Shown here piece after piece: positions 1 to 64,000 of a stretch of DNA of 64,000 nt. The translations under genes and the position numbers were made by a program. The notes under the pieces are model-generated. The model had not been told where the DNA came from, made no database searches, and saw nothing but the letters and a program-made list of their open reading frames with translations. The first letter of the stretch is position 1, and every line of letters begins with the position of its first letter. This DNA comes from Polaribacter sp. NJDZ03 (GTDB lineage Bacteria; Bacteroidota; Bacteroidia; Flavobacteriales; Flavobacteriaceae), in assembly GCF_019263805.1 (NCBI RefSeq), contig NZ_CP079195.1:2715001-2779000 (forward strand). The letters run 5' to 3'.

Positions 1-438
1 CCCGAATTAATGAAAGTTGCTTTGCCTGCAGTTGGCGTTTTAGATATGTTGCGTTATCATACATTTACTGCCGGAGCAGGATGGGCGTATGATTACGGAA
101 CCGCAGATGATAACAAAGAAATGTTCGAGTATTTAAAAGGATATTCGCCAGTGCATAATGTAAAAGAAGGTGTGCAATATCCGGCAACTTTGGTAACTAC
201 CGGAGATCATGATGATAGAGTTGTGCCGGCACATAGTTTTAAATTTGCAGCAGAATTACAAGCAAAACAGTCAGGGAATAATCCTACATTAATAAGAATA
301 GAAACCAATGCTGGTCACGGAGCCGGAACACCTGTTGCAAAAACCATTGAGCAATATGCAGATATTTTTGGTTTTACGTTATTTAATATGGGGTTTGAGC
401 AGTTACCAAATCCGATATCGGCTAAAATTAAATCTTAG
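1..438 (+). CDS. Prolyl oligopeptidase family (S9) peptidase, C-terminal part
   Basis: The gene is cut by the left window edge. The frame is open from base 1 and the ATG at 10 is internal, so the true start lies upstream. The visible 145 residues are the end of an alpha/beta-hydrolase domain typical of S9A serine peptidases. The motif [16 protein letters not shown] carries the catalytic Asp and NAGHGAG carries the catalytic His; the Ser would be upstream of the window. The family cleaves peptides after proline, and flavobacterial members are often exported. It ends 23 bases before a MITE-like repeat. The fragment cannot show length, signal peptide or the propeller domain. Confidence 0.88.
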
Positions 439-460
439 TTTATAAAACTAGATTGATAAA

Positions 461-593
461 AGAGGTCGTCTAAAAAGTAAGTTTTTGTCAACCTGAATTT
501 ATTTCAGGTTCTTATATAAGTTGAATTTCAATAAGTTGAGATACTGAAACAAGTTTGGTATGACAAGATTTAATCCTTTTTAGACTACTTCTT
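461..593. repeat. MITE-like element, copy 1
   Basis: About 130 bp with near-perfect terminal inverted repeats of 17 bp (461-477 against 576-592; 15 of 17 pair) containing GTCTAAAAAG. Inside are a short hairpin (AACCTGAA...TTCAGGTT) and TGTCA/TGACA sub-terminal boxes. No coding capacity. The same architecture recurs at 15543-15670 and starts again at 63988. The right terminus contains the stop codon of the neighbouring monooxygenase. Confidence 0.75.
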
Positions 594-1631
594 TTGTTTT
601 TTAGCAATATAATTACATAAGTATTTTGCGTCCTTTTTTACACCGCCTAAAGTAGCAGAACCTCTTGTGTAGAGCCATGGCAAACCAATAAAATACAAAC
701 CTTCCAGGTCGCTAACACCTCTGTAGTTTTTAGGATACTGGTTTTCGTCTAATTCGATGTTTTCAATCCAATTAAAGTTTGGTTTAAAACCGGTTGCCCA
801 AACAATATTTTTAATATCGGTAACTTTTTGTTTTTCAAAAATGATGGTGTCGTTATTTGCATCTAACGTTCTGCCAACACAGGTGATATTTTCTTTTTTA
901 AACAAAGTTTTTACGTCAGTGCCAATTACAGGTTGACCGCTATGACTTAATTTTTTTCCGATAAAAGAATATTTATTCGCTGTTAAAAAACCGACTTTAC
1001 TAAACCACCACCACAATGTTTTTCCTAAAAGTTCTTGAGGAAGCGAAACAATATCTGTTTTACCAGAAAAGTAAACTTTTTTCTTAGCTTTAGAAACTTC
1101 ATTTAAAATTTGTACGCCAGAATCTCCAGCACCAACAACTAAAGTTGCGCCTTCTTTTAATTGATCCGGACTTTTATAATGTTCACTATGAATCTGTAAA
1201 ACATCTTTTGATATTTTTTTATGACAACTCGGGGTAAATGGTTTATGAAACGGACCAGTTGCAATAATTACATTCTTTGCTTCAAAAGTTTTGGTTTTGC
1301 TTTTTAAAGTAAAAATGCCATTCTCTTTTTTTAAAGAAGTTACTCGTTGGTTAAATTCAATGGGAATATTAAACTTAAAAACATAGGCTTTTAAATAATC
1401 GGCAACTTCGTATTTGTTAGCATAATGTCCTTTTTTATAAGGAAATTTCATTCCTGGTAAACTATTAAATTCCGAAGGCGTAAATAATTTTAGAGAATCC
1501 CATCGTTTTAACCAAGGTTCACCAGTTTCTTTATTTGCATCAACAATTAAAAAATTAGCATTTTGTTTGGCTAAATGATATGCAATTGCAAGTCCAGATT
1601 GTCCTGCTCCTATAATTATATAATCCTTCAT
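585..1631 (-). CDS. Flavin-containing monooxygenase-like NAD(P)/FAD oxidoreductase
   Basis: 348 residues. The N-terminus has an FAD Rossmann motif (GAGQSG at residues 8-13), a second dinucleotide motif VVGAGDSG lies near residue 166 for NADPH, and an ATGFKP segment lies near residue 280. This order matches small flavin monooxygenases of the CzcO/FMO type, which use NADPH and oxygen to oxidise soft nucleophiles. The substrate cannot be read from the sequence. The last residues are lysine-rich and the stop codon falls inside the terminal repeat of the adjacent MITE, so the C-terminus may have been re-set by that insertion. It appears monocistronic. Confidence 0.85.
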   Translation of the reverse strand: MKDYIIIGAGQSGLAIAYHLAKQNANFLIVDANKETGEPWLKRWDSLKLFTPSEFNSLPGMKFPYKKGHYANKYEVADYLKAYVFKFNIPIEFNQRVTSLKKENGIFTLKSKTKTFEAKNVIIATGPFHKPFTPSCHKKISKDVLQIHSEHYKSPDQLKEGATLVVGAGDSGVQILNEVSKAKKKVYFSGKTDIVSLPQELLGKTLWWWFSKVGFLTANKYSFIGKKLSHSGQPVIGTDVKTLFKKENITCVGRTLDANNDTIIFEKQKVTDIKNIVWATGFKPNFNWIENIELDENQYPKNYRGVSDLEGLYFIGLPWLYTRGSATLGGVKKDAKYLCNYIAKKQKK

Positions 1632-1808
1632 AAATAGTTTTATCTCTACAAAACTACTATAATTAAAAAGGCTACAAGAAGAATATCGATTTAGTTAAAC
1701 AGATTTTTTGATGTAAGAATAGTGAAATTTATGCGTTTTTAAATTTTATTATTTTTGATAAAATATGAAATCAATAAAAAATAAACTTAAAAATATGTAA
1801 CAAAATGC

Positions 1809-1816
1809 TATTTTTG
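1809..1816 (+). promoter_or_regulatory. Putative -7 box for the M13 peptidase gene
   Basis: TATTTTTG fits the Bacteroidota -7 consensus TAnnTTTG and lies 42 bases upstream of the ATG. I do not see a clear TTTG -33 box at the right spacing, so this is a pattern match only. Confidence 0.4.
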
Positions 1817-1857
1817 TTACTAATAAAATAATTAAACTCAACAAAAATCAGATAATA

Positions 1858-3936
1858 ATGAAGATAATTAAAAATGTTTTTTTTGTTTCGGCTATTGCCT
1901 CTTTAGGTTTAGTAGCTTGTAAACAAGACAGCCCAAAAGTAGAAAAAGCACCTGGTATTGCTTTAGAAAACATGGATACAACTGTAAAACCTACAGATGA
2001 TTTCTTTAGACACGTAAACGGAACTTGGTTAGATAAAACAGAAATTCCAGACGATCAAACCTCTTGGGGTGGATTTAACCAGCTTCGTAAAAAGACAGAT
2101 GCAGATGTTTTAACTATTTTAAACAAAGCAATTGAAGAAAGTAATTTCCCTAAAATAAAAGATGCTAAAGGAAATGAAATTGATTCAGATCAAGAAAAAG
2201 CAGTAAACTATTACCAAACAATAATGGATACTGTTGCTAGAAATGCACAAGGGAAAGCACCTGTAATGCCTTATTTAGCAAAAGTAGATGAAATTAAAAC
2301 AAAGAAAGATGTAGAAACGTATTTAATAAACATGGCACCTTATGGTGGCGGAGGTTTTTATGGTTTTGGCGTTTATAACGATTTAAAAAACAGCAGTCAA
2401 TACGCAGGTTATATGGGCGGTGGTTCTTTAGGTTTATCTAGAGATTACTATGTTGATGCTAAAGTGAAAGACAAATTAGAAAAGTACGAAGTTTTTGTAG
2501 CAAAAATGTTACAAGAATTTGGTGATGATGAAGCTACAGCTAAAAAGAATGCAGCAGCAATTGTTGCTTTAGAAACTAGTTTGGCAACACCAATGATGTC
2601 TAAAGAAGAAAGTAGAGATATTCGTAAAATCTACAATCCAATGACGATTGCAGAATTACAAAAATTAGCACCTTCAATAGATTGGCAAGCACATTTAGAC
2701 GGAATTGGAGTAACGGATTTAGAAACTGTAATTGTTACAGATCCTGGTTATTTTAAAGCTTTTAGTGATGTTTTTACAAAAACCTCGGTAGATGATCTTA
2801 AATTATTATTACGTTGGAACACGATTAATAACTCTTTAGGTTCTTTATCTACAGATTTAGAAACTGCAAATTGGGAGTTCTATTCTAAAGAAATGCGTGG
2901 TGCTAAAAAACAACGAGCAAGAGATGAGCGTGCTTTAGGTAGCTTAAATGGTGCAATTGGCGAAGCTTTAGGTAAATTGTATGTAGAAAAAATGTTTCCA
3001 CCAGAAGCAAAGGTAAAAGCGAAGGAAATGATTGATAATGTAATGCTTGGTTTCGAAGCTAGAATTGCACAATTACCTTGGATGAGTGAAGTTACTAAAG
3101 AAAAAGCGTTAGAAAAACTACACAAATTAACGGTTAAAATAGCCTATCCAGATGTTTGGAAAGACTATACAGAATTACAAGTTAAAGGTTTAGAAAATGG
3201 AGGTTCTTATTTTGAGAACGCTATTAATGTAACCAAATGGAACTACAACAAAGAAATGGCAAAATTAGGTAGCGAAGTAGACAGAACAGAATGGGGAATG
3301 TCTCCGCAAACTGTAAATGCGTACTTTAATCCTGTAAATAATGAAATCGTTTTTCCAGCAGCAATTTTACAACCTCCTTTTTATGATTATAAAGCTGATG
3401 AAGCTGTAAATTATGGTGGAATTGGAGCGGTTATCGGTCACGAAATTTCTCATAGTTTCGATGATTCTGGTGCTCGTTTTGATGGTGACGGAAATCTGAA
3501 CAACTGGTGGACAGAAGATGATTCTGTAAAGTTTAAAGAAATTGGCGGACAATTAATCAAACAATATTCAGATATTATCGCCATAGATTCTATGCATTTA
3601 AACGGTGAATATACCTTAGGAGAAAATATTGGAGATTTAGGTGGTGTACAAGCTGCTTATGAAGGGTTACAAGTTTTCTTACAAAAGAATGGAAGACCAG
3701 CAGATATTGATGGTTATACGCCAGAACAACGTTTTTTCCTTTCTTGGGGAACAATTTGGAGAACAAAAATGCGTGACGAAGCTTTAAAAAACTTAATCAT
3801 GACAAATACTCACTCTCCTGGAATGTACAGAGCATATATGCCGCTTAAAAACGTAGATGCTTTCTATAAAGCGTTCGATGTTAAAGAAGGTGATAAAATG
3901 TATTTAAAACCAGAAGAAAGAGTAAGAATCTGGTAG
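1858..3936 (+). CDS. M13 family (neprilysin/PepO-like) metallopeptidase lipoprotein
   Basis: 692 residues. It begins with a lipoprotein signal (LVAC lipobox, Cys21), so it should be anchored in the envelope. The zinc site is complete: HEISH at 528-532 gives two His ligands and the catalytic Glu, and ENIGDLGG gives the third ligand Glu589. The end of the protein (EERVRIW) keeps the usual C-terminal pattern of the family, where a C-terminal Trp is common. Length fits M13 endopeptidases, which cut oligopeptides. Flavobacterial PepO-like proteins probably process imported peptides. A hairpin terminator follows at 3994-4019. Confidence 0.93.
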   Translation: MKIIKNVFFVSAIASLGLVACKQDSPKVEKAPGIALENMDTTVKPTDDFFRHVNGTWLDKTEIPDDQTSWGGFNQLRKKTDADVLTILNKAIEESNFPKIKDAKGNEIDSDQEKAVNYYQTIMDTVARNAQGKAPVMPYLAKVDEIKTKKDVETYLINMAPYGGGGFYGFGVYNDLKNSSQYAGYMGGGSLGLSRDYYVDAKVKDKLEKYEVFVAKMLQEFGDDEATAKKNAAAIVALETSLATPMMSKEESRDIRKIYNPMTIAELQKLAPSIDWQAHLDGIGVTDLETVIVTDPGYFKAFSDVFTKTSVDDLKLLLRWNTINNSLGSLSTDLETANWEFYSKEMRGAKKQRARDERALGSLNGAIGEALGKLYVEKMFPPEAKVKAKEMIDNVMLGFEARIAQLPWMSEVTKEKALEKLHKLTVKIAYPDVWKDYTELQVKGLENGGSYFENAINVTKWNYNKEMAKLGSEVDRTEWGMSPQTVNAYFNPVNNEIVFPAAILQPPFYDYKADEAVNYGGIGAVIGHEISHSFDDSGARFDGDGNLNNWWTEDDSVKFKEIGGQLIKQYSDIIAIDSMHLNGEYTLGENIGDLGGVQAAYEGLQVFLQKNGRPADIDGYTPEQRFFLSWGTIWRTKMRDEALKNLIMTNTHSPGMYRAYMPLKNVDAFYKAFDVKEGDKMYLKPEERVRIW

Positions 3937-3993
3937 ACACGCAGTGTCTTTAAGTATTACAATTTGTGCACAATTATTTGTGTGCAAAAATTT

Positions 3994-4022
3994 AAAACCG
4001 ATGCGAAAGTGTCGGTTTTTTT
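3994..4022 (+). terminator. Rho-independent terminator after the M13 peptidase
   Basis: Stem AAAACCGA (3994-4001) pairs with TCGGTTTT (4012-4019) and a T run follows. A weaker hairpin (GCACAA...TTGTGTGC) sits just upstream at about 3968-3985. Confidence 0.6.
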
Positions 4023-4023
4023 T

Positions 4024-4121
4024 GGCGTTACCACAAGGGTCGCGCTTTCACTACTCGCTTTTTTTTTTCGTTCCTCAAAAAAAGAGCTCAGACAAACCGT
4101 TCAATCTCTAACGCAATTTTG
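4024..4121 (-). repeat. GCGTTAG-type hairpin repeat, copy 1
   Basis: Read on the minus strand it starts GCGTTAGAGATTGAACGG, continues through TGAGCTCTTTTT, turns through a T/A-rich loop to AAAAAGCGAGTAGTG, then AAAGCGCGACC, and closes with AACGCC. The GCGTT/AACGC ends can pair. Related copies are at 11639, 24911, 43401 and 45421. Confidence 0.65.
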
Positions 4122-4318
4122 TTAAACTCATTTTTACTTAAACTTGTCATTCCAAAGCGTAGAAAAGCTTCTCAATAGTCTAAAAAAAACGAGACACAAT
4201 ATCCAGATCGCTTTGCGTCTTTGCGCCTTTGCGAGATCCTTTCCAACCCAGCAACCACATCGATACTTAACTTTCTAACAAGGTTTCAAAAACCTTATCA
4301 CTATTTATTTATAATTCT

Positions 4319-4326
4319 TATTTTTG
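4319..4326 (+). promoter_or_regulatory. Putative -7 box for the ABC ATPase gene
   Basis: TATTTTTG matches TAnnTTTG but ends only four bases before the ATG at 4331. The transcript would be almost leaderless, or a different promoter is used. Confidence 0.35.
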
Positions 4327-4330
4327 TAAG

Positions 4331-5254
4331 ATGCTAAAAGTAGATAACGTTTCATTTTCTTACTATAAAAAAAAATCAATATTAAACGATTTTAATTTCA
4401 CCTTGCAACAAGGGGAGCACCTTTGTGTAATGGGAGAAAGTGGTTGTGGAAAATCGACACTTTTAAAAGCTATTTACGGATTAGTAGACCTAAATAAAGG
4501 GGAAATATTTTGGAAAGACGAACAAATTTTTGGCCCAAAAAAACATCTTGTTCCCGGTTTCGAAAACTTTAAATATGTAGCACAAGATTTCGATTTAATG
4601 CCTTACATTTCTGTATCAGAAAATATTAAAAAATTCTTGTCGAGGTTTTATCCAGAAGAAAGTGAGTTACGTACCCAAGAATTATTAGAAGTAATTCAAA
4701 TGAAAGCTTTTGAGAATACAATGGTTAAAAACCTAAGTGGCGGACAAAAACAACGTGTCGCTATTGCAAGAGCCTTGGCAAAAGAGCCTGAGTTATTATT
4801 GTTAGACGAACCATTCGGACAAATAGATAACTTTAAAAAGAACTCTTTACGCAGAAATTTATTCAGTTATTTAAAAGAAAAAAACATTGCTTGTATTATT
4901 GCAACACACGATAAAAATGACGCTCTCTCTTTTGCAGACAAACTTATTATTATTAAAGACAATAAAATAATAGCAGACAATTCTCCGAAAGAGATTTACA
5001 ACAATCCAAATGAAAAATACGTTGCCGCCTTGTTTGATGATGTCAATGAAATTACCATCAACAATAAAACAGTTTTAGTATATCCACATCAAATAAAAGT
5101 AGTAGAAAATTCTGATTTAAAAGCAACTGTATTAAACTCTTATTTTAAAGGTTCTTATTGGTTAATAGAAGCTGAATTTAATGGTCAAAATGTGTTTTTT
5201 AATCATGATTCTATTTTGGTTCAAGGTGCTATAATTGATCTAAAATTTTTGTAG
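4331..5254 (+). CDS. ABC transporter ATP-binding protein with C-terminal extension
   Basis: 307 residues. Residues 1 to about 230 form a complete ABC ATPase: Walker A GESGCGKST (35-43), Q-loop VAQDFDLMPYIS, signature LSGGQKQR, Walker B LLLLDEP and a switch His in ATHDK. The last 70 or so residues (KATVLNSYFKGSYWL onward) look like a TOBE-type domain as found in CUT1, MOI or FutC-type importers. No permease or binding-protein gene is adjacent, so the partner must be elsewhere and the substrate is unknown. Cytoplasmic, peripheral. Confidence 0.87.
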   Translation: MLKVDNVSFSYYKKKSILNDFNFTLQQGEHLCVMGESGCGKSTLLKAIYGLVDLNKGEIFWKDEQIFGPKKHLVPGFENFKYVAQDFDLMPYISVSENIKKFLSRFYPEESELRTQELLEVIQMKAFENTMVKNLSGGQKQRVAIARALAKEPELLLLDEPFGQIDNFKKNSLRRNLFSYLKEKNIACIIATHDKNDALSFADKLIIIKDNKIIADNSPKEIYNNPNEKYVAALFDDVNEITINNKTVLVYPHQIKVVENSDLKATVLNSYFKGSYWLIEAEFNGQNVFFNHDSILVQGAIIDLKFL

Positions 5255-5336
5255 GTATACCACTTTTATTAATGTAAAAATTACAAGCTATAACTGGTTT
5301 AAACTGAGTGTTAAATTATATTTTATTATTGTTCCG

Positions 5337-5357
5337 GCACTCGTTAAAAACGAGTGC
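5337..5357 (-). repeat. REP palindrome (perfect copy) downstream of the RAYT
   Basis: Stem GCACTCGTT (5337-5345), loop AAA, complement AACGAGTGC (5349-5357), followed by the CTAGCGATTA tail shared with the array at 6051-6949. It is the only minus-oriented copy with no stem mismatch. A half REP (AACGAGTACC) lies at about 5389-5398. Confidence 0.8.
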
Positions 5358-5442
5358 TAGCGATTAAGGGACCTAAAAAGATATATTCAACGAGTACCCA
5401 CAAGGCTTTTCTATTTTTAGTTACACTATTATCTTTAGGTTT

Positions 5443-6000
5443 TTAACCTAAAAAACCGGTTTCATCTATTTCTAAAATGGTATGATCATCTTGAAAATTT
5501 CTTGCACTAGAATATTTCCAATCGATTGAGTTTGTTACAAAACCAAGCTCAATAGGATTGTTATGAATATAATCTATTTTTTGCTTGATTACTTTTTCGC
5601 TCCACAATTCTATTGGTTTATTGTGATGTTGCCAAAATTGATATTTAGTTACATTCGCTTTCTCTTTCCCTGCTTTTTCAAATAACCATAGTAATAACTC
5701 TTTTCTACTTTCCTGTGGATTGTTCTTTATCGCTTCAATTATTTTTTTTGCAGTATGTTTTTTGAAATCACGTAGCAACTCCATAGGTTGCTCATTAGAA
5801 GATCTAAATAATAAATGGACATGACTTGGCATAAAACAATACGCATACAGTTCCATACCTTTTTTCGCTCTACAAAAATCGATGCTTTTTGCTAATACAT
5901 CAAAATATACTTGCCTTGTAAAGACTTCTATCCAATATACAGTAGCAAAACTTACAAAATATAAAGCGGATTTGTTGTGGAACTTGTATTTTCGACTCAT
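5443..6000 (-). CDS. REP-associated tyrosine transposase (RAYT, IS200-like Y1 fold)
   Basis: 185 residues. The HUH motif is His60-Val61-His62 in FMPSHVHLLF, and the catalytic Tyr144 lies in KIDYIHNNPIELG, the usual Y1 position. It is intact and full-length for single-domain RAYTs, which nick single-stranded REP hairpins and are thought to spread them. Context supports this strongly: palindromes with a CTAG flank lie on both sides, and three fragments of this gene's own first 19 codons sit upstream inside the palindrome array. Single copy and immobile behaviour is usual for RAYTs; fragment duplication is not. Confidence 0.92.
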   Translation of the reverse strand: MSRKYKFHNKSALYFVSFATVYWIEVFTRQVYFDVLAKSIDFCRAKKGMELYAYCFMPSHVHLLFRSSNEQPMELLRDFKKHTAKKIIEAIKNNPQESRKELLLWLFEKAGKEKANVTKYQFWQHHNKPIELWSEKVIKQKIDYIHNNPIELGFVTNSIDWKYSSARNFQDDHTILEIDETGFLG

Positions 6001-6181
6001 AGCTTTTCAAAAATACAAAAAAATAATTTTGAATGTTCTTGTTGTTGTCGGCACTCGTTAAAAACGAGCGCTAGCGATTAAGAAATCTAAAATGATAGCT
6101 TGTACAAGTTAGTGCTCGTTTGTAACGAGTACACGTTAGGTATACTCTTTATAAGAAACAAAAATATAGATACTATTCTTT

Positions 6182-6503
6182 GCTAGTACTCGTTTACTAC
6201 GAGTACCGGTTTTGTATTCTTATTATTGCTAGCACCCGTTTTTAACAAATCTTATCGAGCAAAACTTACAAAATATAAAGCAGATTTGTTGTGAAACTTA
6301 TATTTTCGACTCATAGCTTTTCAAAAACACAAAAAAATAATTTTGAATGTTCTTATTTTTGACGGCACTCGCTAAAAACGAGCGCTAGCGACTAATAAAT
6401 CTATAATAATTTGCTCACAAGCTAGTGCTCGTTTGTAACGAGTACATGTAATAACTGTTTAAAAACGTAAGTAAATTACTCTACCTCAAAACTTGTTTTT
6501 TCT
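6182..6503. repeat. Large direct repeat, left copy (period about 564 bp)
   Basis: This block is nearly identical to 6746-7065. Landmarks are offset by 563-564 bp (6259/6823, 6365/6929, 6451/7014). It ends with a copy of the last codons and stop of the Asp-box protein gene, so that coding end exists twice. Confidence 0.85.
6259..6314 (-). pseudogene. RAYT 5' fragment, copy 1
   Basis: Read on the minus strand it encodes MSRKYKFHNKSALYFVSFA, the same first 19 residues as the RAYT at 5443-6000, then breaks off at GCAAAAC. The upstream non-coding stretch and a REP follow on the right, a degenerate REP on the left. Confidence 0.85.
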
Positions 6504-6582
6504 TTGCTAGTGCTCGTTTGCAACGAGTACCGGTTTTGTATTCTTATTATTTCTAGCACCCGTTTTTAACGAATCTTATCGG

Positions 6583-6638
6583 GCAAAACTTACAAAATAT
6601 AATGCGGATTTATTGTGGAACTTATATTTTCGACTCAT
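6583..6638 (-). pseudogene. RAYT 5' fragment, copy 2
   Basis: A second truncated copy of the RAYT start region with a few base changes (for example AATGCGGATTTATTG). It has the same breakpoint at GCAAAAC and is flanked by REP-like palindromes in opposite orientation (about 6556 and 6689). Confidence 0.83.
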
Positions 6639-6745
6639 AGCTTTTCAAAAATACAAAAAAATAATTTTGAATGTTCTTATTGTTGTCGGCACTCGTTAAA
6701 AACGAGCGCTAGCGATTAAGAAATCTAAAATGATAGCTTGTACAA

Positions 6746-7065
6746 GCTAGTGCTCGTTTGCAACGAGTACCGGTTTTGTATTCTTATTATTGCTAGCACC
6801 CGTTTTTAACGAATCTTATCGGGCAAAACTTACAAAATATAAAGCAGATTTGTTGTGAAACTTATATTTTCGACTCATAACTTTTCAAAAACACAAAAAA
6901 ATAATTTTGAATGTTCTTATTTTTGACGGCACTCGTTAAAAACGAGCGCTAGCGACTAATAAATCTATAATAATTGCTCACAAGTTAGTGCTCGTTTGTA
7001 ACGAGTATACGTAATAACTGTTTAAAAACGTAAGTAAATTACTCTACCTCAAAACTTGTTTTTTC
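6746..7065. repeat. Large direct repeat, right copy
   Basis: Counterpart of 6182-6503. Its right end overlaps the last 27 bases of the Asp-box protein gene, which suggests this is the original position of that coding end. Confidence 0.82.
6823..6878 (-). pseudogene. RAYT 5' fragment, copy 3
   Basis: A third truncated copy, 564 bp from copy 1 and almost identical to it. It has the same breakpoint and the same flanking degenerate REP (about 6796) and minus-type REP (6929). Confidence 0.84.
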
Positions 7066-9864
7066 CTCACCAATTTTAACGGTATATTTTCCTTTAGGTA
7101 AATAATATACATCGTTATTTCCTTTTTCAATTTCAGATTTTTTATTAGCTCTCTTAAAATCTTTCAATCCTTTTTTAGAAAAAGAAGCATCATAAACAGT
7201 TTCATTGTAACCTTTGTCTGCATCTGCAGAAATTGAGTTTACTTTTACATCATTTGCATAAATATCAAGCGTTATTTTTTTATCAGCATTTACATAAAAA
7301 GGAATTTTAATTTCTGGCGTACTTGCTTTTCTCCATTGACTTCTAGAGCTTCCCCATCTTTTACTTTTTTTAATATTGTCTATATTAAAAAGCGCGATAG
7401 GTTTTGCTAAAACACTGTCATTCATTTTTTGAATTGCAGCAATATTGGTTTTATATAAACTACGTCCGTGTGTTGCAACAATTAAATCTTTTGCTGTTGG
7501 TTGAATCACTAAATCATGCACTGCTACATTAGGTAAATCTTTACTAAAAGTTTCCCAAGAAGTTCCGTTGTTAAAAGAAACATACAATCCGTTGTCTGTA
7601 CCTAAATACACTATGTTTTCATTTTTAGAATCTTCTTTTATAACATTTACGGCAGCAGTTGGAATGGTGTTTCCAATGTTTTTCCAGGTTTGTCCGTAAT
7701 TATCAGACACGTATACGTACGGAGTGAAATCATCAAAACGATATCCGTTTAAAGTTGCATACACACGTTCTTTTTTAAATTTAGAAGCAATCACTCTAGA
7801 AACCCATAAATCTTTTGGAAGGTTGTCAGAAATTTTTATCCAGTTTCCTCCACCGTTTTTAGAAACATAGATCAAACCATCGTCTGAACCTGTGTAAATT
7901 AATCCAAATTTAAACGGACTTTCAGAAATAGAGGTTAAGGTTCCGTAAGCAACATTTCCTTCTTTTCCGCCGTTTGTTAAATCATCAGAAATTGTTTCCC
8001 ATGTATCTCCTTGGTTTAAAGATCTGTGTAATTTATTTCCTCCTAAATATAAAATATCTTGGTTATGTTTAGATAAATGAATAGGAGTTTGCCAGTTAAA
8101 TCTGTAAGGTTTTGCATCTTTTTCTGGTTTAGGTTGTATGTAAATTTCTTCTTTATTTTCTCTATCAATTCTATAATAATTACCAAATTGATAGCCTGTA
8201 TACACAATATTATGGTTTCTGTTGTCTATCTGAACATGCATTCCGTCTCCACCCATAATTGACTTAAAGGGGTTTTGCCCAGATTGATGCCATGCTTTAT
8301 CCATTTTTGCATTATGTGGCCCAAACCAAACACCGTTGTCTTGCAAACCGCCATACACATTATAGTTTTTTTCATTATCTACATTTACAGAATAAAATTG
8401 ACCAACGGCAGTATTGTTTAATTTTATCCAGCTTTCTCCATCATCATAAGAAATATTTAAACCACCATCATTTCCTTCAATTAAATGCCCCTCTTTTTTA
8501 GGATTTACCCACAATGCTTGATGATCTGAATGTACATTTTCTCTACTAATAGAAGTAAATGTTTTACCACCATCCTTAGATTTTATAATGCCAACTCCTA
8601 AAATGTAAATTCCATTTTCATCTTGGTTGTCCACTCTAATTTCTCCAAAATAATATCCGTAAGAACTATAAATTCCGTCTAAATAATTGGTATGTGTTTT
8701 TTTCCAAGAAGTTCCTCCATTAGTTGTTTTAAAAACTTCGGCACCAATTACTGGCTCTTCAAAAGCAATTGCCATTTCATCATCTAAAAAAGCCATCAAT
8801 TCTTTTGGTTTTAAACCTCCTGGTCTTAACAATTGTTTTGCATTTTCCGCTCTAAACTTCTCTCTAAAACCATACTCTTTTAAATAGGTATCTAAAGTTT
8901 TATTTCTAAGCGCTAAAACGTCTGCGGAAGATAAATTTTCAAATTGCTGTTTTGTTAAGTTATAAGCTGTTTTATTTTTCTTAGATTCTCTTCTATATTG
9001 ACTGTCATGTAAAGCATACACGGTATTTTCATTAAAAACAGCCAATCCAATTCTACCAACTCCATTACCTGTAGGAAAACCACTTTTATCAGCAATTTTT
9101 GTCCAAGAAGTACCAGCATCTATACTTTTATAAATGGCAGAATTTTCTCCGTTTCCAACAAAATTCCACGCTTTACGTTCTCTCTCCCAAGAAGCAGCAT
9201 ACATGATATTGAAGTTTTCTGGAGCAACTGCAACGTCTATAATTCCGGTATTTTCATCAATAAATAATGTTTTAGACCACGTTTTTCCTCCATCTGTAGT
9301 TTTAAAAATTCCTCTTTCTGCATTCGGAGAATATAAATGTCCAATTGCTCCAATAATAACTTCATCAGCATTATTTGGGTTGATTAAAATTCTACCAATA
9401 TGGTGTGTATCTGGTAAGCCAACATTTTGCCAAGTTTGGCCTTTATCTGTAGATTTTAAAATTCCGATTCCGGCATAAGAAGAACGAGAAGAATTGTTTT
9501 CCCCTGTACCAACCCACAGCGTTCCGGTTTGCCAATCTACAGCAATATCACCTATATTTTGAGTTAGAGCATTGTCTAAAACTGGTGTAAGCGTTGTTCC
9601 GTTATTATTTGTATACCAAAGTCCGCCAGAAGCATACCCTATATAAAATTCTGTTGTATTATTTGGGTTTACATCCATATCTACCACACGACCACTCATT
9701 ACAGTTGGTCCAATATTGGTAAATTGAACATTTTTTACCAAAGAAGAATTTATCATTTGAGACTTCTGGTCTAAAGATTGTTGAATAATATCTGAATCCG
9801 TAGCGGTCTGGGCAATTAATATTGTTGAAAAACAGAGTGCGAAAAAGGTGAAAATATACTTCAT
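7039..9864 (-). CDS. Secreted VPS10/sortilin-like Asp-box (BNR) beta-propeller protein
   Basis: 941 residues. The signal peptide ends near ILIAQ19. About ten Asp-box motifs of the S-x-D-x-G-x-T-W kind run along the protein (STDKGQTW, TTDGGKTW, SIDAGTSW, TTNGGTSW, SKDGGKTF, SYDDGESW, SLNQGDTW, SKNGGGNW, SDNYGQTW, SFNNGTSW), giving one or two propellers, followed by a beta-rich C-terminal domain. Such proteins are often annotated as glycosyl hydrolase or VPS10 domain proteins, but no glycosidase catalytic residues can be assigned. There is no type-IX sorting tail. Its final codons are duplicated at about 6477-6503 within the repeat array. Confidence 0.85.
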   Translation of the reverse strand: MKYIFTFFALCFSTILIAQTATDSDIIQQSLDQKSQMINSSLVKNVQFTNIGPTVMSGRVVDMDVNPNNTTEFYIGYASGGLWYTNNNGTTLTPVLDNALTQNIGDIAVDWQTGTLWVGTGENNSSRSSYAGIGILKSTDKGQTWQNVGLPDTHHIGRILINPNNADEVIIGAIGHLYSPNAERGIFKTTDGGKTWSKTLFIDENTGIIDVAVAPENFNIMYAASWERERKAWNFVGNGENSAIYKSIDAGTSWTKIADKSGFPTGNGVGRIGLAVFNENTVYALHDSQYRRESKKNKTAYNLTKQQFENLSSADVLALRNKTLDTYLKEYGFREKFRAENAKQLLRPGGLKPKELMAFLDDEMAIAFEEPVIGAEVFKTTNGGTSWKKTHTNYLDGIYSSYGYYFGEIRVDNQDENGIYILGVGIIKSKDGGKTFTSISRENVHSDHQALWVNPKKEGHLIEGNDGGLNISYDDGESWIKLNNTAVGQFYSVNVDNEKNYNVYGGLQDNGVWFGPHNAKMDKAWHQSGQNPFKSIMGGDGMHVQIDNRNHNIVYTGYQFGNYYRIDRENKEEIYIQPKPEKDAKPYRFNWQTPIHLSKHNQDILYLGGNKLHRSLNQGDTWETISDDLTNGGKEGNVAYGTLTSISESPFKFGLIYTGSDDGLIYVSKNGGGNWIKISDNLPKDLWVSRVIASKFKKERVYATLNGYRFDDFTPYVYVSDNYGQTWKNIGNTIPTAAVNVIKEDSKNENIVYLGTDNGLYVSFNNGTSWETFSKDLPNVAVHDLVIQPTAKDLIVATHGRSLYKTNIAAIQKMNDSVLAKPIALFNIDNIKKSKRWGSSRSQWRKASTPEIKIPFYVNADKKITLDIYANDVKVNSISADADKGYNETVYDASFSKKGLKDFKRANKKSEIEKGNNDVYYLPKGKYTVKIGEEKTSFEVE

Positions 9865-9974
9865 AAAAAGTTAGTTTGGTTTAAAGTGATGAAATTACCA
9901 CTTGTATTTTCAATACCAAAAAAATTAACATAAAAATGAATTTTAAGAAAAATACACTTCAATTTAAAACAACG

Positions 9975-9982
9975 TATCTTTG
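9975..9982 (+). promoter_or_regulatory. Putative -7 box for the DEAD-box helicase gene
   Basis: TATCTTTG matches TAnnTTTG, 46 bases before the ATG, and is followed by GCAGG. No clear -33 TTTG. Confidence 0.5.
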
Positions 9983-10027
9983 CAGGCTGAAACAACTACA
10001 TAAAGTTGCATTCAAAAAAGTATTTTT

Positions 10028-11344
10028 ATGACATTTAAAGATTTAGGTTTATCTGCTGCACTAGTAAAAGCAGTTGAAGAAAAAGGATATACCAAACCAT
10101 CACCAATACAAGAAAAAGCAATTCCACATATTTTAGAAGGTAAAGACATTTTAGCTTCTGCACAAACAGGTACAGGAAAAACAGCAGGTTTTACATTGCC
10201 AGTTTTACAATATTTAGCAGAAACAAAGCATGCAAAATACAGACCTTTACGTGCGCTAGTATTAACGCCAACAAGAGAATTGGCTGCTCAAGTACATGAC
10301 AATGTAAGAGAGTATAGTAAATATGTAAACATTAAATCTGCCGTAATTTTTGGTGGAGTGAATGCAAAACCACAGATTGCAACGTTAAGAAGTGGTGTAG
10401 ATATTTTAGTAGCAACACCAGGTAGATTATTAGATTTACACAGTCAGAAAGCAGTTTCTTTTAACAGAATTGATGTTTTAATTCTTGATGAAGCAGACAG
10501 AATGTTAGATATGGGTTTTGCAAGAGACTTAAATAAACTAATTAGTTTTATGCCTGCAAAGCGTCAGAACTTGATGTTTTCTGCAACTTTTTCTACTGAT
10601 ATTAAAAAATTAGCTTCAGGTATTTTGAATAATCCAGTTTCTGTAGAAGCAGAACCTCAAAACTCAACAGCTAAGAAAGTAACTCACAATGTTTATAAAG
10701 TTGATAAAGGCCAAAAAACAGAGTTTACAATTAAGTTGATAAAAGACGGAAATTGGAACCAAGTTTTAATCTTTACAAGAACAAAGCATGGAGCAAACAA
10801 ATTAACCGAGAAATTGATTAAAGCAGGTATTTCTGCTGCAGCAATTCACGGAAATAAGAGTCAGGGTGCTAGAACAAAGGCATTAAAAAACTTTAAAGAT
10901 AATACCATTAAAGCGTTAGTTGCAACAGATATTGCAGCACGTGGTTTAGATATTCCTTTATTACCGCATGTTATTAACTTCGAATTACCAAATGTACCTG
11001 AAGATTATGTACATAGAATTGGTAGAACGGGTAGAGCAGGAGCAGCTGGAGAGGCAATTTCTTTAGTTTGTAGTGAAGAAACTGAATACCAAAATGAAAT
11101 TGAAAAATTACTAAAAGAAAAATTAAACACTTCTATTGTAGAAGGTTTTGAGCCTACAGATACGGCAGCTCCTAAAAGAGCAGCAACGCAAAGTAAAGGA
11201 TCTTTTGGAAAGAAAACTAGATCTTCAAATGGTGGTTCTTCTCAGGGAGATAAACCAAAAAAGAAGCCCCATTTTAAAGGAAATAAACCAGAAAGTACTT
11301 CTGGAAGAGGAAGAACTGGAGCGCCTAAAAAGAAGCGTTTTTAG
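10028..11344 (+). CDS. DEAD-box ATP-dependent RNA helicase (RhlE-like)
   Basis: 438 residues with every helicase motif: Q motif [13 protein letters not shown], motif I AQTGTGKT, Ia [42 protein letters not shown]. The last 60 or so residues are low-complexity and rich in Lys, Arg, Gly and Ser, as in RhlE-type proteins, where the tail binds RNA. Likely roles are ribosome assembly or RNA unwinding in the cold. It stands alone with its own promoter box and a terminator. Confidence 0.93.
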
Positions 11345-11377
11345 ATACTAATTTATTTAATTTACACAAATTTTATT

Positions 11378-11412
11378 ATCCTACAAGGTTGTTAACTTTG
11401 TAGGATTTTTAC
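11378..11412 (+). terminator. Terminator after the DEAD-box helicase
   Basis: ATCCTACAA (11378-11386) pairs with TTGTAGGAT (11398-11406) and a T run follows. Confidence 0.75.
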
Positions 11413-11454
11413 TTTTAAATAACTTTTAATACAACTCAGTAACCATAAAGTTTG

Positions 11455-11606
11455 TCATTTCGAAATGAGCTTTTTAGCGATTGAGAAATCACCTAAAGTT
11501 TAGTAGGGGTTGTGTTAAGACTGTTATGGGATTCCTCAATACTTCGGAATGACAAGTATTGTGACTCAGTCTTGTGTGATCACTGCTATGAGATTTCACC
11601 TATAGT
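11455..11606 (-). repeat. GTCATTTCGA-family repeat, inverted copy
   Basis: Begins GTCATTTCGAAATGAGC, then TTTTTAGCGATTGAGAAATC. This is the reverse complement of the start of the elements at 45008 and 45205. Shared inner words include AATACTTCG and GTGATCAC-like sequence. Confidence 0.6.
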
Positions 11607-11635
11607 ATAAATGATAGCTATTGTGATTTTATTTT

Positions 11636-11710
11636 GCGTTAGGGATTGTAATGACATCCTTTTTGCTTTTTCTGCAAAAAGATATAATGGAAAGCCCGCT
11701 CGAACGCCCA
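11636..11710 (+). repeat. GCGTTAG-type hairpin repeat, copy 2 (GATATA variant)
   Basis: GCGTTAGGGATTGTAATG, then CATCCTTTTTGC, loop, GCAAAAAGATATAATGG, AAAGCCCG and AACGCCC. The CTTTTTGC/GCAAAAAG pair forms the central hairpin. Confidence 0.6.
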
Positions 11711-11812
11711 AAAGAAGTATAATTATTAGATGTGATTTTTAGTTTTTACATACAGTATTAAATGGATAATGAGACTTATGAAAAGAGATTTTTATATTTT
11801 GTGAGTGTTCAA

Positions 11813-11842
11813 TTTGTAGCCACCGAAATATTGCTACCTTTG
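11813..11842 (+). promoter_or_regulatory. Bacteroidota-type promoter of the aminopeptidase P gene
   Basis: TTTG at 11813-11816 and TACCTTTG at 11835-11842 are separated by 18 bases, a good match to the -33 TTTG / -7 TAnnTTTG arrangement. The ATG follows 23 bases later. Confidence 0.68.
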
Positions 11843-11865
11843 TATTTCAACATAAATTCATCAGT

Positions 11866-13158
11866 ATGAAATACGATAAAATAGACTCACAATTATTTAT
11901 TAAAAATCGAAAAAACTTTGCTGCTGCTATGCAACCAAATAGTTTGGCTGTTTTTAATTCTAATGACATTTATCCGATTAGTGCAGATAGTACATTGCCT
12001 TTTGAGCAACACAGAGATATCTTGTTTTTAAGTGGTGTAGATCAAGAAGAAAGTGTATTGTTTTTGTTTCCTGACTGCCCAAATGAAGCTTACAGAGAAA
12101 TATTATTTGTTAGAGAAACCAACGATCATATTGCGGTTTGGGAAGGAGCAAAATTAACCAAAGAAGCTGCTTTTGAAACAAGTGGAATTAAAACAGTTTT
12201 CTGGTTACAAGATTTAGAGAAGGTTTTGTTTGAATTGTCTACTTATGCAGATACTTTTTACATTAATACCAATGAACATTATAGAGCAAATGTAGAAACG
12301 GAAACTCGAGAAGACCGTTTTACAAAGTGGTTATTGGCAAAATACCCGGCACATTCAGTTGCTAAAAGTAGCCCTATTATGCATCGTTTACGTGCTGTTA
12401 AAGACCAAATTGAATTGGATTTAATGCAAAAGGCGTGTAATATTACTGAAAAAGGTTTCCGTAGAATTTTAGATTTTGTAAAACCTGGTGTTTGGGAATA
12501 TGAGATTGAAGCAGAATTGTTGCATGAGTTTGTAAGAAATAGATCTAAAGGGTTTGCGTATTCGCCAATTATAGCTTCTGGTAATAGTGCAAATGTTTTG
12601 CATTATATGGAGAATAATAAGGAATGTAAAAGTGGTGATTTAATTTTAATGGATATTGCTGCGGAGTATGCAAATTATAAAAGTGATTTAACTAGAACAA
12701 TACCTGTTTCTGGAAAATTCTCTGACAGACAAAAAGCTGTTTATAATGCTGTAAACCACGTTAAAAAAGAAGCTACAAAATTATTGGTTCCTGGAACTTT
12801 GTGGAAAGAATATCATGTAGAGGTTGGTGATATTATGACTTCTGAATTACTGAAATTAGGTTTATTAGACAAGGCAGATGTACAGAATGCAGCTAAAGAT
12901 TGGCCAGCATATAAAAAATATTTTATGCATGGAACAAGCCATCATATTGGTTTAGATACGCATGATTATGGTTTGTTGCATGAAAAAATGCAAGCAAATA
13001 TGGTGTTTACTGTAGAACCAGGAATTTATATTCCGGAAGAAGGTTTTGGTATTCGTTTAGAAGATGATGTGGTGATTCAAGAAAAAGGAGAACCTTTTAA
13101 TTTAATGGCAAATATACCTATTGAAGCAGATGAAATTGAAGCTATAATGCAAGGTTAA
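11866..13158 (+). CDS. pepP: Xaa-Pro aminopeptidase (aminopeptidase P, M24B)
   Basis: 430 residues. An AMP_N domain covers about 1-150, then a pita-bread M24 domain. Metal ligands can be placed in the usual order: Asp in LMDIAAEY, Asp in SDLTRTIPV, His in HGTSHHIGLDTHD, Glu in VEPGIYIPEEG and Glu in IRLEDDV. It removes an N-terminal residue preceding proline, using two metal ions. Cytoplasmic: there is no signal peptide. Own promoter and a strong terminator, so probably monocistronic. Confidence 0.93.
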   Translation: MKYDKIDSQLFIKNRKNFAAAMQPNSLAVFNSNDIYPISADSTLPFEQHRDILFLSGVDQEESVLFLFPDCPNEAYREILFVRETNDHIAVWEGAKLTKEAAFETSGIKTVFWLQDLEKVLFELSTYADTFYINTNEHYRANVETETREDRFTKWLLAKYPAHSVAKSSPIMHRLRAVKDQIELDLMQKACNITEKGFRRILDFVKPGVWEYEIEAELLHEFVRNRSKGFAYSPIIASGNSANVLHYMENNKECKSGDLILMDIAAEYANYKSDLTRTIPVSGKFSDRQKAVYNAVNHVKKEATKLLVPGTLWKEYHVEVGDIMTSELLKLGLLDKADVQNAAKDWPAYKKYFMHGTSHHIGLDTHDYGLLHEKMQANMVFTVEPGIYIPEEGFGIRLEDDVVIQEKGEPFNLMANIPIEADEIEAIMQG

Positions 13159-13176
13159 TTCTTGTAATAGATACTT

Positions 13177-13208
13177 AAAAAGCGAGTTATATGACTCGCT
13201 TTTTTTTG
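13177..13208 (+). terminator. Terminator after pepP
   Basis: AAAAAGCGAGT pairs perfectly with ACTCGCTTTTT (13177-13187 and 13194-13204), followed by more T. Confidence 0.85.
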
Positions 13209-13394
13209 TGTTAAATTTTTATTAATGGTGATGCTATATCGTTTTTTAAGCACCTCTTTAAGGTACTTTAGTTTTAAAATTTTGAAGTAACTTTGCTACA
13301 TTTAAATCCTTGATTTGAATTAATTTTAAAATTAAATTGATTTATAAAAAGAATTATTCTTATTAATAAACCTATAGCACCAAAGAACGTAAAT

Positions 13395-14369
13395 ATGAAA
13401 TTAAAGATTGATAAATTTGTTCTCTCTATTGTTGGAACTATTTTAATCGCTTATTTTTTTCCACAATGGGGAGCACCAGAAAGTAAAATTCCTATTGATA
13501 CAATTAGTGCAGTTGGAATTTCATTGATCTTCTTTTTCTACGGATTAAAATTAAACCCGACACAGTTAAAAGCAGGACTTAAAAACTGGAGGTTACACCT
13601 TTTAGTACAAAGCGCTACATTTTTAATGTTTCCGTTATTGGTTTTATTGTTTAGACCATTAATCATGAATGAAGAACAAGAAACCATTTGGTTGGCTTTC
13701 TTTTTCTTGGCAGCATTACCCTCTACAGTTTCATCATCGGTTGTTATGGTATCTATGGCAAAAGGAAATATACCTGCAGCTATTTTTAATGCAAGTATTT
13801 CTGGAATTATAGGAATTGCCATTACACCTCTTTGGATGGGTTTGTTTGTAAATGATGCCCAAACAGATTTTGATTTTACAGGCATCTACCTAAAACTGAT
13901 TGGTCAAATTATTTTACCTGTAGTTTTAGGCCTTTTGTTACAACGTTTTTTAGGAGAGTTTGTTCACAAACACAGTAGTAAATTAACGTTGTTTGATAAG
14001 TCTATTATCTTATTGATAATTTATAAAAGTTTTGCAGAATCTTTTAATGGTCATATTTTTAGTGCTGTTTCACTTTTAGATTTAGGTGCTATTTTTGTTG
14101 GAGTAATATTCTTATTTATTATGGCTTTTTTTATAACAGGTTTTATTTCTAAAAAGTTAAAAATGAATACCGAAGACCAAATTACAGCACAGTTTTGTGG
14201 TACTAAAAAATCATTAGTACACGGTACCGTTTTTTCTAAAATATTGTTTGGTAACATGGCATCGGTTGGTATTATTCTTTTGCCTTTAATGTTGTTTCAT
14301 GGCACACAGATTTTAATAATTACCATTGTGGCTTCTAAATTGGCAAAACGAAAGGAAGTTCATTTATAA
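13395..14369 (+). CDS. Bile acid:sodium symporter family protein (SBF-like/YfeH type)
   Basis: 324 residues with about nine to ten hydrophobic segments spread along the whole length, beginning at residue 10. The pattern FFFYGLKL near residue 45, the paired internal halves and LPSTVSSSVVMVSMAKGN resemble the PF13593 SBF-like subgroup. Flavobacterial proteins of this kind are sodium-coupled organic-anion transporters of unknown substrate. Inner membrane. A TAACTTTG box at 13288-13295 could be the promoter. Ends against a shared convergent terminator. Confidence 0.87.
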   Translation: MKLKIDKFVLSIVGTILIAYFFPQWGAPESKIPIDTISAVGISLIFFFYGLKLNPTQLKAGLKNWRLHLLVQSATFLMFPLLVLLFRPLIMNEEQETIWLAFFFLAALPSTVSSSVVMVSMAKGNIPAAIFNASISGIIGIAITPLWMGLFVNDAQTDFDFTGIYLKLIGQIILPVVLGLLLQRFLGEFVHKHSSKLTLFDKSIILLIIYKSFAESFNGHIFSAVSLLDLGAIFVGVIFLFIMAFFITGFISKKLKMNTEDQITAQFCGTKKSLVHGTVFSKILFGNMASVGIILLPLMLFHGTQILIITIVASKLAKRKEVHL

Positions 14370-14384
14370 GAAACTTTAAATAAT

Positions 14385-14411
14385 CATAAAAAAAGAGACT
14401 CTTTTTTTATG
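14385..14411. terminator. Bidirectional terminator between convergent genes
   Basis: CATAAAAAAAG (14385-14395) pairs with CTTTTTTTATG (14401-14411), loop AGACT. It serves the symporter gene (plus) and the peroxidase gene (minus). Confidence 0.65.
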
Positions 14412-14428
14412 AGGTAGTTCTACTTTTT

Positions 14429-15457
14429 CTAATCGTCAATATTTACAAAACCAGTATCACTTAAGGTGTTTAGAAATATAATAAGGTTGTTTTTTTCATC
14501 CTCTGTAAGTGGAATTCTATTTTTATTCTCTTTAAGAATGGGATCTAGATTATCGGCATCTAAAACGCCATTGTCTAAATAATTTAACACTTCTTTTAAA
14601 GTAGTAAACTGACCGAAACTACCATAAGGAGCAGTATAGGCAATGTTTCTTAATGAAGGAACACGAAAACTCATTAAATCATTAGAACTGAGTGTAACTC
14701 TAGTGCGTCCTGTTTCTTCGCTATCTGGGTTTATTGGGAACCCTATATTTCTAAAACTTTGGTCTGTAAACAATTCTGTACTGTGACAACTAGAGCATTT
14801 ATCTTTAAAAGTTTGATAACCTTGTGCTTCATTTTCTGTAAAAACTTCGCCTTCATTTCTTTTTACTTTATCGTATTTACTGTTAGCAGAAATTAAGGTG
14901 TATTCATATTGGGCAATACTGTTTAGAATCCTATCTCCGGTTATATTTTTATCACCAAAGGTTTTAGTGAATAATTCAGTATACGATGCATCATTTTGTA
15001 GTTTTCCAATCACTTCTAAAATAGAAGAGTTCATTTCTTCTGGTGTAATTATAGGAACGAGTGGCTGATCTTCTAATTGAGATGTACTTCCGTCCCAATT
15101 ATATTGTTGCATAAATGCCATGTTTTGCACAGGTGGTGCATTTCTTAGTCCAATTCGTCCTTCAATACCGATACCTTTTGCATTATGATCTGCAAAAGCA
15201 TTTGCTTGAATATGACAACTAGAGCATGAAATAGTGTTGTCTGCACTTAATTTCTTGTCAAAAAATAATTTTTCACCTAATTCAACGCCGTATTTTGTGG
15301 GTTTATTGGTATAAAATGAATTATTTAATTCTGGGAAACCTTCAGGAATATTGATTTCTATTTCTGGGTTATCCAAAATAAAAGGTTCGTAAACATCTTC
15401 TTTTGTACAAGATGAAATGAGCAGTAAGATAAAAATATTCAGTATTATTTTTTTCAT
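14429..15457 (-). CDS. MbnH-like di-heme cytochrome c peroxidase lipoprotein
   Basis: 342 residues from the ATG at 15457, chosen because it starts directly at the lipoprotein signal MKKIILNIFILLLISSC. The nine extra upstream codons are not hydrophobic. Two CxxCH heme sites are present (CSSCHIQ and CSSCHST), as in MauG/MbnH/CCP enzymes, together with GLRNAPPVQNMAF and WDGSTSQLEDQ. In MbnH this enzyme oxidises a tryptophan of its partner MbnP to kynurenine to build a copper site; that partner-like gene is directly upstream here. After TAPY the usual MHDG is replaced by GSFG, so heme coordination or reactivity may differ. A MITE separates it from the mbnP-like gene. Confidence 0.8.
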   Translation of the reverse strand: MKKIILNIFILLLISSCTKEDVYEPFILDNPEIEINIPEGFPELNNSFYTNKPTKYGVELGEKLFFDKKLSADNTISCSSCHIQANAFADHNAKGIGIEGRIGLRNAPPVQNMAFMQQYNWDGSTSQLEDQPLVPIITPEEMNSSILEVIGKLQNDASYTELFTKTFGDKNITGDRILNSIAQYEYTLISANSKYDKVKRNEGEVFTENEAQGYQTFKDKCSSCHSTELFTDQSFRNIGFPINPDSEETGRTRVTLSSNDLMSFRVPSLRNIAYTAPYGSFGQFTTLKEVLNYLDNGVLDADNLDPILKENKNRIPLTEDEKNNLIIFLNTLSDTGFVNIDD

Positions 15458-15542
15458 TTTAAATACATTTTCATCTTTCCGCAATAGCGGGAAGAAGGCG
15501 TAAATGAAGCCGTTAACAAAATCTCAATGTTTTTTTAATAAA

Positions 15543-15670
15543 GAGAGGTTGTCTAAAAAGGTATTATTGTCAATCTGAATTTATTTCAGATTCTCAAATA
15601 ACGTCAGTAAGTAGAAGTGTTGAAACTAATTCTACATGACAAAATTTACTGCTTTTTAGACAACCAGCTC
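15543..15670. repeat. MITE-like element, copy 2, inside the copper locus
   Basis: Terminal repeats GAGAGGTTGTCTAAAAAG (15543-15560) and CTTTTTAGACAACC (15652-15665) enclose the same interior as copy 1, including AATCTGAATTTATTTCAGATT-like pairing. It fills most of the 219-bp gap between the mbnP-like and mbnH-like genes. Confidence 0.77.
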
Positions 15671-15676
15671 TAAAGT

Positions 15677-16564
15677 TTAGTTTTCTACACTTGTAATAGA
15701 AAACATTCCTTTGGTATTCGTTTCTCCATTTCCACCAATATTATCTACAAACTGTACCATTACGTCTGGGCTCGAATGATAACTTGGCGCAGTTCCTGAA
15801 GTAAAACCTTCGTTTGCAGCATCTAAAGTAATAGATTTTGTTCCGCTTAATAAGTTTTTAAAATCTGCTTTAATTTTAATAGTAGGAGCATTTTCGCCAA
15901 CCATTGCATTTGTAGTAAGCTCTAATGTAATATCTCTGTAAGCATTACGAGCATGTGTTTCTGCGCTAGACCATGTGCTTTCATCGGTTTTAGTTCCTCC
16001 TAAAACACTACCCGTATGGATAGATAATGGAGTATTATTTGTTCCGTAAAAACCTTCAATTTTTGTAAAACGGTACCCTGTTGCCCAGTACCAGTGTAAT
16101 GATGTGTCGTTTGCGCCAGCTGCAGCATAAAAAGTAGGGAAGCTTTCTTCACTTAAAGTGTTTAACGCTGCCTTTACACCTAGTCCAAATTTTATTTGTG
16201 TGTAATCGGCTGTAGGAATATTACTTAAAACATACTTTAATGTTGCTTCTTTAGATTGGTCAATAATAGTAGCTCCATTGTCTAAGTTTTGTGTATTGTA
16301 AGGAAATTCATTTCCTTCTGCGTTTACAAGACGTATATTACTTATTATATATTTCAATTCAGAAAAATGGTGAGTTTGTCCTTCTGCAGAAGTGTTTGCT
16401 GTTGCTTCTGTAGATGTTTCATTTCCTAAAACAATAGTAGTTTCTGCAAATGTGTTGTTAAATTCTAACGTTACATTATTAGCAACAGGAATACTGTCTT
16501 CACTACAAGAAGTGATTGATAATGAGATAAGTGATGCTAAAAGGTATTTTTTTAAATTTTTCAT
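15677..16564 (-). CDS. MbnP-like copper-binding lipoprotein
   Basis: 295 residues, lipobox ITSC with Cys20. The signature SLHWYWATGYRF (His157, Trp158, Trp160) followed by SIHTGS (His183), and an earlier HH at 65-66, matches the MbnP family. In characterised MbnP a tryptophan is converted to kynurenine by the MbnH peroxidase and helps bind copper. The four-Cys arrangement of some relatives is absent. It lies between the TonB receptor gene (35 bp upstream) and the mbnH-like gene. Which Trp would be modified cannot be told by eye. Confidence 0.8.
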   Translation of the reverse strand: MKNLKKYLLASLISLSITSCSEDSIPVANNVTLEFNNTFAETTIVLGNETSTEATANTSAEGQTHHFSELKYIISNIRLVNAEGNEFPYNTQNLDNGATIIDQSKEATLKYVLSNIPTADYTQIKFGLGVKAALNTLSEESFPTFYAAAGANDTSLHWYWATGYRFTKIEGFYGTNNTPLSIHTGSVLGGTKTDESTWSSAETHARNAYRDITLELTTNAMVGENAPTIKIKADFKNLLSGTKSITLDAANEGFTSGTAPSYHSSPDVMVQFVDNIGGNGETNTKGMFSITSVEN

Positions 16565-16599
16565 TTGTATTAATTTTAATTGATGTTATTATTCTTTGT

Positions 16600-18585
16600 T
16601 TAAAAATTGATCTTTAAAGACGTAAAAATGTTACGTCCCATTCTGGGGATGTTTCCCCAATCTGCGTAGGTGCTGTAATATTCATTAAATAGGTTTTCTG
16701 CACCTACCTGAAAAACTGTTTTGTAATTATTAATGTAAAAAGTATAATCTGCAGAAATATTAAAGTTTTTGTAAGATGGCGTTTCGTCTTCTCCGTATTC
16801 TGGACTGTAATTATTTTGTTTGAAATCACCATTTAGTGCTGTTCCAAAACCGAAATTTTTATGAGAAAAATGTAGCGAAGTTTGATAACTCAACGGACGA
16901 ATAAATGGTAAATTCTTTTTATTATCATCTAAACCTCTTGCATAGGTTAACGTTCCTTTCCAATGTAAGTTTTCCAAAATATTGTACTTGGTATTTAGTG
17001 AGAAATTGAACAATGTTGCATAATCTAAAGAGGTATATCCTTTAACACCCACAGATTGATAATTCATTGGACTCCCCAAACTTAAAATTCTTCCTATAAT
17101 ATAATTTTGAATATAGAAATAGTTCACTTTGGCATTGATACTTCCTTTTTCGTTTTCGAAGCCAGCACTCGCATTTACTTCATAAGAAATTTCATTTTTC
17201 AAATCTGGGTTTCCGATGTAATCATACCGATCGAAACTGTTATAAATATAATATCCATATCCTTCGGAAACAGAAGGCGCTCTATGACCGTAACCACCAC
17301 CAACAGAAAAATTAAAATCACCTACATTTAAATGATAACTTGTATTTAAACTTGGTAAAAATCTTGTTTTTTCTTGTGGTGTTCCCGGGTGAAAAATCCA
17401 ATTGAATTCTACATATTTAGAATAATTGTAATTGACACCTAGAGAGCCACCAAAACTTAGTTGACTTGTATCAGAAATATCCCATAAATTACCTATTGAA
17501 AGTCCTGCATAGGTTGTTGTAACCCAAGGCCAACTATATGCAAACATAGTTCGTTCACTTCGGTCTTGCGGATACATGCGCATTTCTGCAATAGATAAAT
17601 TATTGTAGGCATTCAATTGCACTTCAGATGATAAATTACCTTTCTGAAGATTTACTTTAGAAACCAAACCATACGTTGTACTCCAACCAGGCATGTCCAT
17701 GTGAACCAAGTTTTCCGGACGTGTGGTATCATCCATATAATGTTCTATAGCATTAAAATACACTTTGGTGTCCCACACTTTTACAATTCCTTTTTCAAAA
17801 AATTGTTTGTAGGTAACCGATGTAATTAACGCTCTAGACAAAGACAAATCCATTGGTAATGCTGGGAAACCAACATTTTTAGCTCTATCAAAAATGGCAT
17901 CTACTCTTACAGAGGATAAATCACTTGTTTTGTAAGCGACTCCTAAAGAAGCGTTCAATTTTTCAAACTGAGAATGTTGTACTTCGTCATTATTTCCGTC
18001 TGAGTAATTTGATGCTTTTCTGTTAGAGATACTTCCATCTACTACTAATTTTTCACTAGAATAAGAGGAGTTTGCAAGGTTAAAAAACTGTTTGTTATTA
18101 AACTCGAATCCTGTTTGGTAAGCACCTTTGTAATTCTCCCCAATTGTAAATGCGGTACTTTTCCTTTTCAAATCGATGCTACCAGCAACTGTTGCTCCAT
18201 GCAAACTGCCCTCTTGTCCTGATTTTATATCAATATCAGATAAATTATTACTTTCTACATAAGACGTTACCGGGTCCATTTTATCGGTACAAGCGCCAAA
18301 AACATGCATACCATCTATGGTCACTAAAGAACGTTCTGTACTCATGTTATTCAACAACGGCTCCCAAGCATAAGGACCACGTTTAATAAAACTGATGTTG
18401 TCTGACGAGGCTAAAAATTCATCCACAGAAACTGCCATTTTCATGTCTGTTTCTATTTTATTTTTTTTAGCCGCTATAATTATTACTTCTTCTAAGACGC
18501 CACCTAAACTATCTTTTTTCTTCTCAACAGTTTGTGCATTTGCGAGAGTTGCTAATAATAGGATTGCTATCGTTATTATTTTCAT
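16600..18585 (-). CDS. TonB-dependent copper receptor (OprC-like)
   Basis: 661 residues from the ATG at 18585, four bases after the preceding stop. This start gives a clean signal peptide (MKIITIAILLLATLANAQ); an ATG seven codons earlier would overlap the upstream gene. A plug domain (SLVTIDGMHVFGACTDKMDP) is followed by a barrel ending in aromatic LKINF. OprC of Pseudomonas binds copper through CxxxM and HxM. Here CTDKM gives Cys106/Met110 and EHYMDD gives His289/Met291 (numbered from the longer ATG; subtract seven for this start). Outer membrane. It sits with MbnP- and MbnH-like genes, so copper is the likely cargo. Confidence 0.85.
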   Translation of the reverse strand: MKIITIAILLLATLANAQTVEKKKDSLGGVLEEVIIIAAKKNKIETDMKMAVSVDEFLASSDNISFIKRGPYAWEPLLNNMSTERSLVTIDGMHVFGACTDKMDPVTSYVESNNLSDIDIKSGQEGSLHGATVAGSIDLKRKSTAFTIGENYKGAYQTGFEFNNKQFFNLANSSYSSEKLVVDGSISNRKASNYSDGNNDEVQHSQFEKLNASLGVAYKTSDLSSVRVDAIFDRAKNVGFPALPMDLSLSRALITSVTYKQFFEKGIVKVWDTKVYFNAIEHYMDDTTRPENLVHMDMPGWSTTYGLVSKVNLQKGNLSSEVQLNAYNNLSIAEMRMYPQDRSERTMFAYSWPWVTTTYAGLSIGNLWDISDTSQLSFGGSLGVNYNYSKYVEFNWIFHPGTPQEKTRFLPSLNTSYHLNVGDFNFSVGGGYGHRAPSVSEGYGYYIYNSFDRYDYIGNPDLKNEISYEVNASAGFENEKGSINAKVNYFYIQNYIIGRILSLGSPMNYQSVGVKGYTSLDYATLFNFSLNTKYNILENLHWKGTLTYARGLDDNKKNLPFIRPLSYQTSLHFSHKNFGFGTALNGDFKQNNYSPEYGEDETPSYKNFNISADYTFYINNYKTVFQVGAENLFNEYYSTYADWGNIPRMGRNIFTSLKINF

Positions 18586-18589
18586 ATTC

Positions 18590-19513
18590 TTAAAATAAGA
18601 TATCAATATGAAGTTCTCCTCTTTCTCCTTCTACTCCTGGAGTAAATTCGGTAGAAACTTCGTTTCCTTTTATTATGTGTTGATTTTCATCTTTTAAAAT
18701 GAAATTCAACGTCCAATTCCCTGTCATAGTGTAATTCACAACTCCATGATACAAACCATCACTTTCTTGGGATAAATCTTCATTATAAGGTGATGAATGA
18801 TTTCCCATAGAAGGTTCAGGCATTCTTGGATCTATTAATAATGTGTGATTTTCTACTGCTGAATACGAAAATTGCGTAACATCAGTAAATTCTCCTGAGG
18901 CATTAGTTGGCTTGTTGTATTTGTAAATACCAGCAACCAAATCGTTTTGTGCCACACGCGGACTTTGAGGTGCAACTAACGCAATAAAATACTGCTCGTT
19001 ATCATTGCCTGTAAAAGCCGTCATGTTGAGGTTCATGTTTGTTTGCTCTTCTACAGTGATAACTTTATCGATAGATTGAGTTTTAGTATTATCAGTAAAA
19101 CCGATATACAACTGCCAATCTACTGTAGAACTACTCTCATTTGTAAACACAACATATCCTACGTAATACCCTTCAGTTGCATTATATGTTAGATTATATT
19201 CATGCGGACAAGAAGATTTATTACCATTCGCATCGGTCATAATTGGTAAAAAGGTAATTTTAGAATTATCGATGTTCTCACCTGTTTCTAATTTGGTGAT
19301 GTTTAGATGAACCTCATTATAACCTTTATACAAAGTACCATTTAAAGCTTCTATGCTAATGCTATAATTTTCATTATTTGCGATAGTTACTTCTTCGAAC
19401 TCAATATATTCTGTAGTTTCTATATTTAATTCGGCTTCGTAATTCGTTTTATCTAGCGTACAAGAAGTTATTACAATAGAAATTGCAATTACAATTATCT
19501 GTAAATGTTTCAT
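18590..19513 (-). CDS. Lipoprotein with two FixH/YtkA-like modules
   Basis: 307 residues, lipobox ITSC (Cys18). Two similar halves can be read: residues near 80-150 (FLPIM...SSCPHEYN...GYYVGYVVF...VDWQLYIGF) and near 225-285 (IDPRMPEPSMGNHSSPY...GLYHGVVNYTMTGNWTLNF). Both follow the YtkA/FixH pattern of a Met/His-bearing loop, then G-x-Y, then G-x-W. The Met/His loop of the second half could bind copper, but this is inferred. It is the second gene of the copper locus and ends four bases before the receptor start. I do not know a named family for the full-length protein. Confidence 0.72.
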   Translation of the reverse strand: MKHLQIIVIAISIVITSCTLDKTNYEAELNIETTEYIEFEEVTIANNENYSISIEALNGTLYKGYNEVHLNITKLETGENIDNSKITFLPIMTDANGNKSSCPHEYNLTYNATEGYYVGYVVFTNESSSTVDWQLYIGFTDNTKTQSIDKVITVEEQTNMNLNMTAFTGNDNEQYFIALVAPQSPRVAQNDLVAGIYKYNKPTNASGEFTDVTQFSYSAVENHTLLIDPRMPEPSMGNHSSPYNEDLSQESDGLYHGVVNYTMTGNWTLNFILKDENQHIIKGNEVSTEFTPGVEGERGELHIDILF

Positions 19514-19834
19514 TATTTTAGGACTGTTTTATTAAAAAACTGTTGAAAAACTAGTAGCAACAAATAGGAGAACAATTACTCGTTTTTAAGAAAGTATATT
19601 GCACATTATCAGCTAAACACAATTGCTATAATTGCATTTTTACTACTAAAAAGAAATCGTTAAGAAACACGCTTACCAAACACTGCGTAAAAAGCTTTTG
19701 TTTTAAAAAAAAACTTAACGGTGTGTTGTTCTTTACTATTAATTATTTCTAATTGATAGCACAGAACTAGATGCCTAATTAAAATTAATTAAGCACCAAT
19801 TATTTGGTGTATTGCGTTTCTTAGTATGAAGAAA
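19514..19834. other. Intergenic gap inside the copper locus
   Basis: 320 bp without an open frame of interest. It is T/A-rich, and I see neither a convincing -7 box for the minus strand nor a terminator. A short pairing (GCACCAATTATTTGGTG near 19792-19808) is the only structure noticed. Confidence 0.4.
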
Positions 19835-20200
19835 TTAAGCGAGTGGTGGGTGAAAAACAACATCCGTATAATGGAATTTATAGGTGTTATTATATGAAGT
19901 ACTTATTTTTAAATTTTCGTCTTTAGACAAAAGGAAAGATTCTTTGTGAGTTGTTTCTTGAAAATAAACGATAGAAATTTCTACTTTAAAAGATTGGTTT
20001 TTTTCATTACCACTTTCAGAATCTCCTGCCTTCACAATTTGTTTTGCTAAATGACATTTACCGTTACACTGTAACTCTGGAGCATCTTTGTTTTCACAAA
20101 GTTCGTTTTTAATATAATCGTAAAAAGCAGCATACTCCAATAATGGAAGCAAGGGTTTGGTAAGCAAGAATACCGATAAAAATATGGCAGCTATTTTCAC
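19835..20200 (-). CDS. Small membrane-anchored protein with CxGKCHL motif, first gene of the copper locus
   Basis: 121 residues. One N-terminal hydrophobic segment (about 3-20) works as signal or anchor. Then come Cys35 and the motif LQCNGKCHLAKQ (Cys45, Cys49, His50), an acidic Gly/Asn spacer, and a C-terminal YKFHYTDVVFHPPLA with further His. The Cys/His pattern suggests metal binding in the periplasm. I recognise the layout from flavobacterial copper-receptor neighbourhoods but know of no function. It lies 321 bp upstream of the double-module lipoprotein, same strand. Confidence 0.7.
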   Translation of the reverse strand: MKIAAIFLSVFLLTKPLLPLLEYAAFYDYIKNELCENKDAPELQCNGKCHLAKQIVKAGDSESGNEKNQSFKVEISIVYFQETTHKESFLLSKDENLKISTSYNNTYKFHYTDVVFHPPLA

Positions 20201-20268
20201 GATGCAAATATCTTGTTTTTTTATAAAATTTCCTAAGATTACTAATCTTATAAAAAATAGATAGTATT

Positions 20269-21273
20269 TTATCGCTGTAACCTTCCAGTAGTATTTCCTT
20301 CTAGAATACTCATTACTTCTTTTTCGTTTGCATAATTAATATCACCTAAATAGGTGTGTTTAATGGCACAAGCAGCGCTACCAAATTGCATTGCTTTATA
20401 GTCATCAAATTTTTGTAAACCATGTATTATTCCGGCTGCAAAAGCATCACCAGTCCCAATTCTGTCTACAATATGCGTAATGTCTAAATCTTGAGTTTCT
20501 TTAAATTCTTTACCGTTCCACATTCTCGCTCTAATTTTATGCCAAGAAGAATTGATAGAAGTTCTAATTTTATCAAATACTTTTTCTATGGTAGGATATG
20601 TTTCCATTAACTGTTTACTAGCCTCAATAAAATCGTCGTTAGAGTAAGAGTAATTGGTTTCTAGAAGTTCATTTATTTCATTTACACCACCAATAAAAAC
20701 GGTGGAATAATTTACTAATTCTGATAAAATTTCTTTTGGAGTACCTCCCCATTTCCATAAACCACTTCTGTATGTAGGATCTGCAGAAATTCCCATACCT
20801 TTTTTTTGGGCAAGAATTAATCCTTCTTTTAAAGTTTCATAACCACCTTTACAAAGCGCAGGTGTGATACCGGTCCAATGAAACCATTTTCCTTGCTTTA
20901 AAGATTTTTCCCAATTTACCATTTCTGGTTGAATTTCAGAAAAAGAAGAGTGAGATCTATTATAAGAAATAGAGCTCGGTCTCATAACAGCACCAACTTC
21001 TAAAAAATAAACACCTAAAGGTCTGTTAGAACGAACAATTGCTGAAGTGCTTACGTCAAATTTTCTTAGAAAAGAAATTGCAGTATCACCTATAAAATCA
21101 TCAGAAACACATGAAATATGTTTTACATCTTGTCCAAAATTGGCTACAGAAATACCAACATTTAATTCGGTACCACCAAAATAAAACTCTACTTGGTTAG
21201 ATTGAATAAATTTTTTGTTTCCTGAAGGTGAAATTCGCATTAAAACCTCTCCAAATGTAATTATCTGATTCAT
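20269..21273 (-). CDS. PfkB-family sugar kinase (2-dehydro-3-deoxygluconokinase-like)
   Basis: 334 residues. The N-terminal FGGTELNVGISVANFGQDV and the C-terminal DRIGTGDAFAAGIIHGL (anion hole and catalytic Asp) are the two PfkB signatures. Overall length and the AVMRPSSISYNRSHSSF segment resemble KDG kinases, which phosphorylate 2-keto-3-deoxygluconate in uronate and alginate catabolism. No aldolase gene is adjacent, so the exact sugar is uncertain. Cytoplasmic. Confidence 0.85.
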   Translation of the reverse strand: MNQIITFGEVLMRISPSGNKKFIQSNQVEFYFGGTELNVGISVANFGQDVKHISCVSDDFIGDTAISFLRKFDVSTSAIVRSNRPLGVYFLEVGAVMRPSSISYNRSHSSFSEIQPEMVNWEKSLKQGKWFHWTGITPALCKGGYETLKEGLILAQKKGMGISADPTYRSGLWKWGGTPKEILSELVNYSTVFIGGVNEINELLETNYSYSNDDFIEASKQLMETYPTIEKVFDKIRTSINSSWHKIRARMWNGKEFKETQDLDITHIVDRIGTGDAFAAGIIHGLQKFDDYKAMQFGSAACAIKHTYLGDINYANEKEVMSILEGNTTGRLQR

Positions 21274-21352
21274 AATAAATGTGTTTAAAAGGTAAATATA
21301 CCGTATAATAATCTATTAATGATCTATTTTATATTAAATTAAGTTTGTGGAA

Positions 21353-22132
21353 TTATAAAGATGTAATAAAACGAATTGTCTGGTTGTTAAACATTTCTGG
21401 CTGTTCTACGTTTACCACATGACCACAATTTTCAATTACAAATAGTGATGCAGTAACATGTTTAGAAACAATGTTTTTTATGGAAGGTAAAAACAAATGA
21501 TCTTCGGCACCCATAACGTACAATGTAGGAATTTGAATGTCTTTTGTTCTAAAAAAACGAAGTAAAGGATTGATTTCTGATGTTAATTTAAACCAGCGTA
21601 AAAATTCTTTTTGATATAATTTCTTCGCTTCGTTTACAAACAGCAATCTAGATTTTTTATGATTTTTCTTTGGCATAATAATAAATGCAAAGAGTTTGTA
21701 TAGCATCATATATGGCACTACAGATTTAAAGATATTACCAACTTTCATTAAAACCTGAGAGCGGAAATTCATTTTTATAATGGCACCTCCCATAATCATG
21801 CTTTTTACCATTTCTGGTCTTTTTTCGGCAAGATTTCTTATTAAGATGGTACCTAAAGAAATACCAATAAAATGAGATTTTTCAATTTTTAAGTGATCAA
21901 TTACTTCTACAATATCGGCCGTAATAGAATCAAAAGTATATTTTGCTTTAAAAGTATCTTTTAGTGTAGGTTTGCTATCTCCATGACCACGCAAGTCTAA
22001 AATTAAAACATTAAACTGTTTTCTAAAATCTCGTACTTGTTTAAACCAAATAGAACTACTGCCTCCTGCTCCATGAACAAAAGTAACCCATTCTTTAGAG
22101 GTTGTATGTGGATATGAATAGTAGTTTAGCAA
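21353..22132 (-). CDS. Alpha/beta hydrolase
   Basis: 259 residues. The catalytic triad is readable: nucleophile Ser in GISLGT, Asp in MGAEDHLFLP and His in NCGHVVNVE. The oxyanion region is VHGAGGSSS near residue 20. Cytoplasmic by lack of a signal. The fold covers esterases, lactonases and C-C hydrolases, and nothing here fixes the substrate. No operon partner at close spacing. Confidence 0.85.
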   Translation of the reverse strand: MLNYYSYPHTTSKEWVTFVHGAGGSSSIWFKQVRDFRKQFNVLILDLRGHGDSKPTLKDTFKAKYTFDSITADIVEVIDHLKIEKSHFIGISLGTILIRNLAEKRPEMVKSMIMGGAIIKMNFRSQVLMKVGNIFKSVVPYMMLYKLFAFIIMPKKNHKKSRLLFVNEAKKLYQKEFLRWFKLTSEINPLLRFFRTKDIQIPTLYVMGAEDHLFLPSIKNIVSKHVTASLFVIENCGHVVNVEQPEMFNNQTIRFITSL

Positions 22133-22301
22133 ATATTTATTTTTGATAGCTATTAAAATGGAAGTGCTAAAATAAGACTTTTAATTTTGATGAAGTTTTT
22201 AGTTGTTTTTTTAACCCTTTTATTATTTATAATAAATTTAAAATAGCCTTTCTTAAAAGAAATTTGTTTCCTGTTTTTTCTATTTTTTGTAATTTGCCTA
22301 A

Positions 22302-23102
22302 ATGGAAAAAGAAACAACTTCAAACAGAAAAAAAAATAAACTTAATTATGACCAAGAATTAAAAATATTGCACACAGAATTGGTGCACATGCAAGAGTGG
22401 GTTAAAAACCAAGGATTAAAAGTAGTTATCCTTTTTGAAGGAAGAGATGCATCTGGAAAAGGTGGAACTATAAAACGTTTTACAGAGCCTTTAAACCCTA
22501 GAATTTGCAAAGTGGTAGCTTTAGGTGTTCCTACCGAAAAAGAAAAATCTCAATGGTATTTTCAACGTTACGTGCAATATTTACCTGCCGCAGGAGAAAT
22601 TGTGTTGTTTGATAGAAGTTGGTACAACAGAGCAGGCGTAGAAAAAGTAATGGGCTTTTGTACAGAAGAAGAATACGATGAGTTTTTACGTTCTTGCCCA
22701 GAGTTTGAACGTATGTTGGTAAGATCTGGCATTATTGTTTTAAAATATTGGTTTTCTGTTAGTGATGAAGAGCAAGAAAGACGTTTTAAAAACCGTATTT
22801 CTAATCCTTTAAAACGTTGGAAATTTAGTCCGATGGATTTACAATCTCGCTCACGTTGGTTAGAATATTCTAAAGCAAAAGATCAAATGTTTGCACATAC
22901 AGACACCAAACAAGTGCCGTGGTTTGTAGTAAATTCAGAAAATAAAAAGAAGGCGAGGTTAAATTGCATTAGCCACATGTTAAGTAAAATTCCTTATAAA
23001 CAGATGGATATTAAACCAATTGAGCTTCCGCCATTACCAGATGGTAAAGCGTATGTAAGACCACCAATGGATTACCAAACCTTTGTGCCAGAAAAGTTTT
23101 AG
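22302..23102 (+). CDS. ppk2: Polyphosphate kinase 2
   Basis: 266 residues, a single PPK2 domain. Walker A is GRDASGKGG (47-55); Walker B begins DRSWYNRAG at Asp104; the lid region carries RRFKNRISNPLKRWKFS. Length and motifs fit single-domain PPK2, which moves phosphate between polyphosphate and nucleoside di- or triphosphates. Class (ADP- or GDP-forming preference) cannot be called by eye. Monocistronic, ending at a strong hairpin. Confidence 0.92.
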   Translation: MEKETTSNRKKNKLNYDQELKILHTELVHMQEWVKNQGLKVVILFEGRDASGKGGTIKRFTEPLNPRICKVVALGVPTEKEKSQWYFQRYVQYLPAAGEIVLFDRSWYNRAGVEKVMGFCTEEEYDEFLRSCPEFERMLVRSGIIVLKYWFSVSDEEQERRFKNRISNPLKRWKFSPMDLQSRSRWLEYSKAKDQMFAHTDTKQVPWFVVNSENKKKARLNCISHMLSKIPYKQMDIKPIELPPLPDGKAYVRPPMDYQTFVPEKF

Positions 23103-23118
23103 TTTCTAAAAATAAAAA

Positions 23119-23142
23119 AAGGCGAACATTTCTGTTCGCCTT
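23119..23142. terminator. Bidirectional terminator between ppk2 and the cupredoxin gene
   Basis: AAGGCGAACA (23119-23128) pairs with TGTTCGCCTT (23133-23142), loop TTTC, with A runs on the left and T on the right. Confidence 0.8.
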
Positions 23143-23165
23143 CTTAATTTCCCCAATTTTAAAAA

Positions 23166-23522
23166 TTATTCTACTATTAAAGTATATTGTGGTGTTGGGT
23201 TTAAAGGACAGAAATAAACATATTCTCCTTTTTTAAGAACTACCTCTTTAGAATTCCCTTTAGTATTGTTTTCTACTTGTGCAGTAACATACGCGTTTTT
23301 AATGTGCGCTTTTACATCTGCTTTTGGTGCTAAAACAAAACCTACATTGTGCCCTACGTTGTTGTTTGCTATTTCAAAAATATAAGTTCCTTCAGATAAA
23401 GTAATTTGTTTCTGAGTAAACTCACCATTTGTTTGTTCTAAAGAAACTGTTTTTACATCTTGTGCATTTGTATTAAATGCGAAACCTAAAACTACTACTA
23501 AAATTGCGATTACTTTTTTCAT
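23166..23522 (-). CDS. Small secreted cupredoxin-like protein
   Basis: 118 residues. Signal peptide cut near FNTNA20. The fold markers of a cupredoxin are present: His58 in NNNVGHNVGF and Cys105 in YVYFCPLNPTPQYTL. A type 1 copper site needs a second His after the Cys; here that place reads Gln112 or Tyr, and no Met follows. The copper site is therefore incomplete or unusual. Last gene of a minus-strand set with an AhpD-like protein, a 32-residue Cys protein and thioredoxin, which suggests a stress or redox role. Confidence 0.8.
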   Translation of the reverse strand: MKKVIAILVVVLGFAFNTNAQDVKTVSLEQTNGEFTQKQITLSEGTYIFEIANNNVGHNVGFVLAPKADVKAHIKNAYVTAQVENNTKGNSKEVVLKKGEYVYFCPLNPTPQYTLIVE

Positions 23523-23578
23523 GATTGTTGTGTATTACTAATTATTAAAAATTGATTATTATTCTTATTTACTTTTAT

Positions 23579-24112
23579 TTATAATGCTTGTGCTACAGGA
23601 AAATCTACTGCAACATCTGTTGTTTTGTGAAAATAGTTGGTAATTGTAATTTCTCCTATTAAGATAATTGCATCTGCCAAGTTTCCTTTTGTATATCCTG
23701 CTGCATATAAGTTTTCTACAGATTCTGCTGTTGCAGCGCCTCTGTTTTCTGCTACACTTTTAGAAAAATTAGCTAAAGCATTTAACTTTGCATCAAAAGA
23801 AGCTTTACCTGCTCTTAATTCTAAGATTTGAGCTTCTGTAAAACCATTCATTTTACCAATTGCAGTGTGTGCAGATAAACAATAAACACATTGGTTTACT
23901 TGACTTACCGCTAAGTTAATTACTTCTTTTTCTTTAGCAGAAAAACTTGTTTTTCCTTGTCCTATTGCTAAAAAGTTACCTAATGCTGTTTCACTGTGTG
24001 CAAATGCAGCGTATAAGTTAGGTACAAAACCTAATCCTTTTTCTAATTGACCAAAGATTGCTTTGTTATTTTCTGATACTTCGTTTTTTGTTGGTACGTT
24101 AAATGTGCTCAT
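23579..24112 (-). CDS. Carboxymuconolactone decarboxylase (AhpD-like) family protein
   Basis: 177 residues. The active-site pattern NQCVYCLSAHTAIG gives Cys75, Cys78 and His82, the CxxC-x3-H motif of AhpD-type alkylhydroperoxidases. The all-helical make-up and length fit. Such proteins reduce peroxides with a thiol partner, and a thioredoxin gene lies 330 bp upstream in the same direction. Followed by the cupredoxin-like gene after 56 bp. Cytoplasmic. Confidence 0.9.
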   Translation of the reverse strand: MSTFNVPTKNEVSENNKAIFGQLEKGLGFVPNLYAAFAHSETALGNFLAIGQGKTSFSAKEKEVINLAVSQVNQCVYCLSAHTAIGKMNGFTEAQILELRAGKASFDAKLNALANFSKSVAENRGAATAESVENLYAAGYTKGNLADAIILIGEITITNYFHKTTDVAVDFPVAQAL

Positions 24113-24155
24113 AATTTTATTTTTTATATTATTAATGTTTTGTTCTTCTTTTATA

Positions 24156-24254
24156 TTATGCTTTGCATTTGCAAAGTTGTTGTGCTGTGTTTTGATCGTC
24201 GTATGTTTGGTAACCCCAACAGTTAGGACATTGTGTGTTTTCTATTGTTTTCAT
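24156..24254 (-). CDS. 32-residue Cys-rich mini-protein
   Basis: Reads MKTIENTQCPNCWGYQ and ends QLCKCKA: four Cys as CPNC and CKC, a likely one-zinc knuckle. The ATG is at 24254 and TAA at 24156-24158. It lies between thioredoxin and the AhpD-like gene, 43 bp before the latter, and downstream of a copy of the putative AraC operator, so it is probably the first gene of that transcript. Too short for most gene callers. I recall similar short ORFs in flavobacteria but know of no function. Confidence 0.65.
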   Translation of the reverse strand: MKTIENTQCPNCWGYQTYDDQNTAQQLCKCKA

Positions 24255-24342
24255 ATTATTGTTGTTAGTTTTCCATTTTTATAGGAATGACACTTTTTTG
24301 TTTTTTTGAAATGCTTTCAAAAAGCGTTTCTAATAGTTGGCT

Positions 24343-24405
24343 CTGCAAAAATGCAACCGATAAGGACTTCAAAAATTGGACAAAAGTTCCTTTGATTAGG
24401 ACTCC
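24343..24405 (-). promoter_or_regulatory. Putative AraC operator/promoter, copy a
   Basis: Plus-strand order: TGCAAAAATGCAAC, then TGGACAAAAGTTC, then AGGAC. The two GGAC boxes start 21 bp apart (24378 and 24399), two helical turns. On the minus strand they precede a GTTGCATTTTTGCA promoter-like box upstream of the 32-residue ORF. Confidence 0.55.
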
Positions 24406-24442
24406 TTAAAAAGTTGCCTTTTTTTTTTAATGATTGCAGCGT

Positions 24443-24757
24443 TTATTTTAGTCTGTCTATTTTAGCTCTTAAGTTACTCTCTGTAATTAAACCTGTATGT
24501 CTGTCTGCAGGTGCTCCGTTTTTAAAGAAAATTAAGGTTGGTATGTTTCTTACATTAAATTGTGCTGCAAATTCTGGATATTCATCAACATTTACTTTTT
24601 TAATGGTTACATCGTCTTTTAATTCGTCTGCTAATTTGTTTATAGTTGGTAATAATGTCTGACAAGGTCCACACCAATCTGCATAAAAATCTAATAATAC
24701 GTTACTGTTATTTTCTATAACATTCGTAAAGTTTGTTTGTTCTAATTGAATTTCCAT
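24443..24757 (-). CDS. Thioredoxin
   Basis: 104 residues, the full length of a single-domain thioredoxin. Active site WCGPC at 28-32, cis-Pro in RNIPTLIFF near residue 74. No signal, so cytoplasmic. It is probably the reductant for the AhpD-like protein nearby. Upstream lies a near copy of the putative AraC operator seen before the mini-protein gene, suggesting joint control. The general trxA of the cell may be elsewhere. Confidence 0.93.
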   Translation of the reverse strand: MEIQLEQTNFTNVIENNSNVLLDFYADWCGPCQTLLPTINKLADELKDDVTIKKVNVDEYPEFAAQFNVRNIPTLIFFKNGAPADRHTGLITESNLRAKIDRLK

Positions 24758-24825
24758 TTTTTCTTATTTTTAGTTGCTGCTAACGCAGGATAAATTATTT
24801 GTTGTTGTGTTGTTATTGTTACACA

Positions 24826-24886
24826 CTGCAAAGATGCAACCCAAATGAAGGTTTAAAAATGGACAGAAGTTCTTACTGTTAGGACA
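24826..24886 (-). promoter_or_regulatory. Putative AraC operator/promoter, copy b
   Basis: TGCAAAGATGCAAC, then TGGACAGAAGTTC, then AGGAC. Distances between landmarks equal those of copy a (32 and 53 bases from the GCAA), and the GGAC boxes start 21 bp apart (24861, 24882). On the minus strand it lies about 70 bp upstream of thioredoxin. Confidence 0.57.
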
Positions 24887-24910
24887 GCGTAAAATAGTTG
24901 GCAAAAATGC

Positions 24911-25009
24911 ACGCGTGAAGGATAGAGCAATTTGTTTGAGCTCTTTTTAAGTTTGATAAAACTTTAAAAAGCGAGTTGCGAAAGCCTGACCTGATAAGGG
25001 CACTCCCAA
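24911..25009 (+). repeat. GCGTTAG-type hairpin repeat, copy 3 (diverged)
   Basis: The start is degenerate (ACGCGTGAAGGATAGAGC), then TGTTTGAGCTCTTTTT, a hairpin AAGTTT/AAACTT, AAAAAGCGAGTTGCG, AAAGCCTGACC and CACTCCC. Confidence 0.5.
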
Positions 25010-25188
25010 AAAAATAAACCACAAACTTGTCTTTTCGACTTTTGGAGAAGTCTCATGGTTGTTGTGTATTGAAAGTTTCGTTTTAAGTGTACGGCTATTT
25101 TTCTAAAGAAAATTGTAGTTCACAAAAATGCAACTACTTTTTATTAAGGACTAATATAGCAATTTTTAATACACGGTGTTGTGCCCTG

Positions 25189-26142
25189 TTATTTTATTCT
25201 ATAGATTGTTTTATTTTTTTCTCCTATTTTTTCAAATAAATTTAACTCTGTACCTTTTTTTAAATCTCGACTTGCGGTTGCAGAAGAAATGTCTTTAAAT
25301 ATATCCATATAATTTTTTCTAGTAAACTGAATTTTATTTAAAGAAACAAAATATTCTAATCTGTCTTTTTCGTTTAATGTTCGATTATTAAAATTTAATA
25401 ATTCACTTATTGAAATATCAATTACTCCTAACATATATTCAATAAACTTTGTTGATTTTCCAGATTTATCACTTTCAGCTAAAGCTTTATAATATTTTTC
25501 TTGATCGTTACTAATTAAAGTTTCAAAAGGCAAAAACTCAAATATTGGATATTTTTCCATTAATATTAGCGTTTGCCATAATCTTCCCATTCTTCCATTA
25601 CCATCTAAAAATGGATGTATGAATTCCATTTCATAATGAAAAACACAACTTTTAATTAATTCAATTTCGTCTGACTTTTTCAAATATTCAAAAAGGTCTT
25701 TCATTAAATAAGGAAGGTTTCTAAAAGGAGGAGCTACATGTTCTACTTTAGAACCTTTTACAATACCAACACTTTGTTTCCTATATTTCCCTGCATCTTC
25801 AATAAGGTCTTTCATTAAGTTTTTATGCGCTTTTAAAAAAGATTTTTCATTAGATGGTTTATAAATATCTAAATTTTCGTAGATTTCTATGGCATTTAAA
25901 ACTTCAAGTACATCTTTTTTTGGACCAATAACTCTTTTGTTTTCAAGAAGCGCTGTTATTTGTTCTTCGGTAAGTGTATTACCTTCAATTCTTAAAGAAG
26001 AATGAATAGTTTTAATTCTATTTTGTTTCCTTAATTTTGGAGAAGGTTTATTTAACAAGTTGGCATTTACTTCACCTATTTTTTCTGAAATAGAAGTTAT
26101 TAATTTTAAAATAGAAGAAGTTATTTCGTAAGGTGGTTTCAT
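25189..26142 (-). CDS. Fic family protein (AMPylase-type) with C-terminal winged helix
   Basis: 317 residues from the ATG at 26142. The upstream in-frame ATG at 26181 would place a perfect operator-like palindrome inside the gene, so the later start is preferred. Fic motif HPFLDGNGRMGR at 176-187. A class II inhibitory motif S-x3-E-G is present (Ser49...Glu53-Gly54), so activity is self-restrained. The last 60 residues (RKNYMDIFKDISSATASRDL) look like a winged helix. The family transfers AMP to target hydroxyls; the target is unknown. No antitoxin partner gene is adjacent. Confidence 0.88.
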   Translation of the reverse strand: MKPPYEITSSILKLITSISEKIGEVNANLLNKPSPKLRKQNRIKTIHSSLRIEGNTLTEEQITALLENKRVIGPKKDVLEVLNAIEIYENLDIYKPSNEKSFLKAHKNLMKDLIEDAGKYRKQSVGIVKGSKVEHVAPPFRNLPYLMKDLFEYLKKSDEIELIKSCVFHYEMEFIHPFLDGNGRMGRLWQTLILMEKYPIFEFLPFETLISNDQEKYYKALAESDKSGKSTKFIEYMLGVIDISISELLNFNNRTLNEKDRLEYFVSLNKIQFTRKNYMDIFKDISSATASRDLKKGTELNLFEKIGEKNKTIYRIK

Positions 26143-26144
26143 AG

Positions 26145-26168
26145 TGATACTATCATTTGATAGTATCA
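26145..26168. promoter_or_regulatory. Perfect palindromic operator at the fic start
   Basis: TGATACTATC (26145-26154), spacer ATTT, GATAGTATCA (26159-26168). It lies 3 bases upstream of the chosen start codon. The location and the Fic protein's own winged helix suggest autoregulation. Confidence 0.65.
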
Positions 26169-26230
26169 AATATACAATCATTTAACTATACTTATTGGAT
26201 GAAACGGGATTTTTTAATTGAGCAAAACAT

Positions 26231-26429
26231 AGTGATAACACAACACCAACCAAACATTATGAGATTTCTCCCAAAAGGTCGAAGCGACAAAACTGAATGA
26301 AAAAAACCACAAACCACAAACTTGTCATTTCGACAATAGGAGAAATCTCATAACAGTGATAACATAACAACCAAAATTTATGCGATTTCTCTCAAAAGGT
26401 TCGAAATGACAAAACTGAATGAAAAAAAA
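26231..26429. repeat. GTCATTTCGA-family repeats, two tandem copies
   Basis: Copies at 26231-26306 and 26355-26429 share AGTGATAACA, ACCAA, TTATG, GATTTCTC, CAAAAGG and GACAAAACTGAATGAAAA, offset 124 bp. Between them is a reversed piece (CTTGTCATTTCGACAA...GAGAAATCTCAT). This fills most of the gap between the fic and AraC genes (26143-26497). Confidence 0.65.
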
Positions 26430-26497
26430 CTAAATGAACACTGTTAATTAGTCTTTAAAAAGAATTTTATAATACTGCTGAGGTAAAATATAAACAA

Positions 26498-27337
26498 CTA
26501 ATACTCTTTTTTAAATTGAAGCGGAGATTTTTCTATTCCTTTTGTAAAGAAACGTGTAAAATAGGCAGGATCGTTAAAACCAAGTTCAAAAGCAATTTCT
26601 TTTACCGTTTTATCCGTATAGACTAACAACCGTTTTGCTTCTAACAAAATACGGTTTTTAATAAAGTCTGATGGCGTTTTTGCCCCCAATTTCTGAAAGT
26701 GTTTGGTTATCGATTTTGGCGAAAGTCCTAATCTGTTTGCGTACTCGGTTACCGAGTGCATGGTTTTAAAATTCTGCTCTACCAACAAGCTAAAATCTTT
26801 AAAAAGACGGGTTTCTACGTCTTCTTTAATAACATGGTTTTCTTTTTTTACACGAACTGCAGAAATAATAAATTGTTTTAAATAAGACTGCAGCATATCG
26901 TATTGTGCAGTTTCGTTTTGTTGAAATTCTTCTATTAAACTTTCTAAAATAAAGTTGAGTTTTGCCGTGTCTTTTTCGCAAGGTTTTACAAACGGTGTTT
27001 CATAGATATTGTTGAATAGAATTCCGTTACAGGCCACTTCTTGATCGTGGGTTTGTATGCAGTAAAAATCTCTAACAAAAGTAAGTTTGTAAGCGGTTTT
27101 TATTTGCTCGGAATCTACCGTAAAAACTTGGCCTGGAGACAAGAAGAACAGCACATTATCATCAAAAGTATATTGTTCAAAATCGATATTATAGGTTCCA
27201 CTACCTTCTTGAATCCAATAAATAGAATACGCATTTACTTGCTCATTATGATCTATTGTACAGGCTTTTTCAAAAGCAACTGTACTTAAAGAAAAAGTAT
27301 TCTGAAAAGAGTATTTTGTAATATATTGAATTGCCAA
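26498..27337 (-). CDS. AraC family transcriptional regulator
   Basis: 279 residues. An N-terminal cupin-like sensor (about 1-160) is followed by an AraC/XylS double helix-turn-helix (about 185-279) with the usual second-HTH text VKEIAFELGFNDPAYFTRFFTKGIEKSPLQFKKEY. It heads a run of minus-strand genes with redox functions whose upstream regions share 21-bp-spaced GGAC boxes, so it is a reasonable candidate to control them. The inducer is unknown. Confidence 0.9.
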   Translation of the reverse strand: MAIQYITKYSFQNTFSLSTVAFEKACTIDHNEQVNAYSIYWIQEGSGTYNIDFEQYTFDDNVLFFLSPGQVFTVDSEQIKTAYKLTFVRDFYCIQTHDQEVACNGILFNNIYETPFVKPCEKDTAKLNFILESLIEEFQQNETAQYDMLQSYLKQFIISAVRVKKENHVIKEDVETRLFKDFSLLVEQNFKTMHSVTEYANRLGLSPKSITKHFQKLGAKTPSDFIKNRILLEAKRLLVYTDKTVKEIAFELGFNDPAYFTRFFTKGIEKSPLQFKKEY

Positions 27338-27509
27338 ATTTGAGTTTGTTTTGTTTGTTGGTCGTAAAAATAGTTATAAACTTTACGTTTTATTTCTAAA
27401 TATAAACTTTATTCAATTTTTAAAAATAAATAAATTTATTGACTTACATCAAATAATTTCACTTGAGACAATAGTAGTTTTGCTATCGCAAAATTAAATA
27501 GAATATAAA

Positions 27510-28172
27510 ATGGTACTTACGGAATTAGATGCATTAAAAATGTTTGGTAATGACAGTAAAGAACGATTAGAAAAAGCTTTTATACATCTTCAGCAAGGAA
27601 ATGGAATTATCTTAATGGATGATGAGGGTAGAGAAAATGAAGGAGATTTAATATTTTCTGCACATAATATGACCAATGATCAAATGGCACTTATGGTTAG
27701 AAAATGTAGTGGTATTGTTTGTCTTTGTTTGCCCAATGAAAAAGCAGATGCACTGGAATTACCGTATATGGTAAAAGAAAATACAAGTAGCTACCAAACA
27801 CCTTTTACAATTACAATTGAAGCCAAAGAAGGTGTTACTACTGGAGTTTCTGCTAAAGACAGATTAACAACCATAAAAGCTGCTTGCAAAGAAAATGCGA
27901 GTAGTGCCAATTTAGCAAAACCAGGTCATGTTTTTCCTTTAAGAGCTAAATATAATGGCGTTTTAGAAAGAAAAGGACATACAGAAGGTAGCGTAGATTT
28001 AATGAAATTAGCAGGTTTAAAACCAGAAGCTGTACTGTGTGAATTAATGAACGATGATGGAACAATGGCAAAAACTGACACCATTTTAGAGTTTGCAAAT
28101 GAGCATAATTTGATCGTAGTATCTATACAAGATATTATTCATTATCGTACATTTGTAAGAGATTACAAATAG
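27510..28172 (+). CDS. ribB: 3,4-dihydroxy-2-butanone-4-phosphate synthase
   Basis: 220 residues, a RibB-only protein with no GTP cyclohydrolase II domain. Signature [18 protein letters not shown] carries the acidic metal and substrate site; [20 protein letters not shown] carries the substrate Arg and the His-Thr-Glu. It makes the four-carbon riboflavin precursor from ribulose 5-phosphate. It is not in a rib operon: the next gene, a Crp-type regulator, starts on the very next base after its stop. No FMN riboswitch is seen in the 170-bp leader, so this is perhaps a second, specially regulated copy. Confidence 0.92.
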
Positions 28173-28748
28173 ATGGCAGACAATATAGAACTCACTAATT
28201 TCATAAAAAAAAATATAAATATTGATGATGAAGATTTAAAAATCGTGTTGTCTTATTTTAAAACAATAAAAAAAAAGAAAAATGAAATTTTACTTTCCAA
28301 TGGAAAAAATAGTCAGCTTAGTTATTTTGTAAAAAAAGGTAGCTTAAGACTATTTTATATCAATGAGGAAGGAAAAGACGTAACACGTTATATTGCATTT
28401 GAAAATCAGTTTGCTACAGAACTGGTTAGTTTTATTACCAATGAACCTGCGCAAGAAACGATTCAAGTTATTGAAAACAGTGAACTTCTATATATTACCC
28501 ACGATGATTTTAGACATCTTATGACTATTGTGCCTAAATGGAAAGACTTTTATAGCATCTATTTAGAAAAAGCATATGTAAATAATTCTAAGAGATTAAT
28601 ATCATTTACTACACTAGATGCATCTGAAAGATACAAGCAACTATTTAAAATAAACCCAAACATTGTAAAACGCTTACCAAACAAAATTGTAGCTTCGTAT
28701 ATTAATATTTCACAAGAAACTTTGAGTAGAATAAAATCTAAAATTTAA
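28173..28748 (+). CDS. Crp/Fnr family transcriptional regulator
   Basis: 191 residues. A cyclic-nucleotide-binding-like beta-roll (about 25-120; SYFVKKGSLRLFYINEEGKDVTRY) is followed by a helical linker and a short winged-helix end with recognition text ASYINISQETLSRIKSKI, normal for the flavobacterial group. No Cys cluster for an Fe-S centre. The start codon abuts the ribB stop, so the two are translationally linked. The ligand is unknown. Confidence 0.9.
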   Translation: MADNIELTNFIKKNINIDDEDLKIVLSYFKTIKKKKNEILLSNGKNSQLSYFVKKGSLRLFYINEEGKDVTRYIAFENQFATELVSFITNEPAQETIQVIENSELLYITHDDFRHLMTIVPKWKDFYSIYLEKAYVNNSKRLISFTTLDASERYKQLFKINPNIVKRLPNKIVASYINISQETLSRIKSKI

Positions 28749-28771
28749 TACTAAACTAAAAATTATAAAAC

Positions 28772-29176
28772 ATGAAAAAAGCATTATTACTAGGATTATT
28801 CTTATTGCAATTTACTGGTTATTCACAGTCTACTGATGTAAAAACCAGTTCTGAAAAAACTAGTGACAAGTTGCTATTAACTATTTTTCTTAAACACGAT
28901 CAAAGCATGACTTTACATGAGATTGAAAAGATAAGAACAGATCAAGGTTTTTATGAAAGCTTTCCTCCAGAAGGTACTTCTGTAGTTGATTGGTATGTGG
29001 TTATGGGACTTGGTCAAATGGTAGTACTAGAACTTCCTGCTTCAAAATTAGCTGCTGTAAATTTAGCAATTGAAAGAACTGCTTGGAAAGCTTTTAAGAC
29101 GGAAATTTATCCAACTTATAATCTATTTCCTATTGTAAAGGACAAGTTAAAAAACAACGCAAAAGTAAATTACTAG
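28772..29176 (+). CDS. Small secreted protein of unknown function
   Basis: 134 residues with a clear signal peptide (cut near GYSQ19). The mature part has conserved-looking text LLTIFLKHDQSMTLHEI, SFPPEGTSVVDWYVVMGLGQ and ERTAWKAFKTEIYPTY. This resembles a family seen in proteobacteria too, and the beta-alpha-beta make-up could be a ferredoxin-like (dimeric alpha/beta barrel) domain, but this is a guess. Third gene of the ribB-Crp transcript (23 bp gap), followed by a strong terminator. Confidence 0.7.
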   Translation: MKKALLLGLFLLQFTGYSQSTDVKTSSEKTSDKLLLTIFLKHDQSMTLHEIEKIRTDQGFYESFPPEGTSVVDWYVVMGLGQMVVLELPASKLAAVNLAIERTAWKAFKTEIYPTYNLFPIVKDKLKNNAKVNY

Positions 29177-29208
29177 ACTCTTTATTGTAAATTGTCTAAC
29201 AAAAAAGG

Positions 29209-29250
29209 AAACCCTATCTAAAATGTATTTTAGATAGGGTTTTATTTTTT
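29209..29250. terminator. Bidirectional terminator between convergent genes
   Basis: AAACCCTATCTAAAA (29209-29223) pairs perfectly with TTTTAGATAGGGTTT (29228-29242), followed by T-rich sequence. Confidence 0.85.
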
Positions 29251-29308
29251 GTTTAATTAAGAATCAGCATTTTAAGTTTTCAGTTTCTTCAAGAGAAACG
29301 ATGTTTAA

Positions 29309-30586
29309 TCAGTTTTTTTTTGTCGTATAAGTTTTTAGGTTTAACAATACAAAAACCAACAAAGCAGGCAACACCCAACCCAAACTATGTGCTGCTAAAG
29401 GAATAAAACTTTTAATACCCGTTAAGTTTTCTCTAGGAATGATAAACCCTAAAAAATCTGGAATACTAAAAATAAAAGTGACAATTACAACACCTCTAAA
29501 AACCAATTTAGAAGCGTATTTTTCTGGTACCACGTTTAGTAGAATTAAAACAATAGTAATTGGATAGACAAACATTAATGCAGGCACTGCAACATCAATA
29601 ATAAACCCAACATTATAACTCCCAACAATAACACCAATAATTGAAGCTGTTGCTGCTGTAACAATATACGCAGTCTTAGAATTATTGCAAATACCTTTTA
29701 TATAATCTGCGGTTCCGGTAACAATACCAACAGCAGTTGTAAAACAAGCCAAGGCAACCAAAATACTTAAAAATATGGTTCCGAAATGCCCTAAAGTTTG
29801 TGTACTTAAGCCAGATAAAATTTCAATTCTAGAAGCATTTTCTGCAAAGGTAGCACTGAATAATGATCCGCTTAAAATTAAACCTCCGTAAATAAGTAAT
29901 AAACCAATCCCAGAGATATAACCCGCTTTTCTAATCAATGTTCTTTTCTCGTTAAAGGTGTTATGATTACTATAATCTAAAGAGATGATAATAACGGCAC
30001 CTACAACTACACCAGCAATAGCGTCAAAAGTTTGGTAGCCTTCTAAAATTCCATCTACAAAAGGATTTTTAAAGGTTGATGGATTTACGGTTCCCGGAGA
30101 AGTGAAAAAGGCTATTCCTATAATTACTAATAAAATAAGCACAATAATTGGTGTTAAAAACTTACCAATTAAACTTATTATTTTAGAACGATTTACTGCA
30201 AAAATAAACACCAAAACAAAGTAGACAATACTTGTTAAAATGGGAGGTGTATTAAAAAATGGTTGAATTGCCATTTCATGTGTAACGGCAGCAGTTCTTG
30301 GAGACGGAATTGCCGCTGCTATAATGTATATTAAGAAACAAAAAATAGTACTAAAAACAGGTGATACTTTTTTACCAAAATCATACAAAGTACCTTGTAA
30401 CCTTGCATGTGCAAAAATGGCAAAAATAGGAATAATGATAGCTGTTAAGATAAAACCTAAAACAACAATCCACCAATCTGCACCAGATTTAACGCCTAAA
30501 GATGGAGGTAAAATTAAATTTCCTGCGCCAAAAAAGAGTGAGAAAAGTGCAAAACCTGCAATCCAAATATCTTTTGTTTTGTTCAA
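29309..30586 (-). CDS. brnQ: Branched-chain amino acid transport system II carrier protein
   Basis: 425 residues, about 12 hydrophobic segments. The N-terminal FALFSLFFGAGNLILPPSLG is the LIVCS family start, and TTAVGIVTGTADY fits the middle. It imports Leu, Ile and Val with sodium. Inner membrane. The start codon lies one base after the stop of the upstream serine hydrolase gene, so the two are co-transcribed. Confidence 0.92.
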   Translation of the reverse strand: MNKTKDIWIAGFALFSLFFGAGNLILPPSLGVKSGADWWIVVLGFILTAIIIPIFAIFAHARLQGTLYDFGKKVSPVFSTIFCFLIYIIAAAIPSPRTAAVTHEMAIQPFFNTPPILTSIVYFVLVFIFAVNRSKIISLIGKFLTPIIVLILLVIIGIAFFTSPGTVNPSTFKNPFVDGILEGYQTFDAIAGVVVGAVIIISLDYSNHNTFNEKRTLIRKAGYISGIGLLLIYGGLILSGSLFSATFAENASRIEILSGLSTQTLGHFGTIFLSILVALACFTTAVGIVTGTADYIKGICNNSKTAYIVTAATASIIGVIVGSYNVGFIIDVAVPALMFVYPITIVLILLNVVPEKYASKLVFRGVVIVTFIFSIPDFLGFIIPRENLTGIKSFIPLAAHSLGWVLPALLVFVLLNLKTYTTKKN

Positions 30587-30587
30587 T

Positions 30588-32144
30588 TTAGTTTACTTTT
30601 TTAAAGTTTAAATGATTAAAGTCGAAACTAAAATCTGTAATTGGTGCAATAAATTTCATGGTGGCTCCTGTAGTATTTCCTTTTTCATCAAAAGAAAATT
30701 GTACAAAAACATCTGCATCATAACTTCTATTGTTCCATTTTGCAACGTAGGTTGTTTGGTTGTAAGGCAACAACTCGCCAAATAAAGTAGCAGAGCGCTC
30801 ACATTTTATAAGGTAAGAATTTCCATCATTAGAAATGGTCATATTTCCAAACCAGGCATCATTATAAATCCCTACAATTTGTGAAGGTTTCGGTAGGCTT
30901 TTATCAGCTTTAGCTAGCGCTACTTTACTATAAACACTTGCTTTTATACTGTCGTTGTATTTTAAATATTCGGTATTGTTAGTCCCTAAATTTTCTAACC
31001 AGTTTCTATCCTCATAACCTAAATACGTGTCTTTTACCGTATTTGTAATGGTGTTAAAAGCACTTCCGTTCATTTGGTTTGTTAATACAATAATGGCCAA
31101 ATCTAAATCTGGAATCATAGTAAACTGAGTAACGGTACCCAATAAACCACCTGTATGGTATACCTGTTTATGTCCGCCTTTTACATCTGTTAAAAACCAG
31201 CCTAAACCGTAGCCTCTAAAATTAGAGTTGTAAGAATCGTTTTTCCTTACTTTTAAAGGAGTTTGTAGTTGCCATAGTTCATGAAATTGAGTTTCACTTA
31301 GCAAGCGTTCTCCGTTTTTGGTAACGGCATCATTCATTAAAAAATTTGCCCATGTAAGCATGTCTTTTACGTTACTTACAATTCCGCCAGCAGGGTTTGC
31401 AGTTTCGCTCCAATCATGCGGAATCTGAATTACTTTTCCGTCTGCTCTTGTGTGCGCATCAATAATATTTGTTCTGTTTGTAACTCGGTTGTAAGATGCT
31501 TTACTGCTAGTCATACCAACCGGATTCATTATTTTAGTCTCAATAAATTCATCCCAGTTAAGTCCGCTAACACGTTTTAATACTTCTCCTGCAACAATAA
31601 ACATATTGTTGTTGTATTTAAAATCGGTTCTAAATTTACTCGATGGTTTTAAATGTTTTACATTATTGATGATATCTTTTGTGGTAAAATTATTGTTTTC
31701 AGGAAAAAACATTAAATCTCCAGATCCTAAATCTAAACCACTTCTATGTGTAACTAGATCACGAACTGTTATGTTTTGTGTAATCCAAGCATCGTACATT
31801 TCAAATTCGGGAATGTATTTTCTTACTTTATCGTCCCAATTTAATTTCCCCGCATCTACCATCATAGCCAAAGCAAAGCATGTAAAACCCTTACTGTTAG
31901 AAGCAATACCAACCAAGGTGTTTTCATTCATGTCTTTTTTGTTGGTTAAAGAACGAACTCCATGTCCTTTAGCATACACAATTTTTCCGTCTTTTAAAAT
32001 TCCGACAGAAATACCTGGAACATCAAAAGTTTTTAAGGTTTGTTCTATTAAATTATCGAGGTTTTTTTCTGAAATTTGAGCGTTACTATTTACTATTATA
32101 AATAGTAATAAAAAGCAAATAATTGCTTGTTTAAAGTTGAACAT
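30588..32144 (-). CDS. Secreted serine hydrolase, beta-lactamase class C/PBP-like
   Basis: 518 residues from the ATG at 32144, which begins the signal peptide directly (FKQAIICFLLLFIIVNSNAQ); the longer frame adds 14 residues without export character. Class C motifs: SNSK (SxxK nucleophile), YNN in FKYNNNMF and HTGG in VYHTGGLLG. After the transpeptidase-like domain (to about 390) comes a C-terminal beta domain (DUF3471-like). Probably a periplasmic peptidase or esterase. Directly upstream of brnQ, one base apart. Confidence 0.87.
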   Translation of the reverse strand: MFNFKQAIICFLLLFIIVNSNAQISEKNLDNLIEQTLKTFDVPGISVGILKDGKIVYAKGHGVRSLTNKKDMNENTLVGIASNSKGFTCFALAMMVDAGKLNWDDKVRKYIPEFEMYDAWITQNITVRDLVTHRSGLDLGSGDLMFFPENNNFTTKDIINNVKHLKPSSKFRTDFKYNNNMFIVAGEVLKRVSGLNWDEFIETKIMNPVGMTSSKASYNRVTNRTNIIDAHTRADGKVIQIPHDWSETANPAGGIVSNVKDMLTWANFLMNDAVTKNGERLLSETQFHELWQLQTPLKVRKNDSYNSNFRGYGLGWFLTDVKGGHKQVYHTGGLLGTVTQFTMIPDLDLAIIVLTNQMNGSAFNTITNTVKDTYLGYEDRNWLENLGTNNTEYLKYNDSIKASVYSKVALAKADKSLPKPSQIVGIYNDAWFGNMTISNDGNSYLIKCERSATLFGELLPYNQTTYVAKWNNRSYDADVFVQFSFDEKGNTTGATMKFIAPITDFSFDFNHLNFKKVN

Positions 32145-32219
32145 TGTTGAGGTGAGTTTTATCCTTGAAATATACATATTTTTCATATCTTTAAATGTGA
32201 TATTTTATAAATATTCGAT

Positions 32220-32254
32220 GAACTCTAAAAGGGGTTCAAGCACTTTTAGAGTTC
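32220..32254. repeat. Palindrome flanking the decayed transposase (left)
   Basis: GAACTCTAAAAG (32220-32231) pairs perfectly with CTTTTAGAGTTC (32243-32254). The loop GGGTTCAAGCA resembles the loop of the right-hand palindrome. Confidence 0.75.
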
Positions 32255-32273
32255 TTATCAATAAAAATTAAAA

Positions 32274-32607
32274 ATGCGAGCATTAGAAACCATTAAATTA
32301 GATCATTTCTATCATAGAGGAATTAATGGTGAAGACTTATTTTATTCTGATAAAAACTATCGTTATTTTTTAAATTATATAAAAAATATATTTTTCCTGT
32401 AGCGGAAACCTTTGCTTGGTGTTTGTTAAAAAATTAGCTGATTATCCTTGGAGTTCTTATTTTTCTATAATTTCTAATAAGAAATCATCTATAGAAAAAG
32501 ATAAAGTATTTTATCAATTTGATACAAAGGAAAATTTTATAGATTCGCACCAACAAAAAACGGATATTATTGCTGTAGAAAAATGGTTAAATATTAAGGT
32601 AGTATAG
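32274..32607 (+). pseudogene. Decayed IS200-like (RAYT-type) transposase
   Basis: The ATG at 32274 opens 42 codons (MRALETIKLDHFYHRGING...) ending at a TAG at 32400. In the next frame PVAETFAWCLLKN continues the family sequence and stops. The frame from about 32428 (KKLADYPWSSYFSI to WLNIKVV) is the C-terminal end. A frameshift and a deletion of roughly 100 codons have removed the HUH and Tyr region, so no active enzyme can be made. Different from the RAYT at 5443. Flanked by its own palindromes. Confidence 0.8.
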
Positions 32608-32620
32608 TTTTGTTAAGTAT

Positions 32621-32649
32621 CCCTGAAAGGGGTTAAAACCCTTTTAGGG
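32621..32649. repeat. Palindrome flanking the decayed transposase (right)
   Basis: CCCTGAAAGGG (32621-32631) pairs with CCCTTTTAGGG (32639-32649) with one G-T pair. The core AAAGGGGTTnAA is shared with the left palindrome. It lies only 24 bp before the next gene and may also act as a terminator-like hairpin. Confidence 0.7.
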
Positions 32650-32673
32650 TTGAATTGTTTTTAATTTTTCACT

Positions 32674-33453
32674 ATGCTTTTAGTCTACAAAAACGCTAAT
32701 ATTTTTTATACAGATCAAGGAAAGGGATCCGTTGTTGTTCTTATACATGGTTTTTTAGAAAATTCCACTATGTGGGATAAAATTGTGCCAGAACTTACCA
32801 AAAGAAATAGAATAATTACCATTGATTTACTAGGTCACGGAAAATCTGATTGCTTAGGTTATGTACATTCTATGGAGCTATTTGCTAAAACGGTAGAAGC
32901 TGTTTTAAAACACTTAAAAATTAGAAAATTTATTTTGGTTGGGCATTCTCTAGGAGGCTATATTTCTTTAGCTCTTGCCAAAATGAATCCTTCTAAAATA
33001 AAGGGATTATGCTTGTTAAATTCAACTTCAGAAAAAGATTCTGAAGAACGCATAAAAATAAGAATTAGAGCAAATAAAATGGTTCAAAATAATTTTGAAA
33101 ACATGGTTAAAATGTCCATTTCAAATTTATTTAATCAAGAACATGTATCAACATATAAAGAAGAGATTGAGGCAATAAAAAAAGAAGCCTTAAAAACATC
33201 TTTACAAGGTTATGTTGCTGCGAATGAAGGGATGAAAAACCGTCTAAATACCAATGCTGTTTTAGCTGAAAATAATTTTAAAAAATTAATAATTGTTGGA
33301 GAAAAAGATCTTGTTTTAAATTTAGAAAGCTCTAAAGAGGAAGCTAAAAAAACAAATTCTGAATTGGTTGTTTTTCCTGATGGCCATATGAGTCATATTG
33401 AAAATACTCCAGAATTGATTCTTTCTTTAAAAAAATTCATAAAAAGCTGTTAA
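32674..33453 (+). CDS. Alpha/beta hydrolase
   Basis: 259 residues. Oxyanion text LIHGFLENSTMWD near residue 25, nucleophile Ser in GHSLGG, Asp in VGEKDLV, and His in DGHMSHIE. The pattern resembles MenH- or pimeloyl-ester-type carboxylesterases, but no biosynthetic neighbour points to a pathway. Cytoplasmic. It has little sequence resemblance to the hydrolase at 21353 beyond the fold. Confidence 0.86.
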   Translation: MLLVYKNANIFYTDQGKGSVVVLIHGFLENSTMWDKIVPELTKRNRIITIDLLGHGKSDCLGYVHSMELFAKTVEAVLKHLKIRKFILVGHSLGGYISLALAKMNPSKIKGLCLLNSTSEKDSEERIKIRIRANKMVQNNFENMVKMSISNLFNQEHVSTYKEEIEAIKKEALKTSLQGYVAANEGMKNRLNTNAVLAENNFKKLIIVGEKDLVLNLESSKEEAKKTNSELVVFPDGHMSHIENTPELILSLKKFIKSC

Positions 33454-33524
33454 TTTAACCTTTATCTTATAGTTTCTTGTAATTATTTTGAAGTTTGTTC
33501 GACTGTTTATAAAAAATCAATCGA

Positions 33525-33980
33525 ATGAAACAATTTCTACTATTCCTTTTTTTAGGAATTTCCACTCTTTTATCAGCGCAACAAATAGATTATAATACTA
33601 AAAAAGGTTTTGTAGCAGAAGGATATGATGTGGTTTCTTATTTTGTAGACAAAAAACCAGTAGAAGGTAAAAAGAAATTTGTAGCGGCCTACGATGGTGC
33701 TAAATTTCAATTTTCTTCAGAGGAGCATTTAAAAATGTTTACAGAAAATCCCGAAAAATATGTTCCACAATATGGTGGGTATTGTGCTTATGCTGTTGCA
33801 GAGAAAAACACAAAAATGTATATAGATGCAGAGGCTTATGAAATTAGAGATGGTAAATTATATTTATTTTATAGTTCTTTTTTTGGTAATAAGTTAGAGG
33901 ATTGGAAAGAAGGAAATACGAAGAAATTACAAATAAAAGCAGACAAAAATTGGCAAGGTTTAAAACATAAAAACAATTAA
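33525..33980 (+). CDS. Secreted YHS domain protein (first of a pair)
   Basis: 151 residues. Signal peptide cut near LLSAQ19. The mature protein begins QIDYNTKKGFVAEGYDVVSYF and carries the YHS core (FQFSSEEHLKMFTENPEKYVPQYGGYCAYAV). YHS domains are found in metal-handling proteins and may bind metal through Cys and His; here one Cys lies in YGGYCAYA. Three bases separate it from the next, similar gene, so this is a tandem duplication in one operon. Confidence 0.88.
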   Translation: MKQFLLFLFLGISTLLSAQQIDYNTKKGFVAEGYDVVSYFVDKKPVEGKKKFVAAYDGAKFQFSSEEHLKMFTENPEKYVPQYGGYCAYAVAEKNTKMYIDAEAYEIRDGKLYLFYSSFFGNKLEDWKEGNTKKLQIKADKNWQGLKHKNN

Positions 33981-33983
33981 ATA

Positions 33984-34430
33984 ATGAGAAATTTAGGAAT
34001 TCTTTTTCTGCTAATTTCATTTACAGCTGTAGGGCAGAAGAATGATTATAATACCAAAAAAGGTTTTGTAGCAGAAGGGTACGATGTTGTTGCTTATTTT
34101 AATAATAATGCAGAAAAAGGAGATAAAGAATTTACAACATCATACGATGGGGTAGATTTTAAATTTTCATCAAAAGAAAATTTAGAGATTTTTAATAAAT
34201 CACCTAAAAAATACGTGCCTGCCTATGGAGGTTATTGTGCTTATGCAATTGGCGTAAAAGGAGAGAAAGTTTCTATAGATCCTAACACTTTTGAGATTAG
34301 AGATGGAAAATTATATTTATTCTACAATTCTTGGGGAACAAATACGTTAGAGTTATGGGAGAAAGAAGGAGCAGAGGTACTTAGAGATAAAGCAGATGAA
34401 AACTGGCTTAAAATAAAGAATGAAGATTGA
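33984..34430 (+). CDS. Secreted YHS domain protein (second of a pair)
   Basis: 148 residues, clearly paralogous to the preceding gene: NDYNTKKGFVAEGYDVVAYF, FKFSSKENLEIFNKSPKKYVPAYGGYCAYAI and the shared EIRDGKLYLFYNSW end. Signal peptide cut near AVGQ. The copy is nearly colinear, with a short shift in the region after residue 40. Function unknown; probably periplasmic. Confidence 0.88.
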   Translation: MRNLGILFLLISFTAVGQKNDYNTKKGFVAEGYDVVAYFNNNAEKGDKEFTTSYDGVDFKFSSKENLEIFNKSPKKYVPAYGGYCAYAIGVKGEKVSIDPNTFEIRDGKLYLFYNSWGTNTLELWEKEGAEVLRDKADENWLKIKNED

Positions 34431-34465
34431 AAGCAATATCGGGGGGTTTTGTGAATGTTGTAAAA

Positions 34466-34497
34466 AAAAAGAGCTGAATATATTCAGCTCTTTTTTT
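34466..34497. terminator. Bidirectional terminator between the YHS pair and tyrS
   Basis: A perfect palindrome GAGCTGAATA/TATTCAGCTC (34471-34490) with flanking A and T runs. Confidence 0.8.
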
Positions 34498-34592
34498 ATT
34501 AAATAATTATCAATAGATTACTACTTGGTACAATAACTAGACTTCCCAATGACTAAAAAAAAGTTCATTTAGAAACGATATTGTTATTTAAA

Positions 34593-35885
34593 TTACTCAA
34601 TTACTAATAAATAATATGTTTTTTTACCACGTTGTAATAAGACATATTTGTTCGCTATTAAATCTTCTTTTGTAATAGAATAATCCTCTTTTATTTTTTC
34701 TTTATTTACAGAAATTGCATTTTCTTTTAACGCTCTTCTTGCGTCTCCATTAGAGCTTAAAAAGTTTGTTTTTGCAGCCAAAGCCCCTATCATATCTAAA
34801 CCTTCTTCTACATCAGAGATTGATACAGTTGCTTGTGGCACACCATCAAAAACATCTAAAAATGTTTGTTCGTCTAAAGATTTTAAATCAGAAGCAGTAG
34901 ATTTACCAAATAGAATATTAGAAGCTTTTAAAGCATTCTCATACGCTTCTTTACCATGTGTTAAAATAGTAACTTCTTCTCCTAATTTTTTCTGTAACAA
35001 ACGTAAATGCGGATTTTCTTTATGTTCTGCAATTAAGTTTTCTATAGTTTCTTTGTCTAAAAATGTAAACTTTTTAATAAAGTTTTCTGCATCTTCATCT
35101 GAAGAATTTAACCAGTATTGGTAATATTTATAAGGAGAGGTTCTGTCTATATTTAACCAAACATTTCCACCTTCTGTCTTACCAAATTTTGTTCCGTCTG
35201 CTTTAGTAACCAAAGGAACTGTAATTGCATACGCTTTTCCTTGTGCTTTTCTACGAATTAATTCTGTACCTGTGGTAATATTTCCCCACTGGTCAGAACC
35301 CCCCATTTGCAGTCTACAATTTTTTTCTTGGTATAAATGATAAAAATCGTATCCTTGAAATAACTGGTAGGTAAATTCTGTAAAACTCATACCAACAGAA
35401 GATTCAGAACTCAAACGTTTCTTTACAGAATCTTTAGCCATCATGTAGTTTACAGTAATATGTTTCCCTGTATCTCTTACAAAATCGATTAATGAAATAT
35501 CTTTCATCCAATCGTAATTGTTTACCAATTCTGCTTTGTTTTCTGCAGCAGCATCAAAGTCTAAAAAACGTTCTAGATTTTCTCTAACACCAGCAACATT
35601 TTTTGCCAAAGTAACTTCATCTAACAAATTACGTTCTGCAGATTTTCCAGAAGGATCACCAACCATACCAGTAGCTCCACCAATTAAAGCAATAGGGTTA
35701 TGACCTGCATTTTGAAAATGTTTCAAAATAAATATTTGCACCAAACTACCAATATGTAGTGAGTCTGCAGTTGGATCAAAACCAATATAACCAGCAGTTT
35801 TATTTTTTAATAAATAGTCTTCCGTGTCTGGCATAATATCATGCAATAATCCACGCCAGCGTAATTCTTCAACAAAATTTGTCAT
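34593..35885 (-). CDS. tyrS: Tyrosine--tRNA ligase
   Basis: 430 residues, class I synthetase. HIGH motif appears as LHIGS in GFDPTADSLHIGS, KMSKS as KFGKT in DGTKFGKTEGG, and tyrosine-binding text QGYDFYHLYQ and GGSDQWGNIT is complete. An S4 RNA-binding domain forms the last 65 or so residues. Length is normal for bacterial TyrS. Monocistronic, divergent from the epimerase gene. I see no T-box, as expected for Bacteroidota. Confidence 0.96.
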   Translation of the reverse strand: MTNFVEELRWRGLLHDIMPDTEDYLLKNKTAGYIGFDPTADSLHIGSLVQIFILKHFQNAGHNPIALIGGATGMVGDPSGKSAERNLLDEVTLAKNVAGVRENLERFLDFDAAAENKAELVNNYDWMKDISLIDFVRDTGKHITVNYMMAKDSVKKRLSSESSVGMSFTEFTYQLFQGYDFYHLYQEKNCRLQMGGSDQWGNITTGTELIRRKAQGKAYAITVPLVTKADGTKFGKTEGGNVWLNIDRTSPYKYYQYWLNSSDEDAENFIKKFTFLDKETIENLIAEHKENPHLRLLQKKLGEEVTILTHGKEAYENALKASNILFGKSTASDLKSLDEQTFLDVFDGVPQATVSISDVEEGLDMIGALAAKTNFLSSNGDARRALKENAISVNKEKIKEDYSITKEDLIANKYVLLQRGKKTYYLLVIE

Positions 35886-35918
35886 TATAAGTCTAAATTA
35901 ATTCAATTCAAAATACGA

Positions 35919-35993
35919 ATGCCAAATTCAGCTTGTTTAAGTTTTGTGTCTTGATCGTTTAAATTATCAATCTAGACAAGCTCAATTTGGCAT
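35919..35993. repeat. 75-bp imperfect inverted repeat between divergent genes
   Basis: ATGCCAAATTCAGCTTGT (35919-35936) pairs with ACAAGCTCAATTTGGCAT (35976-35993), one mismatch. Inside is a smaller TTGAT/ATCAA pair. It could be a short mobile relic or a regulatory structure. Confidence 0.6.
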
Positions 35994-36070
35994 CTTATAG
36001 CAATTATTTATTTGCTATTTTTCATTATGCAAAGATAAACTTATCAATGAAAATATCATAAATTCGCGGT

Positions 36071-37093
36071 ATGATTTTAGTTACTGGAGGAACAGGTTTA
36101 GTTGGTGCACATTTGTTATATCATTTAGTTAAAAATGGTAAAAAAATACGTGCTATTTACCGTTCTGAAGAAAGAATTAAAAAAGTACAAGAAGTCTTTT
36201 CTTTTTATACTGATGATGTTGCAGATTTAATTTCTAAAATAGAATGGTTTAAAGCAGATATTACAGACGTTCCTGCTATGATTCCTGCTTTTATTGGAGT
36301 TGAAAAAGTATATCATTGCGCAGCATTTATTTCCTTTAATCCTAAAGATTATAGAGAAATGCGCAAAGTAAATATACATGGAACAGCGATTATTGTAAAC
36401 CTTGCCATTGATGCAAAAGTGCATAAAATTTGTTTTGTGGGTTCTATTGCTTCTGTAGGAAATTCTTTAAAAGGTGGTCTTATAACTGAAGAGAATGAGT
36501 GGAGCCCAGAATCTGATAATAGTGGTTATTCGATAACAAAATTTGGTGCAGAAATGGAAATTTGGCGTGCAAGTCAAGAGGGAGTTGATGTAGTTATTGT
36601 AAACCCAGGTATTATTTTAGGAAGCGGATTTTATACTGCTGGTTCCGGTAAAATATTTTCACAAGTTTATAACGGATTAAACTATTATACAAACGGAATT
36701 ACAGGTTTTGTAGGTGTAAAAGATGTGGTTGCTGCAATGATTAAATTGATGAATTCTAGCATTAAAAATGAACGTTTTATTTTAGTAGCGGAGAATAAAT
36801 CGTTTAAAGAAATTTTCTTTTCTATAGCTGATGCTTTCGGTAAAAAAAGACCAACAAAAAATAGTAAGCCTTGGCAAACAGCAATTTTTTGGAGGGTTTC
36901 TTGGGTGTTGTCTTTCGTTTCAGGGAAAGAACCATTGTTGAGCAAATATTCAGCAAGAAGTGCACATTCAATATCTAAATACTCGTCAGAAAAAGTTGAA
37001 AAAATGCTGCCTTTTCAGTTTGAAAAAGTTGATGAAGTGATAAAAGAAGTATCTGATAGCTATGTTAATTCTTTATCTCAAAATCTGCCTTAG
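36071..37093 (+). CDS. NAD-dependent epimerase/dehydratase (extended SDR)
   Basis: 340 residues. Rossmann motif GGTGLVGAH near residue 6, catalytic YSITK near residue 155 with upstream Ser in VGSIAS. Extended SDR of the dihydroflavonol-reductase-like type. The substrate is unknown, perhaps a lipid or sugar. Its last 29 bases overlap the convergent DUF4296 gene tail to tail. In related genomes I recall this gene beside pyrC and DUF4296, as here. Confidence 0.88.
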   Translation: MILVTGGTGLVGAHLLYHLVKNGKKIRAIYRSEERIKKVQEVFSFYTDDVADLISKIEWFKADITDVPAMIPAFIGVEKVYHCAAFISFNPKDYREMRKVNIHGTAIIVNLAIDAKVHKICFVGSIASVGNSLKGGLITEENEWSPESDNSGYSITKFGAEMEIWRASQEGVDVVIVNPGIILGSGFYTAGSGKIFSQVYNGLNYYTNGITGFVGVKDVVAAMIKLMNSSIKNERFILVAENKSFKEIFFSIADAFGKKRPTKNSKPWQTAIFWRVSWVLSFVSGKEPLLSKYSARSAHSISKYSSEKVEKMLPFQFEKVDEVIKEVSDSYVNSLSQNLP

Positions 37094-37529
37094 CGACTTC
37101 TAAAATCGGTTCAGTTTCTTTAATAGAATCTAATTCTTTCAATTTTTCCCCCACTTTTTTAATAGAATCCCTTCTAATGGAGTCTTTACGTGAACTTATC
37201 TTTTTATAAAAATCTTTTTTTTCTTCTAAGTTTTTTTTAACATCGGTAATCATTTCCTGATATAAATCTATTTTAGACGTATAATATAAGTTGCTATTTT
37301 GAAAACGCAGGCTATCTATTTTATATTTATCATATATAAAAGCCATGTAATTAACCTTATTTTGCTGGTTTTTGTTTGGTACAAATTTAGCAGAAGAAGC
37401 AATCATCATATCACCAAGTAATAAGGTCATTGTGTCTCTAGGAATGAGGTCTTTTGGTTCTTTAAAAATGGTGTTACTTGTGCAAGAAACCAAGAAAATA
37501 GAAACAAGAAAATAACTTAAGTTTTTCAT
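37065..37529 (-). CDS. DUF4296 domain lipoprotein
   Basis: 154 residues. Lipobox LVSC at Cys16. The domain text DLIPRDTMTLLLGDMMIASSAK is followed by a helical stretch ending in a Lys/Asp/Ser-rich coiled region (KKISSRKDSIRRDSIKK). The family is restricted to Bacteroidota and has no known function. It starts one base after the pyrC stop, so it is the last gene of a four-gene operon. Overlaps the epimerase gene end. Confidence 0.87.
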   Translation of the reverse strand: MKNLSYFLVSIFLVSCTSNTIFKEPKDLIPRDTMTLLLGDMMIASSAKFVPNKNQQNKVNYMAFIYDKYKIDSLRFQNSNLYYTSKIDLYQEMITDVKKNLEEKKDFYKKISSRKDSIRRDSIKKVGEKLKELDSIKETEPILEVAKADFEIKN

Positions 37530-37530
37530 A

Positions 37531-38871
37531 TTAACGATTAAAAGTTAGGCGTTTTCCTTTAATATTATCATTAAAAACACCTTCATTATAGATTAAATTT
37601 CCATTTACAAAGGTATGTGTTATGGTTGATGAAAATGTAGTGCCTTCAAAAGGAGACCAACCACATTTGTATAAAATATTGTCTTTAGATACAGTTTGAG
37701 GTTTGTTGGTATCAATTAAAACGATATCTGCAAAATACCCTTCTTTTATAAAGCCTCGTTTTTCAATTTGAAATAATTTTGCCGGATTATGGCTCATTTT
37801 TTCAACTAGTTTTTCAATAGGAATCACTCCTTCTTTTACTTTTTCTAAAAGCGCAATAACGGCATGTTGTACTAAAGGTCCGCCACTTGGTGCTTTTGTG
37901 TATACATTTGTTTTTTCTTCTAAAGTATGCGGAGCGTGGTCTGTAGCTAAAACATCAATTCTATCATCTAACAAGGCTTCCCATAAACCAAGTCTATCTT
38001 TTTCTGTTTTTACTGCTGGATTCCATTTAATATGAGTCCCTTTTTCTTCGTAATCTTTATCTGAAAACCATAAGTGATGCACACAAACTTCTGCAGTAAT
38101 TTGTTTTTCCTCTAAAGGAATATCATTTCTAAAAAGTTCGGTTTCTTTAGCGGTTGAAACATGAAAAATGTGCAATCTTGCCCCTGTTTTCTTTGCCAAC
38201 TCAATAGCTTTAGAAGAGGATAAATAACAAGCTTCTTCACTTCTAATAATTGGATGGTATTTTAGAGGAATATCATCGCCATATTTGTCAATAAATTCTT
38301 GTGTGTTTTTTCTAATAGTTGCTTCATCTTCACAATGTACAGAAATAATCATTTTTGTTGATGAGAAAATTTTCTTTAGAATCTCTTCATTATCAACCAA
38401 CATATTTCCTGTAGAAGAACCTAAGAATAATTTAATTCCGGCTACTTTTTTAGGATCTGTTTTTAATAATTCTTCTAAATTATCGTTTGTTCCACCAAAC
38501 ATAAAAGAATAATTAGCGTAAGAATCGTTTGCTGCAATTATAAATTTATCTTCTAATAAATCTTGCGTTGTAGCTTGTGGTACGGTGTTTGGCATTTCTA
38601 TAAAAGTAGTAATTCCGCCAGCAACGGCAGCTCTACTTTCTGTAGCAATATTTGCTTTATGTGTTAAACCAGGTTCTCTAAAATGTACTTGGTCATCTAT
38701 AAAACCAGGAATTAAATATTTTCCTTCTGCATCAATAATTTCAACATTTTCAGTTGCTTTTATGTCTGATGAAACTTCTTTTATAATTCCGTTTTCAATG
38801 AGAACATCGCCTAAAAAAGTTTTATTTTCATTTACAATTCTTGCGTTTTTTATTAAAGTTGATTTCACCAT
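37531..38871 (-). CDS. pyrC: Dihydroorotase
   Basis: 446 residues, class I (PyrC-like/allantoinase fold) amidohydrolase. Zinc motif: the usual D-x-H-x-H appears as DDQVHFREPG, so the first His is replaced by Gln. Other sites are HCEDE, HIFHVST and the catalytic Asp in LATDHAPH. Usual annotation in Bacteroidota is dihydroorotase, pyrimidine step three. The Gln substitution makes an inactive or altered subunit possible. Third gene of the operon. Confidence 0.87.
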   Translation of the reverse strand: MVKSTLIKNARIVNENKTFLGDVLIENGIIKEVSSDIKATENVEIIDAEGKYLIPGFIDDQVHFREPGLTHKANIATESRAAVAGGITTFIEMPNTVPQATTQDLLEDKFIIAANDSYANYSFMFGGTNDNLEELLKTDPKKVAGIKLFLGSSTGNMLVDNEEILKKIFSSTKMIISVHCEDEATIRKNTQEFIDKYGDDIPLKYHPIIRSEEACYLSSSKAIELAKKTGARLHIFHVSTAKETELFRNDIPLEEKQITAEVCVHHLWFSDKDYEEKGTHIKWNPAVKTEKDRLGLWEALLDDRIDVLATDHAPHTLEEKTNVYTKAPSGGPLVQHAVIALLEKVKEGVIPIEKLVEKMSHNPAKLFQIEKRGFIKEGYFADIVLIDTNKPQTVSKDNILYKCGWSPFEGTTFSSTITHTFVNGNLIYNEGVFNDNIKGKRLTFNR

Positions 38872-38960
38872 TTTTTATAATTATTTTTTCTGAAAATACT
38901 TTGCTAATTTTTACAAAGTTAGTAAAGTATTTTAATTCTTTTTTTTACTATTTATGTCTG

Positions 38961-39422
38961 CTAAATACCCATTTTCATGTTCACTAAGATTTTTGTAAAA
39001 CCAAAGCGCTCGTAAGATTTTATTGCAGCAGAGTTATTGCTATAAACATCCAATCTTAATTCTTTTAAATCATTTTTTACTGCCCAACCTTTTAAAGACT
39101 CTAAAATTAAATTACTAATCTTATTTCCTCTAAAAGCTGGTTTTACAAATATAAAACCAATATAACCATGTTTTGGGTTTTTATGATAATGTTTAGAATT
39201 TTCTATTCTTAGGTAACCAGAAGCAACTAATTGATCGTTAGAAACAGCTACAATAAAATAAATGTCTTTATTAGAAATTAATTCGGGTATATTGTAATAA
39301 GATAATTTACCATCACCTAAAAAAGGATCTAAAGGTTTTTCTGCAGCTACAACTCCTTGTTCAAACTCTAGTAGGGTTTCTAAATCTTTTAAAGAAGCAG
39401 TTCTAATAGTAATTTTATTCAT
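38961..39422 (-). CDS. GNAT family N-acetyltransferase
   Basis: 153 residues, one GNAT domain. The acetyl-CoA loop is in FVKPAFRGNKISNLILESL (R-G-x-K-I), and the C-terminal SNNSAAIKSYERFGF is the usual end motif. The acceptor is unknown. The start overlaps the end of the glycosyltransferase gene by eight bases. Confidence 0.88.
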   Translation of the reverse strand: MNKITIRTASLKDLETLLEFEQGVVAAEKPLDPFLGDGKLSYYNIPELISNKDIYFIVAVSNDQLVASGYLRIENSKHYHKNPKHGYIGFIFVKPAFRGNKISNLILESLKGWAVKNDLKELRLDVYSNNSAAIKSYERFGFTKILVNMKMGI

Positions 39423-40146
39423 AAACCTTTTTTGGTAATCCTTTTACTCTCATTTTTATTACGCCAAACAAAGCTTCAGAAATAATGTTTCCACTCATTT
39501 TAGAAGTTCCTAATGTTCTATCTGTAAAAACTACAGAGACTTCTTTTATATTAAAACCATGTTTCCATGCTTTAAACTTCATTTCTATCTGAAAAGCATA
39601 ACCAATAAATTTTATTTTGTCTAATACTATAGTTTCAAGTACATTTCTTTTCCAACATACAAAACCTGCTGTAGTATCACAAACCGGAATTCTAGTAATA
39701 AAACGGACGTATTTAGAAGCAAAATAAGAAAGTAAAACTCGTTTCATAGGCCAATTCACAACATTTACACCTTGTGAATATCTAGAACCTATAGAAACAT
39801 CTGCTCCCTTTTTTTTACAAGCTTTATACAAGCGAATTAAATCTTTAGGATTGTGAGAAAAGTCGGCATCCATTTCTATAATATAATCATATTTTTTAGC
39901 AATGGCCCATTTAAAACCATGTATATAAGCAGTGCCTAAACCACTTTTACCGATTCTTCTTTCTAAAAATAGCTGATTTGGAAATTCTAAAATTAAGTTT
40001 TCTACAATATCTGAGGTTCCATCAGGAGAATTGTCATCTACAACTAAAATATGGAATTTTTCCTTTTGATTAAAAGTGGCTCTAATAATAGCTTCTATAT
40101 TTTCTTTTTCGTTATAAGTAGGTATTATGACTAACGCATCTGACAT
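39415..40146 (-). CDS. Polyprenol monophosphomannose synthase-like glycosyltransferase (GT2)
   Basis: 243 residues from the ATG at 40146. A longer open frame to 40425 exists, but its extra 93 codons are not GT-like and run over the start of the divergent DUF4271 gene. GT2 markers: PTYNEKENI at the start, VDDNSPDGT, EMDADFSHNP (DxD-type) and GSRY. It lacks C-terminal membrane segments, matching soluble DPM1-type enzymes that put mannose from GDP-mannose on a polyprenol phosphate. First gene of the pyrC operon. Confidence 0.88.
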   Translation of the reverse strand: MSDALVIIPTYNEKENIEAIIRATFNQKEKFHILVVDDNSPDGTSDIVENLILEFPNQLFLERRIGKSGLGTAYIHGFKWAIAKKYDYIIEMDADFSHNPKDLIRLYKACKKKGADVSIGSRYSQGVNVVNWPMKRVLLSYFASKYVRFITRIPVCDTTAGFVCWKRNVLETIVLDKIKFIGYAFQIEMKFKAWKHGFNIKEVSVVFTDRTLGTSKMSGNIISEALFGVIKMRVKGLPKKVYE

Positions 40147-40228
40147 AAATAAAATTTCATGTGGTAAGTAGACAAATATACATTTTTTAATTACTAATTT
40201 TGTGTTAATCTTACCAAAACAAAAATAG

Positions 40229-40870
40229 GTGCAAGCAATAGAAAGAGTAGTAATAGATAACAGTTGGATTACCATATTATTGGTATGCTTGTTTGCCTGT
40301 GTTTTCCTTTTAAGAGGGTTGAGTGCTGTTAGGTTAAAAGGAAGTGTGTCTTCTTTGTTTAATGAAAGTTTTATAGATTCTGAAATAGAGGAGAATAGTT
40401 CTTTTTTTAATCCCTTTAAAAACATTGTTTTTATTTTTTCTATTGTAGTTCTTTCTTTACTAGCATATAAAATCTATTTGTATTATAATTCTACTGCTGA
40501 AGAAGGTTTTTTTACTTTTTTAAAGGTTTTAGGTGTTGTTTTTTCTTATTTAACTTTTAAAAGGTTGTTAGAATTTTTGTTTTCTGTCGTTTTTAAGATC
40601 GATAAAAAGTTAGATTTCTTTTTAGTTTCTAAATCTGTTTATTTATATTCTGTTTCCTTTTTTCTACTTATAGCTATTGTTTTGGTAGAGTACTCAAAAT
40701 TAAATACACTTTTCTTAGTCTATTTTTCGGTCTTATTATTTTCCATTCGCTTTATATTTCACGCAGTAATTAATAAAAAGCTGGTTTTTAGCGAGTTGTT
40801 TTATTTTATTTTGTACCTTTGCGCCTTCGAAATAGCGCCGCTATTTATACTGTTTAGATTGCTGTTTTAA
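40229..40870 (+). CDS. DUF4271 integral membrane protein
   Basis: 213 residues with five or six hydrophobic segments. It begins at a GTG and has the DUF4271 order of a loop rich in Phe/Asn (NESFIDSEIEENSSFFNPF) after the first segment. The family is found in Bacteroidota just before hemD, as here (17 bp gap). Function unknown. Inner membrane. Confidence 0.85.
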   Translation: MQAIERVVIDNSWITILLVCLFACVFLLRGLSAVRLKGSVSSLFNESFIDSEIEENSSFFNPFKNIVFIFSIVVLSLLAYKIYLYYNSTAEEGFFTFLKVLGVVFSYLTFKRLLEFLFSVVFKIDKKLDFFLVSKSVYLYSVSFFLLIAIVLVEYSKLNTLFLVYFSVLLFSIRFIFHAVINKKLVFSELFYFILYLCAFEIAPLFILFRLLF

Positions 40871-40887
40871 CTAGAAAAAAGAATCTT

Positions 40888-41634
40888 ATGAAAGTGAAAA
40901 CGATCTTAGTATCGCAACCAGAACCAAAGACAGAAACTTCCCCTTATTTTGACCTGTCGGATAAACAAAAAGTAAAGATAGATTTTAGACCTTTTATTCA
41001 TGTAGAAGGTATCTCTGTCAAAGAAGTAAGAGGAGAAAAAGTTGATTTACATAACTTTACCGCTATTATTTTAACAAGTAGAAATGCTGTTGATCACTTT
41101 TTTAGAATAGCAGAAGAAATGCGTTTTAAGGTGCCAGATGCGATGAAGTATTTTTGCCAGTCTGAAGCAGTAGCTTTTTATTTACAAAAATATGTAGTTT
41201 ACAGAAAGCGAAAAATTTATGTAGGTACAAGAACGTTTCCAGATTTAACAAAATTAATCAAGAAACATAAAACAGAAAAGTTTTTATTGCCAAGTTCAGA
41301 TAAACTAAAGCCTTTAATTCCTGAAGAATTAGATAGTTTAGGGATCACTTGGAAACGATTAGATTTATATCGAACAGTTGTTAGCGATTTGTCTGATTTA
41401 GAAGATGTGTTTTATGATGTTTTAGTGTTCTTTAGCCCATCAGGCATAGAATCTCTTTTAAAGAATTTTCCGAACTTTCAACAAAATAAAACTAGAATAG
41501 CAGCTTTTGGTAACTCTACTGTTAAGGCAGTTACAGATGCAGGTTTTAAATGCGATATTACTGCGCCGTCACCAGAAACACCTTCTATGACAATGGCTTT
41601 AGATAAATATATTAAAATAGTAAATAAGAAGTAA
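40888..41634 (+). CDS. hemD: Uroporphyrinogen-III synthase
   Basis: 248 residues. Two-lobe HemD layout with low sequence identity, as usual: TSRNAVDHFF near residue 58, and FFSPSGIESLLKNFP with AFGNSTVKAVTDAGF in the second lobe. It closes hydroxymethylbilane with ring-D inversion in heme synthesis. Linked with the DUF4271 gene. A TACCTTTG box (40816-40823) inside the upstream gene may give an extra promoter. Confidence 0.88.
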   Translation: MKVKTILVSQPEPKTETSPYFDLSDKQKVKIDFRPFIHVEGISVKEVRGEKVDLHNFTAIILTSRNAVDHFFRIAEEMRFKVPDAMKYFCQSEAVAFYLQKYVVYRKRKIYVGTRTFPDLTKLIKKHKTEKFLLPSSDKLKPLIPEELDSLGITWKRLDLYRTVVSDLSDLEDVFYDVLVFFSPSGIESLLKNFPNFQQNKTRIAAFGNSTVKAVTDAGFKCDITAPSPETPSMTMALDKYIKIVNKK

Positions 41635-41661
41635 TATTTCTTAAAATACTATAAATTACAT

Positions 41662-41695
41662 AAAAAAACCAAGCAATTTTGCTTGGTTTTTTTAT
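41662..41695. terminator. Bidirectional terminator after hemD
   Basis: AAAAAAACCAAGCA (41662-41675) pairs with TGCTTGGTTTTTTT (41680-41693). Shared with the convergent lipoprotein gene. Confidence 0.85.
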
Positions 41696-41719
41696 GATTT
41701 TTTTTTGCTATAAATTTAA

Positions 41720-42508
41720 TTATTCTTTTAAAGTAACTGTTCTATCAACACTATTAAAAGGCCCCGGAATTAATTTTCCTTCTGCATCTATTAATTCTAA
41801 TTTTATAGAAACTTTTCCTTTTGGTAAACCTTTAATAACCATTGGTGCCCATTCTGTTATTATAAATTCGTTGTCATTAATAGTTGCACGAACTTTATTA
41901 CCATTTTCTGAAAGTTGTGTATTTAATACAAAAAAATCTAGTAATAGGTTCTCTGTATCTTTTCCTGTATACTCTCCTTTTGGTCGACTATAAATAAGTG
42001 TTGGTGCGCTTATGTCTAAATTTTTATCATCTTTAGTATCTTCTCCAACAATTAATTTTTTAACAACTACAGAGTTTTTATTTTTAACAGATTCATGATA
42101 AGATCTGCTTAAAAAGGCAACCAAATGATGCACGCCATTAGGTATCTCTTTTTTAAAAGTTGGCTCATAATGCGCAGAATATGGCTCGTTATTCAGAATA
42201 AAATGAATATGTTGTCCTTTTTCTGAATTTGCTAAAAGCGCTGTGTTATTGCTTTTTGTTATTGCGCCTAACTCGTAATTATTTACTTCAAAATTAAAAA
42301 GAGTTTCTCCAACCGTTTTTATTACTGTATCACTTGGTGTTATCATTTTAAGCGAAGCAGTAGCGTATTCTGGTGAGTTTTCTAATTTTTCTAAGGTAAT
42401 TTTTGTGCTTTTTTCTGGAGTATCGTTTGCCTTTTCCTTTTTAGTCTCTTTACAGCCTACAAGTGTAATTAAGGTTAAACAGATAATACTTAATATTTTA
42501 AATTTCAT
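41720..42508 (-). CDS. Lipoprotein of unknown function
   Basis: 262 residues, lipobox LVGC at Cys19. Two similar beta-rich halves can be seen: residues about 50-155 (TLFNFEVNNYELG...GQHIHFILNNEPY...GVHHLVAFLSRSYHES) and about 160-262 (LLLDFFVLNTQL...VRATINDNEF...LPKGKVSIKLELID). Flavobacterial homologues are sometimes named phosphopeptide-binding protein without proof that I know of. Envelope-anchored. Confidence 0.72.
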   Translation of the reverse strand: MKFKILSIICLTLITLVGCKETKKEKANDTPEKSTKITLEKLENSPEYATASLKMITPSDTVIKTVGETLFNFEVNNYELGAITKSNNTALLANSEKGQHIHFILNNEPYSAHYEPTFKKEIPNGVHHLVAFLSRSYHESVKNKNSVVVKKLIVGEDTKDDKNLDISAPTLIYSRPKGEYTGKDTENLLLDFFVLNTQLSENGNKVRATINDNEFIITEWAPMVIKGLPKGKVSIKLELIDAEGKLIPGPFNSVDRTVTLKE

Positions 42509-42820
42509 ATGTATTGTTTTAAGTTAATAATATTTAGTTATAAAGTTCAAATATCAAACCTTTTTAAGATTAATAATATAACAATAGCATTAGATATGAA
42601 CTCATTCCAAATAAAGAAATGATTTTTAATTTAAAATTTTAGCTTATAAAGACTTTCAAGCGCTTTATGAGGTGTTTAATATTAGAAATTTCTATTAAAT
42701 TTAATTTTATAGGTAAAATACTTTCAGACCCTTCAGGTTTTGGAAACCTGAAGGGTCTTTTTATTATTGTTTTTTAGAAAACAAATTATCTTAGTAACTT
42801 CGTACAAATAGAACTGATAA
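42509..42820. other. Divergent intergenic region
   Basis: 312 bp between two divergent genes, no ORF. The only strong signal is a perfect 33-bp palindrome at 42726-42758. Since neither neighbour ends here it is not a gene-end terminator. Confidence 0.6.
42726..42758. repeat. Perfect 15-bp-stem palindrome
   Basis: AGACCCTTCAGGTTT (42726-42740), loop TGG, AAACCTGAAGGGTCT (42744-42758), then a T run. It is GC-richer than its surroundings. This kind of AACCTGAAGGGT palindrome resembles dispersed repeats of flavobacterial genomes. Confidence 0.75.
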
Positions 42821-43381
42821 ATGAAAACTGAAAAACAAAAAATGCTCTCTGGTCAATTGTATGATGCTTCAGATATACAACTTACCAAAGAACGATTAGA
42901 AGCAAGATTGTTATTAAAAGAGCTAAATGATTTATCAGAAGATAAAGCGGAATCAAAAAATGTTATTTTACATAAATTACTGCCAAATCAAGGGAAGAAT
43001 CTATTTGTACAAACGCCCTTTTATTGCGATTATGGTTACAATATAATTACAGGAAACGATGTGTATTTTAACTTTAATTGTGTTGTTTTAGACGTAATTC
43101 CCGTTACAATTGGTTCTAGAACATTAATTGGTCCAAATGTGCAATTATATACAGCAACACATCCTATAAATCATAAAGAAAGAGCTTCTGGACTCGAATT
43201 AGCAAAACCAATAACTATTGGAGAAGATGTTTGGATCGGAGGAAGTACGGTAGTTTGTCCGGGTGTGGTTATTGGAGACAGAAGCGTAATAGGAGCAGGA
43301 AGTGTGGTAACAAAAAATATACCTGCAGATGTCTTTGCGGCAGGAAACCCTTGTAAAGTAATTCGGAAATTAGAAGCTTAG
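42821..43381 (+). CDS. Sugar O-acetyltransferase (maltose acetyltransferase-like)
   Basis: 186 residues. An N-terminal Mac domain (KQKMLSGQLYDASD) precedes a left-handed beta helix of hexapeptide repeats (VIPVTIGSRTLIGPNVQLYTATHPI; PITIGEDVWIGGSTVVCPGVVIGDRSVIGAGSVV). The catalytic His is in TATHPI. It transfers acetyl from acetyl-CoA to a sugar hydroxyl. Normal length. The acceptor is unknown. Confidence 0.93.
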   Translation: MKTEKQKMLSGQLYDASDIQLTKERLEARLLLKELNDLSEDKAESKNVILHKLLPNQGKNLFVQTPFYCDYGYNIITGNDVYFNFNCVVLDVIPVTIGSRTLIGPNVQLYTATHPINHKERASGLELAKPITIGEDVWIGGSTVVCPGVVIGDRSVIGAGSVVTKNIPADVFAAGNPCKVIRKLEA

Positions 43382-43400
43382 AAAATTTATTATGTACTGT

Positions 43401-43493
43401 TTTTTTAGAAGCTATTTCCTGCTTTCCGCTATATCTTTTTTTGTGAAAAACAAAAAAAGGATGCCGCTTCAATCAGGGCTAAACCTGTTTGTT
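43401..43493 (-). repeat. GCGTTAG-type hairpin repeat, copy 4 (GATATA variant)
   Basis: On the minus strand: TTTAGCCCTGATTGAAGCGG, CATCCTTTTTTT, loop, AAAAAAAGATATAGCGG, AAAGCAGGAAATAGC. Resembles copy 2. Lies between the acetyltransferase and radA gene ends. Confidence 0.55.
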
Positions 43494-43549
43494 AGCTAAT
43501 AGAAAACAATTAAGGTTCGTTGATTTTTAAATAGTAAAAAAATTAAACC

Positions 43550-44911
43550 TTAAGCAAACAAAGTAGCGAAAGCTTCTTCTATTTTACCAACTAAAACCAA
43601 ACGAATTCCGTGATTTTTAGAAGCTATTTTATTGTATTTAGAAGCGACTAAAGTTTTGTAACCTAATTTTTCTGCTTCTGTAATTCGTTGATCTATTTTA
43701 GAAACCGGTCTTATTTCTCCAGCCAAACCAACTTCTGCGGCAAAACAAACATTTGGGTTAATAGCAACATCTTGGTTAGAAGATAAAATGGCAGCTACAA
43801 CTGCTAAATCTATTGCAGGATCGTCTACATTTATTCCTCCTGTAATATTTAAAAATACATCTTTGGCACCTAATTTAAAGCCAGCTCTTTTTTCTAGAAC
43901 TGCTAAAATCATGTTTAAACGTTTTAAATTATACCCAGTTGTAGAGCGTTGTGGTGTTCCGTAAACGGCAGTAGAAACTAAAGCTTGTATTTCTATCATT
44001 AAAGGTCTAATGCCTTCTAGAGTAGACGCAATTGCTGTTCCGCTTAAATCTGCATCTTTTTTAGAAATTAATATTTCTGATGGATTTGATATTTCTCTTA
44101 ATCCCGTAGACAACATCTCGTAAATCCCTAATTCTGAAGTAGAACCAAATCTATTTTTTTGACTTCTTAAAATTCTATATGTGTGGTTTCTGTCTCCTTC
44201 AAATTGTAAAACAACATCTACCATGTGCTCTAAAATTTTTGGTCCAGCGATGTTTCCATCTTTATTAATATGACCAATTAATAAAACCGGAGTTGCTGTT
44301 TCTTTTGCGTATTTTATTAGTTCTGCAGCAGTTTCTCTAATCTGAGAAATACTACCAGGAGAAGCTTCTATAGAGCTTGTGTGTAGTGTTTGTATAGAAT
44401 CTATTACCAAAACATCTGGCATTGTTTCTTCTATATTTTTAAAGATGTTTTGGGTATTGGTTTCTGTTAAAATTAAACAGTTAGAGTTATTTGCTTCTAA
44501 CCTTTCTGCTCTCATTTTTATTTGAGACTGACTTTCCTCTCCAGAAACATACAATACTTTTTGACTGATGTTTAAGGCAACTTGCAATAATAAAGTCGAT
44601 TTTCCAATTCCGGGTTCACCTCCTAAAAGGGTTACAGAACCTTTTACCAATCCGCCACCTAAAACGGTATCTAATTCGTTGTTATTGGTAACAATTCTTT
44701 CTTCTGGGTTTAACTGAATGTCAGCAACTTTTAAAGGTTTGTTTACAGTTTGTTTTGCGGTAGCAGATTGTTTCCAAACTCGTTTTTCTTCTTTTTGTAT
44801 TACTTCTTCTACAATGGTATTCCATTCTTTACAAGCACCACATTGTCCTACCCATTTTGCATGTTGGGTTCCACAGTTCTGACAGAAAAAAGTTGTTTTG
44901 GTTTTGGCCAT
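43550..44911 (-). CDS. radA: DNA repair protein RadA
   Basis: 453 residues. A four-Cys zinc finger at the N-terminus (Cys10, 13, 24, 27), a RecA-like ATPase with Walker A GEPGIGKST (98-106), the RadA-specific KNRFG loop in SQKNRFGSTSELG, and a Lon-protease-like C-terminal domain (from about 290). It acts as a branch-migration helicase in recombinational repair. Full length. Alone on its transcript. Confidence 0.96.
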   Translation of the reverse strand: MAKTKTTFFCQNCGTQHAKWVGQCGACKEWNTIVEEVIQKEEKRVWKQSATAKQTVNKPLKVADIQLNPEERIVTNNNELDTVLGGGLVKGSVTLLGGEPGIGKSTLLLQVALNISQKVLYVSGEESQSQIKMRAERLEANNSNCLILTETNTQNIFKNIEETMPDVLVIDSIQTLHTSSIEASPGSISQIRETAAELIKYAKETATPVLLIGHINKDGNIAGPKILEHMVDVVLQFEGDRNHTYRILRSQKNRFGSTSELGIYEMLSTGLREISNPSEILISKKDADLSGTAIASTLEGIRPLMIEIQALVSTAVYGTPQRSTTGYNLKRLNMILAVLEKRAGFKLGAKDVFLNITGGINVDDPAIDLAVVAAILSSNQDVAINPNVCFAAEVGLAGEIRPVSKIDQRITEAEKLGYKTLVASKYNKIASKNHGIRLVLVGKIEEAFATLFA

Positions 44912-45007
44912 TTTTTAAGAAGTTACAAAGTTTTAGAGTAACAAAGTTACAAAGTAATAGTTGTTATTTTATTAGGTAAGGATATTAAAATATTAAACTG
45001 TGTGTAA

Positions 45008-45151
45008 GATTTCTCAATCGCTTAAAAAAGCTCATTTCGAAATGACAGCTTTAGGTTTTATTTTGTGTGTTAATTATTCTCTGATAATAAGAAAGTAATT
45101 CAGTTTGTGACTTCGAAGTATTGAGAAGTAGTATAATTGTGATCACATAAA
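45008..45151 (+). repeat. GTCATTTCGA-family repeat, long copy 1
   Basis: Begins GATTTCTCAATCGCTTAAAA, contains GCTCATTTCGAAATGAC and ATTCTCTGATAATAAGAAAG, ends GTGATCACATAAA. Confidence 0.7.
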
Positions 45152-45204
45152 GCCTAACACGTATTATTAGTTTTTTTATAAGGTTGTTGGAAGTAAATTA
45201 TTGA

Positions 45205-45347
45205 GATTTCTCAATCGCTTAAAAAAGCTCATTTCGAAATGACACTTTGGGTTTTATTTTGTGTGTTAATTATTCTCTGATAATAAGAAAGTAATTCCGT
45301 TTGTAACTTCGAAATATTTAGAAGTCGCATAACGGTGATCACATAAA
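45205..45347 (+). repeat. GTCATTTCGA-family repeat, long copy 2
   Basis: Near-identical to 45008-45151, 197 bp downstream in the same orientation, with the same ends. An inverted relative lies at 11455. Confidence 0.7.
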
Positions 45348-45420
45348 ATGGAGCAACTTTATGTGATTTCTCTCAAAAGGTTAAAAAGGCAAACTGGGTA
45401 AAAAAAAGTTAGCAAATACT

Positions 45421-45523
45421 CGCGTTAGCGATTGAACGGTGTGTTTGAGCTCTTTTTATTTTGCTGATTTTTCAGCAAAATAAAAAAGCGAGTAGTGAAA
45501 GCGCGACCTTTTTAGGGAACGCC
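45421..45523 (+). repeat. GCGTTAG-type hairpin repeat, copy 5 (best copy)
   Basis: GCGTTAGCGATTGAACGG, TGTTTGAGCTC, hairpin stem TTTTTATTTTGCTGA with TCAGCAAAATAAAAA, then AGCGAGTAGTG, AAAGCGCGACC, GGGAACGCCC. The ends GCGTT and AACGC pair. Confidence 0.68.
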
Positions 45524-45529
45524 CAAAAA

Positions 45530-46474
45530 TTATTTATTCTTATTATAGATTGGTAGTGCAAAAAAGGCTAAACCTCCAAAAATGATAATCATTGCGGTTT
45601 GTGCAGTCCACATAATCCAACCAAAAGCGGTTGCAGGTTCTTCTGCAATTCCAAATAAAGCCAATGCGCCAGCAACTGCAATTGGGTATAAACCAATACC
45701 TCCATTTGTTGCCGCGATAGAAAAACCACCGGCTATAAAGGCAATTAGAATTCCACCAAAAGGTACACTTAAACCTTCTATTGCGGGTATTGTTGCCCAA
45801 AACATGGCTACATACATTACCCAAATAAATACGGTGTGAAAAATAAACGCCCACTTATTTTTCATTTTAAAGATACTTGTAACGCCTTCTAAAAGACCAG
45901 AAACAAAAGTTTTTATTTTTAAAAGAAAGCCTGATTTTGCTTTTTTTACAAAGGATGTAAAAATGAAAAAGCCAATAATTAAAATTGCTAAGCCAACGAT
46001 TATTTTAGTAGGATCGAAATTTTTAGTTAAAAGTCCGTAGATAAAATCGAACTGTACAAAAAGTGTGATTAATACGATAGATAGCATCATAATTAAATCG
46101 GCAATTCTTTCTGCTACAATGGTTCCAAATCCTTTTTCGAAAGGAACTTCTTCGTAATTTGTAAGTACTAGTGCTCTAGATACTTCACCAGCTCTTGGTA
46201 ATGCTAAGTTTACTAAATAACCTACTAAAACCGCTAAAACACTGTTGGTGAATTTGGGTTTAAAGCCTAAGGGTTCTAACATAAACTTCCATCTATAAGC
46301 CCGTGATAAATGACTTAAAACACCAAAGAATAACCCAAGAAAAATCCAACTATAATGTGCTTCTTTAAAGTAGCCGATTAAAACCTCTAAAGAAATTTTA
46401 GAGAGCGAATACCATACTAAAAAACCTCCCAAAACGAGAGGTAATACGGTTTTTAATATTTTTTTGATATTCAA
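45530..46474 (-). CDS. Lysylphosphatidylglycerol synthase-type flippase domain protein (UPF0104)
   Basis: 314 residues, about eight hydrophobic segments. Family text: LSHLSRAYRWKFMLEPLGF near residue 55, LPRAGEVSRALVLTNYEEVPFEKGFGTIVAERIADL near 90-130, and NGGIGLYPIAV near 255. This is the membrane domain of MprF without a synthase part, probably a lipid flippase of unknown cargo. Starts two bases after the panD stop, so operonic with panC-panD. Confidence 0.9.
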   Translation of the reverse strand: MNIKKILKTVLPLVLGGFLVWYSLSKISLEVLIGYFKEAHYSWIFLGLFFGVLSHLSRAYRWKFMLEPLGFKPKFTNSVLAVLVGYLVNLALPRAGEVSRALVLTNYEEVPFEKGFGTIVAERIADLIMMLSIVLITLFVQFDFIYGLLTKNFDPTKIIVGLAILIIGFFIFTSFVKKAKSGFLLKIKTFVSGLLEGVTSIFKMKNKWAFIFHTVFIWVMYVAMFWATIPAIEGLSVPFGGILIAFIAGGFSIAATNGGIGLYPIAVAGALALFGIAEEPATAFGWIMWTAQTAMIIIFGGLAFFALPIYNKNK

Positions 46475-46476
46475 AT

Positions 46477-46827
46477 CTATGTAAGTGTATTGTCTTTTTC
46501 GTTAGGGAAAACTAAAGATGGTTTAAAGTTTTTTGCTTCTTCAAAATCCATGAATCCGTAAACGATTAAAATTAATACATCATTCACAGCAACTTTTCTT
46601 GCTGCGGCTCCGTTTAAGGTAATTTCTCCACTTCCACGAGGTCCGGGAATTGCATAGGTTTCTAAACGTTCGCCATTATTATTGTTTACAATTTGAACGC
46701 GTTCACCTTCAATAATGTTGGCAGCATCCATTAAATCTTCATCAATGGTAATGCTTCCTATATAATTTAAATCTGCACCTGTAACTTTTACACGGTGGAT
46801 TTTTGATTTTACAACTTGTACTAACAT
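46477..46827 (-). CDS. panD: Aspartate 1-decarboxylase
   Basis: 116 residues. The self-cleavage site Gly-Ser is in [14 protein letters not shown] (Gly24-Ser25 or nearby), giving the pyruvoyl group. [19 protein letters not shown] and LNGAAARKV follow as usual. It makes beta-alanine for pantothenate. Next to panC in the same direction. Confidence 0.96.
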
Positions 46828-46854
46828 GTGGCAAAAATACTGTTTTTTTTATTA

Positions 46855-47703
46855 CTAATGTTTTAAACGAATGTTGTCTATTAATCTTATGTCTCCTGCA
46901 AATACAGCAATAAAAGCACGGTATTTTTTATGATATTCTTTGCTTTCTATGGTTTTTAGTGTTTTTTCTTCAGCAATTGTAAAATACTCTAATTTTAAAT
47001 AAGGGTGTTCTTTAAATTGACTTTCTACCCATTCGTTAATTTTATTAGCTTCTTCTGAGTTAAATTTATAACGAACTTTTTTAAGTATTTTGTATATAAA
47101 TGCTGCTTCAGTTCTATGTTCTTTAGATAATCTTGTGTTTCTAGAACTCATAGCTAAACCATTTTCTTCTCTAAAAATAGGACAACCTTTAATTTTTACT
47201 GGGATTCTATTTTTTTTAACCATTTTTTTGATGATCTGCAATTGCTGAAAATCTTTTTGACCAAAATAAGCTCTGTTGGGTGTTATAATTTCGAAAAGGG
47301 TTTTTATAATGGTACCAACACCGTTAAAATGACCGTTTCTAAATTTGCCTTCCATTTGATGTTCTAAGCCATCGAAATCAAAGTTTTCTGAGGCTATATT
47401 TTCTGCATAAATTTCTTCTACAGAAGGTAAAAATAATACATCGCAAGAAACACTTTCTAACAATTTAGTATCGTTTTCTATTGTTTTTGGATATTTAATT
47501 AAGTCATCTTGGTTGTCGAACTGGGTTGGATTTACAAAAATACTAACTACAACTAGATCGTTTTTTTCGATTGCTTTTTTTATTAAAGATAAATGACCTT
47601 CGTGTAATGCGCCCATTGTTGGCACATAACCAATGGTTTTATTATCCTCTTTTTTAGAGGTTAAATATGATTTTATTTCTTGTTTTGTGTTAAAAATTTT
47701 CAT
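46855..47703 (-). CDS. panC: Pantothenate synthetase
   Basis: 282 residues from the ATG at 47703; the frame could open two codons earlier at a TTG, which is less likely. Motifs: PTMGALHEGHLSLI (ATP site), FVNPTQF, YFGQKDFQQL, SSRN and the KMSKS-like loop AMSSRNTRLS. It joins pantoate and beta-alanine. First gene of panC-panD-flippase. Confidence 0.96.
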   Translation of the reverse strand: MKIFNTKQEIKSYLTSKKEDNKTIGYVPTMGALHEGHLSLIKKAIEKNDLVVVSIFVNPTQFDNQDDLIKYPKTIENDTKLLESVSCDVLFLPSVEEIYAENIASENFDFDGLEHQMEGKFRNGHFNGVGTIIKTLFEIITPNRAYFGQKDFQQLQIIKKMVKKNRIPVKIKGCPIFREENGLAMSSRNTRLSKEHRTEAAFIYKILKKVRYKFNSEEANKINEWVESQFKEHPYLKLEYFTIAEEKTLKTIESKEYHKKYRAFIAVFAGDIRLIDNIRLKH

Positions 47704-47766
47704 CTTCAAAAATTAAGTAGAGTCTGCAAACTTACCAATTTAACACGATATTAGCATAAAAAATTG

Positions 47767-47774
47767 TATTTTTG
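47767..47774 (+). promoter_or_regulatory. Putative -7 box for the GT5-like gene
   Basis: TATTTTTG then CGC, 27 bases before the ATG at 47801. A match to TAnnTTTG; the -33 box is unclear. Confidence 0.5.
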
Positions 47775-47800
47775 CGCTTCTTATAAAAGAGTTTGATTTA

Positions 47801-48610
47801 ATGAAGGACAAGAGAATATTATTTGTTTCATCTGAAGTAGTGCCATACTTACCCGAAACAGAGTTATCATCTACAGCCTTTAATGTTGCAAAAAACGCAC
47901 ATTCTAAAGGAGTACAAACAAGAATTTTCATGCCAAGATATGGCGTAATTAACGAACGCAGACATCAGCTACACGAAGTAATTCGTTTATCTGGTATGAA
48001 TCTAGTAGTTAATGATATGGATATGCCATTAATTATAAAAGTTGCTTCTATTCCTAAAGAAAGAATGCAAGTGTATTTTATAGATAATGAAGAATATTTT
48101 AAACGAAAAGCCGTTTTTACTGATGAAGATGATGATTTGTTTGAGGATAATGATGAACGTGCTATTTTCTTTGCAAAAGGAGTTATAGAAACTGTAAAAA
48201 AATTAAACTGGGCGCCAGATATTATTCATGTTCATGGATGGATGGCTTCTCTTTTACCTCTTTATTTAAAGGAGTTTTATAAAGAAGAGCCTTTGTTTAC
48301 AGAAAGTAAAATTATTACCTCTTTGTATAACAACCCTTTTGAGGGAACGTTAGACGAGTCTTTAGCAGATAAAGTGAAGTTTGATAATATTTGTGACGAG
48401 AAAATTGCTACAATAAAAACACCAAACTTTACAAACATATTAAAAAGTGCCATAGAAAATTCTGACGCAATTATACATGGTAGTGAGGAGATCTCAGAAG
48501 AATTGACTTCTTTTATAGAAGGTAAAGATATTCCGGTTTTAGAATATCAATCTGAAGATTTAAAAGAAAGTTATTTAAATTTTTATGCTGATTTAATTTC
48601 GGCTAATTAA
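47801..48610 (+). CDS. Glycogen/starch synthase N-terminal-domain-only protein (GT5-like)
   Basis: 269 residues. The N-terminal GT5 half is present: KRILFVSSEVVPYLPETELS, MPRYG, DIIHVHGWMASLLPLYL. In true GlgA the start has K-x-G-G-L for ADP-glucose; here the place reads PETELS, so the phosphate-binding Lys-Gly-Gly is missing. The C-terminal Rossmann half is also missing. It is therefore unlikely to be a working glycogen synthase. The gene order with panC, DUF4270 and glmS is conserved in Bacteroidota as I know it. Confidence 0.85.
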   Translation: MKDKRILFVSSEVVPYLPETELSSTAFNVAKNAHSKGVQTRIFMPRYGVINERRHQLHEVIRLSGMNLVVNDMDMPLIIKVASIPKERMQVYFIDNEEYFKRKAVFTDEDDDLFEDNDERAIFFAKGVIETVKKLNWAPDIIHVHGWMASLLPLYLKEFYKEEPLFTESKIITSLYNNPFEGTLDESLADKVKFDNICDEKIATIKTPNFTNILKSAIENSDAIIHGSEEISEELTSFIEGKDIPVLEYQSEDLKESYLNFYADLISAN

Positions 48611-48622
48611 TTATTTTATAAA

Positions 48623-50296
48623 GTGAGGAGATTTTTTGAGAAAAGCACATTTATTGTGGCTATAGTATTAGTATTTACAGCTGTTGTTTCTTGTGAAAAA
48701 GATTTTACAGATATTGGATCAAGTATTGTTAACAATACAAAATTTGATACAGAACAAGTTGTATTAGATCTAGAAATAAAATCTATAAATACAGAAAGTA
48801 TTATTGCAGATAATATAGGTTTACCTAGATTACAAAATAATAGTTTTCCTTCCGTAGATTATTGGTTAGGAGTTTATAACAGTAATAATGCTAAAAAAAT
48901 AGAAGCTGGCTTTGTATCTCAATTAGGTCTTGTTTCGAACTTAAAGAATCGTCAAGAGATGGTTGATGGAGATACTATATTTAATTTAGATAAAGTTGTT
49001 TTAAAGATACCCTATACGTCTGTTTCTTTAGGTGTAAACTCTAATGGAGTACCAATCTATAGGTTAGATTCTATTTTAGGAAATACCTCAATTAATACCA
49101 CTTTAGAAGTATATAGGAATCCAACTTTTTTATATGGTTTAAAACCTTTGGAAATATCAAAACAAAACTCTTATTTATCTAATTTTGATTATGAAGAAAC
49201 TGAATTGTTAACAGCAACTACAGGTTTCTCTTTTATACCACAAGCAACAGATACTATTTTTACTTTTGATAGAATTGATAGAAGGATAGATGTAAATAGT
49301 ACGGCGGTAGTTAATGATACCCTAAGGGTAACTAATACTGCAGGTGCAGCAACTCCTTTTTTAGCAATTCCGTTAGATATAAATAAAATGAAAACATTAT
49401 TTTGGGATAAATTTAATGATGTAGAGTTTTCTTCATCAAGAGAGTTTCAAAATTATTTTAAAGGAATTATTGTAAAAGCGAAAGGTACTGATGGGGCATT
49501 AGTTCCTTTCAATTTAATTCCTAATTCAAATTTTGCTGTAGATTTTTTATATTCTAAAACAGTAAAAAAAGAAGGTGAAGATAATGAAGTTATAAAAGAA
49601 GCATACTCTTTTTCTCTAGGTGGAATCCAAAACAGTATATACAAAACGGAAGATATAAATACTGTTCCAGTAAATAATTTTGTTATTCAAGGTACTGCTG
49701 GTTTTTCTGCAGAAGTTAAGATTTTAGGTGTTAATTTATTAAATTTAAGTCCAGAAGATCCTTTTCTAGCTTTTTCAGATAAAGATTTAGATAATAATAA
49801 TTATTTAGATTTAAAGGAAATAGCTTCTATTAGAGATATTGAGAATAATGAGTTTGGATTTTTAATTAATGATGCAGATTTAACTTTTGCAGTAAACAGT
49901 GCGCTAAGTACAAATTCAGACCTATTGCCTCAAAGACTTTATATTTATAAAAATAAAGATAACGGAAATGGAGGAGTAACCCCAACACATTTATCTGATT
50001 CTTATGAAGAGGGAGCTTTCTTTAGTGGCGTTTTATCATCAACTGAAGAAGAAGTTCCAGAAAGTTATACTTTTAAAATTACAGATTACATTTCTGATTT
50101 AGTAGATGGTTCTTCTGATGATTTTTCGTCATTAATACTTAAAGTATATAATTCTACTGATAACCCTATAATAACAGGAGCCTTAAATGTGAATGTATTA
50201 CAATACAATTGGAATCCAAGATCTGTGGTTTTATTTGATGAGAATGGAGAGAAGAAAGCTCAATTAAAAGTCTCATATATTAGAAAAAAGAATTAA
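48623..50296 (+). CDS. DUF4270 domain lipoprotein
   Basis: 557 residues from a GTG. Lipobox VVSC at Cys24. DUF4270 text CEKDFTDIGSSIVNN opens the mature part, and long beta-rich regions follow to the end. A family of Bacteroidota with no known function; surface or periplasmic location by lipidation. Between the GT5-like gene (12 bp) and glmS (29 bp), same strand. Confidence 0.88.
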   Translation: MRRFFEKSTFIVAIVLVFTAVVSCEKDFTDIGSSIVNNTKFDTEQVVLDLEIKSINTESIIADNIGLPRLQNNSFPSVDYWLGVYNSNNAKKIEAGFVSQLGLVSNLKNRQEMVDGDTIFNLDKVVLKIPYTSVSLGVNSNGVPIYRLDSILGNTSINTTLEVYRNPTFLYGLKPLEISKQNSYLSNFDYEETELLTATTGFSFIPQATDTIFTFDRIDRRIDVNSTAVVNDTLRVTNTAGAATPFLAIPLDINKMKTLFWDKFNDVEFSSSREFQNYFKGIIVKAKGTDGALVPFNLIPNSNFAVDFLYSKTVKKEGEDNEVIKEAYSFSLGGIQNSIYKTEDINTVPVNNFVIQGTAGFSAEVKILGVNLLNLSPEDPFLAFSDKDLDNNNYLDLKEIASIRDIENNEFGFLINDADLTFAVNSALSTNSDLLPQRLYIYKNKDNGNGGVTPTHLSDSYEEGAFFSGVLSSTEEEVPESYTFKITDYISDLVDGSSDDFSSLILKVYNSTDNPIITGALNVNVLQYNWNPRSVVLFDENGEKKAQLKVSYIRKKN

Positions 50297-50325
50297 AAAA
50301 AAAACGAACTAAAAGAAAGAATTTT

Positions 50326-52182
50326 ATGTGTGGAATTACTGGCTATATTGGCTTTAGAGATGCTTATCCAATAGTTGTAAATGGACTTAAAAGACTAGAA
50401 TACAGAGGGTATGATAGTTCTGGGATTATGATGTATGATGGAAAAGAAATACATCTTTCTAAAACTAAAGGAAAAGTTTCTGATTTAGAAGCCATAACTG
50501 ATAATGACGAAAAAAGAAAAAAAGGAAATATAGGAATTGGGCATACACGTTGGGCTACTCATGGAGTACCAAATGATGTAAATTCTCATCCTCATGTTTC
50601 TCAGTCTGGTGAGTTAGTTATTGTACACAATGGTATTATTGAAAACTACGACACTTTAAAAAAAGAGCTAATATCTAGAGGCTATGTTTTTAAGAGTGAT
50701 ACAGATACTGAGGTTTTAGTAAATCTTATAGAAGAAGTAAAAAAGAACGAAGGTTGTAAACTTGGGCAAGCAGTTCAATTGGCATTAACAAGTGTTGTAG
50801 GTGCTTATGCAATTGCTGTTTTTGATAAAACAAAACCAAATGAGTTAGTTATTGCTCGTTTAGGAAGCCCTATTGCAATTGGAGTAGGAAAAGATAATAG
50901 TGAGTTTTTTGTTGCTTCTGATGCATCACCTTTTATAGAGTATACAAAGAATGCTATTTATTTAGAAGATGAAGAGTTAGCGGTTGTTAAAATTGGTAAA
51001 GACATAAAAGTTCGTAAAATTAAAGACGACTCTATGGTTGATACTAATATTCAGAAATTACAGCTAAGTTTAGATCAAATTGAAAAAGGTGGTTATGACC
51101 ATTTCATGTTAAAAGAAATTCATGAACAACCTAAAGCCATTATAGATACTTATAGAGGTAGAATGTTGCCTAATGAAGGGATTATTAAAATGTCTGGAAT
51201 AGATGACCATTTGAATAAGTTTTTGAATGCCGAAAGAATTATAATTATTGCTTGCGGTACTTCTTGGCATGCTGGTTTAGTTGGTGAGTATTTAATAGAA
51301 GATATGGCACGTATACCTGTTGAGGTTGAGTATGCATCTGAATTTAGATATAGAAACCCAATAATTACACCAAATGATGTTGTTATTGCAATTTCTCAAT
51401 CTGGAGAAACGGCAGATACTTTGGCTGCTATTAAATTAGCAAAATCTAAAGGAGCTTTTGTATTTGGTATTTGTAATGTTGTGGGTTCTTCTATTGCTAG
51501 AGAAACACACGCAGGTGCTTATACGCATGCTGGTCCAGAAATTGGTGTAGCGTCTACAAAAGCATTTACAACTCAAATTACAGTGCTTACATTAATTTCT
51601 TTAAAATTGGCTAAGGCGAAAGGAACGATGTCAAACTCTGCATTTAGAATGTATTTGCAGAAAATGGAATTAATTCCTGCTAAAATAGAGGCACTTTTAA
51701 AGATTGATGAAAAAGTAAAAGAAATTGCAGCAGTATATAAAGATGCAAAAAACTGTTTGTATTTAGGTAGAGGGTTTAACTTTCCGGTAGCATTAGAAGG
51801 TGCTTTAAAGTTAAAAGAAATTTCATATATACATGCAGAGGGATATCCTGCAGCAGAAATGAAACATGGTCCAATTGCTTTAATTGATGAGAACATGCCA
51901 ATTTTTGTTATTGCAACCAATAAAGGGCATTACGAAAAAGTAGTGAGTAATATTCAAGAAATTAAATCTAGATCTGGTAAAATTATTGCAATTGTTACAG
52001 AAGGAGATACTCAGGTTAAAGAAATAGCAGATCATGTTATAGAAATTCCTGAAACAGAAGAAGCATTAACACCGCTATTAACTACAATTCCTTTTCAATT
52101 ATTATCATACCATATTGCGGTAATGTTAAATAAAAATGTAGATCAACCTAGAAATTTAGCAAAATCGGTTACGGTGGAGTAA
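50326..52182 (+). CDS. glmS: Glutamine--fructose-6-phosphate aminotransferase (isomerising)
   Basis: 618 residues. Class II glutaminase with Cys2 (MCGITGYIG), then two SIS sugar-isomerase domains (IIIACGTSWHAG; SQSGETADTLAA; CLYLGRGFNFPVALEGALKLKE), ending LAKSVTVE with the usual C-terminal Lys-Ser-Val-Thr-Val-Glu. It makes glucosamine 6-phosphate for peptidoglycan and LPS. No glmS ribozyme is seen, as expected outside Firmicutes. Confidence 0.97.
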   Translation: MCGITGYIGFRDAYPIVVNGLKRLEYRGYDSSGIMMYDGKEIHLSKTKGKVSDLEAITDNDEKRKKGNIGIGHTRWATHGVPNDVNSHPHVSQSGELVIVHNGIIENYDTLKKELISRGYVFKSDTDTEVLVNLIEEVKKNEGCKLGQAVQLALTSVVGAYAIAVFDKTKPNELVIARLGSPIAIGVGKDNSEFFVASDASPFIEYTKNAIYLEDEELAVVKIGKDIKVRKIKDDSMVDTNIQKLQLSLDQIEKGGYDHFMLKEIHEQPKAIIDTYRGRMLPNEGIIKMSGIDDHLNKFLNAERIIIIACGTSWHAGLVGEYLIEDMARIPVEVEYASEFRYRNPIITPNDVVIAISQSGETADTLAAIKLAKSKGAFVFGICNVVGSSIARETHAGAYTHAGPEIGVASTKAFTTQITVLTLISLKLAKAKGTMSNSAFRMYLQKMELIPAKIEALLKIDEKVKEIAAVYKDAKNCLYLGRGFNFPVALEGALKLKEISYIHAEGYPAAEMKHGPIALIDENMPIFVIATNKGHYEKVVSNIQEIKSRSGKIIAIVTEGDTQVKEIADHVIEIPETEEALTPLLTTIPFQLLSYHIAVMLNKNVDQPRNLAKSVTVE

Positions 52183-52201
52183 TTTTTCTTATACTTTATA
52201 A

Positions 52202-52232
52202 AAAAAACCCAGCTTTTAGCTGGGTTTTTTCA
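52202..52232 (+). terminator. Terminator after glmS
   Basis: AAAAAACCCAGCT (52202-52214) pairs with AGCTGGGTTTTTT (52218-52230), loop TTT. Confidence 0.88.
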
Positions 52233-52405
52233 TTTTAAAAAAGTAATATATTACACTTAATTTTTGTGATTGGCTACATATCAAGATTATATATTGATAT
52301 GTAAAAAAAAAAATATACTTACCTTAGTCCTTAAAATATTTAATGTTGCATATAAAATAGCAGAGATGTTAATTTTAAATTCCATTTCTAATTTATCAAA
52401 ATACT

Positions 52406-55400
52406 ATGAATTATAGTCAAATAACCCTCTTGTTTATGCAGGGTACTTTAGTTGCTTTAGTAATGCTTTTTTTATTTCATTATAGAAAACAGTTGGGTAT
52501 TGGAGTTATGTTTGCATGCTTGGGATTATTTCAGTTTGTACAGGTGTTTTTATACAATAGTGTTTCTATTTCAATTACAGATAATTTTTTTGTTTCTCCA
52601 GGACATGTTGTTTTTTTCTTAGCATCTCTATTTGTTTTACTTATGGTTTACATAAAGGAAGACACAAATGAAACTAAAAAAATTATTTATGCTTTGTTTG
52701 TTGTAAACATAGTAATGTCTATTCTTGTAGAAACATTAAACTTTACCAACACATCTATAAAAGGTGGTTTTAATTTAACAGAAGATCTTTTTAATATTAG
52801 TTTATGGGAATTATTTATTAGTACAGTAGTGTTGTTTTTAGATGCTTTTTTAATCATATTTTTATTTGAATATATATCTAAAAAAATACAATTCTTATTT
52901 CTCCAGATTTGTATTACTATGCTAATTGTTATTAGTTTTGATACATTGTTTTTTGTAATCTTAACGTCTTGGGATGTACATAATTTAACTTCAATTATAA
53001 TATCTGGACTTATATCAAAAGGAATTTTTACTATTTTTTATGGGACTTTTCTTTACCTTTATTTACGATTTTTCGATAAAAGTAAGTCGATATCAACTAT
53101 TTTTAAAATTAAAGATATCTTTCAGCCACTAACTTATAGACAAAAATTTGAATCTGCAGAAAAAGTAATTCAAGAAACTACAGAGATGTATCGTATTCTA
53201 ACAGATCACTCTAGTGATTTAATTTTTTTACAAGAACCAGATGCCACTTTTAAATATATTAGTCCCTCTATAAAAAAAATATTGGGTTATGAACAATCAG
53301 AATTTTTAGGGAAGCAAGTCTTTAGTATTGTTCATAAAGATGATATTACAATCATAAAGGAATTACTAGCAAAAAAATTAATTAGTAAAGGCGTTATTTC
53401 TGATGCTATTCCCGTTAGAATCTTACATAAAGATGGTCATTACATTTGGTTAGAATTTTTGTCATCTCCGGTTTATAAAGGAGATGAAATTAGTTACTTT
53501 GTTACTTCTGCCAGAGATATTACGCAGAGAATTTTAGCAAGGGAGAAAATTCAAGATTCTTTTGAGGAATTAGAAAAAAAGGAACACTCTTTAGAAGAGG
53601 CTAGTAAAGTTGCTAAAATAGGATATTGGGAATATAATATTAAAACAGATACTTTTATCTGGTCTGATTATATGTATACCATTTACGGAATAGATCCAGA
53701 AAAGGGAGTTCCATCTCAAAAAGATCTCATCTCTTTATATGATAAAGAATCTCAAGAAAAGATAGCCCAGGTTGTAAAGGATATTGCAGAAAAAGGAGTT
53801 TCTTGTGATGTAGAATTAAGATTTATCAACAAAAAAAATAAAGTTGTTTGGGAGCGTACTGTTGCTAAATCTATTTATAATCAACAAAATGAGGTTGTAG
53901 GTAGAATAGGTGTTATGCAAGATATTACGGCCTTAAAAAATGCACAGTTTGAAGAGGTGCTTTCAAAAGAAAAAATTAAATCTTCTCTAGAACTTTTAGA
54001 GAAAAAGGGTTTTACTTTAGATGAAGTGAGTAGCATGGCTAAGATTGGTTATTGGGAGTTTAGTAACGACCAGGTTCATGTTATTTGGTCTGATTATCAT
54101 TATGAGATTTTTGGATTAGATCCTAAAAAGGGAATTCCTCCACGAGAAAAAATTTTAGCTTTTTTTGATGATGAATCTCAAAGAAAAATAGAGCAAGTTA
54201 ATTTAGAATTGAACTTAAAAGGAACGCCTTATGATATTGATTTAAAATTGATTAATGAAAACAAAGAAGAGGTTTGGGTACGCAGTATAGTACAGCCTGT
54301 ATATGATAAGCAAAATAAAATTACAGGAAGAAGAGGTCTTTTACAAAATATTACAACCTCTAAAAAAGCTCAATTAGCTTTGGAGCTTTCTACAGAAAAT
54401 ATTCAAATCTCTTTAAAGTTATTAGAGAAAAAAGATTACTCTTTAAATGAGTCTAGTAAAATGGCTAAAATAGGGTATTGGGATTATATTATTGAAACAG
54501 ATACATATACATGGTCTGATTATATTTACCATATTTATGGATTAAGCCCAAATGATGGAATTCCGCCACATAAGGAAGCAGTGAAGGTTTGTGACAAAGA
54601 GTCTCTAGAAAAATTATTAGCCGCCACATTAGAACTGAATACAAAAGGTACACCTTATAATGTTATTCTAAAATTAATTAATAGAAATAATGAAGAGGTT
54701 TGGGTAAGAAATGTAGCTAAGCCTATTTATAACAAAGAAAATGAGATTATTGGAAGAAGAGGGGTTTTACAAAATATAACCGAATGGAAAAAAGCTCAAT
54801 TAGAATTAGAATTATCTAAAGAAAAGATTCAATCTTCATTAGATCTTTTAGAAAAAAGAGACCATTCTTTAACGGAATCTAGTAGGATTGCTAAAATTGG
54901 GCATTGGGAGTATGATATAGCAACGGATAGTTATGTTTGGTCTGATTATGTGTATGAAATTTATGGTTTCGATTTAAATGAAAGTATTCCTTCACGTAAA
55001 GAAATGGTGAGTTTTTATGATAAAGATTCTCAGTTTAAGTTAGCTAAAGCTACTGTAAATCTTACCCTAAAAGGAACTATTTACGATATTGAATTGAAAT
55101 TAATTAATAAAAAAAATAAAGAGTTTTGGGTAAGGCAAGTGGTACAGCTTATTTACAACGAACAAGATGAAATTATTGGTAGAAGAGGTGTAGTGCATAA
55201 TATTACAGCTTCTAAAAAAGCTCAATTAGAATTAGAACTCTCTAAAAATAAGATTCAGAAGTCTTTAGAGTTGTTGGAGAATAGTGAATTCTCTAAGAAT
55301 GAAGCTAGTAAAATGGCTAAAATGGGGTATTTAGTGGATGATATTGCTACAGAAACTTATGTTTGGTCAGAATATATATATCATATTTTTGGATTTGACA

Positions 55401-58400
55401 TAAAAAAGCCTGTACCCTCACGTAAAGAAATTGCAGAACTTTTTAACGAAGAGTCTAAAGAAAAGATGGGGAAAGCTACCTTTAAATTAGATACCGAGGG
55501 CATTCCTTTTGATCTTGAGTTAAAAATGATAAACTTAAGAAAGGAAGTAGTTTGGATTAGAATTGTAGTTGAACCTGTTTACGATCAACAAAATAAAATT
55601 ATTAAAAGAAGAGGAGTATTACAAGATATTACCGCTTCTAAAAATACGCAACTAGAATTAGAGCTTTCTAAAGAAAAGATTCAGACCTCCTTAAAATTAT
55701 CAAGAAAAAGAAAGAATTCGATGGATGAGGCTAGTAAAGTAGCCAAAATAGGTTATTGGGAGCACGATATGTTAACAGGCATTGTTGTATGGTCTGAGTA
55801 TGTGCATCGTATTTTTGGATCAAATCCTAAAGATGGAATTCCACCAGAGGTGGTGTTTTTGAAAAACATGAAAAAAGAATCGCAAGAAAAGTTTGCAGAA
55901 GCAACAATAGCACTTACTTCTAAAGGTGTTTCTTATGATATAGAATTGCAATTTATTAACTTAAAAAAGGAAGTTGTTTGGGTTAGAAATGTAGCACAAC
56001 CTATTTACAATGAACAAAATGAAATTGTTGGTAAGAGGGGTATTTTACAGAATATTACAGCTTCTAAAAAAGCACAGGAAGAATTAGAGCTTTCTAACCA
56101 AAAGATTGAAACCACTTTAAAACTTTTAGAGAAAAAGGAATACTCCTTGCGTAAAGCTAGTGAAATAGCTAAAATAGGGTATCAAGAATATGATAATGCA
56201 ACAGGTATTTTTATATGGTCTGATTATGTTTATGATATTTTAAGGTTTGATATAAATGAAGGAATTCCATCACGTGAAGATATTGAACAAATTTTTGATG
56301 ATGAATCTATAGTTAAATATGAAAAAGCAATTAAAGATCTGGTTAAAAATGGTACTCCTTTTGATTGTGAATTGAGGCTTGTTACCAAAGATAAAGAAGA
56401 AGTTTGGGTTAGAAATGTTGGTCAGCCTGTTTATAACAAGCAAAATGAAATTATAGGAAGAAGAGGTATTCTACAAGATATTACAGTTGCTAAAAAAGCA
56501 CAATTTGAACTAGAGCATTCTAAAGAAGAAATTCAAACTTCTTTAGATTTATTAGAAATGAGTGAATATTCTAAAAATGAAGCTAGTAAAATGGCTAAAA
56601 TAGGGCATTTAGAGTATGATATGGCTTCAGATACTTCTGTGTGGTCTGAATATCTTTATGTTATTTTTGGATTAGACCCAAAACTTCCGCTGCCCCCATT
56701 AAAAGAAATAATGTCTTTTTTGGATGAAGACTCTCAAAAAAAGTTAAAAAAATTAACTTTAGATCTTGAGTTAAATGGAACTCCTTATGATGTTGAATTT
56801 AAATTAATTAATACTAGAAGTGAAAAGATTTGGGCAAGAATGATTGTTGAACCCTTGTATAATGAGCACGGAATTGTAGTTGGAAGAAGAGGTGTTCTAC
56901 AAGATATTACCGAGAGAAAACAAATAGAACAAGAGCATTTAAGGGTAGAAGATAATTATAGAAGACTCTTTGATAATGCTACTGTTTCTATTTGGAATGA
57001 AGATTTTACGAGTATTTTTAAAGAAATTGAAGTGCTTAGAACGCTTCAAATTCTTAATATAAAAGTGTATTTAGAACAGCACCCATGGTTGTTAAATGCT
57101 TTATTAGAAAAATTGATGGTTAATAGTGTAAATGCTGCTACTTTAAAATTGTTTAAAGTTAAAAACCATGAAGAATTTCTAGTGAATTTTTCCAAGACAC
57201 TTGGTACAGGGGCAGAGAAAATATTTGAAAACCTTATAGAAGCTATTTGGAATTATGAGAAGGTATTTTTATCAGAAGTAAATTTTAGAACACTAGAAGG
57301 AGATGAGTTTGCTGCCTTAGTTTCAATTCCTATACCTCAAACAGAGATAGAGCAGAAAACAGTACCTGTAAGTATTCAAAGTATTCAAAGTATCAAAGAT
57401 GCTAAATTGTCTGAGCTAGAATCCTTAGAAAAATTAAAAGAAGCACAAGAATTAGCTCAGGTTGGTAGTTGGACGCATAATGTTTTAACTGAAAAATCTG
57501 AGTGGTCTGAAGAAACGTTGCGTATTTGGGGTTTCGATTTAAATAAACCAACATTAGGACAAGTAGAAATTTTAAATAGAATTCATAAAGATGATCTTAA
57601 TTTTTTTAAACATACTGTAGATTTACTTTATGCTAAAGGAATTCCTTATGATATAGAATTTAGAATTTGTTTACCTAATAATGTAGAAAAAACCATAAGG
57701 GCTATATGTAAGCCTATATTTAACGAAAATAATGTTATAATCAGTTTAAAAGGAACTAATCAAGACATTACAGCTCAAAAAGAAGCAAGAAGAGAAATTG
57801 AAAAAGCAGAAGAGATGTACCGTATTATAACGGATAACTCTAATGATTTAATTTGCTTACATGAAATAAATAGTACTTTTAAATACATCAGTCCTTCTAT
57901 TTATAACTTATTAGGGTATAAACAATCAGAACTTTTAGGTAAAAATGTCTTTGGTATTGTTCATAAAAGTGATATTAAAGCTTTAAAAAAAGTAATGGTT
58001 CAAAGAAAATTTAGTAATATGTATACAGATACATTTAGTTGTAGAGTGTTACATAAAAAAGGACATTACATTTGGTTAGAGTTTTTATCGTCTCCAGTTT
58101 ATAAAGATAATGAGATTAGTTCTTATGTTTCATCTGCAAGAGATATTACGCAATGGGTGTTAGCTAAGCAAGAAATAGAAGAATACCAAACATCACTTCA
58201 GAAATTAACTACAGAGATGACGTTGATAGAGGAAAAACAGAAAAAAGAAATTGCAACCAATATACATGATCATTTAAGTCAGTCTTTAGTAATCTCAAAA
58301 ATGAAAATTAATGAGTTGAAAAAAAGACCACAATTAAAATTGATTGATGAAGATTTAAGATTTATTGAAACGCATATTTCTGAAGCTTTAGAGAATAGCC

Positions 58401-58849
58401 GTAAAATTACGTATGAGCTTTCACCTCCGGTATTATATCAATTAGGTATTGTTGAGGCGTTAAATTGGTTATTTGACAATGTAGAAACTACACATAAGAT
58501 TGCTTGCGTAGTTAATAGTAATGTAGATAATATTAATTTAGATGAAGTAAAATCTATTTTATTGTATAGAAGTATACAAGAAGTTTTAACCAATGCTATA
58601 AAATATGCAAGTGCATCTTTAATAACTTTAGACCTTGATAAGAATAACTTAGGACTTGATATTTTTATTACAGATAATGGAGTTGGTTTTAATACTTCTA
58701 TATTAAATAATCTTCATAATCATTCTGGATCTGGTTTTGGTTTGTTTACGGTTCAGGAACGAATTAGAAACATTCAAGGAAAATTTACAATAAAATCAAA
58801 AATAAATATGGGTACAACAGTTAAAATTTTTATACCTTTATCTAAATGA
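52406..58849 (+). CDS. Giant multi-PAS sensor histidine kinase
   Basis: 2147 residues. Residues 1 to about 225 hold about seven membrane segments (perhaps a VUPS/7TM-type sensor). A first PAS (TDHSSDLIFLQEPDATFKYIS) is at about 265-375. Eight PAS_3-like units follow, each opening with a variant of AKIGYWEY and W-S-[DE]-Y, at residues 403, 545, 687, 829, 971, 1113, 1255 and 1397: exactly 142 residues apart. Then a SIWNEDF-type PAS-like domain, a ninth diverged unit (AQVGSWTHN at 1684), a last PAS resembling the first, and a HisKA_3/HATPase kinase with His1954 in NIHDHLSQ, RSIQEVLTNAIKYA (N box), DNGVGFN and GSGFGLFTVQERI. The LuxR-type regulator gene overlaps its stop by four bases. Confidence 0.93.
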   Translation: MNYSQITLLFMQGTLVALVMLFLFHYRKQLGIGVMFACLGLFQFVQVFLYNSVSISITDNFFVSPGHVVFFLASLFVLLMVYIKEDTNETKKIIYALFVVNIVMSILVETLNFTNTSIKGGFNLTEDLFNISLWELFISTVVLFLDAFLIIFLFEYISKKIQFLFLQICITMLIVISFDTLFFVILTSWDVHNLTSIIISGLISKGIFTIFYGTFLYLYLRFFDKSKSISTIFKIKDIFQPLTYRQKFESAEKVIQETTEMYRILTDHSSDLIFLQEPDATFKYISPSIKKILGYEQSEFLGKQVFSIVHKDDITIIKELLAKKLISKGVISDAIPVRILHKDGHYIWLEFLSSPVYKGDEISYFVTSARDITQRILAREKIQDSFEELEKKEHSLEEASKVAKIGYWEYNIKTDTFIWSDYMYTIYGIDPEKGVPSQKDLISLYDKESQEKIAQVVKDIAEKGVSCDVELRFINKKNKVVWERTVAKSIYNQQNEVVGRIGVMQDITALKNAQFEEVLSKEKIKSSLELLEKKGFTLDEVSSMAKIGYWEFSNDQVHVIWSDYHYEIFGLDPKKGIPPREKILAFFDDESQRKIEQVNLELNLKGTPYDIDLKLINENKEEVWVRSIVQPVYDKQNKITGRRGLLQNITTSKKAQLALELSTENIQISLKLLEKKDYSLNESSKMAKIGYWDYIIETDTYTWSDYIYHIYGLSPNDGIPPHKEAVKVCDKESLEKLLAATLELNTKGTPYNVILKLINRNNEEVWVRNVAKPIYNKENEIIGRRGVLQNITEWKKAQLELELSKEKIQSSLDLLEKRDHSLTESSRIAKIGHWEYDIATDSYVWSDYVYEIYGFDLNESIPSRKEMVSFYDKDSQFKLAKATVNLTLKGTIYDIELKLINKKNKEFWVRQVVQLIYNEQDEIIGRRGVVHNITASKKAQLELELSKNKIQKSLELLENSEFSKNEASKMAKMGYLVDDIATETYVWSEYIYHIFGFDIKKPVPSRKEIAELFNEESKEKMGKATFKLDTEGIPFDLELKMINLRKEVVWIRIVVEPVYDQQNKIIKRRGVLQDITASKNTQLELELSKEKIQTSLKLSRKRKNSMDEASKVAKIGYWEHDMLTGIVVWSEYVHRIFGSNPKDGIPPEVVFLKNMKKESQEKFAEATIALTSKGVSYDIELQFINLKKEVVWVRNVAQPIYNEQNEIVGKRGILQNITASKKAQEELELSNQKIETTLKLLEKKEYSLRKASEIAKIGYQEYDNATGIFIWSDYVYDILRFDINEGIPSREDIEQIFDDESIVKYEKAIKDLVKNGTPFDCELRLVTKDKEEVWVRNVGQPVYNKQNEIIGRRGILQDITVAKKAQFELEHSKEEIQTSLDLLEMSEYSKNEASKMAKIGHLEYDMASDTSVWSEYLYVIFGLDPKLPLPPLKEIMSFLDEDSQKKLKKLTLDLELNGTPYDVEFKLINTRSEKIWARMIVEPLYNEHGIVVGRRGVLQDITERKQIEQEHLRVEDNYRRLFDNATVSIWNEDFTSIFKEIEVLRTLQILNIKVYLEQHPWLLNALLEKLMVNSVNAATLKLFKVKNHEEFLVNFSKTLGTGAEKIFENLIEAIWNYEKVFLSEVNFRTLEGDEFAALVSIPIPQTEIEQKTVPVSIQSIQSIKDAKLSELESLEKLKEAQELAQVGSWTHNVLTEKSEWSEETLRIWGFDLNKPTLGQVEILNRIHKDDLNFFKHTVDLLYAKGIPYDIEFRICLPNNVEKTIRAICKPIFNENNVIISLKGTNQDITAQKEARREIEKAEEMYRIITDNSNDLICLHEINSTFKYISPSIYNLLGYKQSELLGKNVFGIVHKSDIKALKKVMVQRKFSNMYTDTFSCRVLHKKGHYIWLEFLSSPVYKDNEISSYVSSARDITQWVLAKQEIEEYQTSLQKLTTEMTLIEEKQKKEIATNIHDHLSQSLVISKMKINELKKRPQLKLIDEDLRFIETHISEALENSRKITYELSPPVLYQLGIVEALNWLFDNVETTHKIACVVNSNVDNINLDEVKSILLYRSIQEVLTNAIKYASASLITLDLDKNNLGLDIFITDNGVGFNTSILNNLHNHSGSGFGLFTVQERIRNIQGKFTIKSKINMGTTVKIFIPLSK
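53612..57015 (+). repeat. Eight in-frame PAS repeats with 426-bp period
   Basis: The AKIG codon block starts at 53612, 54038, 54464, 54890, 55316, 55742, 56168 and 56594; every step is 426 bp. Units also share SKKAQLELELSKEKIQ-type linkers. Units 5 and 8 are alike (SKNEASKMAK), hinting at block duplication. Confidence 0.92.
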
Positions 58850-59499
58850 GTTATTTAAAAGATATTAAAATTGTATTAGTCGATGATCATAAGTTATTAA
58901 GAGATGGTCTAAGAAACATTATAGAGCAGAGGTCTAATATGCACATAATTGGCGAAGCTTCCGATGGTAGAGAGGCTATAAAAATATGTCCAAAACTTTT
59001 GCCAAATGTTATTGTTATGGATGTTGCCATGCCTGGTTTAAATGGTATAGAGGCAACAAGGCAAATTCATAAAAACAATCCAGATATAAAAATTATTGGT
59101 CTTTCTATGCACTCTAGTAAGCAGTTTATACAAAGTATGTTTAAAGCTGGTGCCTTTGCTTACTTGTTAAAAGATGGAGATTCAGATGAGTTAATTACTG
59201 CAATTTGTACGGTAATGCAAAATAAAAAATATCTTTCAAAAGATATTAATCAAGAGTTTCTATCTGCATTAAAAGAGCCCAAAGCATTAGAAAAAACACA
59301 ATTAAGTTCTAGAGAAAAAGAAGTATTACAGTTAATTTCAGAGGGGCGTTCTTCTAAAGAAATAGGAGAGATCTTATTTTTAAGTCCTAAAACGGTAGAT
59401 GTACATCGAAATAATATTATGAAAAAAATAGATTTATTCACAATTCCTGAATTGACAAAATATGCCATTCAAGAAGGGTTAACTTCATTAGATATTTAA
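58846..59499 (+). CDS. NarL/LuxR-type response regulator
   Basis: 217 residues. Receiver: acidic pair Asp13-Asp14, phospho-acceptor Asp59 in VIVMDVAMPG, Lys in YLLKDGD. LuxR-type HTH: LSSREKEVLQLISEG...LFLSPKTVDVHRNNIMKKI. The ATG overlaps the kinase stop (ATGA), so it is the cognate partner of the HisKA_3 kinase, which pairs with this regulator type. Targets unknown. Confidence 0.95.
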   Translation: MSYLKDIKIVLVDDHKLLRDGLRNIIEQRSNMHIIGEASDGREAIKICPKLLPNVIVMDVAMPGLNGIEATRQIHKNNPDIKIIGLSMHSSKQFIQSMFKAGAFAYLLKDGDSDELITAICTVMQNKKYLSKDINQEFLSALKEPKALEKTQLSSREKEVLQLISEGRSSKEIGEILFLSPKTVDVHRNNIMKKIDLFTIPELTKYAIQEGLTSLDI

Positions 59500-59613
59500 G
59501 AGTTCTATATCTTTTAAGATAAATGTTAAAAGCATAATGATAAGCACTTTGCTTATGAAAATATTTAGAAAAACCATTTATCTTGCCTTTTAATTAAGAT
59601 ACCCAACCTTATA

Positions 59614-59976
59614 TTGAAAGCAGCACTTCGTAACTTATTGATAGTAGAAGATAATCCTTTTATAGGGAAGAATATTCTTGATGCCGCTAAAGAAATTGTT
59701 AGTATAAGAGATATTTGCTTAAAGAAATCTTTGCATGAGGCAATTTCTACTTTTAATAAAACTAATTTTGAATTAATAATACTCGATTTGAAATTACCTG
59801 ACGGTAATGGTATAGAGTTGCTAAGAATGCTTCAAGAAAATAAAAAGGATACTAAAGTCTTTGTATTTTCTATAAGTACAGAGCTAAGGAAGACATGTTT
59901 TAAATACGGTGCCTTTGCCTTTTTTGACAAGGCTAAAGATTTTGATGAATTAATTGAGGCAATTAAGATTGCATAA
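59614..59976 (+). CDS. Stand-alone receiver-domain response regulator
   Basis: 120 residues starting from TTG (no ATG fits the domain start). Acidic Glu12-Asp13, phospho-acceptor Asp58 in LIILDLKLPDGNG, Lys in FFDKAKD. CheY-like with no output domain; it may be a phosphate sink or connector for the kinase 114 bp upstream. The T/S switch residue appears as Ser in VFSIS. A hairpin terminator follows. Confidence 0.85.
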   Translation: MKAALRNLLIVEDNPFIGKNILDAAKEIVSIRDICLKKSLHEAISTFNKTNFELIILDLKLPDGNGIELLRMLQENKKDTKVFVFSISTELRKTCFKYGAFAFFDKAKDFDELIEAIKIA

Positions 59977-60052
59977 CCATTAGGTTACTTATCTTTTAAA
60001 AGATTCAATTCTAAAAAAAAAATATTGATTTTTACAAAGTTTTTATAATAAC

Positions 60053-60090
60053 AAAAAGCTAAACATTAAGGGGGTTGTTTAGCTTTTTTA
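60053..60090 (+). terminator. Terminator after the sensor-kinase operon
   Basis: AAAAAGCTAAACA (60053-60065) pairs with TGTTTAGCTTTTT (60076-60088), loop rich in G. Confidence 0.82.
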
Positions 60091-60375
60091 TTAATATAAT
60101 TGGGGGAATTGTATATTAATGTATTATTAAAATAATAGGGGGAATAAAAAATTTATTAAAACAATTTTTTAGTATCATTCAATTTCATTGATTATCAACT
60201 ATATACTTGTTTCTATACTACAAATATATATAACATTGTTAGGTTGTTCAATAGGTAATTTTCTTATTTTTTATAATCAGGACTAAAATGTAGATTTTTG
60301 TTAAATGCAAAGTAGAATACATTGCTATTAGGCCCTGTAAGTTTTTAGCACTGTGTAGATTTTTAGTTAAAAAAG

Positions 60376-60402
60376 AAAAACCCAACATTACGTTGGGTTT
60401 TT
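60376..60402 (-). terminator. Terminator of the first TonB gene
   Basis: AAAAACCCAAC (60376-60386) pairs with GTTGGGTTTTT (60392-60402), loop ATTAC; A and T runs on both sides. Confidence 0.8.
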
Positions 60403-60411
60403 CCTTTTTTT

Positions 60412-61146
60412 TTAGGTTCTAACTTCAAATGTAATAGGTATACTGTAGCTTACACCTACAGGAGTACCTCTTTGCTTTCCGGGAGTCATAGTGGGTAAAG
60501 CATTAATAATTTCTACAACTTCTTTTTCTAACCGAGGGTGTGGCCCTCTTGCTCTAACATTTACAATATTACCTAGTTTATTAATGGTGAAAATTACAAA
60601 TAATTTCTTTTTACCAGGCTCTAAGCCTAATTCACTAGCTAAATTAATATCAAATCTTTTACCAAAAAATTCTGTTACCTTTTTAGTAAAACAGTCTTTT
60701 AAATCTTTATTATTTCCTTTACAACCAGGATAAACAGGTACGTTTTCAATTAATATAAAAGGAATATCTTCTACCACTTCTTCCACTTCTTCTACTTCTA
60801 CAATATCATCGGTATTTACTACTATACCTACTGTTTCATCGGTTTCTGTAGATTCAATGACTGTTTCTTCAATCTCCTTTTCATCTTCTACAACCATAAT
60901 TTGCTCTACTATCGGTGGAGGTGTATTTTTTGGTGGTGGTTTTACCTCTTGCATTTCAATAATAGGAATATCTTCTTTCATCTCATCAACCATATTTGCT
61001 TGTCCTAAGCTTTTTAGGTCATTCCTTTCGTAAGTTTTGTGTTCTATTAAAGTGTAAGTAATAAATAAGGCTAATACTAACCCTATTTGTAAGAAAATTT
61101 TACTGTAGTTTTCTAACTGTTGTTTTGGGTTTTTTTTAATGTCCAT
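60412..61146 (-). CDS. TonB family energy transducer
   Basis: 244 residues. One N-terminal membrane helix (about 15-33), a Pro-rich stretch (EVKPPPKNTPPPIVEQI), an acidic Val/Glu linker, and a C-terminal TonB domain (KKLFVIFTINKLGNIVNVRARGPHPRLEKEVVEIINALPTMTPGKQRGTPV) ending in SIPITFEV. Conserved YPGC-type text precedes the domain (PVYPGCKGN). It couples ExbBD to outer-membrane receptors. A paralogue is at 63244. Confidence 0.92.
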   Translation of the reverse strand: MDIKKNPKQQLENYSKIFLQIGLVLALFITYTLIEHKTYERNDLKSLGQANMVDEMKEDIPIIEMQEVKPPPKNTPPPIVEQIMVVEDEKEIEETVIESTETDETVGIVVNTDDIVEVEEVEEVVEDIPFILIENVPVYPGCKGNNKDLKDCFTKKVTEFFGKRFDINLASELGLEPGKKKLFVIFTINKLGNIVNVRARGPHPRLEKEVVEIINALPTMTPGKQRGTPVGVSYSIPITFEVRT

Positions 61147-61278
61147 TTTGAAATCCTTTAAAAATGTATAATTTTAACTTCGTTATTAAAAAATAGCGAT
61201 ATAGATTATCAGATTCTTGTAAATTTGATTTTCTATTGTAAAATTAATAGTTTAAAGGGCTTTAAAATATGATTTTCA

Positions 61279-61884
61279 TCATACTTTGTCGTGTACCTTT
61301 GTAGGTGTATTATTGTTCCAAAGTGTAAGAATATCTGTAGCAACACTTGCGCCACTTCCTGCAGCAATTGCAAATTGACTTCTACAGCCAGAAATGGTAC
61401 CGCAACAATATAAACCGTCTTGTATTAAGTGGTTGTTATTTTTAAGTTGAATTCTATCTTTTGCTGCATTGGCTCTTTTATGAGGTTCTATAAAAGTATC
61501 TAATCCTTCTATTGTAAAAGGTTTGGAGTAATTTAAAGCCAGAATTGCAACTTTACTAAAATACGTAGTATCGTTAGTTGTTATTTGATACCCGTTTTCT
61601 ATCGTTAAAATAGAGGTAACTTTTTCATTTTCTATTTGTTCTACATGAGGGTATAAAGTAGAAAGCTGTTTTTTGCCTTCAATTAATATATTTTTCCCTA
61701 AAGTTTTGGCAGGTATGCCTAATACATTATTAAATAACGCATTTTGTAGGTGAGAAGCTCTCTGGTGACTAATAATTCCAATAGTTTTATTAGCTGCAAA
61801 GTCTTTATTTTTTGCAGAACCTAATACCAAAGCGCATTGCAATGCAGAAGTGCCACCACCTATAATAAGAACATCAAAAATCAT
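61279..61884 (-). CDS. Half-size thioredoxin-reductase-like flavoprotein
   Basis: 201 residues, about two thirds of TrxB. FAD motif GGGTSALQCAL near the N-terminus and the C-terminal FAD end GLYCCGTISGCRSQFAIAAGSGASVATDIL are present. The middle NADPH domain and its CxxC are absent. Three Cys cluster near the end (CC and GC). Either a flavin protein reduced by another partner or a relic kept by selection. Its start codon directly abuts the marC stop. No function known to me. Confidence 0.8.
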   Translation of the reverse strand: MIFDVLIIGGGTSALQCALVLGSAKNKDFAANKTIGIISHQRASHLQNALFNNVLGIPAKTLGKNILIEGKKQLSTLYPHVEQIENEKVTSILTIENGYQITTNDTTYFSKVAILALNYSKPFTIEGLDTFIEPHKRANAAKDRIQLKNNNHLIQDGLYCCGTISGCRSQFAIAAGSGASVATDILTLWNNNTPTKVHDKV

Positions 61885-62472
61885 TTAAATAAAAAGGACT
61901 TTAATATTTGCCGCAAATAATTTTACAGAAATAGCCAATAAAATTACACCAAATATCTTTCTAATTATTTGAATTCCTATTGGGCCAATCATGCGCTCTA
62001 TTCTAGAAGAGGTTTTTAATACAATATAAATTAAAATAATATTTGCTAATACTGCAATAATAATATTTTCTATATAAAACTCAGATCTTAAAGAAAGTAG
62101 GGTTGTTAAACTTCCTGGACCTGCAATTAAAGGAAAAGCTAATGGAAATACAGACGCTGTAATTGCATTTACATCATCTTCATTGTCTTTGTAAAGTGTA
62201 ATTCCTAAAATCATTTCTAAGGCAATAAAAAAAAGTATAAAAGCACCTGCAACAGCAAATGAATGTACATCAATACCAATTAATTTTAGTAAACTTTGCC
62301 CTAAAAATAAAAAAAAGATCATAATAACACCTGCAATAATAGCTGCTTTTTCTGATTGAATATGGCCTGCTTTCTTCCTTAGGTCAATAATAATAGGGAT
62401 ATTACCAATAACATCTATAACTGCAAACAAAACCATAAAGGCGGTAAAGGCTTCTTTAAAATTAAAATTCAT
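61885..62472 (-). CDS. MarC family integral membrane protein
   Basis: 195 residues, six hydrophobic segments. Family text AVIDVIGNIPIIIDL near residue 18 and FPLAFPLIAGPGSLTTLLSL near residue 110. Function in the cell is unsettled; once linked to antibiotic resistance, later doubted. Divergent from the DUF3109 gene, followed directly by the half-size flavoprotein gene. Confidence 0.92.
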   Translation of the reverse strand: MNFNFKEAFTAFMVLFAVIDVIGNIPIIIDLRKKAGHIQSEKAAIIAGVIMIFFLFLGQSLLKLIGIDVHSFAVAGAFILFFIALEMILGITLYKDNEDDVNAITASVFPLAFPLIAGPGSLTTLLSLRSEFYIENIIIAVLANIILIYIVLKTSSRIERMIGPIGIQIIRKIFGVILLAISVKLFAANIKVLFI

Positions 62473-62544
62473 ATTTTTTTATATATTTTGTAAAATTAGA
62501 GAACTTAGTTTAGGAAAACGCAAAGTTATAGAAAAAAATAACAC

Positions 62545-62552
62545 TATTTTTG
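62545..62552 (+). promoter_or_regulatory. Putative -7 box for the DUF3109 gene
   Basis: TATTTTTG then CGAT; the ATG follows four bases after the box, so the transcript would be leaderless or nearly so. Confidence 0.4.
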
Positions 62553-62556
62553 CGAT

Positions 62557-63132
62557 ATGTTTCAACTTGGAAAAACTATAGTTTCAGAAGATATTATCGA
62601 TAAAGATTTTGTGTGCAATTTATCTGCTTGTAAAGGTGCCTGCTGTGTAGACGGTGACGCCGGAGCTCCCTTAGATAAGGAGGAAACAAAAATTTTAGAA
62701 AGAATATATCCTAAAGTAAAACCTTTTTTAAGAAAAGAAGGAATTGCTGTTATTGAAGAGCAAGGTACTTGGGTTACTAGTGAGTGGGGAGAATTAGAAA
62801 CCCCTTTAATTAATGGTGCAGATTGTGCTTATGTTATTTTTGATGAAAAAAAGACAGCGCTTTGTGCAATAGAAGAAGCGTATAACCAAGGAGAAATAGA
62901 TTGGAAAAAACCAGTTTCTTGTCATTTATACCCTATCAGAATAAAAGAGTATAGCGAGTTTTCTGCTGTAAATTATGATAAATGGGAAATCTGCGATGAT
63001 GCTTGTTCTCTAGGAAAAGAATTACAAGTGCCAGTTTACAAGTTTGTAAAGCAAGCTTTGGTAAGAAAATTTGGACAAGAATGGTATGATGAATTAGAAG
63101 TAATTGCGGCAAAACATTTAGAAAGTAAGTAA
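62557..63132 (+). CDS. DUF3109 family Cys-rich protein
   Basis: 191 residues. Cys pattern: CNLSACKGACCVDGDAG near the start, then DCAY, CAIEE, SCHLYPIRI and CDDACSLG, at least eight Cys. This fits the DUF3109 / YkgJ-like zinc or iron-sulfur cluster group, common in Bacteroidota. Function unknown. Cytoplasmic. Monocistronic with a terminator after it. Confidence 0.9.
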   Translation: MFQLGKTIVSEDIIDKDFVCNLSACKGACCVDGDAGAPLDKEETKILERIYPKVKPFLRKEGIAVIEEQGTWVTSEWGELETPLINGADCAYVIFDEKKTALCAIEEAYNQGEIDWKKPVSCHLYPIRIKEYSEFSAVNYDKWEICDDACSLGKELQVPVYKFVKQALVRKFGQEWYDELEVIAAKHLESK

Positions 63133-63159
63133 ATTATTTTATCAGAAATAAATAGACCT

Positions 63160-63190
63160 AAAAGCATCAAATAAATTTGATGCTTTTTTT
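63160..63190 (+). terminator. Terminator after the DUF3109 gene
   Basis: AAAAGCATCAAA (63160-63171) pairs with TTTGATGCTTTT (63176-63187), T run. Confidence 0.85.
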
Positions 63191-63243
63191 TATGGCATAC
63201 TAATTGTTTTAACAGAGTTTTAACATTTTAAAACTTTCGAATT

Positions 63244-63981
63244 ATGAAAAACACCAAAAAACTACCAACAAAACAATTAGAAAAATTCTCTAATATTTTT
63301 ACACAGCTAGGGTTGGTATTAGTCCTATTTATTGTCTTTATAACACTAGAGCATAAAACCGAAGAGAAAATAGTGGTAGATTTTAATTCTGCTAAAAGAG
63401 CAGTAGTCTATGTAGCGCCAGATACAGAGGTTCTTTTTACCAAAGAGCCTAAAGTTGTGCCTAAATTAAAAATAATTAAAGCAGCACCTTTTATTGTTGA
63501 TGAAATTGTAAAAGGAAAAAATACGATTATAGAAACTGTTTTTGAAGACACAAGCATAGAAGATCCTATTTTAATAGATATAGAGAATCTTGTAGAAGTT
63601 AAGTTAGAAGAGAAATTTATTGAAGATGTAGATTTTATCAATATACAAAATGCACCCATTTTTAAAGGATGTGATCATTTATCAAAAGAAGAGAATAAGG
63701 TTTGTTTTGAAAAAAAAATGAAACAATTTGTACAACGTAATTTTAATGTAACGTTGGCTAATGAAATAGGCTTACATGCCGGTAAACATAAAATTTATAC
63801 GCAGTTTGTTATAGATGATAAAGGAGAAATAGTTGATGTTAAAATAAGAACGGCATATAAAACCTTAGAAAAAGAAGCATTAAGAGTTATTAAGAAATTG
63901 CCAAAATTTAAACCTGGTATACAAAATAGTAGAGCTGTTAAAGTAAGATATAATTTACCCATTGCTTTTAGTTTAGAGTAA
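63244..63981 (+). CDS. TonB-like protein, paralogue without the Pro-rich linker
   Basis: 245 residues. It shares with the TonB at 60412 the N-terminal KQLEKFSNIFTQLGLVLVLF helix and the C-terminal domain (IYTQFVIDDKGEIVDVKIRTAYKTLEKEALRVIKKLPKFKPG...NLPIAFSLE). The PPP-rich segment is gone, replaced by Val/Lys/Glu text, and the YPGC site reads IFKGCDH. Possibly a specialised transducer or one not spanning the full periplasm. Faces the same direction as the DUF3109 gene. Confidence 0.88.
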   Translation: MKNTKKLPTKQLEKFSNIFTQLGLVLVLFIVFITLEHKTEEKIVVDFNSAKRAVVYVAPDTEVLFTKEPKVVPKLKIIKAAPFIVDEIVKGKNTIIETVFEDTSIEDPILIDIENLVEVKLEEKFIEDVDFINIQNAPIFKGCDHLSKEENKVCFEKKMKQFVQRNFNVTLANEIGLHAGKHKIYTQFVIDDKGEIVDVKIRTAYKTLEKEALRVIKKLPKFKPGIQNSRAVKVRYNLPIAFSLE

Positions 63982-63987
63982 AATAAA

Positions 63988-64000
63988 GAGGTTATCTAAA
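63988..64000. repeat. MITE-like element, copy 3 (cut by window end)
   Basis: GAGGTTATCTAAA matches the left terminus of the elements at 461 and 15543, seven bases after the TonB-like stop. Only 13 bases are visible. Confidence 0.45.

Follow-up and report, generated by a model that had tools for sequence, protein, structure and literature searches.

A putative copper-sensing leader ORF at the head of a conserved OprC-like receptor and MbnP/MbnH operon in Bacteroidota

Overview

The five co-linear genes described here, located in a 64,000-nt stretch of Polaribacter sp. NJDZ03 DNA (the window), probably constitute an outer-membrane copper-acquisition operon that is controlled by its own first gene. 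This first gene is a small leader ORF, which is followed by a YtkA-like lipoprotein, an OprC-like TonB-dependent receptor (TBDT), an MbnP-family lipoprotein and an MbnH-like di-heme protein. The original prediction of five same-strand genes is borne out by five minus-strand ORFs, whose positions are collected in Table 1 together with the proposed functional sites.

Table 1. Coordinates of the genes, proposed functional sites and regulatory features in the window
Feature	Position	Strand	Basis
MbnH-like di-heme ORF	14429-15484	minus	ORF call; PF03150/TIGR04039
MbnH-like lipoprotein with two CxxCH; ORF open from TTG 15484, likely ATG 15457	14429-15457	minus	signal and lipobox
MbnP-family lipoprotein, 295 aa	15677-16564	minus	PF20243, 115.7 bits
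Codons for W158-Y159-W160 (WxW) in MbnP, proposed Trp-to-kynurenine site	16085-16093	minus	conservation
OprC-like TonB-dependent receptor ORF	16600-18606	minus	PF00593, 53.4 bits
Receptor from likely ATG 18585 (open reading from TTG 18606)	16600-18585	minus	signal position
YtkA-like lipoprotein, 307 aa	18590-19513	minus	PF13115, 24.3 bits
Leader-to-operon gap, 321 nt, proposed attenuation region	19514-19834	minus	length and structure z
Leader ORF (small Cys protein), 121 aa, GTG start	19835-20200	minus	ORF call, no family
FHPP codons (residues 116-119), ending 2 residues ahead of the stop; proposed translation-arrest motif	19844-19855	minus	PP conservation
CNGKC codons (residues 45-49); proposed site of copper sensing	20054-20068	minus	CxxxC in 137/137 ORFs
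TTAGGAA, possible promoter -33 element, 36 nt upstream of leader GTG	20230-20236	minus	motif count

Conservation and boundaries of the operon

Related loci were located by the YtkA-like lipoprotein alone, giving 149 confirmed places, of which the best 80 were kept as named loci (a few are two loci from one genome); counts out of 81 are these 80 plus the window. TBDT, MbnP and MbnH follow the YtkA-like lipoprotein in 80/80 named loci, and the leader lies upstream of it in 78, the other two being contig ends. The gene-neighbourhood survey suggested in the original prediction has thus revealed near-perfect linkage of the five families, far beyond chance, and supports the view that TBDT, MbnP/MbnH and the YtkA-like lipoprotein form one conserved unit.

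In the window, a same-strand PfkB gene precedes the leader by 68 nt, so read-through transcription into this leader is possible, although PfkB was rejected as an operon member because it is present in 0/80 named loci. Among 78 named loci, the nearest ORF upstream of the leader shares its strand in 38 and is on the opposite strand in 38, and this even split, together with the absence of PfkB from the 80 loci, suggests that the leader is the first gene of its unit. In 8 of the 78, a gap of 3-5 nt separates the leader ORF from the end of a preceding same-strand ORF. No methanobactin genes had been visible in the original prediction. MbnB was not found in the window genome, with a model whose matches to control genomes amounted to one, below its cut-off; a search for MbnC matched neither the window genome nor any control genome.

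The receptor and its substrate

Translation of the receptor probably starts at the ATG, since the signal follows it directly in the sequence. The copper receptor model TIGR01778 scores 81.7 bits, below its cut-off of 472.45, and alignment with OprC places C106, M110, H289 and M291 at the positions of the OprC copper ligands C143, M147, H323 and M325; H302, considered as the histidine of the HxM motif, was rejected on the basis of this alignment. All four ligands (CxxxM-HxM) are kept in 81/81 receptors, window included, which speaks well for copper. A second, downstream TBDT is found in six loci.

Copper is very probably the substrate of the operon. The receptor also matches the TonB-hemin and ZnuD models, as would be expected if the likeness to OprC and MbnP were ancestral only and the substrate were another metal or heme, but these matches reach 57.3 and 18.1 bits compared with 81.7 for the copper model. 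Together with the soft Cys/Met/His site in 81/81 receptors and the occurrence of SCO1 among the genes that follow the leader family, this makes a different substrate highly improbable.

MbnP, MbnH and their location

The window MbnP, the only match found in its genome, passes the PF20243 gathering threshold comfortably (115.7 bits against 27), confirming it as MbnP-like, and scores 60.1 bits with the TIGR04052 equivalog model, below the cut-off of 140. W158 and W160 of the WxW motif, which we take to be the kynurenine site, are present in 45/45 sampled MbnP and in 81/81 proteins from the named loci and window, as is H183 in the latter set. The WxW region is of low confidence in the MbnP model, and a PDB sequence search found no MbnP. 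A C-terminal HxH is present in 28-29 of the 45 sampled MbnP and is missing from the MbnP described here.

MbnH probably starts at the ATG, because its signal and lipobox come immediately after that codon. Its PF03150 score of 176 bits and two CxxCH motifs agree with the predicted di-heme enzyme (di-heme by sequence); its 197.5 bits with TIGR04039 fall short of the 362.85-bit cut-off. The CxxCH of heme 1 is present in 80/81 proteins, one row being gapped there, and that of heme 2 in 81/81. Y302 is present in 81/81, whilst F or L occupies column 303, to which the Tyr of 6e1c MbnH is aligned; the Tyr of the window protein is thus one residue earlier than the 6e1c column, and the PYMHDG motif is absent. 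In MauG/MbnH, a Tyr serves at the axial-ligand column. Kynurenine formation at the MbnP WxW is plausible.

Characterised MbnP and MbnH are periplasmic, and there is an appreciable, if less than even, chance that both proteins are located inside the periplasm here and receive copper from the receptor. Against this, N-termini resembling a lipoprotein export signal (LES) occur in 65/81 MbnP and 53/80 MbnH, compared with 1/81 YtkA-like lipoproteins (best 80 of 149 loci plus the window), and the window MbnH begins CTKEDV, to be compared with the consensus given in PMC5080379 as SDDFE for F. johnsoniae and C-X-K-(D/E)2 for C. canimorsus. On balance, a position of MbnP and MbnH at the cell surface is slightly favoured. 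The predicted direction of the relay, from receptor to MbnP, becomes doubtful, since it is MbnP and MbnH, and not the YtkA-like lipoprotein, that carry these surface-export-like signals; the relay may instead run from the surface inwards. The broader proposal of copper acquisition via an envelope relay is strengthened by the invariance of the receptor ligands and of the MbnP WxW (each 81/81) and by the near-perfect linkage.

The YtkA-like lipoprotein

The window protein scores 24.3 bits with the YtkA-like profile, just below the cut-off of 25.9, and PF13115 is detected at E <= 0.1 in 32 of the 33 members of set A2, window included. The protein has a lipobox at C18 and conserved residues M231, M236, H239 and M263, and is proposed to be a periplasm-facing copper carrier. 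Two FixH/YtkA-like modules had been predicted, which is not supported because the C-terminal half alone matches and a profile comparison of the two halves returns a probability of 0.1%.

Anatomy and gene company of the leader

The small Cys/His protein had been regarded as a member of the relay; its anatomy is instead that of a cis-acting regulatory leader. The window protein terminates in FHPPLA-stop and, like the CutF-like proteins selected in PMC9973294, is under 150 aa with PP in the last 15 residues. An N-terminal hydrophobic segment is indicated by a hydropathy of 2.13 over residues 3-21 (hydropathy only), and a 19-aa segment of hydropathy >=1.6 is present in the N-terminal part of 126/137 leader ORFs. 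All 137 contain CxxxC followed by Pro-Pro near the stop, with a spacing of 61-73 residues and one outlier of 121. PP is located in the last 15 residues of 137/137, compared with 10/1136 control ORFs with a length of 150 aa or more, and is also found in 28/28 leaders whose profile match stops by model position 100 of 121. A set of 120 leader regions was drawn from the listed hits, leaving aside G499 (cut by a contig end), G186:C11 (internal stops) and the eleven weakest listed hits. The homologue sample comprises the 120 of 153 homologues that were listed. C[ND]G[KT]C is present in 117/120 of these homologues, and in 115/117 the distance between PP and the stop is 2-4 residues. Conservation is 0.92 over residues 116-119 and 0.46 over residues 58-112.

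The window leader belongs to no Pfam or NCBIfam family. PF11162 (DUF2946) is absent from the Pfam matches of the window leader and of 32 members of set A1 and has no match in the window genome, and the leader profile, at E <= 10, detects none of the DUF2946-like ORFs of other Bacteroidota. DUF2946-like ORFs ending in RAPP/RGPP are present in some Bacteroidota. Among the literature listings there is no paper with the term HYC_CC_PP and none on the leader family.

The gene following the leader is a TBDT in 50/137 cases, MbnP in 39/137 and YtkA in 19/137. Pfam scans of 11 of the 24 remaining next genes identify two as SCO1. All three genes scanned downstream of PepSY-type receptors in leader loci are PepSY_TM. 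For one receptor of this type (L043), PDB comparison leads to siderophore receptors. A second leader copy is located before MbnP in 44/80 named loci. A hand count of 196 genomes of the order gives 65 with leader and MbnP, 61 with MbnP only, 18 with leader only and 52 with neither, and the 61 genomes with MbnP and no leader count against the leader-operon explanation.

In its anatomy the leader looks like the copper-sensing leaders CruR and CutF, with neither a DUF2946 match nor RAPP, and it is likely to act as a regulatory uORF. Its CxxxC is a plausible copper site and most loci encode it alongside copper genes, which would also suit a working periplasmic copper chaperone or in-trans sensor, a true relay member whose Pro-Pro end is structural. 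This is unlikely given the contrast between the poorly conserved middle and the four residues beside the stop, the position of PP and the nearly fixed CxxxC spacing, the occurrence of the leader before different copper modules and repeatedly inside one operon, and the long structured gap that follows it.

The leader-to-operon gap and transcription signals

The gap between leader and YtkA-like lipoprotein has a median length of 295 nt in 78 named loci (best 80 of 149). Folding of 357 nt of the window that include the gap gives a z of -3.0, and the gaps have a mean z of -2.8 compared with -0.8 for a coding control (n=37), the gap being the more structured. C exceeds G in the 3' half of the leader in 70/78 loci, in the gap in 60/78 and in the YtkA gene in 28/78, an excess that may in part be a consequence of the encoded amino acids.

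An intrinsic terminator in the gap was rejected, candidates being found in 29/78 gaps and 101/312 shuffles with no enrichment. A conserved RNA element was likewise rejected: ten Winogradskyella gaps (ten of twelve loci; L176 and L182, with the shortest gaps, were left out) yield only 6 pairs and a covariation term of 0.06, and Rfam has no match at E <= 1 in window positions 14000-21000. Upstream of the leader, 21/79 named loci carry TTAGGAA at -36 or -37 relative to the expected start, compared with 1.3/79 anywhere within 150 nt in mono-nucleotide shuffles. A leaderless TAnnTTTG promoter was rejected, the full motif being present at 1/41 mapped starts. TTG or TTTG is found 3-7 nt upstream of 20 of the 41.

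Proposed mechanism and its implications

In the model proposed here, surface MbnH would oxidise the first Trp of the MbnP WxW to kynurenine, and surface MbnP would capture Cu(I) and hand it over to the receptor, which would import it using TonB energy; on the periplasmic side, the YtkA-like lipoprotein would accept the copper for heme-copper oxidases. The leader would be exported during its synthesis, with CxxxC just clear of the membrane when the Pro-Pro codons are in the catalytic centre. Without copper, the ribosome would stall on the leader and the operon would be read; copper bound to CxxxC would end the stall, and the structured gap or Rho would stop expression, switching uptake off in a CruR-like manner. 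Counting against an arrest is the leader end, F[HRKQ]PP rather than the arrest-proven RAPP/RGPP, and CutF's own proline motif is described as giving no strong stall when tested alone.

The direction of control, with copper turning uptake off, is evenly balanced. In the opposite sense, that of CutF, copper would strengthen the stall and turn on an operon for the storage or detoxification of excess copper rather than for uptake. CutF acts from the periplasm and has CxxxC, not CXXC, as its motif, and a spacing of 61-73 residues also places the sensor in the periplasm; the regulated genes, however, are an OprC-type importer with its ligands in 81/81 and MbnPH, and importers are expected to be copper-repressed, as CruR represses a TBDT and copper repression is reported for the OprC orthologue NosA, so that CutF-like control is improbable here.

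A 2025 survey of RAPP/RGPP leaders lists Bacteroidota among the groups without such uORFs before copper-factor genes and reports uORFs before TonB genes in all Gram-negative groups (PMC12992588); the present family, ending in HPP/RPP, would escape a RAPP/RGPP search. It is possible, though we hold this only tentatively, that much of the outer-membrane copper uptake of Bacteroidota is run by a large family of copper-sensing arrest leaders that has no name as yet, with a new motif (F[HRK]PP), a ruler of 61-73 residues that reads periplasmic rather than cytoplasmic copper, use twice per operon to set the receptor and MbnP/MbnH separately, and a surface kynurenine copper site made by a surface di-heme enzyme. 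If true, this would offer a testable answer to how Bacteroidota acquire copper and sense the need for it, and a function for many genes annotated as 'hypothetical protein'; the leader would make copper-regulated operons simple to predict, and MbnP would be a candidate surface-exposed kynurenine-copper protein.

Comparison with known systems

MbnP/MbnH pairs of methanotrophs and others are reportedly covered by Manesis 2021 and Kenney 2019. The pair in the window shares with them the adjacent genes, WxW and two CxxCH hemes (PMC3621798), and differs in the LES-like signals, the shifted Tyr of an MbnH without PYMHDG, an MbnP without the C-terminal HxH and a genome in which no MbnB was found. With OprC/NosA of Pseudomonas the receptor shares all four CxxxM-HxM ligands (PMC8610252), whereas it scores below the TIGR01778 cut-off, has other partners and belongs to Bacteroidota.

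With CutF of R. capsulatus the leader shares the CxxxC copper motif (CNGKC in the window, 137/137 ORFs; PMC9973294). The published list of CutF-like proteins is 19% Bacteroidota, or 40% when normalised, and the main text of that paper does not contain the terms MbnP and Flavobacter (PMC9973294). The CutF-like proteins of Rhodobacter and others have a multicopper oxidase as their target, in contrast to the uptake operon here (OprC type, MbnPH), and a spacing of 45, which is exceeded by that of the leader (PMC9973294).

CruR (Bp2923, DUF2946) is the leader of the Bordetella pertussis bp2923-bfrG-bp2921 operon, and OprC-type TBDTs and MbnPH-like genes are both in print as CruR operon partners, mainly in Proteobacteria (PMC9426467); the section concerned does not state that the two share one operon. 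Common to both systems are a small first ORF with a putative export segment, a Cys pair and Pro-Pro beside the stop, a long gap with a C>G excess as in the cruR Rho terminator, and TBDT, PepSY_TM, SCO and MbnPH partners (PMC9426467). The leader described here differs from CruR in having CxxxC rather than CXXC, F[HRKQ]PP rather than RAPP and a spacing of 61-73 residues (one of 121) rather than about 45, in its lack of a DUF2946 match, in its Bacteroidota host and in its two copies per operon in 44/80 of the best 80 of 149 loci.

Operon layout and conservation

Five same-strand genes, as the original prediction had it, are located at window positions 14429–20200, all on the minus strand.

Features of the window; the first six rows follow the order of transcription
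Feature	Position in window	Strand	Remarks
Proposed leader, 121-aa Cys protein	19835–20200	-	GTG start
Gap between leader and YtkA-like gene		-	321 nt
YtkA-like lipoprotein	18590–19513	-
TonB-dependent receptor	16600–18606 (ORF)	-	probable ATG 18585
MbnP-family lipoprotein	15677–16564	-
MbnH-like di-heme lipoprotein	14429–15484 (ORF)	-	probable ATG 15457
SBF-type transporter	13395–14369	convergent	downstream of MbnH
PfkB-family sugar kinase	20269–21273	-	68 nt upstream of leader
Cupredoxin-like small protein (PF13473, PF00127)	23166–23522	-	~3 kb upstream of operon; adjoined by an AhpD-like peroxidase-related gene
ORF of 2147 aa	52406–58849	+

With the YtkA-lipoprotein alignment as sole query against named genomes and neighbours labelled by profiles, 149 places were confirmed, the best 80 of which were used as named loci. 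In all 80, the TonB-dependent receptor (TBDT) gene comes next after the YtkA lipoprotein gene and both MbnP and MbnH are present; the small gene lies immediately upstream of YtkA in 78, the remaining two being contig ends. Since receptor, MbnP, MbnH and small gene recur across these loci, which come from Polaribacter, Algibacter, Maribacter, Formosa, Winogradskyella, Flavobacterium, Chryseobacterium, Sphingobacterium and other genera, the gene order is a conserved Bacteroidota operon and no local accident. A neighbourhood survey in Bacteroidota, proposed with the original prediction, has thus found the co-occurrence. Among the matches listed, Polaribacter is the source of the closest named homologues, and the window genome (4.08 Mb, single contig) has one MbnP match. 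The PfkB-family kinase was ruled out as a member of the conserved unit, because relatives occur in 0/80 named loci.

The proposed leader family

Homologues of the leader number 153 at E ≤ 0.01, and motifs were counted in the 120 listed. The strict pattern C[ND]G[KT]C is found in 117 of these, all with Pro-Pro 66–70 residues later, and this Pro-Pro lies 2–4 residues before the stop in 115/117; the residue preceding it is H in 80, R in 26, K in 7, Q in 3 and V in 1. Mean conservation across the listed homologues and the window is 0.92 for residues 116–119, versus 0.46 for the stretch 58–112. Pfam and NCBIfam scans matched the family to no model. By profile, it is present in 119/395 genomes of the phylum and 83/196 of the order.

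A wider survey of 120 fetched regions and the window yielded 137 leader-type ORFs, all of which contain CxxxC and have PP within the last 15 residues (compared with 10/1136 control ORFs), at a CxxxC-to-PP spacing of 61–73 residues with a single outlier at 121. Because the profile itself includes both motifs, a separate check was made on the ORFs matched no further than model position 100 of 121, and the PP end is found in 28/28.

In 50 of 137 cases the gene next after the leader encodes a TBDT; MbnP accounts for 39, the YtkA lipoprotein for 19 and other proteins for 24, and the rest are a further leader copy (2), a gene on the opposite strand (2) and a contig end (1). A Pfam scan took in 11 of the 24 others, giving SCO1 (two), outer-membrane MetA-like (four), DJ-1 (one) and AraC (one) proteins and three without a match. 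Within the operon itself, a second leader copy sits between receptor and MbnP in 44/80 named loci, with a PP end in 42 of the 44. The original prediction had counted the small Cys/His protein as part of the copper-acquisition locus. Its place at the front of various copper modules, and its duplication within one operon, make it look like a cis-acting switch rather than a relay protein. The nearest ORF upstream of the leader is on the same strand in 38/78 loci, on the opposite strand in 38 and missing in 2. The leader is not obligatory for MbnP, as a hand count over 196 genomes of the order gives 65 with both, 61 with MbnP only, 18 with the leader only and 52 with neither.

Among the other Bacteroidota regions examined for leader-type ORFs, L043, L119, L121, L137, L140, L141 and others have a leader-headed receptor of a second type, recognisable by the motif IRPxGxFNHN; it may be equivalent to CrtA among Bacteroidota. 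The three genes scanned that follow such PepSY-type receptors (L043, L055 and L107) are all PepSY_TM. Many leader-MbnP-MbnH loci (L033–L054) have a gene of ~313–339 aa after MbnH, whose L034 copy has no Pfam match.

Gap and promoter region

The gap between leader and operon has a median length of 295 nt (range 75–577, 78 named loci) and is structured. The window gap with its flank folds with a z of -3.0, and in 37 gaps, every second one among those of 150–360 nt, mean folding z is -2.8, whereas YtkA gene segments of equal length average -0.8 (Mann-Whitney p = 6e-9). Terminator-like hairpins are not enriched in the gaps, and no shared covarying fold was seen across ten Winogradskyella gaps. C exceeds G in 70/78 leader 3' halves, 60/78 gaps and 28/78 YtkA genes, an excess in leader and gap that recalls the Rho terminator of cruR (PMC9426467).

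In the window, TTAGGAA is found 36 nt upstream of the leader GTG and TTTG 5–8 nt upstream (20205–20236, minus strand), possibly as the -33 and -7 elements of a promoter whose mRNA would be almost leaderless; TTAGGAA at -36/-37 is common to 21/79 loci.

Putative copper ligands and proposed protein locations

Receptor residues C106, M110, H289 and M291 align with C143, M147, H323 and M325 of OprC, whose CxxxM-HxM copper ligands are described in PMC8610252, and all four are retained in 81/81 receptors of these operons, the window included. In the wider small-ORF set, 37/90 receptor-like ORFs have all four ligands, and many of those without them are a different receptor type. M231, M236, H239 and M263 of the YtkA protein and W158, W160 and H183 of MbnP are likewise retained in 81/81. 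The first Trp of the MbnP WxW is reportedly the kynurenine precursor (Manesis, 2021). At a mean pLDDT of 72.8, the predicted MbnP model drops below 50 around WxW, too low for claims on site geometry. The operon MbnP differs in lacking the C-terminal HxH present in 28–29/45 sampled MbnP, and the operon MbnH has PYGSFG where most other MbnH sampled have PYMHDG, with its Tyr at column 302, whereas that of 6e1c MbnH aligns at 303.

Surface lipoproteins of C. canimorsus prefer C-X-K-(D/E)2, and those predicted in F. johnsoniae share SDDFE (PMC5080379). At least two acidic residues at +2 to +5 are found in 65/81 MbnP and 53/80 MbnH, compared with 1/81 YtkA proteins; the window N-termini are CSEDS (MbnP) and CTKEDV (MbnH). 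This suggests that MbnP and MbnH are outside and YtkA inside, with the receptor between them, so that copper would be captured at the surface first and then imported, rather than relayed from receptor to MbnP as originally proposed.

Three COX1-type matches give the window genome a copper demand. In line with the proposed absence of MbnA/B/C genes, MbnB has no match in this genome; MbnC had no match here, nor in any control genome.

Comparison with known copper-sensing leaders

In CruR, translation stalls at RAPP without copper and the operon stays on, whereas copper at CXXC releases the stall and Rho terminates transcription (PMC9426467). CutF, with CxxxC, is exported while being synthesised and senses periplasmic copper; the tunnel holds ~30 residues of a nascent chain and the membrane crossing takes up another 17 (PMC9973294). 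On these figures, the 61–73 spacing would place CxxxC ~14–26 residues beyond the membrane during Pro-Pro decoding, and hence periplasmic copper sensing with CruR-like logic is the favoured reading. The putative arrest end is F[HRKQ]PP, in contrast to RAPP in CruR. DUF2946-like small ORFs with RAPP or RGPP ends and His-rich or CxxC middles occur in the Bacteroidota regions L152–L155, L157, L160 and L161; with no match to the leader profile at E ≤ 10, they are candidates for separate arrest leaders.

In the literature, supplements aside, no description of the leader family, five-gene operon or double leader was found. PMC9426467 lists both OprC-type receptors and MbnPH-like genes among the company of CruR leaders, chiefly those of Proteobacteria. 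The CutF-like census of PMC9973294 includes Bacteroidota and TonB neighbours; the window leader would probably pass its filter and may therefore already be among its unlabelled entries.
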